Shown here piece after piece: positions 1 through 38,115 of a stretch of DNA of 38,115 nt. The position numbers and the translations under genes are program-made. The stretch spans positions 1 through 38,115 of the forward strand of contig DUVY01000108.1 of the NCBI GenBank assembly GCA_012840805.1, written 5' to 3'. Each line of letters opens with the position of its first letter. Positions within the stretch are counted from its first letter, which is position 1. The DNA is from Clostridiales bacterium. GTDB taxonomy: Bacteria > Bacillota > Clostridia > Christensenellales > DUVY01. Below the pieces are notes generated by a model that searched no databases, was not told the DNA's origin, and saw only the letters and a list, made by a program, of their open reading frames with translations.

Positions 1-72
1 ATGGGATATTATAATTTTATTAACAAAGTCAATATAGCGGATTTGACGCTAAACGCCGCGCCCTCGTTATGA
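1..72 (+). CDS. C-terminal fragment of an unidentified protein (partial)
   Basis: An open frame enters from the left edge of the window and ends at the TGA at 70-72. The visible residues finish with LTLNAAPSL. The stop overlaps the comF start codon as ATGA (69-72), the usual sign of translational coupling, so this is probably the gene before comF in one operon. Only 23 residues are visible and I do not recognise the family. A RecD-type helicase is a common comF neighbour in Firmicutes, but nothing here proves that. Confidence 0.5.
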   Translation: MGYYNFINKVNIADLTLNAAPSL

Positions 73-797
73 AAAAAATTAAAGATTGGCTGATAAAAAC
101 TTTTTTTCCTCCTGATTATAAATGCGTTATTTGCGACAGGGAAATCTTTGATAATCCTAAATATTGCATTTGTCCCGAATGTGAAATAGAGTTTAACGAC
201 CAGAATTTTTGCCAAAAATGCGGAACTGTAATAGAAAACATGTCGGTCTTTTGCCAAGACTGCAAAAATTACAAGCCGCATTATTTATCCGCGCGAAGCG
301 TTCTCATATACGAGGGCAACGCCCAAAAGCTAATACAGGGCTTTAAATATGGCAACAAAAAATATTTATACGAGCCGTTGGGACGGATGATGTCGGATTA
401 TTTTGGGAATTTGGGTTGGGATGTTGATTTGCTCGCGCCCGCGCCTATGTCGCAAGAGCGGCTAAAAGAACGCGGATATAACCAGTCCAAATTATTGGCG
501 CAAGTTATCTGTCAAAACCATAACCTAAAAATCCAAGACGACCTTTTACATAAAATCAAGCATACGCCCTATCAAGCGAGATTGACCCGACAAGAGCGCT
601 TTGAGCAAGTAAAGAATAATTTTTGCGTTCTTGAAAACGCCGACATAAAAAACAAAAGCATCTTGCTTGTGGACGATGTAATGACTACGGGCGCTACCGT
701 GGACGAATTAGCGCGCATATTATTAAAACGAAAGGCGCGGCAAGTCTATGTCTTGGTCTTAGCGCAACCGCGCAAAAAAATAAGAGGACTTTATTAA
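69..797 (+). CDS. comF: ComF family phosphoribosyltransferase-like protein
   Basis: The 242-residue product has the ComF architecture. The N-terminal part carries cysteine pairs of zinc-ribbon type (CVIC, CPEC, CQKC, CQDC within about the first 65 residues). A type I phosphoribosyltransferase domain follows, with the PRPP-binding motif LLVDDVMTTGAT near residues 198-209. ComF proteins take part in DNA uptake in competent bacteria, but many non-competent anaerobes keep the gene and its exact role is unclear. The start overlaps the upstream stop (ATGA) and has no Shine-Dalgarno sequence of its own, so it is likely translated by coupling. The last codons lie inside a hairpin that terminates the opposing nrdG transcript, and the two stop codons share the palindrome TTAA. 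Confidence 0.9.
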   Translation: MKKIKDWLIKTFFPPDYKCVICDREIFDNPKYCICPECEIEFNDQNFCQKCGTVIENMSVFCQDCKNYKPHYLSARSVLIYEGNAQKLIQGFKYGNKKYLYEPLGRMMSDYFGNLGWDVDLLAPAPMSQERLKERGYNQSKLLAQVICQNHNLKIQDDLLHKIKHTPYQARLTRQERFEQVKNNFCVLENADIKNKSILLVDDVMTTGATVDELARILLKRKARQVYVLVLAQPRKKIRGLY

Positions 798-806
798 AGT
801 CCTCTT
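772..806 (-). terminator. Intrinsic terminator of the nrdD-nrdG transcript, inside the comF 3' end
   Basis: A near-perfect inverted repeat has 12-bp arms at 782-793 and 795-806 (AGAGGACTTTA with its complement). Read on the minus strand, the stem is followed by a T-rich run, the complement of the A tract at 773-780. This is a canonical rho-independent terminator for the leftward nrdG gene. On the plus strand no T tract follows. The stem includes the last codons and stop of comF and the stop of nrdG. Confidence 0.8.
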
Positions 807-1483
807 GAGATTGCTTGCCCTTGAAAAGCTTGCTTAACTGCTTCCAAAGTCTTTTCAAAATATTCTTTGGTATGCGGTTTTATCTTTTTGCCCAAAATCT
901 CGCAATATAATTCGTCGTGGTTATATTGCTGTAAGACAAATTTTTTAGCGCCCTTTAACTCTTGCGCGATTTGGATTATGTCTTGTTTGGTCAATGTGGG
1001 CGCGAAAGTGGTTCTAAACTCATAATCTAAACCGCTGTTTTTTATAATCTCAACCGATTTTTTTATGTCTTGGGTGTCAACGGGCGCGCCGACCGTTTGG
1101 GCGTATTTTTCAAGCGGGGCTTTGTAGTCCATTGCGATATAATCAATTAACCCTTGGTCTATAAGGCTTTGCAAAACATTAGGGCGGCTGCCGTTGGTGT
1201 CTAGTTTGACGGGATAGCCCAGCGCCTTGACTTTTTGGATAAACTCGGGCAATTCTTTATTCAAGGTAGGCTCTCCGCCGCTTATGACCACGCCTTGAAG
1301 CTGACCTTTGCGCTTTTGCAAAAACGCCAAAACTTCGTCCTCGTCAATGTCGCCCGCTGATTTTATAAAAGGTCTGTTATGGCAATACCAGCAATCAAAA
1401 TTACAACCGCCTAAGAAAACCGCACACGATATGTGTGCGGGATAATCTATAAAAGAATTTTTTATATAGCCTGCTATTTTCAT
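794..1483 (-). CDS. nrdG: Anaerobic ribonucleoside-triphosphate reductase activating protein (radical SAM)
   Basis: The product is a 229-residue radical SAM enzyme of the longer NrdG2-like type. The CxxxCxxC iron-sulfur motif is at Cys27, Cys31 and Cys34 (GGCNFDCWYC), and an SGGEPT motif near residue 69 fits SAM binding. In this family the enzyme cleaves S-adenosylmethionine to place a glycyl radical on NrdD. The gene starts two bases after the nrdD stop on the same strand, so the pair is an operon. Its stop codon overlaps the comF stop on the other strand. The N-terminus (MKIAGYIKNSFIDYPAHI) resembles the NrdG2 subfamily more than the short enterobacterial NrdG. Confidence 0.9.
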   Translation of the reverse strand: MKIAGYIKNSFIDYPAHISCAVFLGGCNFDCWYCHNRPFIKSAGDIDEDEVLAFLQKRKGQLQGVVISGGEPTLNKELPEFIQKVKALGYPVKLDTNGSRPNVLQSLIDQGLIDYIAMDYKAPLEKYAQTVGAPVDTQDIKKSVEIIKNSGLDYEFRTTFAPTLTKQDIIQIAQELKGAKKFVLQQYNHDELYCEILGKKIKPHTKEYFEKTLEAVKQAFQGQAISRGL

Positions 1484-1485
1484 AA

Positions 1486-3621
1486 TTATAGTCCCGAAAC
1501 AGCGGATAAGCTTTCAAACTGCTTTTTCATTTTTTCCATATCGGCGGGCATTACATATTTTATTCTTTGCCTGTATTCTTCTTTTTTACCCCTATTATAG
1601 TTTTGGACAGGGCGCAAATAACCCACAACCCTAGACCAAACCTCAGCCTCGCTGTCGCAATGCGGGCAGTTAAAGTGCTCGCCCGCGATGTAGCCGTGCT
1701 CATGACAAACAGAGAAAGTCGGGGTGAGCGAAATATACGGCATTTTGGAATTGTGGAATACTGTCTTAATTAAGTTTTTGCAGGCCTCAATGTCGTCAAT
1801 CTTTTCGCCCAAATAAAAATGCAATACCGTTCCGCCTGTGTATAACGATTGCAACTCGTCTTGGTTTTCCACAGTTTCAAAAATATCGTCCGTATAGTTT
1901 ACGGGCGGTTGCGTTGAGTTGGTATAATAAGGCTCTTTATCGCCGCTTGTGATAATGTCGGGATATCTATCGGTGTCTAGCTTGGCAAGCCTGTAACTTG
2001 TGCCCTCGGCGGGCGTTGCCTCAAGGTTATACATATGCCCTGTTTCTTTTTGGAACTCAACCATTATCTCTCTTAAATAATGCATTACTTCCAAAGCGAA
2101 CGCTTTGCCCTCGGGCGTGGTTATGTCCTTGCCCATAAAGTTCAACAGCGCCTCGTTCATGCCCACGATGCCTATCGTGTTAAAGTGGTTGTGCCAATAC
2201 TGCCCCGTGCGCGCTTTTACATCCGCCAAAAAGTACGCCGAATACGGATACAAGCCTTTTTCGGTTTGGTCTTCTATAATCTTGCGCTTGATTTCTAGCG
2301 ATGTCTTGGCAATGTTGCAAAGTCTTCTTATATGGGAGAAAAACTCTTGCTTGGTCTTGCTCAAGTAACCAATCCTAGGCAGGTTCAAAGTCACAACGCC
2401 GATAGAGCCTGTCAAGGGGTTGGAGCCAAATAACCCGCCGCCTCGTTTTTTGAGTTCGCTTACATCCAGCCTGAGTCTGCAGCACATGGATATCGCGTCT
2501 TCGGGGTCTAGGTCGCTGTTCACATAGTTGGCGAAATACGGGATGCCGTATTTGCAAGTTATCTTCATAAAAGCGTTAGTTACTTCGCTGTCCCAATCAA
2601 ACTCTTTGGTTATGTTAAGAGTGGGTATGGGAAAGGTAAACACTCTGCCTTTGGCGTCGCCTTCTAACATAACATCGCAAAACGCCAAATTGAACATATC
2701 CATTTCTTTTTGGAATTCGCCGTATGTGGCGTCTTGGACGACCCCGCCTATTATTACAGGCTGGTCTTTTAGGGTATTGGGCACTTTTATATCAAAAGTA
2801 AGGTTAGAGAACGGGCATTGAAAACCTACTCGGGTAGGAACATTAATATTAAACACAAACTCTTGCAAGCATTGTTTTACCTGGTCGTAGGTCATATTGT
2901 CATATCTAATAAACGGCGCTAGATAGGTGTCAAAGCTGCTCCAGGCTTGAGCGCCCGCGGTCTCGCCCTGCGTGGTAAAAGTCGCATTGACAATTTGTCC
3001 CAAAAGCGAACGCATATGCTTGGGCGGCTTGCTCTCTACCTTGCCCGGCACTCCGCCAAATCCGTGCATCAAGATATGCCTAATATCCCAGCCAGCGCAA
3101 TAGGGGCCAAAAAATCCTAAGTCGTGCAAATGGATTTCTCCGCTTTCGTGAGCGTCGCGCACATCCATCGGATAAATCTCATAAAGCCAATATTTTTTGG
3201 TAAACGATTCTCTTATATAGTTATTAAGCCCGTTGACTGATTTTTGGATATTGGCGTTTTCTTTTATAGCCCAGTCATTTTCGCCCAGATAATTTCCAAA
3301 CATGTCAATAGTGGCGCCGATGAGCGCGTTAATCTTTCTCGCGCTATGGCGTTTTTCTCTATAAAGAATAAACGCTTTGGCGGTCTTGGCGTGCCCGTTT
3401 TCAATAAGGACTTTTTCCACCATGTCCTGAACATCTTCCACATGCGGACGCCTGTCGCCAAATTTTTGCTCTACATTTTTAACAACTTCTTCGCTTAGAC
3501 GCTTTGCCAGTTCGCGATCCTCGCCGCCCACCGCTACAGCCGCCTTATAGATGGCGTTGGTTATTTTCTCAATGTCAAAGGGTTGAACCGTGCCATCTCT
3601 TTTTAAAATTTCTTTTATCAT
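1486..3621 (-). CDS. nrdD: Anaerobic (class III) ribonucleoside-triphosphate reductase
   Basis: At 711 residues it has the usual length. An ATP-cone allosteric domain occupies about residues 1-92 (KRDGTVQPFDIEKI). The catalytic barrel follows. The C-terminal glycyl-radical loop RVVGYLRPVQNYN has the radical glycine at Gly667, preceded by a zinc-site region with C-H and CPHC cysteines. The enzyme reduces ribonucleoside triphosphates to deoxyribonucleotides without oxygen. The start has a good ribosome binding site (AGGGGAG, 7 bases before ATG). It is the first gene of the nrdD-nrdG operon, and its promoter carries NrdR-like boxes. Confidence 0.96.
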   Translation of the reverse strand: MIKEILKRDGTVQPFDIEKITNAIYKAAVAVGGEDRELAKRLSEEVVKNVEQKFGDRRPHVEDVQDMVEKVLIENGHAKTAKAFILYREKRHSARKINALIGATIDMFGNYLGENDWAIKENANIQKSVNGLNNYIRESFTKKYWLYEIYPMDVRDAHESGEIHLHDLGFFGPYCAGWDIRHILMHGFGGVPGKVESKPPKHMRSLLGQIVNATFTTQGETAGAQAWSSFDTYLAPFIRYDNMTYDQVKQCLQEFVFNINVPTRVGFQCPFSNLTFDIKVPNTLKDQPVIIGGVVQDATYGEFQKEMDMFNLAFCDVMLEGDAKGRVFTFPIPTLNITKEFDWDSEVTNAFMKITCKYGIPYFANYVNSDLDPEDAISMCCRLRLDVSELKKRGGGLFGSNPLTGSIGVVTLNLPRIGYLSKTKQEFFSHIRRLCNIAKTSLEIKRKIIEDQTEKGLYPYSAYFLADVKARTGQYWHNHFNTIGIVGMNEALLNFMGKDITTPEGKAFALEVMHYLREIMVEFQKETGHMYNLEATPAEGTSYRLAKLDTDRYPDIITSGDKEPYYTNSTQPPVNYTDDIFETVENQDELQSLYTGGTVLHFYLGEKIDDIEACKNLIKTVFHNSKMPYISLTPTFSVCHEHGYIAGEHFNCPHCDSEAEVWSRVVGYLRPVQNYNRGKKEEYRQRIKYVMPADMEKMKKQFESLSAVSGL

Positions 3622-3651
3622 ATGTATGCTCCCCTGTATTTGATATCAATC

Positions 3652-3709
3652 ATAATAACATATACTATATATAGTGTCAATATATAATTAAAAATACAAT
3701 ATGTAGAAA
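3652..3709 (-). promoter_or_regulatory. nrdD promoter with two NrdR-like boxes
   Basis: On the minus strand there is a perfect -35 (TTGACA, 3675-3680), a 17-bp spacer and a -10 TATTAT (3652-3657). The 16-mer at 3662-3677, ATACTATATATAGTGT on the plus strand, differs from the NrdR box consensus acaCwAtATaTwGtgt by one base and lies across the spacer and -35. A weaker copy, matching 11 of 16, is at 3694-3709. The conserved C and G of the two copies are exactly 32 bp apart, the three-turn spacing known for NrdR box pairs. NrdR is expected to repress here when dATP is high. The nrdR gene is not in the window. Confidence 0.85.
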
Positions 3710-3767
3710 ATATTATAATAAACAGCTTTAGTATAACTTTTGATTATATGAAGATTATTTGTATTTT

Positions 3768-4493
3768 TTATCTTGATGTTTTTTTGAGTTTATTAACTTC
3801 GTTATCTAGGGTTTTTTTCAACTCTTTCATTAGTTCTTTTGAGGGCGGCGCGACATCTTTCAATGAATACAAAAGACCAAGTTCGCGCCATTTTTTTACG
3901 CCCAATGTGTGATAAGGGATAAGCTCGTATTTTTGGGCGTTGACGCAATATTTGGCGAGCGCTTGGATTTGGGAAGGCGTATTATTGATGCCGGGCACTA
4001 TGACCTGTCGTATCCAAAAATCAATATTATTATCAACCAAATATTGATGCATCCGCTGGGTAGGCTCGAAATCCGCGCCCGTCAATTTTTTGTGCTCAAT
4101 CGGGTCGGTATGCTTGATGTCCAGCAAAACAAGGTCTGTCAAGGTCAACAGTTTTTTGATATTGTCGTTTAGCATCCCCGCGGTGTCTATCGCGGTGTGA
4201 ATGGACTGCTTTTTCAAAAGCTCAAAAAACTCATATAAAAATTCGGCTTGCAACAAGGGCTCGCCGCCCGAAACCGTAACGCCGCCGTTTTTTATAAAAT
4301 ATGGCTTGAATTTTATAATTTTGTCCACTAATTCTTGGGCTGAATAGACCGTCCCGCAAGAGCGCTGCCAGGTGTCTGGGTTGTGGCAATAACGGCACCT
4401 TAAATCGCAACCCTGCATAAAAACCACCGTTCTTATGCCCGGTCCGTCCACCGTACCCAATGATTCTATGGAATGAATATAACCTATTTTCAT
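3768..4493 (-). CDS. pflA: Pyruvate formate-lyase activating enzyme (radical SAM)
   Basis: The 241-residue product is a radical SAM activase with CxxxCxxC at Cys29, Cys33 and Cys36 (GCDLRCRYCHNPDTW) and the following TVSGGEPLLQ motif. It has the normal PflA length, without the ferredoxin insert seen in other glycyl-radical activases. It installs the glycyl radical on PflB, encoded just upstream. The start has no Shine-Dalgarno sequence. A TATAAT box at 4503-4508 ends nine bases before the ATG, so a separate transcript with almost no leader is likely in addition to read-through from pflB. Confidence 0.94.
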   Translation of the reverse strand: MKIGYIHSIESLGTVDGPGIRTVVFMQGCDLRCRYCHNPDTWQRSCGTVYSAQELVDKIIKFKPYFIKNGGVTVSGGEPLLQAEFLYEFFELLKKQSIHTAIDTAGMLNDNIKKLLTLTDLVLLDIKHTDPIEHKKLTGADFEPTQRMHQYLVDNNIDFWIRQVIVPGINNTPSQIQALAKYCVNAQKYELIPYHTLGVKKWRELGLLYSLKDVAPPSKELMKELKKTLDNEVNKLKKTSR

Positions 4494-4502
4494 ATTAGTT
4501 TA

Positions 4503-4530
4503 ATTATACCCTATAAACACAGTATGATAA
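4503..4530 (-). promoter_or_regulatory. Putative pflA promoter directly before the start codon
   Basis: On the minus strand a TATAAT (4503-4508) is preceded, with a 16-bp spacer, by a -35-like TTATCA (4525-4530, 4 of 6 matches). Only nine bases separate the -10 from the pflA ATG, which would put the transcription start two or three bases before it. Confidence 0.5.
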
Positions 4531-4532
4531 AG

Positions 4533-4559
4533 CCCCAAAAAGCGCTTGGGCTTTTGGGG
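4533..4559 (-). terminator. Intercistronic hairpin between pflB and pflA
   Basis: Complementary arms CCCCAAAA(A)GC and GCTTTTGGGG with a 6-base loop form a stable stem (one bulged A) just after the pflB stop. The bases after it on the minus strand (CTTTATCAT) are a poor T tract, so it could be a leaky terminator or an mRNA-stabilising end that leaves pflB more abundant than pflA. Confidence 0.5.
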
Positions 4560-4588
4560 GCGATTATCAATATAAAACAAAAGCGCTT

Positions 4589-6814
4589 TTACAACGACTC
4601 AAAAAAGGTCCTTTGTATTACCTCGTCTTGCTGCATCTTATTTAGCGAGTTAAATCTTACCGCGTAACCGCTTACTCTTATGGTAAGGTTGGGATATTTT
4701 TCGGGATGTTTTTGTGCGTCCAATAGGCATTCGCGGTCTAGAACATTGACATTTATATGATGCGCGCCCTGCGAGAAATATCCGTCCAATATATTGACCA
4801 AATTAGTTTGTCTGTCTTTCATATTAGCGCCCAATGTTTTGGGTATGATGCTAAATGTGTTGGATATGCCGTCTTGGCAAGCCTCATAAGGTAGTTTGGC
4901 GACGCTGTTTAAAGAGGCAAGCGCGCCGCAGCACTCTCTACCGTGCATAGGGTTTGCCCCCGGCGCGAAAGGCTCGCCAAACTTTCTGCCGTCGGGCGTG
5001 GAACCCGTTTTTTTGCCATACACGACATTGCTGGTTATTGTTAAAATGGACAAGGTGTGCTTGGCGTCGCGATAAGCGGGGCGTTTTTTGAGCGCTTCAT
5101 AAAAATACGAGACAATTTCGCGGGCGATAGAGTCCACTCTCTCATCGTCGTTGCCGTATTTGGGGAAATCGCCTTCCACCGTATAGTCAACAACAATGCC
5201 TTGCTCGTTTTGTATCGCTTGGACTTTGGCGTGCTTGATCGCGCTTAACGAGTCCGCCGCGACCGAAAGCCCAGCGATTCCAAACGCCATAAGCCGCTCC
5301 ACATGCGTGTTATGCAATGCCATTTGGATTTTTTCATAAGCGTATTTGTCGTGCATATAATGGATGATGTTCATCGTGTCCACATATAGCGCCGCCAGCC
5401 AGTCCATATATTTTTGAAACCTTTGGTAAACCTCGTCATAATTAAGCTCGCCTGTCAACGCGGGCATTTCGGGCCCGATTTGGACGCCGCTTAACTCGTC
5501 TTTGCCGCCGTTGATCGCCATCAGCAACACTTTGGGTAGATTGCAACGCGCGCCGAAATATTGCATTTGCTCGCCAATTTTCATCGCGCTTACACAGCAA
5601 GCGATGCCGTAATCGTCGCCATAAATAGGACGCATAATATCGTCGTTTTCGTATTGTATGGAATTGGTGACAATGCTGATATAAGCGCAGTATTCTTTGA
5701 AGTTTTGGGGCAAGCTCTGCGACCATAATACCGTCAAGTTAGGCTCGGGCGATGGAGTCAAATTCTCCAGCGTGCGCAAAAACCTATAAGAAGTTTTGGT
5801 AATCAAATGCCGCCCGTCAAGCCCCATTCCGCCTATGCTTTCGGTAACCCACGTCGGATCGCCCGCGAACAGCTCGTTATATTCGGGCGTTCTAAGCTGG
5901 CGTGCCATCCTAAGTTTTAGGACGAATTGGTCAATAAGCTCTTGGGCAAATTCTTCATTGATAACGCCGTTTTTTAAATCCCTTTGGATATAAATATCCA
6001 AAAATGTGGATATCCTGCCCAAACTCTCCGCCGCGCCGTTTTGTTCCTTTATCGCCGCGAGATAGGCAAAATATACCCATTGGACAGCTTCTTGGGCGTT
6101 TGCGGCGGGCGCTGAGATATCGTATCCATACATAGCCGCCATTTGTTTTAATTGTTCTAGATATTCTATCTGACGAAAAACTTCTTCTCTTAGGCGGATG
6201 TTTTCGTCTAACATTGTGACATTTTCCAACGCTTGCATATCGGCTTTTTTCTTCTCAATCAAGTAATCTACGCCATACAGCGCCACTCTTCTATAATCGC
6301 CGATAATCCTGCCCCGACCATACGCGTCTGGCAAGCCCGTGATAATTCCGCTTCGGCGAGCTTTGCGCATAGTGGAAGTATATGCCCTAAACACCCCGTC
6401 GTTGTGGGTGGTGCGGTATTTGAATTGGTCTTCTATTTTTTGGGATAGCTTATAACCGTAAGCTTCGCAAGCCGCTCGCGCCATGCGCATTCCGCCAAAG
6501 GGATTGACGCCGCGCTTTAGCGGCTCGTCGGTCTGGAATCCTACGATAAGCTCGTTTTCTTTGTCCAAATAACCTGGCTTATATGAAGTCAGCGAGCTTA
6601 CGGTTTCGGTGTCTATATCCAGCACTCCGCCTCGTTCTTCCTCTAGTTTGTGAAGCTCGTTATATTTTTCCAATAAGCCCAATGTCCGCTCGGTAGGACC
6701 TATCAAAAAGCTTTGGTCGCCGTCATAGGGCTCGTAGTTTGTAACGATAAAATCGCGCACATTGACATCTTTGTCCCAAAGATGCGCTTTAAATCCATTC
6801 CATTCTTTTCTCAT
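4589..6814 (-). CDS. pflB: Formate C-acetyltransferase (pyruvate formate-lyase)
   Basis: The 741-residue product matches PflB in length and motifs. The adjacent active-site cysteines are Cys406 and Cys407 ([10 protein letters not shown]). The C-terminal glycyl-radical motif [12 protein letters not shown] has the radical glycine at Gly716. The enzyme converts pyruvate and CoA to acetyl-CoA and formate in fermenting cells and needs PflA. It is the first gene of a pflB-pflA unit. An AAAGGA ribosome binding site lies about 11 bases before the ATG, a little far but usable. No focA formate channel gene is next to it. Confidence 0.97.
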
Positions 6815-6887
6815 ACGTATATATATCCTTTAAAATTTTTTTATTAATCATAAAAATAATTTATGTGCTTCTAATAGGGGGATAGAT

Positions 6888-6917
6888 ATTATACATCCAA
6901 AATCTTAATATTGGCAA
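6888..6917 (-). promoter_or_regulatory. pflB promoter
   Basis: On the minus strand a -35 TTGCCA (6912-6917, 5 of 6) and a perfect -10 TATAAT (6888-6893) are separated by 18 bp, giving a leader of about 70 bases. The rest of the 293-bp gap (6815-7107) holds only small AT-rich inverted repeats and no gene I can support. Confidence 0.65.
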
Positions 6918-7020
6918 GCGTATACGGTGATATAATTACAAAAATAAGCTTAATAATCTGTTGTCAAGCTGTCGAATTTTAGTTTTTTTGGGCAATAATA
7001 TTACGCCCTTTGAATATTAT

Positions 7021-7064
7021 GTCTTTGCATGCCAAAAAGACACTATAACATCAAGACTTATAGT
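7021..7064 (-). terminator. AT-rich hairpins after the DUF1295 gene, possible weak terminator
   Basis: The arms ACTATAA (7042-7048) and TTATAGT (7058-7064) pair perfectly. On the minus strand they are followed by GTCTTTTTGG, itself the start of a second small stem (GTCTTT with AAAGAC, 7021-7041). This is the only candidate terminator for the leftward gene that ends at 7108. Confidence 0.35.
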
Positions 7065-7107
7065 ATATTATTGATTTTTTCTTAAGTAATATTGAATTTT
7101 TTCTAAA

Positions 7108-8001
7108 CTAGTCTTGAGCGGGCGATTTTGATTTTTTGGGAGGCAACAACAAAAGCATAGAAACTCTTTGCTTATACTCCTCGTAACCTGAACGTGTTTT
7201 TAGTAATTTTTTTTCTATCATAGGAATGCTGATAAACAAAAACAGCAAAGCAATCAATACCGCGCCTACAAAAGAATACCACGGCGTATTTAAGTTGCTG
7301 AAAGAAAACACATACACGCCCCACCAAAAAACTATTTCGCCCAAATAATTGGGATGTCTTGAGTAAGCCCAAAGACCTCTGTCCATTACTTTTTGGGCGT
7401 TTTCGCTATCGCGTCTAAAGTCTTTCATTTGCTTGTCCGCGATTAATTGAATCATTGTCGCTATTACCATTGTAAGCAAGCCCAAAGAAGTAAAGGCATT
7501 AAAAGACGAGTTCCCGAAAATAGCGAAATACAAAGGGACCGTTCCCAAATACACTAACACGGTGGGCATAAGGTTGATTCCAAACAAGTTGGTAACAAAA
7601 AACAGCTTGGGGTTTTTTTCCCTTAGCATCGTATAGCGCCAGTCTTGAGTTTTGGTCAAGCCCATAAAGCCCGAAGCCCAATTATATGTAAGTCGAATAG
7701 CCCAAAAACCGATGCAAATTAGCATCAGCATATCTCCAAACCTAAGGGGTTGGCCGTTTATAACAAGCCACGCCGATATGATAACAAGAGGCTGAACGCT
7801 CCAATAAGGGTCATACATGCTGGAGTTTTTAAAAATAACGCCAAACACCCACACAACAAGCGTAGCGCATATATTGGCTATAAATGTCAATATAATTACA
7901 TTATTTATAAAGGGTTTTAATAAGATAAAAACTAAAATTCCTAACGCAGCCGCCAAAATATATACCGCTATCACAATCAAAAAACTTATCGGCCTGTTCA
8001 T
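7108..8001 (-). CDS. DUF1295 / steroid 5-alpha-reductase-like membrane protein
   Basis: I place the start at the ATG at 8001 (297 residues, MNRPISFLIV), because it has a GGGAGG ribosome binding site and because the longer open frame to 8109 runs through a convincing promoter. The protein has about seven hydrophobic segments. The C-terminal half carries the DUF1295 signature GLWAYSRHPNYLGEIVFWWG followed by KKLLKTRSGYEEYKQR. This family is related to isoprenylcysteine methyltransferases and sterol reductases that bind their cofactor in the membrane. The substrate of the bacterial members is unknown, so no reaction is claimed. It stands alone, divergent from the two-component system. Confidence 0.85.
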   Translation of the reverse strand: MNRPISFLIVIAVYILAAALGILVFILLKPFINNVIILTFIANICATLVVWVFGVIFKNSSMYDPYWSVQPLVIISAWLVINGQPLRFGDMLMLICIGFWAIRLTYNWASGFMGLTKTQDWRYTMLREKNPKLFFVTNLFGINLMPTVLVYLGTVPLYFAIFGNSSFNAFTSLGLLTMVIATMIQLIADKQMKDFRRDSENAQKVMDRGLWAYSRHPNYLGEIVFWWGVYVFSFSNLNTPWYSFVGAVLIALLFLFISIPMIEKKLLKTRSGYEEYKQRVSMLLLLPPKKSKSPAQD

Positions 8002-8037
8002 AAATCCTCCCGCTATATAACTATAATTACACCTTAC

Positions 8038-8066
8038 ATTATATCTATAAACCGCTGTCTTATCAA
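8038..8066 (-). promoter_or_regulatory. Promoter of the DUF1295 gene
   Basis: On the minus strand TTGATA (8061-8066, 5 of 6) and TATAAT (8038-8043) are separated by exactly 17 bp. The position supports a translation start at 8001 rather than 8109. Confidence 0.7.
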
Positions 8067-8146
8067 ATGAAACATTTACAATTATGCCTATTTCATATAT
8101 AATTATCATATAAATATTTTAAATAATAAATCTTGAACGGATAAAT

Positions 8147-8839
8147 ATGGCGAAAATCTTGATTATAGAAGACGACCCTCAAATTTCAAGGCTGGTTATG
8201 CTGGATTTGATGCACGAGGGATATGAAGCGGAATGTTCGACGAACGGCAGGGAAGGGCTGGAAAAAGCGCAGCTGGGCGATTATGATTTGATTATTTTGG
8301 ATATTATGCTGCCATCGCTAAACGGGCTGGAAGTATTAAGACGGCTTAGAATGACCAAAAACACGCCCGTTATTATGCTGACCGCGCGCGACCAGACCAT
8401 AGATAAAGTTATGGGTCTTGATATGGGCGCCGACGACTATATGACTAAGCCTTTCGCGATAGAAGAACTTCTCGCGCGGATAAGAACGATTCTAAAACGC
8501 CACGCCAATCACGGTCAGGAAATAGACTCTCAAGACGAACGAAGGGTGGGGAAACTGGTCATTAATCTGAACAAGCACTCGGTAACATACGACAATAAGC
8601 CCGTAGAGCTTACACGAAAAGAATACGACCTTTTGCTATATTTGGTGGAAAACAAAAACAAAGTGCTAACGCGCGATCAAATTTTGGACGAGGTCTGGGG
8701 CTATAATTTTTACGGCGAGACCAATGTAGTTGATGTGTATATAAGATATTTGAGAAGCAAGATAGATTATAAGTTTGGCGCGCAACTTATACATACATTA
8801 AGAGGAACAGGCTATATCCTAAAAGACGAACATAACTAA
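8147..8839 (+). CDS. OmpR-family response regulator
   Basis: The product is 230 residues. The receiver domain occupies about 1-115, with the acidic pair Asp9/Asp10, phospho-acceptor Asp52 (LIILDIMLP) and the conserved lysine in DDYMTKPFA. A winged-helix DNA-binding domain follows at about 130-228 (VELTRKEYDLLLYLVENKNKVLTRDQ). It is the DNA-binding output of a two-component system with the histidine kinase that begins ten bases downstream. The start has only a weak GGA ribosome binding site. Sequence alone does not give the signal or targets. The divergent DUF1295 gene is a neighbour that could be controlled by it. Confidence 0.95.
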   Translation: MAKILIIEDDPQISRLVMLDLMHEGYEAECSTNGREGLEKAQLGDYDLIILDIMLPSLNGLEVLRRLRMTKNTPVIMLTARDQTIDKVMGLDMGADDYMTKPFAIEELLARIRTILKRHANHGQEIDSQDERRVGKLVINLNKHSVTYDNKPVELTRKEYDLLLYLVENKNKVLTRDQILDEVWGYNFYGETNVVDVYIRYLRSKIDYKFGAQLIHTLRGTGYILKDEHN

Positions 8840-8849
8840 AGGACTGGCT

Positions 8850-10334
8850 TTGAATTCGATTGATAAAGAAAAAAAATCCCAAAAATCTAAGTTTTTAAAT
8901 AATTTTTTGAACGCTTTGCTATTTGCGCCCAAAGCGGTGGCTAATTTTTTCAAAAAAATTTACGCTTGGTTTAACTATAACATAACCGCTAAAATGACTT
9001 TTATAAACGCGGTTATTTTCACTTTCTTTGGCGTCGCGTTGATTGTCATAATCGTTTATATCTCGGAAAAGTCCGTATTTGGCCCGCACGAGTCGGACTT
9101 GAAGTTTTATTATAATTATGTCACAAACGAGCTAAAGGCGGGCTTGGACGAAGATAAAATGGACTCAAAAATCGCCGAGTTTGAGGCCGCCGATATAAAA
9201 ATGGTAATCTTAGACGATAATGATAATTTTTTGTGGGGCACGCTTACTAAGACCAATACCGCTTTTGATAGTCTTATAAACACCCCGACTGACAAAACGC
9301 CCATTGTCCAAAGAAAAAATATGTATTATTCTGGGCGGTTAAGCGCGGGCGGGCAAGTTTATAAAATATACCTTATGAGAAATATGTCTTCGGATTATAA
9401 TCTGCTGATAAAGCTAAAGACAGCGGTCTATATTATAATTCCGCTTTCTTTGATTGTTCAGCTTATCGTGGGCATACTATCAGGCGGAGTGTTGTTATCG
9501 CCCATAAGAAAGATAACCAACTTAACTCGAAGAATAACGCGAGAAAATCTTTCCACAACCCGACTAGACGAGGGCAAGGCCAGCGGCGAATTAAAAGAAT
9601 TGATTCAAGTTCTCAACGGAATGTTGGACAATCTGCAAGAGTCTTTTGAGGCGCAGGATAGGTTTGTGTCCGACGCCTCGCACGAGCTAAAGACGCCCAT
9701 AGCCGTTTTGCAAGGATACAGCGATATTCTAAAGCGTTGGGGCAAAGAAGACCCGGCGGTATTGGAAGAGAGCGTAAACACTATATTCAAAGAAACGCAA
9801 CATATGAAAAATCTGGTTGAGATGCTCTTGTTTTTGGCGCGCGCCAATAACAAGACCGCCAACCTTAAGATTGAGAATTTCTTTTTAAATGACTTGTTGG
9901 AAGAAATAATCAAAGAGACGCAGCATACCTGTAAAAACCGAAAGATATCAATCGGCAAGATGATGGCTTTTACGGTGGACGCCGACAGGGAGCTTATAAA
10001 GCAACTGATACGAATAATTGTTGACAACGCCATAAAATACACCAAAGACGACGGCGAGATTAAGGTTAGCTGCTATCGCGACGAGGAACACGCCTATATA
10101 GTGGTTCAAGACGACGGCATCGGCATCTCAAAAGAAGACCTAACCCATGTATTTGAGAGATTTTATAGGGCGGACAAAGCCCGATCAAGAAGCTCGGGCA
10201 CGGGGCTGGGGCTTAGCATAGCCAAAAAAATAGCCGACGCGCACAACGCCGAAATACTTATAAGCAGCGAGCCCGGACAAGGCACAATAGTCAATCTAAA
10301 AATGAATCTAGGCGGCGAGCAAGAGAATATTTAA
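8850..10334 (+). CDS. Membrane sensor histidine kinase
   Basis: The 494-residue product is read from a TTG start with an AAAGGA ribosome binding site six bases before it. A long basic cytoplasmic N-tail (1-50) precedes transmembrane helix 1 (about 51-71). An extracellular sensing segment of roughly 115 residues and helix 2 (about 191-211) follow, then HAMP (about 212-265) and a dimerisation domain with phospho-acceptor His278 (FVSDASHELKTPIAVLQGY). A HATPase domain ends the protein, with DNAIKYT, DDGIGI and GTGLGLSIAK boxes. It is the partner of the response regulator just upstream. The signal is unknown. Confidence 0.94.
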   Translation: MNSIDKEKKSQKSKFLNNFLNALLFAPKAVANFFKKIYAWFNYNITAKMTFINAVIFTFFGVALIVIIVYISEKSVFGPHESDLKFYYNYVTNELKAGLDEDKMDSKIAEFEAADIKMVILDDNDNFLWGTLTKTNTAFDSLINTPTDKTPIVQRKNMYYSGRLSAGGQVYKIYLMRNMSSDYNLLIKLKTAVYIIIPLSLIVQLIVGILSGGVLLSPIRKITNLTRRITRENLSTTRLDEGKASGELKELIQVLNGMLDNLQESFEAQDRFVSDASHELKTPIAVLQGYSDILKRWGKEDPAVLEESVNTIFKETQHMKNLVEMLLFLARANNKTANLKIENFFLNDLLEEIIKETQHTCKNRKISIGKMMAFTVDADRELIKQLIRIIVDNAIKYTKDDGEIKVSCYRDEEHAYIVVQDDGIGISKEDLTHVFERFYRADKARSRSSGTGLGLSIAKKIADAHNAEILISSEPGQGTIVNLKMNLGGEQENI

Positions 10335-10344
10335 TAATATTTAT

Positions 10345-10372
10345 TTGTAAAGATTTGGAAAAATGCTATAAT
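10345..10372 (+). promoter_or_regulatory. Promoter of the zinc-ribbon membrane protein pair
   Basis: TTGTAA (10345-10350) and an extended -10, TGC-TATAAT (TATAAT at 10367-10372), are separated by 16 bp. This promoter lies upstream of the ATG at 10391 and overlaps the region that would encode a longer N-terminus from a TTG at 10355, so the shorter start is favoured. Confidence 0.6.
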
Positions 10373-10390
10373 TGTTTTTGGAGAGAATAT

Positions 10391-10672
10391 ATGGCTTATT
10401 GCCCAAATTGCGGAAGAGAAGGAAATAACTTTTGTTCTTTTTGCGGAACGACTCTTATTTTGGAAAACCAAGATCCCCCGACAAAACAAGAAATTACCCA
10501 AAAGCCTAAAATTATATTAATTGCTTTAAGCCTTTTGTGCTTTATAGCTGGACTAATAATCTATGTAGCGCTACGCGATAAGCCAGAGTCTGCAATTTAT
10601 TTAAAATATTCGGGTATATCTGCGTTAACATATATAGCGATAATAATCGGAGTCGCGTTTATACCTTTTTAG
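10391..10672 (+). CDS. Small zinc-ribbon membrane protein
   Basis: The 93-residue product starts at the ATG at 10391 with GGAGAG five bases before it. A compact zinc ribbon is at the N-terminus (YCPNCG and FCSFCG within the first 21 residues). A polar linker and two hydrophobic segments follow (about 36-54 and 68-92). The fold suggests a small membrane protein with a cytoplasmic metal-binding or protein-binding head. I do not recognise a named family and the function is unknown. It is followed 18 bases later by a second protein of the same plan. Confidence 0.8.
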   Translation: MAYCPNCGREGNNFCSFCGTTLILENQDPPTKQEITQKPKIILIALSLLCFIAGLIIYVALRDKPESAIYLKYSGISALTYIAIIIGVAFIPF

Positions 10673-10690
10673 GAAAAGGAGAGGAAAATT

Positions 10691-11107
10691 ATGAGATGTC
10701 CCATATGTGAGAACCAAGCGCCAGACGATAGCGTGTTTTGCACTTTTTGCGGCAACCAATTGCCGCCCAAAACGCAAGAACAATCAAGTTACACTTATAA
10801 TGGCTCGTCTTATTCCTATCAACAACCTTCTCATCAGCAGCCCTCGCGGTCGCAGATAGACGACGCCGGTTGTTTGGCGTTGTTTATTAGTTTCGTGCAA
10901 CCCTTTATTGGTTTCGCGCTTTATCTTGTATGGAAAGATTACAGACCAAACAGCGCGAAAACCTGTCTTACGGTGGCGATAGTATCTCTTGTTCTAAGTA
11001 TTGTGGGCGGTGTAATCATGGCTATTGTCGGCTTGTTGGCGGAGCCTTTTATAGAGTTTGGCGACCTTGAGAATATACAAAAGATTATTAACTTTTTTAT
11101 AACATAA
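10691..11107 (+). CDS. Zinc-ribbon membrane protein
   Basis: The 138-residue product has an N-terminal zinc ribbon (RCPICE and FCTFCGNQLPP within the first 27 residues). A Ser/Tyr/Gln-rich linker follows at about 33-58. Two hydrophobic helices are at about 62-80 and 96-118, before a short polar tail. The ribosome binding site AAGGAGAGG is strong. It has the same layout as the gene 18 bases upstream and probably shares its transcript. Zinc ribbon plus linker plus membrane helices is frequent in Firmicutes, and most members have no assigned function. Confidence 0.8.
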   Translation: MRCPICENQAPDDSVFCTFCGNQLPPKTQEQSSYTYNGSSYSYQQPSHQQPSRSQIDDAGCLALFISFVQPFIGFALYLVWKDYRPNSAKTCLTVAIVSLVLSIVGGVIMAIVGLLAEPFIEFGDLENIQKIINFFIT

Positions 11108-11135
11108 AAGCAAACCCATTGATCCTTTTTCTATA

Positions 11136-11167
11136 ACGGCTTCTTTTTTAAATGAAGTCGTTTTTTT
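11136..11167 (+). terminator. Terminator after the zinc-ribbon gene pair
   Basis: The arms ACGGCTTC (11136-11143) and GAAGTCGT (11154-11161) pair over 8 bp, with one G-U, and are followed by a run of seven T. It separates the upstream genes from spoVT. Confidence 0.8.
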
Positions 11168-11232
11168 ATGCGTTAAAGGCGTATATTTTTAGCGTCAAAT
11201 AATAATTACTATATATACAAGGAGTGTGACAA

Positions 11233-11766
11233 ATGAAAGCAACCGGTATAGTAAGAAGGATTGATGAGTTAGGCAGAGTTGTAATTCCTATGGAAATAAG
11301 GCGCACTATGAAAATTAGAGAGGGCGACCCTTTGGAGATATTTACCGACAGCAACGGCGAATTGATTTTGAGAAAATATTCGCCTATGGAGAGCGTGGAA
11401 GGTTACGCCGTCTTTTTGGCGGATTCTATAGCCGAAACCATAGAAACCGGCGTTATTATTTGCGATAAGGATGTAATAGTGGCGGTTTCTAATCTGCCCA
11501 AAAAAGAATATATAGGGCAAAATATTACCGCCGAGCTTGAGCAAGCGATTGAAAATAGAAAAACCGTTCTTAATGTGTCTGAGGATAAGCTTGTCAAGAT
11601 TAAGTTTGACGACAACGCATATCGCTCTCAAGTTATCGCGCCCATCCTCGCCGCGGGCGATACTTATGGGGCGATTATTTTGGTTTCCAAAGACAGGGCG
11701 CTGTCCGATATTGAATTAAAAGTCGCGACTTCCGCCGCGAATTACTTGGGCAAACAATTAACTTAA
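11233..11766 (+). CDS. spoVT: Stage V sporulation protein T-like transcription regulator
   Basis: The 177-residue product is nearly the length of Bacillus SpoVT. The AbrB-type swapped-hairpin DNA-binding domain is at about 1-50 (MKATGIVRRIDELGRVVIP). A GAF-like C-terminal domain covers about 55-177. SpoVT modulates forespore gene expression late in sporulation. The ribosome binding site AAGGAG is eight bases before the ATG. In Bacillus spoVT lies beside mfd, but here it is about 6 kb from mfd and on its own transcript, bounded by terminators on both sides. Confidence 0.92.
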   Translation: MKATGIVRRIDELGRVVIPMEIRRTMKIREGDPLEIFTDSNGELILRKYSPMESVEGYAVFLADSIAETIETGVIICDKDVIVAVSNLPKKEYIGQNITAELEQAIENRKTVLNVSEDKLVKIKFDDNAYRSQVIAPILAAGDTYGAIILVSKDRALSDIELKVATSAANYLGKQLT

Positions 11767-11784
11767 AAAAATTATTGAAATTTA

Positions 11785-11816
11785 AAAAATACGGTTTTTA
11801 TAACCGTATTTTTTTG
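11785..11816. terminator. Bidirectional terminator between spoVT and the stalk-domain gene
   Basis: The arms ATACGGTT (11789-11796) and AACCGTAT (11802-11809) pair perfectly. They are flanked by A residues on the left and a T run on the right, so the same hairpin can end spoVT (plus) and the converging gene that stops at 11820 (minus). Confidence 0.85.
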
Positions 11817-11819
11817 TTT

Positions 11820-12269
11820 TTATTTATTAGACGAATTAATGGCTATATTTCCTTTGTCAGAAATACTGACGCTACAGCCCAAAGCTTTTTCAAAAAAAGA
11901 AACGGGAAGATAAAGCTCATTGGCTAAAATTTTGGGCGGGGTGTTGATTGAAAAATATTCGGCGCCTTTGGAATAGTAAAAGAATGAAACATCGCCGTTT
12001 TGGTCGAAGGAATATCTTATCAAAATAGCGTCCGAATCAAAATAGCTTGTCTTGTAGATTTTTGTGTAATTGTCTTTATGGTTAAATTCCACATTAAACC
12101 CTAAGACCATCAAAATCGACCCCGCGGGCAGCATCAGTTCGCTGTCTTGATAATACGACTGATACACATTGGTTTCAATGTTTTGACCGTTGACATAAAC
12201 GCTGAAATTTTGTTTTATGGACGGTCTTGAAACCGAAAATTTGGCGGACTGCTTTATGGTCGTATCCAA
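11820..12269 (-). CDS. Copper-amine-oxidase-like stalk-domain protein, no signal peptide
   Basis: The 149-residue product is read from a TTG start with an AAGGAG ribosome binding site six bases before it. The sequence looks like the stalk domain first described at the N-terminus of copper amine oxidases: VYVNGQNIE, then MLPAGSILMVLGFNVEFNHKDN, then LYLPVSFFEKALGCSV. In Firmicutes this domain usually sits on exported cell-surface proteins. Here there is neither a signal peptide nor a transmembrane segment, so the protein looks cytoplasmic. No enzymatic role is implied. A strong sigma-A promoter lies upstream. Confidence 0.65.
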   Translation of the reverse strand: MDTTIKQSAKFSVSRPSIKQNFSVYVNGQNIETNVYQSYYQDSELMLPAGSILMVLGFNVEFNHKDNYTKIYKTSYFDSDAILIRYSFDQNGDVSFFYYSKGAEYFSINTPPKILANELYLPVSFFEKALGCSVSISDKGNIAINSSNK

Positions 12270-12302
12270 ATGTTTCTCCTTGTGAATGGATTATTTTGTA
12301 TT

Positions 12303-12331
12303 ATTATATCATTATCAATGGAATTTGGCAA
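12303..12331 (-). promoter_or_regulatory. Promoter of the stalk-domain gene
   Basis: On the minus strand TTGCCA (12326-12331, 5 of 6) and TATAAT (12303-12308) have a 17-bp spacer, and the -10 is extended (TGA before TATAAT). It is divergent from the rsmA promoter. Confidence 0.75.
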
Positions 12332-12354
12332 AGAAATTGACCTTATCTAATGAT

Positions 12355-12382
12355 TTGCAAAAAACCGTTCAAATGGTATTAT
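12355..12382 (+). promoter_or_regulatory. rsmA promoter ending six bases before the start codon
   Basis: TTGCAA (12355-12360), a 16-bp spacer and an extended -10 (TGG then TATTAT, 12377-12382) are visible. The last -10 base is six bases from the ATG at 12389, so the predicted transcription start is the A of the start codon. No Shine-Dalgarno sequence is present. Confidence 0.6.
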
Positions 12383-12388
12383 TATGCT

Positions 12389-13204
12389 ATGGATTTTAAC
12401 GCCAAAACGCTCAAAAAAAGTTTGGGGCAAAATTTTATTACCGATATCAATTTGTTAAAAGCTATCATCCAAGACGCGCAAATAACTCCTGATGACAATG
12501 TTTTGGAAATTGGAACGGGCGCGGGCGCTTTGACCAAAGTTTTGTCCGAATACGCGAATAAAGTTTTGTCCTATGAGATTGACAAAAGCTTGCGACCCGT
12601 TATATCGCGCGCGCTAAGCGACGCCCAAAATACTCAAGTTGTTTTTGAGGATTTTTTGGAAGCCAAAGAAAAGGATATTATAAAATTTATTGGAAAAAAT
12701 TACAAAGTCGTAGCCAATCTCCCTTATTATATAACCACTCCCATTATCTTTAAACTTCTGGATTTTGCGGCTTTGCCAGCTAGCATAACCATTATGGCGC
12801 AATTGGAAGTAGGCCAAAGGATTGTCGCAAAACCCGCTTCCAAAGATTATGGCGCTTTGACCGTGGGAATTGAGAGCAAATATCAAGCCAAGATCGCTCG
12901 CAAGGTCAAAAAAGAGATGTTTATACCCCGACCCAAAGTTGACTCTTGCGTGATACATTTGGTTTACCGCCCTTATAAAATAGACGATTATGACTTTTTC
13001 AAAAGAACGGTCAAGAGCGCGTTTTGCGCTCGGCGAAAACAACTTGTCAATAACTTGTCCGCTGATTTTGACGTAAGCAAAGATGTCTTAAAAGATATTT
13101 TGCGCTCTATCAATATAGATCCTAGTGTCCGCGGCGAGATGTTAAATACGCATCAGTTTATAGACTTATCGGCTATTTTGAAAAAACATATTCAAGACAA
13201 ATAA
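12389..13204 (+). CDS. rsmA: 16S rRNA dimethyladenosine transferase
   Basis: The chosen start gives 271 residues beginning MDFNAKTLKKSLGQNFITD, the normal N-terminus. A longer frame from 12350 would run through the promoter. The SAM-binding motif EIGTGAGALT and the catalytic NLPYYITTPI are clear. RsmA (KsgA) dimethylates two adjacent adenines near the 3' end of 16S rRNA during small-subunit assembly. The gene seems to have its own promoter and a start at or near the 5' end of its mRNA. Confidence 0.95.
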   Translation: MDFNAKTLKKSLGQNFITDINLLKAIIQDAQITPDDNVLEIGTGAGALTKVLSEYANKVLSYEIDKSLRPVISRALSDAQNTQVVFEDFLEAKEKDIIKFIGKNYKVVANLPYYITTPIIFKLLDFAALPASITIMAQLEVGQRIVAKPASKDYGALTVGIESKYQAKIARKVKKEMFIPRPKVDSCVIHLVYRPYKIDDYDFFKRTVKSAFCARRKQLVNNLSADFDVSKDVLKDILRSINIDPSVRGEMLNTHQFIDLSAILKKHIQDK

Positions 13205-13251
13205 GGGCTTTGGCACAAAACCTATAATAACCGAATAAAAATTTAACCAAA

Positions 13252-13282
13252 AACGCCTTTATGTATTAAGGGCGTTTTTTTG
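13252..13282 (+). terminator. rsmA terminator
   Basis: The arms AACGCC (13252-13257) and GGCGTT (13271-13276) pair, extended by T-A pairs around a bulged G, and run into seven or eight T residues. Confidence 0.75.
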
Positions 13283-13364
13283 TTTGGCGTTTTTTTATTG
13301 TATGATAATGTCTTTATTCAAAGCTTTCACACTATTTGTGTTTTTTGGCATATAAATTATTGAT

Positions 13365-14228
13365 ATGTATTCGTATTATGACCTTAGGGTCGATATCCAA
13401 TATTTGACAAGTATGGGCGCGGACCTTTTATATATAGGCAATACGGTTTTGGGTCGGCCTATCCCCGCGCTACATATCGGGGATTATTCGCCCAATCAAA
13501 TACTTATCCAAGGCAGCGTTCACGCAAGAGAACATATCACATCCCAGCTTATAGTAGAGCTTATATATTACACGCTAAGAACTCAAGGGACTGACTTTGG
13601 CGGCGGCGGGATGTATTTTGTGCCAATGGTGAATATTGACGGGGTTATGCTTTGTCAATTTGGGCTTGCGGAAGCGCCGTCGTCTTTGCATGAGTTTTTG
13701 TTGGGTATTAACGGCGGAAGCGATGACTTTTCGCTTTGGAAAGCCAATATAAACGCTGTGGATATAAACACCAATTTTCCGGCGAGGTGGGGAACGGGCG
13801 TCCAAAACGTTTTTTCGCCCGCGCCGTCCGATTATGTAGGGCCTTATCCGGCGTCCGAGCCTGAAACCCGCGCGCTTATGGATATAACTTTAAGAGTATA
13901 TCCGCGCCTTACCATAAGCTACCACGCCCGCGGGCAAGAGATTTATTGGCAGTTTTATCAGCAAGAGCCCAATCTCTCGCGCGATCGAGCGATAGGTCAA
14001 GTCTTTAGCGAGCTTACTACTTATGCTTTAATAGACGGAACATTGGGCAGCGCGGGCGGATACAAAGATTGGTGCATTCAAGACTTTTTTATTCCAGCTT
14101 ATACTTTTGAAATAGTTGACGCATCCTATCCTTATCCAATAGACTATATAGCGTTAGAAGAAGATTGGGAGCTTAACAAGCTTGTGCCTATTACCGCGTT
14201 AAATCAAGCTAAAGCGGTTTTTTGCTGA
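13365..14228 (+). CDS. M14-family zinc carboxypeptidase-like peptidase
   Basis: The 287-residue product has the M14 metal site His53-x-x-Glu56 (HARE), the third zinc ligand His187 (ISYHARG) and the catalytic Glu249 (YTFEI). The segment usually written NRNFP, whose arginine holds the substrate C-terminus in carboxypeptidase A, is NTNFP here. That fits the gamma-D-glutamyl-diaminopimelate peptidase branch, which acts on cell-wall peptides. There is no signal peptide and no LysM domain, so it may act in the cytoplasm or mother cell, for example in peptide recycling or spore wall work. That role is an inference. No Shine-Dalgarno sequence precedes the ATG, and an AT-rich -10-like TATAAA lies eight bases upstream. 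Confidence 0.85.
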   Translation: MYSYYDLRVDIQYLTSMGADLLYIGNTVLGRPIPALHIGDYSPNQILIQGSVHAREHITSQLIVELIYYTLRTQGTDFGGGGMYFVPMVNIDGVMLCQFGLAEAPSSLHEFLLGINGGSDDFSLWKANINAVDINTNFPARWGTGVQNVFSPAPSDYVGPYPASEPETRALMDITLRVYPRLTISYHARGQEIYWQFYQQEPNLSRDRAIGQVFSELTTYALIDGTLGSAGGYKDWCIQDFFIPAYTFEIVDASYPYPIDYIALEEDWELNKLVPITALNQAKAVFC

Positions 14229-14292
14229 AATCTTTTTTTAACCTTTTGTTCTTATTTGAAAAAAACACTCTATTGTGATAAGGTTGTTACTA

Positions 14293-14766
14293 ATGACAGA
14301 CGAACAATTTATGCTGATAGCGCTTAAAGAAGCGAAAAAAGCCCTAAAGACTAAGGATGTGCCCGTAGGCGCCGTAATAGTAAAGGATGGAAAAATTATA
14401 TCCAAAGGCCGCAACGAGCGTGAAAAATACAATGACGCCACCAGTCATGCCGAAATCGTGGCGATACGCCGCGCCAACAAAAAACTCAAATCGTGGTATT
14501 TGGACGGATGCGTTTTGTATGTCACAATGGAGCCTTGCGTAATGTGCGCGGGCGCTATTATCAACTCGCGCATTGAAAAGATCGTCTTTGGCGCCTCTGA
14601 CTTTAGGTTTGGCTGCTGCGGAACGCTGTATAACTTGCCTGAAGACGAGCGTTTTAACCATAGGGCGCGGGTGGTAAGCGGCGTTTTGGGCGAGCAATGC
14701 GCCAAATTGCTTACCGATTTTTTCAAAGAATTAAGAGAAAAGCAATCCCGACAAACAAAAGAGTAA
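14293..14766 (+). CDS. tadA: tRNA-specific adenosine deaminase
   Basis: I choose the ATG at 14293 (157 residues, MTDEQFMLIALKEAKKALK), with AAGG nine bases upstream, over the codon at 14275. The zinc-dependent deaminase motifs are intact: SHAEIVAIR with the catalytic His/Glu, and PCVMCAGA with the two zinc cysteines. TadA converts the wobble adenosine of tRNA-Arg(ACG) to inosine. The gene is single and ends in a strong terminator. The signal recognition particle RNA gene that often follows tadA in Bacilli is not seen here. Confidence 0.94.
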   Translation: MTDEQFMLIALKEAKKALKTKDVPVGAVIVKDGKIISKGRNEREKYNDATSHAEIVAIRRANKKLKSWYLDGCVLYVTMEPCVMCAGAIINSRIEKIVFGASDFRFGCCGTLYNLPEDERFNHRARVVSGVLGEQCAKLLTDFFKELREKQSRQTKE

Positions 14767-14770
14767 ATCG

Positions 14771-14821
14771 TCATTTATAGCCTAAAAGGTGCTATATTTT
14801 AGGCGAAATGATAATTTTTTT
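14771..14821 (+). terminator. tadA terminator
   Basis: A two-part stem pairs TCATTT with AAATGA and GCCTAAAA (14780-14787) with TTTTAGGC (14797-14804), and is followed by seven T residues. Confidence 0.85.
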
Positions 14822-14861
14822 GGCGTCTTTAGCTGTCGCTATCGCCTTTGGTTGTATATTA

Positions 14862-14890
14862 TTGACATTATTTTTTAAAGGTAATAAAAT
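14862..14890 (+). promoter_or_regulatory. glmU-like gene promoter, start codon at the predicted +1
   Basis: A perfect -35 TTGACA (14862-14867), a 17-bp spacer and a -10 TAAAAT (14885-14890, 5 of 6) are present. Six bases later comes the ATG at 14897, so transcription should begin on the start codon. Confidence 0.75.
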
Positions 14891-14896
14891 AAGGAT

Positions 14897-16009
14897 ATGG
14901 TCCAGGATTTTTGCGGTGTTATCCTAAGGGTTGATAACCCTAATTTTAAGCGCAGCCCCTCTTACGAGATAAAAATTTGGGGTAAATCAATGTTAGAATG
15001 GGTATCTTCGGTATTTTGGGAAGAGCCCATTATTTATGCCGACATAACAGGCGATGAAAAATCCAATGTCGCGCTTATAGACAAAATCCTAAAAGACAAT
15101 AATTTCGACAGGAAATATATCGCCGTTTTATTTTCGGATACGCCGCTTGTGACCCGAAGAACGATAATGGAAGCCGTTGAGTATTGCCAAGAAAACGATT
15201 TGGACTATGTCAAGATGACGCGCGGATACATAATAAAAAAAGACTGCCCAAAATCTTTTGGGGAGGTTGTCAAGTCCAAAACGCATTATTTCTCTTTTGA
15301 GGACGACTTTTTGACGGCATATAATTTCAAAACGCTTTCGTTAATCAACGAGGTGCAAAAACAGCGCATAATAGAACGGCATATGCACAACGGCGTTTAT
15401 TTTTTGGACCCGTCGTCCGTTTTTATTGACGATACCGTGGAGATCTCAAGCGGGGCGACTATTTATCCAAACAATCATTTTTTAGGAAGCACCAAAATCA
15501 GCGAGGGCGCTGTCTTGTTTGACGGCAACTTTATCACAGACAGCGTAATTGGTCAAAACGCCCAGATACGATCGTCTAATATTAGCGGAAGTTTTATAGG
15601 CAATAATACTGTTGTGGGGCCGTTTGCTTACTTGCGCCCTGAAAGCTATATCGGCGAGGACTGCCGAATAGGCGATTTTGTGGAAATTAAAAAAGCGCGT
15701 ATCGGCAACAAGACCAAAGTCGCGCATCTTACATATATAGGCGACTGCGAATTAGGTCAAAATTGCAATGTGGGTTGCGGAGTGGTCTTTTGCAATTATG
15801 ACGGTAAAAACAAACACTTTTCCAAAGTGGGCGACAATGTGTTCATTGGTAGCAACACCAATATAATCTCGCCCGTAGTGATTGAGGATAACGCTTTTAT
15901 CGCGGCAGGCTCTACCATAAACCAAGATGTTCCAAAGGGCAATCTGGCTATCGCGAGGGCGCGTCAAGTCAACAAGCCCGATTATATAAGAAAAAAACTG
16001 GAGGAATGA
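14897..16009 (+). CDS. glmU: GlmU-like protein with intact acetyltransferase half and degenerate nucleotidyltransferase half
   Basis: The 370-residue product is about 80 shorter than GlmU. The C-terminal left-handed beta-helix from about residue 173 is well kept, including the catalytic region HLTYIGDCELGQN with His277 and CNYDGKNKH. This half should acetylate glucosamine 1-phosphate. The N-terminal half (1-150) keeps only traces of the uridylyltransferase fold. The LAAGxGTRM phosphate-binding loop is replaced by CGVILRVDNPNFKRS, and the GDTPL motif reads SDTPL. UDP-GlcNAc synthesis by this protein is therefore doubtful. It heads the conserved glmU-prs-pth-mfd run. Start choice is fixed by the promoter; AAGG is only two bases from the ATG and too close to act normally. 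Confidence 0.85.
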   Translation: MVQDFCGVILRVDNPNFKRSPSYEIKIWGKSMLEWVSSVFWEEPIIYADITGDEKSNVALIDKILKDNNFDRKYIAVLFSDTPLVTRRTIMEAVEYCQENDLDYVKMTRGYIIKKDCPKSFGEVVKSKTHYFSFEDDFLTAYNFKTLSLINEVQKQRIIERHMHNGVYFLDPSSVFIDDTVEISSGATIYPNNHFLGSTKISEGAVLFDGNFITDSVIGQNAQIRSSNISGSFIGNNTVVGPFAYLRPESYIGEDCRIGDFVEIKKARIGNKTKVAHLTYIGDCELGQNCNVGCGVVFCNYDGKNKHFSKVGDNVFIGSNTNIISPVVIEDNAFIAAGSTINQDVPKGNLAIARARQVNKPDYIRKKLEE

Positions 16010-16014
16010 AAAAA

Positions 16015-16968
16015 ATGGTTACGCACAACAACAACGTCAAACTCTTTTCGGGCAACGCCTGCCCCGTCTTAGCCAAAGAAATTGCTAACAAGCTAGACAT
16101 AGAACAAGGCAAGATGGAAGTCGGCAGGTTTTCGGATGGCGAAATAAACATCCATATAATGGAAAGCGTAAGGGGTTGCGATGTTTTTGTGGTGCAATCA
16201 ACTTGCTCGCCCGTCAACGACAACTTAATGGAATTGCTTATTATCATTGACGCTATGCGCAGAGCGAGCGCGGGCAGAATAACGGCCGTTATGCCGTATT
16301 TTGGATACGCGCGTCAAGACCGCAAGACGCGAGCCAGAGATCCCATAACAGCCAAGCTGGTCGCCGACCTTATAACCTCGGCGGGCGCGGACAGGGTGCT
16401 TACTATGGACTTGCACGCGCCGCAGCTTCAGGGATTTTTTGATATTCCTGTTGACCATCTGTTTGGAACGCCCGTTTTGTGCAAAGAGATAGCGAAAACG
16501 GATTTATATAAAAAAGACTTTGTGGTGGTTTCGCCCGATATGGGAAGCGTGTCCCGAGCACGAGCGATGGCGCAAAGAATGCACACGCCTTTGGCAATTG
16601 TGGACAAGCGCAGACCCAAACCCAATTCGGTAGAAGTAATGAATATTATCGGCGAGGTCAAGGGCAAGGCTTGCTTATTGGTGGACGACATGATTGACAC
16701 GGCGGGCACGATTTGTCAAGCCGCTCAAGCGCTTATTGAAGCGGGCGCTACCGAGGTTCACGCTTGCTGCACGCACGCCGTATTAAGCGGACAAGCCGTG
16801 GAAAAGTTGGAGAACTCGCCCCTTAAGACTATAACGATGCTTGACACGATAGAGCACAAAGACAAGCCCGCTAGCGTCAAATTTAAGACGGTAAGCGTGG
16901 CGCCTATCTTCGCCGAAGCAATAAGAAGCATATATATGGACTTGCCTTTGAGCAGGCTTTATGAATAA
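16015..16968 (+). CDS. prs: Ribose-phosphate pyrophosphokinase (PRPP synthetase)
   Basis: The ATG at 16015 (317 residues) is ten bases after GGAGG, a normal distance. The alternative ATG at 16006 is one base after it and overlaps the glmU stop. The protein has the class I PRPP synthetase sequence: FSDGEINIHI, YFGYARQDRK near residue 95, VVSPDMG, and the PRPP-binding loop LLVDDMIDTAGT. It makes PRPP from ribose 5-phosphate and ATP for nucleotide and histidine synthesis. The gene order glmU-prs-pth is widespread in Firmicutes. Confidence 0.97.
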   Translation: MVTHNNNVKLFSGNACPVLAKEIANKLDIEQGKMEVGRFSDGEINIHIMESVRGCDVFVVQSTCSPVNDNLMELLIIIDAMRRASAGRITAVMPYFGYARQDRKTRARDPITAKLVADLITSAGADRVLTMDLHAPQLQGFFDIPVDHLFGTPVLCKEIAKTDLYKKDFVVVSPDMGSVSRARAMAQRMHTPLAIVDKRRPKPNSVEVMNIIGEVKGKACLLVDDMIDTAGTICQAAQALIEAGATEVHACCTHAVLSGQAVEKLENSPLKTITMLDTIEHKDKPASVKFKTVSVAPIFAEAIRSIYMDLPLSRLYE

Positions 16969-16971
16969 ACA

Positions 16972-17541
16972 ATGAAAATTATCGTAGGTCTTGGCAATCC
17001 CGGCAAAAAATATCTTCGCGCCTTCCATAATATTGGATTTATGACGCTGGAGGCCGTAGCCCAAAAACTAAATATAAAAATCAAAAAACTCAGGTGCAAA
17101 AGCTTAATAGCCGAGTCCAACCTAAACGGGAATAAGTTTGTGCTCGCCTGTCCGCAAACATATATGAATTTAAGCGGCGAGGCTGTGGTTTTGTTGCTGG
17201 AAAAATTTAAAAGCGACCTTGACGAGCTTTTGGTGGTCTATGACGACGCCGATATCGGCTTAGGTTCAATACGGCTAAGGCCTTGGGGTAGCGCCGGCAC
17301 GCACAACGGTATGAAAAATATAATTCAAAGCCTTGGCAGCGAGCAGTTTAAGCGCCTTAGAATAGGGATAGGACCGCCGCCCGAACATGTCCCCTTGCAC
17401 GAATATGTGCTTCAAGACATTCCCAAAGATTTAAGACAGACTATGTTTGAGGCGATAATGAGCGCGAGCGACAGTATTATAGATTGGATAAACGGCGCGC
17501 CTTTTGACGCTATTATGCAAAATTATAACAAAACAAATTAA
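16972..17541 (+). CDS. pth: Peptidyl-tRNA hydrolase
   Basis: The 189-residue product has normal length. GLGNPGKKYLRAFHNIGF carries the catalytic His (FHN) and the conserved Asn. TYMNLSG, DDADIGLGSIRLRPWGSAGTHNGMKNI and RIGIGPP are also typical. It releases peptides from peptidyl-tRNA. The gene starts three bases after the prs stop, without an obvious Shine-Dalgarno sequence, so reinitiation from prs is likely. Confidence 0.96.
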   Translation: MKIIVGLGNPGKKYLRAFHNIGFMTLEAVAQKLNIKIKKLRCKSLIAESNLNGNKFVLACPQTYMNLSGEAVVLLLEKFKSDLDELLVVYDDADIGLGSIRLRPWGSAGTHNGMKNIIQSLGSEQFKRLRIGIGPPPEHVPLHEYVLQDIPKDLRQTMFEAIMSASDSIIDWINGAPFDAIMQNYNKTN

Positions 17542-17571
17542 AGACTTGAAAAATAATCAAAATAATTATAT

Positions 17572-20500
17572 ATGCCTATAAAAAATAATCTCCCAATACC
17601 GCGCGAAGCCCAAGATATCGCGCTTTTGATCTCGCGAGGCTCCTCTGCCTCGCTATTTGGCTTGTCTTTAGGCGAAAAAACTTATTTTGCCGCCTGTATG
17701 CCTGATTTTGTTTTGTATGTGGCGGCGGATTATTTTCAAGCCTCAAAAGTTTACGAGCAATTATCTCATTTATGCGAAACCGCGCTTTTGCCCGCCATCC
17801 CCGATTTGCTGACTTATAAGCAAGGCGCGACAGAAGAAATATTTTTTAGGCGCATTGACGCTTTAAATAAGCTCATTAGCGGCAAGCTCGATGTTTTGGT
17901 CGTAACCGCGCAAAGCTTATGCGAGCTGTTTCCCAAAAAATCCGATCTTCAAGACCATATTATTAATATTTCCCAAAACCAAACGGTTAACATAGACGAT
18001 ATCGTGTTCAAGCTTCTTTCGGGCGGTTACAAAAGGGCATCTTTGGCGAGCTCGCCGGGGTATTTCTCGTTAAGAGGCGATATATTGGATATTTACCCTT
18101 ATTCAAGCGAGCCCGTAAGGATCGAGTTTTTTGGGAATTTGGTAGAAAGCGTAATGACATATTCCCCAAACTCTCAAACCCGAGTCAAATCATTGCAAAA
18201 CGCGACCATTTATCCGTTAACCGAGTTTTTTATAAGCAAAGAATTGTTTGAAAAGCTAAAACAAGAAATTTTTCGCAGGCGCAATAATAACCTTGACCCC
18301 GATTCTAAAGCCCGACAAGACAGAATTATAGACGAATTGATGTTTAAGCTTGAAGCCCAGTCTATTGATAACTCTTATGTTTATATATCTTATCTGTTGG
18401 ACAGGCGCCCTTTGAGCGAGCTTTTGCCCGAAAACGCCATAATAATTTATGACGAGACCAAGCTGATTTTGGACGCTTTTGATAATCTATATAACGAGCA
18501 TTACGCGCGCATAAAGTCCTTGATTGAGTTGGGCGAAGTCTTTTTTGACGCCCACAAGCAACTTATAGACCGTCAAGAAGTTTTTGGACCGTATCAAAAG
18601 TTTAACAAATGCGCTTTGTGCAAGATCTTTTCGGCTAACAAAATCTTTGAGCCCGATAAGATTTTTGACTTTAGGGTAACGCCTATAACCCGTTATGTAA
18701 GCGTTATGGATGAGCTTGTTCAAGACTTGAAAAATTGGAAAGCTAATTCTTACAGTGTCTTGCTTACGGCAAAGGATCAAGCCGCCGCCAAATCATTGCA
18801 ATCCATTATAGCGGACAAGGGGCTGTTTATAGATATAAGCGATGACATTCCGCCCAATTTTTTGGGCTCTTCCAAAACTCTTATCTCGCCCATAAAAACG
18901 GGCGTTGGATGTTCTTGGCATAACGATAAATTTATACTTATCGGCAATGACGATCTGTTCGCCAAAAAAAAAGCGCTATCGCCCGCTAGGACCAAAGATG
19001 TCTTTTTTGAGGTCAAAGAAGGCGATTATGTCGTCCATTATATACACGGCATCGGCATCTGCAAAGGATTAACCCGCCTAAGCGGCAGCTTAGGAACAAA
19101 AGATTATATCGTTATAGAGTATCGTAACGGCGACATACTGTATGTGCCCACAGAGCAGTCCGATTTGTTATCTAAATACAGCGGCTCTACGCCCAAATTA
19201 TCCAAACTTGGCGGCGTGGAATTTGGCAAAGTCAAGCAAAAAGTAAAAAGCGAAATCAAAAAAATGGCGTTTGACTTGCAAGAGCTTTACGCCCAAAGAA
19301 GCCAGCAAAAAGGATATGCCTATGAGATAGACGAGCAGTTGCAAAGGGCATTTGAGGATTCTTTTGAGTTTGCCGAAACCCAAGACCAAAGGACCGCCAC
19401 CGACGAAATCTTAGACGATATGAGAAATGGCGTTGTAATGGACAGGCTTGTTTGCGGCGATGTGGGCTATGGCAAGACCGAAGTAGCTTTGCGGGCGGCT
19501 TTCGCGACCGTTACGAGTAACCGTCAAGTCGCGTTTTTGGCGCCTACCACAATACTATCCGAACAGCATTACAAAACCGCTTGCGAGCGGATGAGAGATT
19601 GGGGCGTTAGCGTGGAAGTTCTCAACCGCTTTAAGTCCGCCAAAGAAACTAAGGAGATTCTAAAAAGGCTAAAGGCGGGCGAGATAGATATTTTATGCGG
19701 CACGCATCGAATTTTGTCCAAAGATGTAGAGTTTAAGGATTTGGGGCTTCTGATTTTGGACGAGGAACAGCGCTTTGGCGTGGAAGACAAAGAAAAAATC
19801 AAGATGCTAAAAAACAATGTCAATGTTTTGAGCATGTCGGCTACGCCTATTCCTAGGACTTTGCATATGTCGCTAAGCGGCATAAGAGATATAAGTCTTT
19901 TGAGCGTTCCGCCCTCTGATAGACTGCCTATCCAAACATATATCGCCGAGCTGTCGGACGGGCTTATCAAAGACGCCATTACCCGAGAGCTAAGCCGCGG
20001 CGGACAGGTGTTTGTGGTCTATAACCGCTCGGAGTTTATTGACGGTTTCGCGACAAAGATAAAAAGGCTCGCGCCCGAGGCTTTGATAGAGGTTATTTTT
20101 GGGACTATGCCTGAGCAACAGCTTGCTCGCGCGATCAAAAGATTTTACGAGGGCAAAAGCAATGTCTTAGTATGCACCGCCATAATAGAAAACGGCATAG
20201 ACCTAGCTAACGCCAACACCTTAATTGTGTGCAACGCCGATAGGTTTGGGCTTAGCCAGCTATATCAGCTAAGAGGCAGGGTGGGCAGGAGCAATAGATT
20301 GGGATATGCTTATCTTACCTTTGAGCCCGACAAAGAATTGACTAGTCAAGCCTACAAAAGACTAGAAGCCTTGATGGAGTTTACCGAACTGGGCAGCGGG
20401 TTTAAGATCGCGCTCAAAGATTTGGAAATAAGGGGCGCGGGCACGGTTTTGGGAAAAAAACAGCACGGGCATATGGAAAAAGTGGGGTATGAGCTTTATA

Positions 20501-20979
20501 CTAAGCTTTTAATGCAAGCCCGACAAGAACTAGAAAACAAGCAAGCGCGGGATATCGCTGAATGCCGCGTGGAAGCCGATTTTGACGCTTATATCCCGGA
20601 CGAGTTTATAAAAGATAGTAGCGTCAGAATGAGGCTTTATAACAAAATCTCGGCTATCCAAAACCCCCAAGACCGATTGGACATACTTCAAGAAATAAAG
20701 GATGTCTTTGGGGCTTTGCCAAAACAAGTTGAGAATCTTGTTAATGTGGGATTATACAAAGGCTTGGGAGTGCGGGCTAAAGCGAGCATTGTCCATTTGG
20801 AAAAAAACAACGGATGGATAATGTTTGACGAGGTTACGCCCGAGCTTATTGATGTTGTCAATAATTTTAAAAATATAGCTTCATTGGATTTGAGCAAAAA
20901 GCCAAAAGTCTTGTTAAAAAGCCAAACATATAAAAACATCTATAACTTCTTGCAAACGCTGGCTGATAAATACAACTAA
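17572..20979 (+). CDS. mfd: Transcription-repair coupling factor
   Basis: The 1135-residue product has standard Mfd length and order. A UvrB-like N-terminal region is followed by the RNA-polymerase-interacting domain (DYVVHYIHGIGICKGL, about 485-500). The translocase domain has Walker A GDVGYGKTE near residue 627 and DEEQ near 730. RGRVGRSNR and the TRCF C-terminal domain follow. It removes RNA polymerase stalled at DNA lesions and recruits UvrA. It lies 30 bases after pth and has no clear Shine-Dalgarno sequence. The small fin gene found between pth and mfd in Bacillus is absent. Confidence 0.97.
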   Translation: MPIKNNLPIPREAQDIALLISRGSSASLFGLSLGEKTYFAACMPDFVLYVAADYFQASKVYEQLSHLCETALLPAIPDLLTYKQGATEEIFFRRIDALNKLISGKLDVLVVTAQSLCELFPKKSDLQDHIINISQNQTVNIDDIVFKLLSGGYKRASLASSPGYFSLRGDILDIYPYSSEPVRIEFFGNLVESVMTYSPNSQTRVKSLQNATIYPLTEFFISKELFEKLKQEIFRRRNNNLDPDSKARQDRIIDELMFKLEAQSIDNSYVYISYLLDRRPLSELLPENAIIIYDETKLILDAFDNLYNEHYARIKSLIELGEVFFDAHKQLIDRQEVFGPYQKFNKCALCKIFSANKIFEPDKIFDFRVTPITRYVSVMDELVQDLKNWKANSYSVLLTAKDQAAAKSLQSIIADKGLFIDISDDIPPNFLGSSKTLISPIKTGVGCSWHNDKFILIGNDDLFAKKKALSPARTKDVFFEVKEGDYVVHYIHGIGICKGLTRLSGSLGTKDYIVIEYRNGDILYVPTEQSDLLSKYSGSTPKLSKLGGVEFGKVKQKVKSEIKKMAFDLQELYAQRSQQKGYAYEIDEQLQRAFEDSFEFAETQDQRTATDEILDDMRNGVVMDRLVCGDVGYGKTEVALRAAFATVTSNRQVAFLAPTTILSEQHYKTACERMRDWGVSVEVLNRFKSAKETKEILKRLKAGEIDILCGTHRILSKDVEFKDLGLLILDEEQRFGVEDKEKIKMLKNNVNVLSMSATPIPRTLHMSLSGIRDISLLSVPPSDRLPIQTYIAELSDGLIKDAITRELSRGGQVFVVYNRSEFIDGFATKIKRLAPEALIEVIFGTMPEQQLARAIKRFYEGKSNVLVCTAIIENGIDLANANTLIVCNADRFGLSQLYQLRGRVGRSNRLGYAYLTFEPDKELTSQAYKRLEALMEFTELGSGFKIALKDLEIRGAGTVLGKKQHGHMEKVGYELYTKLLMQARQELENKQARDIAECRVEADFDAYIPDEFIKDSSVRMRLYNKISAIQNPQDRLDILQEIKDVFGALPKQVENLVNVGLYKGLGVRAKASIVHLEKNNGWIMFDEVTPELIDVVNNFKNIASLDLSKKPKVLLKSQTYKNIYNFLQTLADKYN

Positions 20980-20985
20980 AAAGTA

Positions 20986-21014
20986 TTGCTAAACAATTAA
21001 AAATTAAGTATAAT
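20986..21014 (+). promoter_or_regulatory. Promoter of the parvulin-like lipoprotein gene
   Basis: TTGCTA (20986-20991) and TATAAT (21009-21014) are separated by 17 bp, in the gap after mfd. Confidence 0.65.
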
Positions 21015-21057
21015 ATTAAATACTGCAAAATGTCGGCACAAAAAGGTCGGAGATGAT

Positions 21058-22869
21058 ATGATAAAAAAACTAATAACAATCTTACTATGCATAGCGCTTG
21101 GAATGGGCATCTTGTCGGGATGCAAGCTGTTTGTGCTGGACGAGGAAAGGGATATGGCCGAGTCGGTCGCCGTAATCGCGTCCAGAACTTTGCCCATAAA
21201 AATCAAAAAAGACGACGACACCTTTGAAGACGGAGCTTTTACTTCTGAAGAGAGGGTTATTTCCAAACTTGAGTTATATAATGTGTTTAGACAATACGGC
21301 GAAAGCTATCAATCTCAATTTGGCTTTTCGGCGGAAGAAGCTTATGATAAATTGCTTGACCAATTAATTGAGCGCGAATTGTTGCTAAACGAAACTCAAA
21401 GGCTTATCGCCGCCAATCAAATCATGTTTAGGCAATCCGAGTTAAACCAAATCTGGAAAGATGTCTATGACCAGATTGACAACGGCCTATATGAGTTTGA
21501 GACAGAAATTGCCAAAGAATACGACCAAGAAATATATATACGCGGTCAAGGCGAGGACATTCAACCCGATTGGCCTGTTTTGGAATACGCCTACGCGCCC
21601 GAAGAGGACAAAGACTCCGACTATGAAATAAAAGACAATATTATTATGGACGAAGAGCCTTGGGAGCCCGAAGGCAGCAGAGGCCCTATCTTTGATTATT
21701 CTATTATTCAATACGGAACGGACGAAGCCAAACAAGAATATTTTAAGTCAGACGAGTATCGCCTAGCGGCGCTAAAAACCGAGGCGTTAAGAAGATTTTT
21801 GCAAAACATAAGGGAAAACATAAATCCCGATATTCTTTCGCCCGCAAACGCGGCCAAATTTGAGGCAGACCTTAATAAAATAGACCAATACAAGAACGCC
21901 CAGCCACACGAGTTCGCTAAGTTGTATAATCAGCTTCAAGACCTTTGGTTTATAAGATATCTGTATTACGAAAACGCGTATAACGGTATGTTGTTTAACA
22001 AACTGCAAGAATACGCCGAAAAGGATGTCACGGTAACCGAAGAAGAAGTCAAAAACTATTACGACAAAAAACTAGCCGAACAAAAAGCGTTCTTTGACGC
22101 CGATATTTCCAATTATATCTCGGCGTTAAAAGACGGCAATGATTTGATATTATATCATCCCAAAAATGTGGATTGGTTTTATGTAAAGCATATATTAATT
22201 CCTTTCTCAGACGAGCAAAAAGCCAAAATTGATAATTACAAAAAATTAGGCGTCACCGAGGAGGAGGTTAAGGCTTATAGGCTTAGACTTGCGGACCAAA
22301 TAACCTCTTACGAGCATGAGTTTGGCTATAATGTAGGCGATCCCAAACATATATCTATTATAGAAAACGAAATATATAGAGAAATGAAACATTTAGAGGG
22401 CAAACCAAAATCGGCAGAGCGAGCGTTTGAGAAACTTATCTTTAGATACAACACAGACCCGGGTATCTTTAATAATGTAAAAGGCTATGGAATGCAATAT
22501 ACGACCCAAAAAGGCAAATCGGGATTCCAGCCCGAGTTTGAGGAAGCGTCGTTTAAATTATTTGAAAAAGGCGTTATCGGCGCGATTGAAAAAACCGTTA
22601 CCGAGTTTGGCGTGCATTATATAATGCTGTCTTCCATTGTTAAGCCCGGGGAAAAGGCGTTGGGCGAATACACAAGCGTATTCCAAGACGACTTGCATGA
22701 CACCACTTATGAAAAAGCTTTGAAAAAAGAGCTTTTGGACAAGAAAAAAGCCGACGCTTTTAACAACTATCAAAACCAAATTCTCAAACAGCTTAATAGA
22801 GAATGGGAGCCTTATATCACTATTTTTAAAGACCGTTATAAAAGACTTGTGAAGCTTGCGAAAGGCTAA
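21058..22869 (+). CDS. PrsA/SurA-like peptidyl-prolyl isomerase lipoprotein
   Basis: The 603-residue product starts with a lipoprotein signal peptide (MIKKLITILLCIALGMG) and lipobox LSGC, so it should be anchored outside the membrane. A SurA/PrsA-type helical region follows (AYDKLLDQLIERELLLNE). A parvulin-like core appears to be split: WFYVKHILIPF near residue 372 and GFQPEFEEASFKLFEKG to FGVHYIMLSS near 485-525, with an insert between. A very acidic, low-complexity stretch lies at about 180-220. The likely role is folding of exported proteins. It is longer than PrsA of Bacillus (about 290). The ribosome binding site GGAG is five bases before the ATG. Confidence 0.8.
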   Translation: MIKKLITILLCIALGMGILSGCKLFVLDEERDMAESVAVIASRTLPIKIKKDDDTFEDGAFTSEERVISKLELYNVFRQYGESYQSQFGFSAEEAYDKLLDQLIERELLLNETQRLIAANQIMFRQSELNQIWKDVYDQIDNGLYEFETEIAKEYDQEIYIRGQGEDIQPDWPVLEYAYAPEEDKDSDYEIKDNIIMDEEPWEPEGSRGPIFDYSIIQYGTDEAKQEYFKSDEYRLAALKTEALRRFLQNIRENINPDILSPANAAKFEADLNKIDQYKNAQPHEFAKLYNQLQDLWFIRYLYYENAYNGMLFNKLQEYAEKDVTVTEEEVKNYYDKKLAEQKAFFDADISNYISALKDGNDLILYHPKNVDWFYVKHILIPFSDEQKAKIDNYKKLGVTEEEVKAYRLRLADQITSYEHEFGYNVGDPKHISIIENEIYREMKHLEGKPKSAERAFEKLIFRYNTDPGIFNNVKGYGMQYTTQKGKSGFQPEFEEASFKLFEKGVIGAIEKTVTEFGVHYIMLSSIVKPGEKALGEYTSVFQDDLHDTTYEKALKKELLDKKKADAFNNYQNQILKQLNREWEPYITIFKDRYKRLVKLAKG

Positions 22870-22902
22870 TAATATTCAATAAAAAAATAATAAAACGCTT
22901 TT

Positions 22903-22939
22903 AAAAAAATATGCCCTTTCGCTTAGCGGGCATATTTTT
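22903..22939 (+). terminator. Terminator after the parvulin-like lipoprotein gene
   Basis: The arms AAATATGCCC (22907-22916) and GGGCATATTT (22928-22937) pair perfectly over 10 bp, with flanking A and T runs. It ends only about 17 bases before the hisC start. Confidence 0.85.
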
Positions 22940-22955
22940 ATAGATGGAGATAATT

Positions 22956-24005
22956 ATGTTATTAAGTAAAAAGGCGCAAACTATTCAAGAATATGTCGCG
23001 GGCGAACAGATAAATTTGGGATATATCAAGTTAAATTCCAATGAGAACGCCTATCCGCCGTCTAGAGCCGTATTAAAAGCTATTAAGGACGAAATCAGAC
23101 TAAATTATTATCCCAATCCCAAAGCCGACGGACTAAAACAGGCGCTGGGCAAGCTGTATGACGTTAACCCCAATAATATCTTTATCGGCAACGGCAGCGA
23201 CGAAGTCTTGGGGCTTGCGTATATCGCTTTTTTTGACCCTAATGACAAAGACATTGTCTTTGCGGATGTTACTTATAGTTTTTATCCCGTATGGGCGGAG
23301 CTTTATAATATCAATTACCGAACAATAGCCGTAGATAAGGACTTTGCCATCAACGCTGACGATTATCTCAATCTAAAAAACTGTCAAGGAATTATTATAG
23401 CCAATCCAAACGCGCCTACTTCTTTGGAAATGGCTTATGCCGATATTCAAAAAATTATCAAAGCTAATCAAGACAAAATAATAATCATAGACGAGGCATA
23501 CGCTGGTTTTGGGACTTACAACTGTCTAGGCTTGGCGAAAGAATATAATAATGTCTTAATCGTGCGCACTTTTTCTAAAACTTGGGCGCTCGCGGGATTA
23601 AGATGCGGCTATGCTTTTGGGCATGTTGATTTAATCAGGGGTTTGGAAAAGATAAGGGATTGTTTTAACAGCTATTCTATTAACCGCTTAACGCAAGCGG
23701 GCGCGATGGCGGCGGTAAACGATTATAAATATACCCAAAAAATAATCCAAAAAATAATCAACACCCGCCAAAGAGTAATCTCGTCCTTAAAAGAAAAGGG
23801 TTATAATATACTTGATTCTAAGACAAATTTTGTCTTCCTAAAGTCTAACATAAGCGCTAAGACCGTAGCGCAAAGACTCAAAGAGCGCAAAATCTTGGTA
23901 AGACATTTTGATATTCCTAAGATAAAAGATTATCTAAGAGTCAGCGTTGGCACGGACGAGCAGATGGATAAGTTTTTGGACGCGCTGGTGGAAGTTGACC
24001 GATAA
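22956..24005 (+). CDS. hisC: Histidinol-phosphate / aromatic aminotransferase-like protein
   Basis: The ATG at 22956 (349 residues) has GGAG seven bases before it, and the ATG at 22944 has none. The fold-type I PLP enzyme motifs are GNGSDEVLGL, ANPNAPTS, DEAYAGF and the PLP-lysine segment RTFSKTWALAGLRCGYAFG. Sequence and length fit HisC, which transfers the amino group in histidine synthesis, but single hisC-like genes outside a his operon can also act on aromatic amino acids. No other his gene is in the window. It follows a terminator closely, so its promoter is unclear. Confidence 0.85.
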   Translation: MLLSKKAQTIQEYVAGEQINLGYIKLNSNENAYPPSRAVLKAIKDEIRLNYYPNPKADGLKQALGKLYDVNPNNIFIGNGSDEVLGLAYIAFFDPNDKDIVFADVTYSFYPVWAELYNINYRTIAVDKDFAINADDYLNLKNCQGIIIANPNAPTSLEMAYADIQKIIKANQDKIIIIDEAYAGFGTYNCLGLAKEYNNVLIVRTFSKTWALAGLRCGYAFGHVDLIRGLEKIRDCFNSYSINRLTQAGAMAAVNDYKYTQKIIQKIINTRQRVISSLKEKGYNILDSKTNFVFLKSNISAKTVAQRLKERKILVRHFDIPKIKDYLRVSVGTDEQMDKFLDALVEVDR

Positions 24006-24033
24006 AAAGTTTTTTCTTTTAATAATAAATTGT

Positions 24034-24062
24034 TTGTTTAAAAATATTGTCGGTGGTATAAT
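24034..24062 (+). promoter_or_regulatory. Promoter of the corA leader transcript
   Basis: TTGTTT (24034-24039) and a perfect TATAAT (24057-24062) are separated by 17 bp. The expected transcript starts near 24069, about 137 bases before corA, just at the ribosome binding site of the leader peptide. Confidence 0.65.
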
Positions 24063-24085
24063 CAATTTTAGGAGAGTTTATAATT

Positions 24086-24124
24086 ATGGACGACCCCAGC
24101 GGGAGAAAGAATATAATAATATAG
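24086..24124 (+). CDS. Putative 12-residue leader peptide before corA (MDDPSGRKNIII)
   Basis: A short frame with a good ribosome binding site (AGGAGAG, nine bases before the ATG) encodes MDDPSGRKNIII and stops at TAG 24122-24124. It lies between a clear promoter and corA. The stop codon touches the first of two overlapping hairpins. Two aspartates followed by proline right after the start is the kind of sequence known to destabilise ribosomes at low magnesium, as in the mgtA leader peptide MgtL. The match is in type only, not in sequence. No family is recognised, and coding is inferred from the start signal and position. Confidence 0.5.
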   Translation: MDDPSGRKNIII

Positions 24125-24200
24125 GCAATTAACCGCCCGTTTAAAAAATATTAATGCGCGGTTAATTGTCCCGCGCATTTTCTAATAATAAATAGGCGGT
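24124..24200 (+). promoter_or_regulatory. corA leader with mutually exclusive hairpins (attenuator-like)
   Basis: Hairpin A pairs 24124-24136 with 24158-24170 (13 bp including one G-U, core CAATTAACCGC). Hairpin B pairs 24153-24161 with 24171-24179 (9 bp, GC-rich, AATGCGCGG) and is followed by TTCT. Together with the last stem bases this gives a short T-rich end. The two share 24158-24161 and cannot coexist. When B forms, ACCGCC (24132-24137) is released and is perfectly complementary to GGCGGT (24195-24200) in the corA ribosome binding site. This layout can regulate at termination, at translation, or both. Confidence 0.55.
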
Positions 24201-24205
24201 GTGTT

Positions 24206-25150
24206 ATGATAAGATACTTTTTTACGCCTGTCGGCGAAAAAAACGCTCATGAGATTAATTCCGCTACTAAAAATTGCTGGATTCATATGGAAAACCCGAG
24301 CGATTTGGAAGTGGAAAACATATCGGCTGTCACGGGCGCGCCCGCGCAGATGATAAAAGCGGCTTTGGACGAAGAAGAGCGCGCGCGTATTGAGATTGAG
24401 AATCAATGCAAGCTTATATTGGTCGATATCCCGATCATAAACGAATCCGAGGACGGCGAATCTTATTTTTATAACACCTTGCCCTTAGGCGTTATAATAA
24501 CTTCCGAGCATTTTATTACCGTCTGCCTAAAACAGACCTCGGTTATAACGGATTTTTTTCAAGGCAGGATAAAGGGCTTTGATATTAACAAGGCTACTAG
24601 GTTTTTGTATCAAATACTTTATAATAACTCGGTCAAATTTTTGCATTATCTAAAGCAAATAGACAAATTAAGCAACCGCATACAGCTCAAATTGCACAAA
24701 TCTATGAAAAACAAAGAACTTATTCAGTTGCTTGAGCTGGAAAAGTCTTTGGTTTATTTCTCAACGTCCATAAAGTCCAATCACGCCGTTTTGGAAAAAG
24801 TTTTGGCAAGCTCAATTGTCAAACACTATGACGAGGACCAAGACATTTTGGACGACGCTGTCATAGAAAGCCGTCAGGCTATGGAAATGGCTGATATTTA
24901 CCGCGATGTGTTAAGCGGCACAATGGACGCTTTCGCCTCGGTTATCGGCAATAACCAAAACAAAGTGATGAAACTCTTAACCGCTTTGACCATTATCATC
25001 ACAATCCCGACCTTGATAGCGTCCTTTTTTGGAATGAACACGCCGCTGCCATTACAAACCCACAAATTCGGGTTTTGGATAATACTGGGCATCTCGGCGT
25101 TATGCTCAGGCATTGCCGCTTTGATTATGTATAGGAAAAAGATGTTTTAG
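24206..25150 (+). CDS. corA: CorA-family divalent metal (Mg2+) transporter
   Basis: The 314-residue product has a large cytoplasmic N-terminal domain (1-250) with a long helical region. The first membrane helix (about 253-275) leads into the family signature GMN at 276-278. A second helix (about 290-308) and the basic tail YRKKMF follow. CorA proteins are pentameric channels for Mg2+, and some relatives carry Co2+, Ni2+ or Zn2+. The usual acidic MPEL loop after GMN is TPLP here, as in many Firmicute relatives, so the ion is not certain. The ribosome binding site AGGCGGTG is four bases before the ATG and lies in the structured leader. Confidence 0.92.
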   Translation: MIRYFFTPVGEKNAHEINSATKNCWIHMENPSDLEVENISAVTGAPAQMIKAALDEEERARIEIENQCKLILVDIPIINESEDGESYFYNTLPLGVIITSEHFITVCLKQTSVITDFFQGRIKGFDINKATRFLYQILYNNSVKFLHYLKQIDKLSNRIQLKLHKSMKNKELIQLLELEKSLVYFSTSIKSNHAVLEKVLASSIVKHYDEDQDILDDAVIESRQAMEMADIYRDVLSGTMDAFASVIGNNQNKVMKLLTALTIIITIPTLIASFFGMNTPLPLQTHKFGFWIILGISALCSGIAALIMYRKKMF

Positions 25151-25152
25151 AT

Positions 25153-25193
25153 AAAAAAATCCTCCCAAAATGACTTTGAGAGGATTTTTTTTT
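25153..25193. terminator. Bidirectional terminator between corA and sipL
   Basis: AATCCTC and GAGGATT arms are flanked by A and T runs on either side, so the hairpin can stop both converging genes. Confidence 0.8.
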
Positions 25194-25206
25194 GAGTTTT
25201 GGGCGA

Positions 25207-26742
25207 TTATATGTCTGCCGTTATTTGACGATAAATTAATATCCGTTCCCCCGCGGGCAAAGGCTCTTTTAGGTTGGGGTTGTTTTTGAGAATGATTTCG
25301 GGGGTAGTGTGCAGCGCTTTGGCGACATCCCATAACTTTTCGCCCTGTCGGGTTATATAAACCGCTATCGCGCTGTCCTTGGCTATTTTTAACTCGCCGA
25401 TATGGATATCTTTTATATAATAACCGATTTTTCTTTTATATACGTTAATACAAAACTTGACATCGGCCTTTAGCTCTATCTCGCCTCTTTTTTTAGGTTG
25501 AGCCCAAATTTTTAGTATGCAAGCCTTGCCGTCAAACTCTAGTTCGCCTTGGGGCAGGTCGCACTTTACAGTCAACGAATACGGCAGCTCTACGGATACC
25601 GAATTTCGGGTTTCGTATTCGTTGTTCCAATAGATTATGCCTGTATGCAAAACGCCCTCAATTGTCAGCTTGTCGGCCTCGTTGTATATATTGGCGACTT
25701 GGACTTTGGACGAAGTCAGGCAAACTATTTTGTCAACGGCGGGCAATTCCTCGCCCAGATCCGCCGAGCCTTCTATGGACTCGTCAATTGCCTTGACGCC
25801 TTCAAACTGCTTGATATCTATGCTTTCGCCTATGATTTTGATTTCTTTGGATACGCTGAACGCGTCGACCACGGCGGCGGCTTTGGCTTTGCCAACGGCG
25901 CGGCAATCGGCGCTCATCTTAAAGTCGCATTTAATTGTTTTACTTTCGGTCGCCAGATCGTCCGTCAAAGATACCGTAAAGCTGTCAATTTTTATTGAAT
26001 ATATGACTTTGTCGTCAACTCTAGCGCCCAGCGCGTTGAGCTCTTGGTTGTAATCTGTTATAAAGCTCTCATTTTTTATAAGACCGTTTTCAGTGGTATA
26101 TATGACATTAAGGTCAATCATTCCCGATATTATCACGCAATCAAGACCCGCGCTGACATCCTTTGTGATGTGGTTGGCTTCGCACAACAAGATATTGACG
26201 ATATTGTCTTTGGGCTCAAATTCTTCAGCGACAAAAAATGTCTCCGCGATTTTGGAGCTTATTATATCGTATTCTATCTCCTCTGTTTGAGTATAGATGT
26301 CGTCCGCGCCCTCTTTTAACAGGTTGAGATGTTCGCTTATCAAGACTTTGCAACAAATCTCTATCGCCGCTGATACTTTGAGTTCGGTCTGTGTGACTGA
26401 GACGGTTTCGGTGTCTAGAACGCGCGCTTCTAGCATTAACTCGCTTGAGGGCATAATGCGGTCATCAGTAACTTTATCCGAAAAGTCGGCGTTGTAATCC
26501 ATACTATTGGTCGCCCCGTCGGTGTCTAAAAACAACGCTTTAAAATTGGCTCTGCCGTTATAGCGCGCCTCGCCCGCTAGCGCCTCAAACGATAAGATTT
26601 CGCTCTCGCACGAGATTGTCAAAATCTTGGCTATCTTAACATCGGTCAATGGCTGAAGCTTTGCCTCTATCGCTATTTGGTTGGGAGTGATATTTTTGAA
26701 ATATTCCGCGGTTATTTCCTCAAAAATCAATTCTGATGCCAT
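25207..26742 (-). CDS. sipL: SPOCS (DUF3794) and LysM domain protein, SipL-like
   Basis: The 511-residue product has repeated beta-rich segments of DUF3794/SPOCS type, probably three (around residues 35-130, 170-265 and 310-420). It ends with one LysM domain at about 458-507 (YITRQGEKLWDVAKALHTTPEIILKNNP). Length and order match SipL, which binds SpoIVA and directs coat assembly around the forespore in clostridia. There is no signal peptide, as expected for a mother-cell protein. The start has a GGGGG ribosome binding site. A sigma-E-like promoter lies upstream. Confidence 0.85.
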   Translation of the reverse strand: MASELIFEEITAEYFKNITPNQIAIEAKLQPLTDVKIAKILTISCESEILSFEALAGEARYNGRANFKALFLDTDGATNSMDYNADFSDKVTDDRIMPSSELMLEARVLDTETVSVTQTELKVSAAIEICCKVLISEHLNLLKEGADDIYTQTEEIEYDIISSKIAETFFVAEEFEPKDNIVNILLCEANHITKDVSAGLDCVIISGMIDLNVIYTTENGLIKNESFITDYNQELNALGARVDDKVIYSIKIDSFTVSLTDDLATESKTIKCDFKMSADCRAVGKAKAAAVVDAFSVSKEIKIIGESIDIKQFEGVKAIDESIEGSADLGEELPAVDKIVCLTSSKVQVANIYNEADKLTIEGVLHTGIIYWNNEYETRNSVSVELPYSLTVKCDLPQGELEFDGKACILKIWAQPKKRGEIELKADVKFCINVYKRKIGYYIKDIHIGELKIAKDSAIAVYITRQGEKLWDVAKALHTTPEIILKNNPNLKEPLPAGERILIYRQITADI

Positions 26743-26780
26743 AAGAATGCCCCCTGTTTTAATTTACAGCGTAACAATAT

Positions 26781-26810
26781 ATTGTATAACCCAGCCTAAC
26801 GATTTATGAC
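26781..26810 (-). promoter_or_regulatory. Sigma-E-like promoter of sipL
   Basis: On the minus strand GTCATAAA (26803-26810) and TATACAAT (26781-26788) are separated by 14 bp. The sigma-E pattern in Bacillus and clostridia is about KMATATT, 14-15 bp, CATACAHT, so the -10 matches 7 of 8. The distance to the start (about 38 bases from the -10) is normal. Confidence 0.5.
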
Positions 26811-26945
26811 TATAAAAATATAAATAAAATGTTTTTTCTGGGGCTATTTTGGGATTTGTTTATTTTTTGATTTTTTGGGGCATAATACAAGCATTGGAAT
26901 TTTTTTGGTTTTTTGACAAATATTTTTTCACATAAGGAGAACCCA

Positions 26946-27203
26946 ATGAGAAAGCCTGTTTATGAAATGGATGCCGTGAAAAAAAGGATCTTGAGCTTAA
27001 AAGGGAAAAATATAAAACTTACAGTCCATCGCGGACGAAAACGCTATGTCCGTTATACAGGCGTTTTGGAAGAGATTTATCCGTCTGTTTTTACCGTAAG
27101 GGTCAACGAGCAAAAAGCTATGGATATAATAACTTATTCGTATTCGGATGTCTTGTGCGGCGATGTCAAAATCGCGCTTTGGGATACGGTTTCGGCGACA
27201 TAA
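26946..27203 (+). CDS. veg: Veg family protein
   Basis: The 85-residue product starts at the ATG at 26946 with AAGGAG six bases before it. HRGRKRYVRYTGVLEEIYPSVF and SYSYSDVL are the Veg signature. In Bacillus, veg is a highly expressed small gene that affects biofilm formation by inhibiting SinR. The role in clostridia is not known. The gene converges on uppP with only five bases between stops and no visible terminator. Confidence 0.88.
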   Translation: MRKPVYEMDAVKKRILSLKGKNIKLTVHRGRKRYVRYTGVLEEIYPSVFTVRVNEQKAMDIITYSYSDVLCGDVKIALWDTVSAT

Positions 27204-27208
27204 AAATT

Positions 27209-27988
27209 CTAAATAAATATAAAAGACAATAAAGACATTAATATAAGATATATTGAAAAACCCCAAAAATTGCGCTTAGATAGTATCTTCAGCATAATCT
27301 TGGCGGCAAAATATCCGCTGATAAGCGCGCTTACAAATCCCGCTATCAGCGCGCCCGCGCCGATATTGGAAGATACCACGCCTATATCAATAATATCAAA
27401 AACCACGGCGCCCAAAATTATGGGTATGCTCATCAAAAAAGAAAACCTAGCCGCTGTTTCGCGGTCTAAGCCCAAAACAAGCCCTGAGCTTATGGTAGTG
27501 CCGCTTCGCGAAATGCCCGGAAATACCGCAATTCCTTGAAAAACGCCCATTAACAGCGCTTTTTGGGTATCTATGCTTTTTTCTATGTCAATATCGGCTA
27601 AAGGGAACGGCTTTTGTTTTTCGCAAATAAAGTCGCCTATGACTAAGAATATAGCGCTTATCAAAAATCCCCAGCCCAAATACCGCCCGTCAAAAGAGCT
27701 TTTCAAAAACCCCTCAAACAATAGCGCTATCAAAACGGCGGGAAGCGTAGATATGACTATGAGTATTACGGGCTTGAAAAAAGGTTTTGAGAAAATCTTT
27801 TTTATTTGGTCAAACATCGCGGCTATTACGGCTATCAAAGTGGCGAGATGCACAATTATATTAAAGCTTAAACCGCTCTCTATGCCCCAAACATTTTGCA
27901 AAAAAACTAGATGACCGCTACTGGATATCGGCAAAAACTCGGTTATGCCTTGTATCAGACCTAAGATAACGGCTTCCCAGATTGTCAT
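27209..27988 (-). CDS. uppP: Undecaprenyl-diphosphatase
   Basis: The 259-residue product is a polytopic membrane protein with both catalytic motifs of the BacA/UppP family: QGITEFLPISSSGHL near the N-terminus and FPGISRSGTTISSGL near residue 155. It hydrolyses undecaprenyl diphosphate outside the membrane to recycle the lipid carrier for peptidoglycan, and overproduction gives bacitracin tolerance. The N-terminus is canonical. No Shine-Dalgarno sequence is visible before the ATG; a TATAAT sits only two bases upstream and is too close to be the working -10 for a full reading frame. Confidence 0.95.
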   Translation of the reverse strand: MTIWEAVILGLIQGITEFLPISSSGHLVFLQNVWGIESGLSFNIIVHLATLIAVIAAMFDQIKKIFSKPFFKPVILIVISTLPAVLIALLFEGFLKSSFDGRYLGWGFLISAIFLVIGDFICEKQKPFPLADIDIEKSIDTQKALLMGVFQGIAVFPGISRSGTTISSGLVLGLDRETAARFSFLMSIPIILGAVVFDIIDIGVVSSNIGAGALIAGFVSALISGYFAAKIMLKILSKRNFWGFSIYLILMSLLSFIFI

Positions 27989-28044
27989 AAATTATATGTA
28001 TGGCAAAACGCATAAAATAATGCCTATTAGGGCGAGAATAAAAC

Positions 28045-28073
28045 TTTAGATTTTTGGGGTTTTGTGCTATAAT
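28045..28073 (+). promoter_or_regulatory. ychF promoter
   Basis: TTTAGA (28045-28050) and an extended -10 (TGC then TATAAT, 28068-28073) are separated by 17 bp. A leader of about 36 bases with GGAG precedes the ATG. Confidence 0.7.
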
Positions 28074-28115
28074 ACATTCTGTTCTTTTCTTAGTTTTTTC
28101 ATTGGAGTCTTATAA

Positions 28116-29204
28116 ATGAAACTTGGCGTTGTGGGCTTGCCCAATGTGGGCAAAAGCACCCTTTTTAACGCGATAACAAACGCTCAAGCCGAGAGCGCTA
28201 ACTATCCGTTTTGCACCATAGAACCCAATATCGGCGTAGTCAATGTCCCCGACTCAAGACTGGAGATTTTGGCTAAAATGTATAATTCCAAAAAAATTAC
28301 GCCCGCTGTTTTGGAATTTGTGGATATAGCGGGACTTGTCAAGGGCGCGAGCAAGGGCGAGGGGCTGGGCAACAAGTTTTTGTCGCATATACGAGAAGTG
28401 GACGCTATAGTGCATTTGGTAAGATGTTTTGACGACCCTAATATCATCCATATTGACGGGGCGATTGATCCATTAAGGGATATTGAAACCATAGAATACG
28501 AGCTTATCTTATCCGACCTAGAGAGCGTGGAAAAGCGCATAGAAAGAGCGCAAAAACTTGCCAAGGGTCAAGACAAAGCGAGCCTTGACGATCTTGAGTT
28601 GTTAACCAAAATAAAGACAGCGCTAAATAACGGAAACCCCGCCCGCAGCGCTTTAGAAAACGAAGACGAGATTAACGCAGCCAAAAAGTTTTTCTTGCTT
28701 ACCGTCAAGCCCGTTGTTTATTGCGCCAATATAAGCGAAAAGGATTTGGGCAAAGAAAACGAGTATGTAAAAACCGTTCGGGATTACGCTAAAAGACAAA
28801 ACGCCGAGTTTATGACAGTTTGCGCAAAAATTGAAGAAGAGCTTGCCATCCTGCCGCCTCAAGAACGACAACAATTCGCGCGCGAATTAGGGCTTCAAAC
28901 AAGCGGACTAGAACAGCTTATCCTGACGGGATACAGGCTTTTGGGGCTTATCAGCTTTTTGACCGCGGGCGAAAAAGAAGTCCGAGCATGGACAATAAAA
29001 AAAGGAACCAAAGCGCCGCAAGCGGCGGGCAAGATACACACAGATTTTGAAAGGGGATTTATAAGAGCCGAGGTTGTCAATTATCAAGACCTTGTCGAGT
29101 TGGGTTCTTATAACGCCGCCAAAGAAAAAGGCAAGGTCCGAAGCGAAGGCAAAGATTATGTCATAAAAGAAGATGATGTGGTCTTGTTTAGATTTAATGT
29201 GTAA
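28116..29204 (+). CDS. ychF: Ribosome-associated ATPase YchF (OLA1 family)
   Basis: The 362-residue product has the Obg-related G domain with G1 GLPNVGKST, the switch motif DIAGLVKGASKGEGLGN and a C-terminal TGS domain (RAWTIKKGTKAPQAAGKIH). YchF proteins prefer ATP to GTP, bind the ribosome and are linked to stress responses. The ribosome binding site GGAG is eight bases before the ATG. It is followed closely by tilS, whose promoter overlaps the ychF 3' end. Confidence 0.96.
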   Translation: MKLGVVGLPNVGKSTLFNAITNAQAESANYPFCTIEPNIGVVNVPDSRLEILAKMYNSKKITPAVLEFVDIAGLVKGASKGEGLGNKFLSHIREVDAIVHLVRCFDDPNIIHIDGAIDPLRDIETIEYELILSDLESVEKRIERAQKLAKGQDKASLDDLELLTKIKTALNNGNPARSALENEDEINAAKKFFLLTVKPVVYCANISEKDLGKENEYVKTVRDYAKRQNAEFMTVCAKIEEELAILPPQERQQFARELGLQTSGLEQLILTGYRLLGLISFLTAGEKEVRAWTIKKGTKAPQAAGKIHTDFERGFIRAEVVNYQDLVELGSYNAAKEKGKVRSEGKDYVIKEDDVVLFRFNV

Positions 29205-29212
29205 AATTGTGG

Positions 29213-29218
29213 TATAAT
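29213..29218 (+). promoter_or_regulatory. Extended -10 just before tilS
   Basis: TGG followed by TATAAT (29213-29218) is nine bases from the ATG at 29228. No good -35 is seen at the right distance. The predicted transcription start is at most about three bases before the start codon. Confidence 0.5.
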
Positions 29219-29227
29219 TTTTTTCAA

Positions 29228-30544
29228 ATGGATATTGTCGTTGATTTTTTAGAGAACAAAAAAATCGGCGTCGCGGTAAGCGGCGGTATGGATTCTATGG
29301 CGCTTTTGCACTGGTTTTTACAAAACCGTCAAAGGTTGAATATTGAGCTTATCGCGATAAACTTTGACCATGGCTTAAGAGAAAGTTCGCCCCAAGACAG
29401 TAAGTTTGTGATGGATTATTGCCAAAAAAATAATATCCCCTGTCTTTTTTATAAATTAGACTTAAAAAACACGCCGTGCAAAAACATAGAAAACGCGGCA
29501 AGACTTGCCCGATACCAAATTTTTCATAACCTGTTAAAGCAAAAAAGGGCAGACTTTATCGCTACCGCCCATCACGCCAACGACAACGCCGAGACGGTTT
29601 TGTTGCATTTGTTTAGGGGTAGCGGGCTTAAGGGCGTTAGCGGCATTAGATACAAAACGCCCGAGGGAATTACAAGACCGCTTCTTTATACCTCAAAAGA
29701 AGATATACAAAAATATATTCAAGACAATAATATTCCCTATGTAACGGACGAGACCAATTTGAAATCAGATTTTGATAGAAATTATATAAGGCTTGAGATT
29801 TTGCCTAAGATTATAGAAAGGTTTTTCGCGGCAGTTAAAAATATCAGCGCTTTTTCTAAAAACGCAAAAGCGGATAATGAGTTTATTAATCAATATGTCC
29901 CTGTTTTACAAGAAAAAAACGGCGAAATTTTTATACCTTTGGAAGACTTTGACCAATTGCCGTCAATAATCAATAGGCAGATTTTAAACGCGCTATACGC
30001 GCTTGATGTAAAATACGACATAGAACAAAAACATATTGAGATGATAAAGACGCTAAAAGACAAAAAAACGGGCAGCCGCTATGATATAAAAAAACAAGTC
30101 GTCGCCATAAGGGATTATGACGGCGTAACCTTGACAAGACCAAATCATCAAAATTTGGAAAATTTTAACGCGCCTTTTGGGATTGGCAAAATCAAGCTTC
30201 CCACGGGTTTGGTTGAGATTGCGCTTTTGGGGCAAGCGCCTAATCTTAATTTTTTAAAGAATTTGGATGAGTTATATGTTGACGCGGAAAAACTTCCCCA
30301 AGGTTGCGTAATAAGATATCGCCGCGCGGGCGACTTTATAAACAAGCTAGGCGGGGGCGGCAGGGAATCTTTAAAAGAGTTTTTTATTGACCGAAAAATA
30401 TTGGCTAGACGGCGCAATTTGACGCCTATAATCGCCAAAGATAATATAGTTTATGCTATACTGGGGCTTACGATAAGCGAAGATGTTAAGATCACATCTA
30501 AGACCCAAAAAATTTACAAGTTAACATATTCGGAGGATTGCTAA
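29228..30544 (+). CDS. tilS: tRNA(Ile)-lysidine synthetase
   Basis: The chosen ATG at 29228 gives 438 residues beginning MDIVVDFLENKKIGVAVSGG. A TTG at 29207 would place the TATAAT box inside the gene. The ATP pyrophosphatase loop VAVSGGMDSM is at the N-terminus, and the substrate-binding region ATAHHANDNAETVLLHLFRG and the TilS C-terminal domain (RRAGDFINKLGGGGRESLKEFFID) follow. The enzyme changes the wobble cytidine of tRNA-Ile(CAU) to lysidine, which is essential for reading AUA. The corA leader peptide here ends in three AUA codons. Its stop is directly followed by the hpt start, so the two form an operon. Confidence 0.94.
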   Translation: MDIVVDFLENKKIGVAVSGGMDSMALLHWFLQNRQRLNIELIAINFDHGLRESSPQDSKFVMDYCQKNNIPCLFYKLDLKNTPCKNIENAARLARYQIFHNLLKQKRADFIATAHHANDNAETVLLHLFRGSGLKGVSGIRYKTPEGITRPLLYTSKEDIQKYIQDNNIPYVTDETNLKSDFDRNYIRLEILPKIIERFFAAVKNISAFSKNAKADNEFINQYVPVLQEKNGEIFIPLEDFDQLPSIINRQILNALYALDVKYDIEQKHIEMIKTLKDKKTGSRYDIKKQVVAIRDYDGVTLTRPNHQNLENFNAPFGIGKIKLPTGLVEIALLGQAPNLNFLKNLDELYVDAEKLPQGCVIRYRRAGDFINKLGGGGRESLKEFFIDRKILARRRNLTPIIAKDNIVYAILGLTISEDVKITSKTQKIYKLTYSEDC

Positions 30545-31084
30545 ATGGCAAAAGTTACCAAAGTATTAATTGAAAGCGACAAGATTGCCCAGCGTATAAA
30601 ACAACTGGGCGCGCAAATTACCCAAGATTACGCCGGCAAAACGGTTTTGATGATAGCCATTTTGCGCGGCAGCGTGATTTTCTTTTCCGATCTGATAAGA
30701 GAGATAGACAGCGACAAGGTAGATATCATAATTGATTTTATCTCGGTCAGCAGTTACGGCTCAAGCCACAAGACTACGGGCGAAGTCAGGATGTTAAAGG
30801 ACGCGGACGAGGCGATAGACGGCAAAGATGTGATAATCGTGGAAGATATCGTGGACACAGGTCTTACGCTGCAATATCTCAAAAAAGTGCTGTCCTCGCG
30901 CAATCCGTCATCGCTCAAAGTCTGCTGTCTTTTGGATAAACCCGAAAGAAGAAAGGTTGAAATCAGCGCGGATTATCTTGGCTTTACTATTCCTAACGAG
31001 TTTGTGGTAGGATACGGGTTTGACTACGCCCAAAAATACCGCAACCTAAAAGATATCTGCGTTCTTGACCCAAAAGCCAAATAA
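30545..31084 (+). CDS. hpt: Hypoxanthine phosphoribosyltransferase
   Basis: The 179-residue product is a type I phosphoribosyltransferase of purine salvage: ILRGSVIFFSDLIREI, and the PRPP motif IIVEDIVDTGLTL. It converts hypoxanthine or guanine with PRPP to IMP or GMP. The GGAGG ribosome binding site is in the end of tilS. The tilS-hpt pair is conserved in Firmicutes, where ftsH usually follows, but here ftsH does not. Confidence 0.95.
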   Translation: MAKVTKVLIESDKIAQRIKQLGAQITQDYAGKTVLMIAILRGSVIFFSDLIREIDSDKVDIIIDFISVSSYGSSHKTTGEVRMLKDADEAIDGKDVIIVEDIVDTGLTLQYLKKVLSSRNPSSLKVCCLLDKPERRKVEISADYLGFTIPNEFVVGYGFDYAQKYRNLKDICVLDPKAK

Positions 31085-31085
31085 A

Positions 31086-31147
31086 AAAGGCTGACTCACG
31101 ATAAATATATTATATATAAAATATATTTACCATGATAATCAGCCTTT
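31086..31147. repeat. 62-bp imperfect palindrome after hpt
   Basis: Outer arms AAAGGCTGA (31086-31094) and TCAGCCTTT (31139-31147) and inner arms TAAATATATT (31102-31111) and AATATATTTA (31120-31129) form a two-part hairpin with a small asymmetric internal loop. No T tract follows on the plus strand. A second 6-bp stem (CAAGAC with GTCTTG, 31151-31166) lies just downstream. It could be an unusual hpt 3' structure or a small palindromic repeat. No gene is visible in the 195-bp gap. Confidence 0.5.
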
Positions 31148-31219
31148 AGCCAAGACTTTTGTCTTGCGCTATTAGAATATGTCGTTTTAGAAAAATTATT
31201 CATTAAATATCATTCATTC

Positions 31220-31252
31220 TTGGTTTTTTAATTAACCAAAATATGATATAAT
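31220..31252 (+). promoter_or_regulatory. Promoter with a palindromic operator-like site before the DUF1934 gene
   Basis: An extended -10 (TGA then TATAAT, 31247-31252) is clear. In the place of the -35 is an inverted repeat, TTGGTT (31220-31225), 8 bases, AACCAA (31234-31239), which could bind a dimeric regulator. Confidence 0.4.
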
Positions 31253-31279
31253 ATAAATGTAAAATAGAGTTTGCGTAAA

Positions 31280-31693
31280 ATGAAAGAGCGGCAATATCCT
31301 GCCAAAATTGTTCTAAACACTTATGAAAACGGTAATCAAACATTAATAATAAACACGGACGGGGCTGTTACTTTTCGCGGACAAGGCGTTTTTATTGACT
31401 TTAACAGCGAAGATTACCAAATGACAATAGGTTTTTCGGAAGATACTATTACTTTGACGCGTATCGGCGAGCAATCTTACACAATAATACTATCCAAAGG
31501 AAAAACAGAAGAATTCAGGCTTCATACCAATTATGGAATAATCCCCATCAAAGTTACCGCCAACGAGATTGAGCTCTTGGACAAAGACGGAGTTATTAAT
31601 TTGACTTTGGATTATTCTATGAAAGCATCCTTTATAACTAGCGAAATTAATTACAAATTAAATTTAATGTGTACCTATGGAGGAAAAAGATGA
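31280..31693 (+). CDS. DUF1934-like beta-barrel protein
   Basis: I choose the ATG at 31280 (137 residues, MKERQYPAKIV) over a TTG at 31271. Neither has a clear Shine-Dalgarno sequence. The protein is rich in beta strands, and its middle and end (TITLTRIGEQSYTIILSKG, then FRLHTNYGIIPIKVTANEIEL, then INLTLDYSM) look like DUF1934, a small calycin-like family with no known function. It overlaps the following MBL gene by four bases (ATGA), so the two are coupled. Confidence 0.65.
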   Translation: MKERQYPAKIVLNTYENGNQTLIINTDGAVTFRGQGVFIDFNSEDYQMTIGFSEDTITLTRIGEQSYTIILSKGKTEEFRLHTNYGIIPIKVTANEIELLDKDGVINLTLDYSMKASFITSEINYKLNLMCTYGGKR

Positions 31694-32343
31694 AACTGCA
31701 ATGGCTGGGGCATTCTTGCTTTTTGCTAGAAGAAAGCACCGGCACGGCAATCATTACCGACCCTTACGACAAAAAGCTGACAGGGTTTGAAATGCCTAAT
31801 CTTAGAGCCGATGTTGTGACTACTTCTCACAATCATCCCGACCATAACTATGCAAAAGGCGTAAAAGGCTCGCCCAAAATCATTAACCGTCCCGGATTGT
31901 TTGAGTTTGAGGGCGTCAAAATAACATCTATTCCAAGTTATCACGATGACCAAAAGGGCAAGTTAAGAGGCGTTAATTTGATTTTTAAATTTAGGATTGA
32001 CGGCATTGATGTTTGTCATATGGGCGATATCGGTCAAGATATTACGCCCGAGCTTGCCGACGCGCTTATGCCCGTCAACATCTTGCTCGTCCCCGTCGGG
32101 GGCAACTACACGATTGACGCCGAGCAAGCTTTTGACTATGTGACCACGCTTATGCCCGATGTGGTTATCCCAATGCATTTCAAAACGCCCGATTGCGAGA
32201 TTGACATTGACAAGCCCGATTCTTTTATCAAAATGTTTGACGATTCCGCTGTTTATTACGCGGAAGATGTTACGCTGAGATTTGATCGGGATGATTTTGA
32301 GCAAAATTTTACCAAAGTAATAGTCCCTAAGCGCTATTATTAG
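31690..32343 (+). CDS. MBL-fold metal-dependent hydrolase, UlaG/YtkL-like
   Basis: The 217-residue product starts at the ATG at 31690 with GGAGG six bases before it. The metal-binding motif is SHNHPDHNY near residues 55-63, followed by CHMGDIGQ and IPMHFKTP. This is the compact metallo-beta-lactamase group that includes UlaG-like predicted Zn-dependent hydrolases. The substrate is not known. It is coupled to the DUF1934 gene. Confidence 0.88.
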   Translation: MKLQWLGHSCFLLEESTGTAIITDPYDKKLTGFEMPNLRADVVTTSHNHPDHNYAKGVKGSPKIINRPGLFEFEGVKITSIPSYHDDQKGKLRGVNLIFKFRIDGIDVCHMGDIGQDITPELADALMPVNILLVPVGGNYTIDAEQAFDYVTTLMPDVVIPMHFKTPDCEIDIDKPDSFIKMFDDSAVYYAEDVTLRFDRDDFEQNFTKVIVPKRYY

Positions 32344-32501
32344 ATTAAAATATTTAGGTATTATTTTAGCGAGCATTGCAAAATCTAAGAATAATTATTT
32401 TTTCATGCTTTGATTAATACTATAAAAGCATAAAGTTGTTTTGATTTTTTTGAATTCATTTTTTAATGTTTTAGTATATAAACAGCTTCAAGGAGATATA
32501 G

Positions 32502-33917
32502 ATGAATAAAACCATTAACAAAGACACCCTGTCCAATATGGGTATTTTTGAACTGAGAGAATTTGCCCGAAGCGTAGGCGTGGATTCTCCCACGGTTTAT
32601 AAAAAAGATGTGCTAATTGATAAAATAATCGCTGTCTTAGAGGGGGAAGTCACGCCCAAGCCCCGTTCCAGAAGGGGACGACCTCCCAAACCATTAATCA
32701 CTGCGCATACGGATTTGTCGTATATTAACGCGCCCGTAGCGCCCGTTGAAAAACCAAGCTCGGTATTGAGCGACTCAGCCTCAAACGACTACGAGGAATC
32801 TGAGGAGCGCGAAGGAATACTAGAAATCCATAACGACGGTTATGGTTTTATTAGAGTTGAAAATTATGAGCCTAGCGATAAGGACGCGTATATATCCAAT
32901 CAATTAATCAAAAAATTCCGCCTAAGAAAAGGCGATATGATAAAAGGACAGGTGCGCAAAACGCGCGAAGACAAGCAAAACGCCATAGTTAATATTTTGA
33001 GCGTCAACGGCGTCCGTCCCGAAGATACGCTAAAAAGAGTTAATTTTGACGATCTTATTCCTATTTATCCCGACGAGCGATTTAAGCTTGAATTGCCAAA
33101 TTCCCGATACGACATAGCGATACGAAGCATTGACTTAATCGCGCCTATCGGCAAAGGGCAACGCGGTATGATAGTAAGCCCGCCCAAAGCCGGCAAGACT
33201 ACTCTTCTTAAAAAAATAGCCACTTCAATAGCCGCCAATCATCCTGAGGCGCACCTTATGGTCTTGTTAATTGACGAGCGCCCCGAGGAAGTTACCGATA
33301 TGCAAAGGTCAACTAAGGGCGAGGTCATATACTCTACATTTGATGAAAGCCCCGAACACCACACAAGAGCGGCGGAATTAGTTTTGGCTCGGGCTAAGCG
33401 GCTTGTGGAAATGAACAAGGACGTGGTAATATTGCTAGACAGCTTGACAAGGCTAGCTAGAGCCTATAACCTGACTATCCCGCCTACGGGCAGAACCTTG
33501 AGCGGCGGTATCGACCCGGGCGCGCTATACAGCCCTAAGAGATTTTTCGGCTCGGCGCGCAATATAGAAAACGGCGGAAGCCTAACCATAATCGCCACCG
33601 CGTTAATAGACACAGGCTCTAGAATGGACGATGTTATCTATGAAGAGTTTAAGGGCACGGGCAATATGGAAATCCATCTAGACAGGCGATTGAGCGAAAA
33701 ACGCATATTCCCCGCTATTGACCTTGCAAAAAGCAGCACAAGACGCGAAGAATTGCTGCTGTCCCAAAAAGAGCTTGAGGGTATCTGGTCTATAAGAAGA
33801 ATACTCTCGATAGGCGATACCCAAGAAGCCACCGAACAGCTTATCACTATGATGTCCAAAACCAACAACAATATAGAATTTATAGACAATCTTCAGTTAT
33901 GGCTAAAAAATCTATAA
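32502..33917 (+). CDS. rho: Transcription termination factor Rho
   Basis: The 471-residue product has an N-terminal Rho_N helical domain ([15 protein letters not shown], 13-27). A short basic insert follows with an AT-hook-like RRGRPPKP at 58-65. The cold-shock-like RNA-binding domain covers about 105-180 ([21 protein letters not shown]). The hexameric ATPase has Walker A PPKAGKTT near residue 227 and [11 protein letters not shown]. It terminates untranslated transcripts by pulling RNA through the ring. The ribosome binding site AAGGAGAT is strong. The gene is single and ends in a perfect terminator palindrome. Confidence 0.97.
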
Positions 33918-33971
33918 ATTGTTTTTTTAGGATTTCTTAAAAAGAATAAAATAAAGTTTATATAAAAATTA

Positions 33972-34005
33972 AAAAAACTCTCTTTATTAATAAAGAGAGT
34001 TTTTT
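33972..34005. terminator. Bidirectional terminator between rho and the small zinc-ribbon gene
   Basis: A perfect 15-bp inverted repeat (33972-33986 with 33991-34005, core ACTCTCTTTA) with loop TTAA begins with six A and ends with six T. It can stop both converging transcripts. Confidence 0.92.
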
Positions 34006-34027
34006 ACAAAAAAGCCCATTTTAAGAT

Positions 34028-34198
34028 TTATTTGCGATATCCGCGATCCGCGTTATATCTTTGCTTTTTTGCTTTTCTGCATTCGGGGCATCTTGTGGGT
34101 TCGTTGGTAAAGCCTTTTTGCTGATAAAAGTTTTGTTCGCCTTCGGTAAACAAAAACTCTTGGTTGCAATCCCTGCAGACAATTTTCTTGTCGGGCAT
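34028..34198 (-). CDS. Small zinc-ribbon protein (56 residues)
   Basis: The minus strand encodes 56 residues starting MPDKKIVCRDCNQEFLF and ending in a basic tail (RKAKKQRYNADRGYRK). Two cysteine pairs, CRDC and CPEC, about 29 residues apart, make a treble-clef/zinc-ribbon site, as in the 'probable zinc-ribbon' family of small Firmicute proteins. The basic tail suggests nucleic acid or ribosome binding, but the function is not known. The ribosome binding site AGGAGG is seven bases before the ATG and is buried in a 14-bp hairpin. The gene has its own promoter with a leader of about 100 bases. Confidence 0.88.
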   Translation of the reverse strand: MPDKKIVCRDCNQEFLFTEGEQNFYQQKGFTNEPTRCPECRKAKKQRYNADRGYRK

Positions 34199-34248
34199 GA
34201 TACTACCTCCTATTAATTTTCCATATAGTCTTTTTAGGAGATAGTATC
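34199..34248 (-). promoter_or_regulatory. Hairpin that covers the ribosome binding site of the small zinc-ribbon gene
   Basis: On the minus strand, GATACTATCTCCTA (34235-34248) pairs with TAGGAGGTAGTATC (34199-34212) over 14 bp, all Watson-Crick except one G-U, with a 22-base loop. The 3' arm contains the whole AGGAGG and ends at the base before the ATG. In this fold the ribosome cannot reach the start. Confidence 0.7.
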
Positions 34249-34305
34249 CTGTTTATTTAAAAAACAAAGATATTCCTAAAATAGATTCTTACGGATTCGA
34301 AAAAT

Positions 34306-34334
34306 ATTATATCAAAATTAGCGTATTTTAGCAA
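34306..34334 (-). promoter_or_regulatory. Promoter of the small zinc-ribbon gene
   Basis: On the minus strand TTGCTA (34329-34334), a 17-bp spacer and an extended -10 (TGA then TATAAT, 34306-34311) are visible. The -10 lies about 108 bases before the start codon, which leaves room for the hairpin leader. Confidence 0.7.
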
Positions 34335-34351
34335 TAAAAATTTTGTCGGCG

Positions 34352-34567
34352 TTATTGATGGTTATTTTGGGTCTCTTTGGCCTTTTTGGAATAGTAATAA
34401 CTGCAAAACATAAAAAAGATAAGGCAAATTGTCACAATGACCAAATTAACCAATACAAAAGCCGATATATTATTTAATGAAATATAGATTACTATGGACA
34501 GCCAACTTACAAAAGTCAAAATAAAGCCGATAAAGTAGTAAATGGCGTATTTTTTATAGATGTTCAT
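34352..34567 (-). CDS. Small membrane protein, function unknown
   Basis: The 71-residue product has two hydrophobic helices (about 9-28 and 35-58), a short basic N-terminus and a polar tail (YSKKAKETQNNHQ). A GAGGGG ribosome binding site is only two bases from the ATG. I do not recognise the family. It is on the same strand as the zinc-ribbon gene, but that gene's own promoter lies between them. The 191-bp gap to ppx holds nothing I can name. Confidence 0.55.
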   Translation of the reverse strand: MNIYKKYAIYYFIGFILTFVSWLSIVIYISLNNISAFVLVNLVIVTICLIFFMFCSYYYSKKAKETQNNHQ

Positions 34568-34758
34568 TTCCCCTCAAACTGAACACTACTACTCAAAGCA
34601 TATTTTTATCTTTTGTAAACGGCCTCGAAAAATTTGACGCTAAAAACGCTAGAAAACTTTTTAGAAAATTAACCTTATAAACTATATACTAACAACCAAG
34701 AATTGTCAAATGTTTTTTTTAAATTATTATATTGATACGCATAAAAAGAGTAGATATG

Positions 34759-35652
34759 CTAAGCTTTTATGTTTTTTAAAATACAATATCCTTCCAAAAT
34801 GTCTTTTTCGCTTATTTGAATAGCGTTTATATTAAGACGCTTCATCAATTCAAGCGCCCATAGCGCGCCGTATTTGATTGTTTTCGCCCTTTGTCCCAAA
34901 AAGGGATATTCGTTATAAATCTGGGCATCGTCTTTTTGCCATAAGCTTTTTTTCAAGTCTTGAAGCGCGTTATACATTATAATACTGTTATGCGTCTTTC
35001 GAGCGTCATAGGTTTTTAGTCCCAATAATATCGCCGATAGGCTGCCAAAAGTTCCGCCTATTCCCACAAAGGTGTCGGCTTTTATGCATCCGAGCCGATC
35101 TAACTCCTTATTTATTTGACTTTCAAATTGGGTTATATCGTTTAAATATAAATCCCTTAAGCTTACCGCGCCAATTGGGAGGCTTTTGGAATAGATACTT
35201 TGGTTAGGCGAAACTCCTATGGTTATTTCGGTGCTCGCGCCGCCTATGTCTAAGACGGCTATATTAATTTCTTGGGACATATCGCTTACAGCGCCCAAAA
35301 AACCGCACAGCGCCTCGTCAGCGCTGTCCAAAACTTCCAAATCATAACCTGTTTGATTGTAAAATAATTTCTTAAAATAATCTGAATTTTGGGCGGCGCG
35401 GACGGCTTGGGTCGCGAAAATATGTATGTCTTTGACGCCTGCCTTTTTTGCCGCCGCTATATAATCCAAAACGGCGTCTAATGAGCGCTTTATGCCCTCG
35501 TTGGATAGAACGCCGCTTATGCTTAGACCCTCGCCTAAGCGCGTGACAACGCTTTGTTTGGAATAATTTCTATCCGTAATTAGCATTCTTACGGAATTAG
35601 AGCCTAGATCAATTATCGCTAGCTTTTTTGGGTTTGAATACTTTTTCGCCAT
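34759..35652 (-). CDS. ppx: Exopolyphosphatase / guanosine pentaphosphatase-like protein
   Basis: The 297-residue product contains only the actin-like phosphatase core of the Ppx/GppA family: AIIDLGSNSVRMLI near residues 13-26, VLDIGGASTEIT near 134-145 and FVGIGGTFGS near 196-205. The C-terminal HD-type domain of longer Ppx proteins is missing, as in many Firmicute members. It removes phosphate from polyphosphate or pppGpp, and the substrate cannot be told from sequence. The gene begins inside divIC: the two frames overlap by 44 bases on the same strand. Confidence 0.88.
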   Translation of the reverse strand: MAKKYSNPKKLAIIDLGSNSVRMLITDRNYSKQSVVTRLGEGLSISGVLSNEGIKRSLDAVLDYIAAAKKAGVKDIHIFATQAVRAAQNSDYFKKLFYNQTGYDLEVLDSADEALCGFLGAVSDMSQEINIAVLDIGGASTEITIGVSPNQSIYSKSLPIGAVSLRDLYLNDITQFESQINKELDRLGCIKADTFVGIGGTFGSLSAILLGLKTYDARKTHNSIIMYNALQDLKKSLWQKDDAQIYNEYPFLGQRAKTIKYGALWALELMKRLNINAIQISEKDILEGYCILKNIKA

Positions 35653-35902
35653 CTTGCGTTAATCCTAATTTTTCTCTCGCGTATTTTTCTATATAATCAG
35701 GGTTGGACCTGTTTTGAAGTTCGTTGTCTATCTGTTCGGCTGTCAAGTTCATTTCGCTTAACTTTCTTCTTAGCTCTTCTTGTCGGGCTTTTAGCCTAAA
35801 TATCGTGATAATATTGATAGTCAAGGCAATCAGCATTACTACCAAAAGAGAAATCGCCGCGATGGCGATAAGCTGCCGTTTTCTTATCCTAGGGCTTGCC
35901 AT
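35609..35902 (-). CDS. divIC: DivIC/FtsB-like septum formation protein
   Basis: The start at 35902 (97 residues) has AGGGGGA five bases before the ATG; a TTG at 35926 has no such site. The protein has a basic cytoplasmic N-tail, one membrane helix (about 11-33), then a coiled coil (LKARQEELRRKLSEMNLTAEQ). The conserved end NPDYIEKYAREKLGLTQDGE follows. DivIC/FtsB bridges FtsL and DivIB/FtsQ in the divisome. It follows yabQ, as in Bacillus. The S1-domain gene yabR that normally comes next is replaced by ppx. Confidence 0.88.
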   Translation of the reverse strand: MASPRIRKRQLIAIAAISLLVVMLIALTINIITIFRLKARQEELRRKLSEMNLTAEQIDNELQNRSNPDYIEKYAREKLGLTQDGEKVFKPKKASDN

Positions 35903-35926
35903 ATCGATCCCCCTAATAATAGACAA

Positions 35927-36268
35927 CTATTTTTGGGCGTCTTGGTCGTCTTTTAGGATTCTATAAATTTGATTATACACTATGTTTCTAAGGGATATAA
36001 AGTGTTTGCCCAAAATCTTTTTTAACAAAAAGAAGCCCAAAAGATAAGAAAAAACCGAATATAGTCGAATTTCGCCATAATTTATCAAAAACGCCCAGAA
36101 CAAAAGCCCCGCGCCCGTTATGATTATCAACAACATATCAACAATTATATTATAAATATAATTAGCCGATATTGTTTTGAATGAGTATAATATCTCATAT
36201 ATAAGCCCGTTAACGACGCCGCCAAACAAAAACGCTAGAAAAATAAGCCCCTGACCCGAATTGATCAT
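35927..36268 (-). CDS. yabQ: Spore cortex biosynthesis protein YabQ
   Basis: The 113-residue product has about three or four hydrophobic helices, with the YabQ-type start GLIFLAFLFGGVVNGLIYEI. In Bacillus, YabQ is a sigma-E-controlled membrane protein of the mother cell needed for spore cortex. Its start overlaps the yabP stop (TAATG), and its neighbours yabP and divIC match the Bacillus order. Confidence 0.85.
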   Translation of the reverse strand: MINSGQGLIFLAFLFGGVVNGLIYEILYSFKTISANYIYNIIVDMLLIIITGAGLLFWAFLINYGEIRLYSVFSYLLGFFLLKKILGKHFISLRNIVYNQIYRILKDDQDAQK

Positions 36269-36543
36269 TATTTAAAAAGCCTTTTCAAAAATCCTCTCGC
36301 GCGCGCTTGGTCGTATTTAAAAGTGTTAAATTCGCCCGTTACCACAAGCCCGCCCTCGTCGGCGTTGTATTTTTGGATTTTTATGTCCGCGCCCGAGATC
36401 TCCAACAGTCCCGCGGCCGTGTCAACTAGCACCAATGCATCGTTAGCGCTTATGACTTCTTTTACGCCCGTTATCAAGGTCTTTTTTCTAAAGTCGCATT
36501 GCAATGAATGCGTCTTGGCGGCGATATTATTTTCCATAGCCAT
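36268..36543 (-). CDS. yabP: Sporulation protein YabP
   Basis: The ATG at 36543 (91 residues) has AAGGTGAG four bases before it; a GTG at 36552 would overlap that site. The strand-rich sequence (HSLQCDFRKKTLITGVKEVISANDALVLVDTAAGLLEI, then GLVVTGEFNTFKYDQ) is the YabP/YqfC family. In Bacillus this is a mother-cell spore coat or cortex protein. Translation is coupled to yabQ. Confidence 0.88.
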   Translation of the reverse strand: MAMENNIAAKTHSLQCDFRKKTLITGVKEVISANDALVLVDTAAGLLEISGADIKIQKYNADEGGLVVTGEFNTFKYDQARARGFLKRLFK

Positions 36544-36600
36544 AACACTCACCTTAATATGTTCTTATATATCTTTATTATTCCCTAAGGCGCGTATATG

Positions 36601-37863
36601 CTACTTTTTCGTATTTTTATTTTGCCTTGACTTAATAATAAGCGCCGTCGCGATAATGATAAAAATTATAATAATCGCTATCGATAAATATACGCCTTGG
36701 GGCGTCTCATTATAAAACGACACAAAAAACTCTTGAATGTCCAAAAACAGCTTTTGCCAAAAATCGTCGTCCGATATTTTTTGACCGTTGCAATACAAGC
36801 TGTAATTGCCTCGGCTGTCAGCTTTTACCTCAAAAACTATGTCGCCTAATTGGTCCGTTCTTAACAGGTTTTCCTCCAAAAAGCCCAAAGAAATAAATCT
36901 ATCCAAAGCTTCTTGATGCGGGTGTTTATATGAGTTGCCTTCGCCGCAACTTATCACGCAACGGATTTTGTCCCTTTTGGATTGTTTTGTGACTAATTCT
37001 ATTAATTCTTGGGAAGACGAGGTGCGGCTACCGTGATGCCCTAGTTTAAAAACATCTATATCAAAGTCATAATCGGAATATTCTTCCGCAAACTCTTGCT
37101 CAGCTTGGGCTTCCGCGTCGCCCGAAAAGAAAAACTCAAAGCCCTGATATTCTAAAATAAATATATTGCTATAATCGTTTGGATCAGAATATGTATAACT
37201 CAAAGGCGAATAAAAAATTATGCTGTAATCCTCGCCTATTATATCTTGACTTGATTTGTTTTTGGGTCGGTGTTTTATGCGCCCGTCGCTTACTATGACT
37301 TGGGGCGTATGATTTTCGCCGTCTATCAAAAAGGGCTCATACGCCTGAGCGATAAAGTTTTTATATGCTAGGGTGTCTTTTTGGTTGTCATTAACGCCCG
37401 CGCCTGTTTCGGTCCATAGCTTTAGGTTATCGTCCAAAACCGCGTCGTCTTGAGAGATCGCGATAACCGGGTCTATAAAGCCCGACCTTGTGGCTATGAC
37501 ATTGGGTCTATAAACCGTCTTGGCGGGGTATTCTTGTAAGACCGTCGTCATTCCGCCGCAATGGTCGGCGTCTGTATGAGTGACAATGGCGAAGTCAAAA
37601 TACTCAAGTTTGGGAAAGTTGGTATCAATATAATCCAAAATCTTATCTTTGACCGAGTTTTTGTTATCCCCGGCGTCCACTATCATAGTCTTGCCGTCCG
37701 GCATGCTAATTATTGCGCAATCGCCCTGACCCACATCCAAAAAATGCGCCTCTAAAACGCCGCTTTGGGCAAGTATAACCGTATTGTCAAAACTGCTAAA
37801 AAGACAAATAAAAGATAAGACAATGGCGATAAAGATACTTAAAATACTCTTTGTTTTTTTCAT
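36601..37863 (-). CDS. Membrane-anchored extracellular MBL-fold protein (ComEC hydrolase-domain type)
   Basis: The ATG at 37863 (420 residues) follows a weak GAGTGG. A signal-anchor segment (KSILSIFIAIVLSFICLFSSF) leads to a metallo-beta-lactamase domain of the ComEC/Rec2 C-terminal type: HFLDVGQGDCAIISMPDGK, THTDADHCGG near residue 95, FFFSGDAEAQAE, and KLGHHGSRTSS. A second membrane helix is near the C-terminus (about 388-409), followed by a basic tail. The enzyme should therefore be outside the cell, anchored at both ends. In ComEC this domain is linked to DNA degradation during uptake, but stand-alone forms have no settled substrate. It stands 57 bases before yabP. Confidence 0.82.
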   Translation of the reverse strand: MKKTKSILSIFIAIVLSFICLFSSFDNTVILAQSGVLEAHFLDVGQGDCAIISMPDGKTMIVDAGDNKNSVKDKILDYIDTNFPKLEYFDFAIVTHTDADHCGGMTTVLQEYPAKTVYRPNVIATRSGFIDPVIAISQDDAVLDDNLKLWTETGAGVNDNQKDTLAYKNFIAQAYEPFLIDGENHTPQVIVSDGRIKHRPKNKSSQDIIGEDYSIIFYSPLSYTYSDPNDYSNIFILEYQGFEFFFSGDAEAQAEQEFAEEYSDYDFDIDVFKLGHHGSRTSSSQELIELVTKQSKRDKIRCVISCGEGNSYKHPHQEALDRFISLGFLEENLLRTDQLGDIVFEVKADSRGNYSLYCNGQKISDDDFWQKLFLDIQEFFVSFYNETPQGVYLSIAIIIIFIIIATALIIKSRQNKNTKK

Positions 37864-37980
37864 TAAATCCACTCTTTTTACATATTTTAACATAATAATA
37901 TATGTTATAAAATTATTTTGTTAGAATAAAAAATTTTTTGGTTTTGTTGGTCTTACTAAATAAAAATAAGGGCGCAACCA

Positions 37981-37986
37981 TATAAT
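37981..37986 (+). promoter_or_regulatory. -10 box six bases before the patatin start
   Basis: A perfect TATAAT is followed by six bases and then the ATG at 37993. No convincing -35 is seen and no Shine-Dalgarno sequence is present. Confidence 0.4.
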
Positions 37987-37992
37987 AAAATA

Positions 37993-38115
37993 ATGACGCT
38001 TTCTTTCTTTTTCAAAAAACACAAAAAAAATTCCTTAGGGCTTGCTTTGGGCGGGGGCGCCGCCAAAGGTTTCGCGCATATAGGCGCCATAAAAGCCTTT
38101 GAGGAGCATAATATC
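37993..38115 (+). CDS. Patatin-like phospholipase (partial, N-terminus only)
   Basis: The 41 visible residues contain the oxyanion-hole motif GLALGGGAAKGFAHIGAIKA of bacterial patatin-like lipid acyl hydrolases (RssA group). The catalytic serine (GxSxG) would lie beyond the right edge. A basic N-tail (FFKKHKKN) precedes it, and no signal peptide is seen. The gene diverges from the MBL gene and appears to start at its own transcription start. Confidence 0.85.
   Translation, partial: MTLSFFFKKHKKNSLGLALGGGAAKGFAHIGAIKAFEEHNI

Follow-up and report, generated by a model that had tools for sequence, protein, structure and literature searches.

In this work we analysed the region upstream of corA in a Clostridiales bacterium (assembly GCA_012840805.1, contig DUVY01000108.1); the whole stretch of 38,115 nucleotides is called the window, all coordinates refer to it, and all features described lie on its forward strand. 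The corA gene (24206–25150) encodes a CorA-family Mg2+ transporter of 314 amino acids with an FFGMN motif. The product matches TIGR00383 with an E value of 3e-31, under the equivalog cut-off, with the GMN motif kept, and orthologues are found throughout Clostridia. hisC lies upstream. The putative promoter (24034–24062) is composed of a −35 TTGTTT (24034–24039), a 17-nt spacer and a TATAAT (24057–24062), the latter being part of an extended −10, TGGTATAAT (24054–24062), as read from the sequence. The −35 alone is too weak to be detected in a promoter scan, and the promoter call would depend mainly on the extended −10. From the position of this promoter, transcription is expected to start at about 24069–24070, directly 5' of the Shine–Dalgarno (SD) sequence AGGAGAG (24070–24076) of a short open reading frame. 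This ORF, MDDPSGRKNIII (12 codons, ATG to TAG, 24086–24124, stop codon 24122–24124), is a candidate CorL/MgtL-like leader peptide. Acidic residues and proline fall within its first five codons (D2, D3 and P4), as in leaders of the MgtL/IRD type, and Asp-Asp-Pro, codons 2–4 (24089–24097), is the proposed ribosome-destabilizing element.

Two hairpins follow the leader ORF. The 5' arm of hairpin A, the putative antiterminator (24124–24136), starts at the last base of the leader stop codon and pairs with a 3' arm (24158–24170) that overlaps hairpin B; A has 13 bp and a folding energy of −21 kcal/mol (z −4.2 to −5.9), and none of the shuffled sequences was equally stable. Hairpin B (24153–24179, 24153–24161 pairing with 24171–24179) is intrinsic-terminator-like, with 9 perfect bp and −13.6 kcal/mol (z −3.5), and its T-tract, TTTTCT (24178–24183), is short and weak. 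As four bases of the 3' arm of A (24158–24161) are also used by B, the two hairpins are mutually exclusive. ACCGCC (24132–24137), which also lies within hairpin A, is a candidate anti-SD for corA, predicted from its complementarity to GGCGGT (24195–24200) in the corA SD, AGGCGGTG (24194–24201). The leader stop codon is 81 nt from corA, with the terminator in between. A preliminary description had placed the promoter, the 12-codon ORF, both hairpins and the ACCGCC/GGCGGT pair exactly to the base, and has to be amended only for the weakness of the T-tract and of the −35. It had also seen no M-box core, and indeed a covariance-model scan of the window found no match to the M-box riboswitch (RF00380) above the gathering score, nor did any of the 4227 families of Rfam 15 match the window at that score.

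The leader was compared in three sequences, the window and two congeners, L002 (genome G001) and L003 (genome G002; CorA 80% identical). The congener leaders, MDDPSGRNNYKI and MDDPSGRNNNNI, lie at the same place as the window ORF, with the leader SD retained and the distance from TATAAT to this SD about equal. Both congeners retain the first seven residues, MDDPSGR, and differ there only by synonymous codons (GAC/GAT, CCC/CCA/CCT), while residues 9–12 vary (III, YKI and NNI). The terminal AUA run had been suggested to be a second pause point dependent on lysidine-modified tRNA-Ile; this idea is dropped because residues 9–12 are free in the congeners. The segment that follows the stop, TAGGCA..TAACCGCCC, is kept, and ACCGCCC is invariant across the three sequences, the corA SDs of the relatives being GGTGGT and GGTGGC. 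Hairpin B reads GTGCGG/CCGCAC in the congeners and GCGCGG/CCGCGC in the window, that is, one compensatory change from C:G to U:A; this single covarying pair, among three sequences, was reached by 163 of 500 shuffles and is not significant alone. The T-tract after B is longer and strong in both congeners (TTTTTATTTT and TTTTTTATTTT), which supports the assignment of B as a terminator. Conservation in the genus thus extends, beyond chance, to the leader ORF with its first seven residues, to the segment after the stop and to hairpin B.

The idea that the position of the ribosome decides between A and B was examined by partition-function folding from a moving 5' boundary that represents the front edge of the ribosome, a crude model. 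In the window, the predicted probability of hairpin B is 0.00 with codons 1–9 in the P-site, 0.24 with codon 10, 0.91 with codon 11 and 0.95 with codon 12. On bare RNA, as beyond a ribosome that has stalled early or dropped off, the value is 0.001, whereas shuffling of this stretch gives 0.88 on average; with a ribosome at the stop codon it is 0.947. The same switch is predicted in five corA relatives (L003, L010, L011, L016 and L019) and in one mgtE leader (L237); in L233 it is weaker and sensitive to how the hairpin is drawn, and L024 and L028 are predicted to switch via hairpins that engulf the corA SD. Thermodynamic folding predicts no switch in the congener L002 or in L174; in L002, hairpin A appears only as a transient co-transcriptional intermediate. 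The fold switch is therefore predicted for the window and for the majority of relatives of the terminator type, and these are the cases in which folding reproduces the earlier proposal that a ribosome at the stop leads to B and corA OFF, and early ribosome loss to A and corA ON. Computationally, then, leader translation selects between two alternative folds, as in CorL-type leaders. A transcription terminator as the universal output was considered and ruled out, as many relatives carry an anti-SD instead. Among the 62 leaders that permitted the test, the change in accessibility of the gene SD was in the predicted direction (+0.064 versus −0.104 for the null, Wilcoxon p 5e-5), with a ribosome-mask null that retains composition and ignores evolutionary relatedness. 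In five leaders inspected by eye (L046, L057, L063, L071 and L076), four segments are arranged as leader start : ORF 3' half : post-stop : gene SD.

The leader is not confined to the genus. In a first reading of about 110 corA upstream regions, mostly from Clostridia, about half had an SD-preceded ORF of 12–50 codons, with starts such as MDADP, MEADP, MDSDP, MDCDP, MDSGP, MDVGP, MDEGP and MDSIP, among others. With a strict rule (a short ORF that has an SD and begins with M[DE]x(x)P), a leader was found in 52 of 102 non-redundant corA upstream regions of the first survey, whereas shuffles gave 0.7 such loci on average. This start accounts for 28% of short ORFs upstream of corA versus 0.7% elsewhere in the same loci. 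When samples at the level of class and phylum were added, 80 of 201 non-redundant corA genes had the leader, in Clostridia and sister classes; MDDPGTSR and MDDPSQLY are corA leader starts found in other classes, and more distant CorA proteins are mostly without leader. At least 27 changes are required to explain where leaders are present on a CorA tree of 165 rows, and leader type tracks CorA clades. Several leader-negative loci hold variants in which one element is lost (MECDTGNSS, MDSDYRSS and MEDGHSP). Pairwise identity among corA leaders is 0.80, 0.46 and 1.00 at positions 2, 4 and 5, the values at positions 2 and 5 being partly preset because the search pattern selects them, and it is at most 0.14 from position 6 onwards; family conservation is thus restricted to the region around D2 to P4/P5. 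The Asp and Pro residues are encoded by several codons. In 196 whole genomes of Clostridia, an SD followed by MDADP gave eight matches, seven of them directly before corA, with none for the reversed control. Of the 13 matches to a second pattern, MD[x][D/G]P, six lie before corA or mgtE; its reversed control had five matches. A loose scan for TATAAT upstream of all leaders was too unspecific to bear on promoter enrichment, being positive for 68 of 107 while the shuffles had a mean of 57 and a maximum of 67.

The preliminary description had regarded the switch as built separately for corA, which is not supported, as such leaders also precede mgtE: 27 of the 48 mgtE upstream regions in a class-wide sample carry one, commonly MDxxPLP. 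The upstream region of the mgtE gene of the window genome itself was inspected, and no such leader was found there. In two mgtE loci the leader ORF overlaps the mgtE start (in L201 as an ATGA-type overlap, in L210 by reading through into mgtE), and coupling must therefore follow a different logic in these two. A second family of short ORFs with a good SD (MESGSSSID.., MESGGSSNID.., METDGSSTVSGD..) is present upstream of mgtE, at −260 to −465 in L205, L206, L207, L208, L209 and L211, farther upstream than the M-D-x-x-P leader. These surveys show that the start of the leader peptide is conserved and specific for Mg2+ transporter genes, and the test proposed at the outset, conservation in neighbouring species of the early acidic-Pro frame and of both stems, came out positive well beyond the genus.

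Rfam scans of 80 corA loci revealed an upstream M-box in 17, and all 17 also have a leader (15 strict, two of the MECDTG variant); M-boxes also precede several mgtE leaders. The tandem corA loci are L018, L032, L047, L054, L055, L057, L058, L065, L067, L114, L117, L119, L120, L122, L123, L124 and L127; in L047 one element of the pair is farther upstream than in the others. The M-box (ykoK, RF00380) resembles the present element in that it controls corA and mgtE in Firmicutes, but it is an RNA aptamer without peptide, and it is absent in the window while lying in tandem upstream of the leader in relatives. No report of a single transcript carrying two different kinds of Mg2+ sensor was found in the literature searched, of which coverage was partial. 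Other RNAs were observed nearby: a fluoride riboswitch near corA in the group with MDSGPEH leaders (L035:2967-3038, L111:1393-1464), and a raiA RNA (RF03072) adjoining corA in two related genomes (L005:2732-2940, L020:622-841).

Three enteric leader peptides can be compared with these leaders. The preliminary description had drawn a parallel with MgtL, which stands in so far as E. coli MgtL starts MEPDP (MG1655 record), but CorL is the closer parallel, since E. coli ysgD starts MDTPSR. In MG1655, ysgD (b4799, 4001218–4001274; L256) is a UUG-start ORF before corA that reads MDTPSRYWLTILSSRINS and is annotated only as protein YsgD; given its UUG start, its position and its single Pro, ysgD is probably CorL. 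Expression of corA varies inversely with translation of corL, which accounts for most of the Mg2+ response (PMC11552253), and the enteric corA motif occurs in gammaproteobacteria only (PMC6429828). Like CorL, the window leader is a short M-D-x-P ORF with a single Pro (MDTPSR versus MDDPSGR) that precedes corA by about 110–200 nt and lies in a leader region for which two exclusive folds are possible. In contrast, enteric corA relies on Rho and a long leader, whereas the clostridial leader is short and intrinsic-terminator-like or acts by an SD hairpin, and clostridial mgtE also has a leader. In MgtL, ribosomes drop off at EPDP (PMC11282234). The likeness lies in the acidic residues and Pro at positions 2–5 and in drop-off at low Mg2+ turning the gene ON, and the clostridial mgtE leaders MDxxPLP are strikingly similar (MDYPDPLP, MDPEPLS); mgtA, however, encodes a P-type ATPase, is Rho-dependent in Salmonella and has a PhoP-controlled promoter. 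About half of the clostridial leaders have a single acidic residue (MDSGP, MDVGP) or no Pro (MECDTG), and by analogy such starts should be weaker than the EPDP assayed in E. coli. MgtQ, between mgtC and mgtB of Salmonella, uses 1:2/3:4 versus 2:3 pairing to free the gene SD after translation abortion (PMC8092293). It has Asp at codon 2 and Pro at codon 4, its SD-freeing logic resembles that of the SD-type clostridial leaders, and the four-segment arrangement seen by eye in five of them is the logic reported for it; it differs in being intergenic, of eight codons and translational only, and its Pro is dispensable. An amino-acid attenuator responding to Asp or Pro was rejected as a comparison, as the peptide has one Pro and two Asp at its very start and no run of cognate codons near the terminator. 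As to common ancestry of the clostridial and enteric leaders, five residues appear too few to tell.

We consider it likely that the window element is a CorL/MgtL-like, ribosome-sensing Mg2+ attenuator of corA, a reading in which translation of the leader, ribosome drop-off and the Mg2+ signal are inferred. In this model RNA polymerase would start just 5' of the leader SD and a ribosome would begin MDDPSGRKNIII. At low cytosolic Mg2+, the nascent Met-Asp-x-(x)-Pro would destabilize the 70S ribosome by intrinsic ribosome destabilization (IRD), the mechanism of MgtL, causing a pause or its loss at codons 2–5; after early loss the RNA beyond the stop would be bare and hairpin A would form, removing the 5' arm of terminator B and hiding the anti-SD ACCGCC, so that corA would be transcribed and translated. 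At sufficient Mg2+, it would reach codons 11–12 and the stop, and the ribosome would then cover the 5' arm of A; B would then form and terminate transcription, and ACCGCC could mask the corA SD, leaving corA OFF. In relatives, the output of the same leader would be either intrinsic termination or sequestration of the SD in a hairpin, for corA or for mgtE. The recurrence of the leader start before genes for Mg2+ uptake, together with its likeness to the E. coli leaders, suggests that the ribosome itself is probably the Mg2+ gauge. Several findings speak against this reading: the weak T-tract in the window, the lack of a predicted switch in L002 and L174, a covariation of only one pair, the many leaders with a single acidic residue or no Pro, and the mgtE of the window genome, which has no leader of this kind.

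The alternative that survives best, although unlikely, is an attenuator that is likewise translated and built in the same way but responds to another signal, such as general translation stress, the activity of EF-P or EttA, the charging of Pro-tRNA, or a divalent metal other than Mg2+. EttA and bL31 modulate leaders of the MgtL/MgtQ type, CorA proteins can carry Co2+ and Ni2+, and half of the peptides have few acidic residues, all of which would fit such a signal; yet the leader occurs with both corA and mgtE, unrelated as these Mg2+ transporters are, and stands in tandem with the M-box, a Mg2+ riboswitch. For Pro-tRNA charging in particular, classical attenuation uses codon runs near the switch, a role that one early Pro cannot serve. 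It is less probable still that the short ORF merely aids translation or coupling, as a standby or re-initiation site, with hairpins A and B acting without peptide-specific pausing. Re-initiation is peptide-independent, yet M-D-x-(x)-P persists while its codons change synonymously, and the stop in the window is 81 nt from corA with a terminator between them; what speaks for such a role is that several mgtE leader ORFs reach or enter the mgtE start, as in L201 and L210. That the two hairpins sense Mg2+ by RNA alone, as a riboswitch with an incidental ORF, seems very improbable: they are stable and mutually exclusive (z-scores −3.5 to −5.9), but there is no Rfam match, and among relatives the RNA structures are wholly different while the peptide start is constant. 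A chance ORF in an intergenic region is refuted by the enrichment of the leader, the specificity of SD-MDADP and the conservation of the start, and has no remaining support.

Beyond the window, we lean towards the broader view that M-D-x-(x)-P leaders are a widespread class of Mg2+-sensing nascent peptides of corA and mgtE, in Clostridia and enterics, which in Clostridia would work without Rho, by intrinsic termination or by hairpins at the SD, and would often follow an M-box as the second Mg2+ sensor of a tandem. In the literature searched, Mg2+ sensing by ribosome destabilization on a nascent acidic-Pro peptide is described only for enteric bacteria, and nothing was found there on leader peptides of corA or mgtE from Firmicutes, most subscription journals being outside its coverage. 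If the leaders before clostridial corA and mgtE do sense Mg2+, this would be a general bacterial strategy, and the mechanism could run on intrinsic terminators or SD masking in place of Rho. About 100 natural variants would be offered for reading the minimal destabilizing peptide, and the tandem of M-box and leader raises the question of why two Mg2+ gauges are placed on one transcript. The proposal would also provide a functional reading for many unannotated short ORFs.
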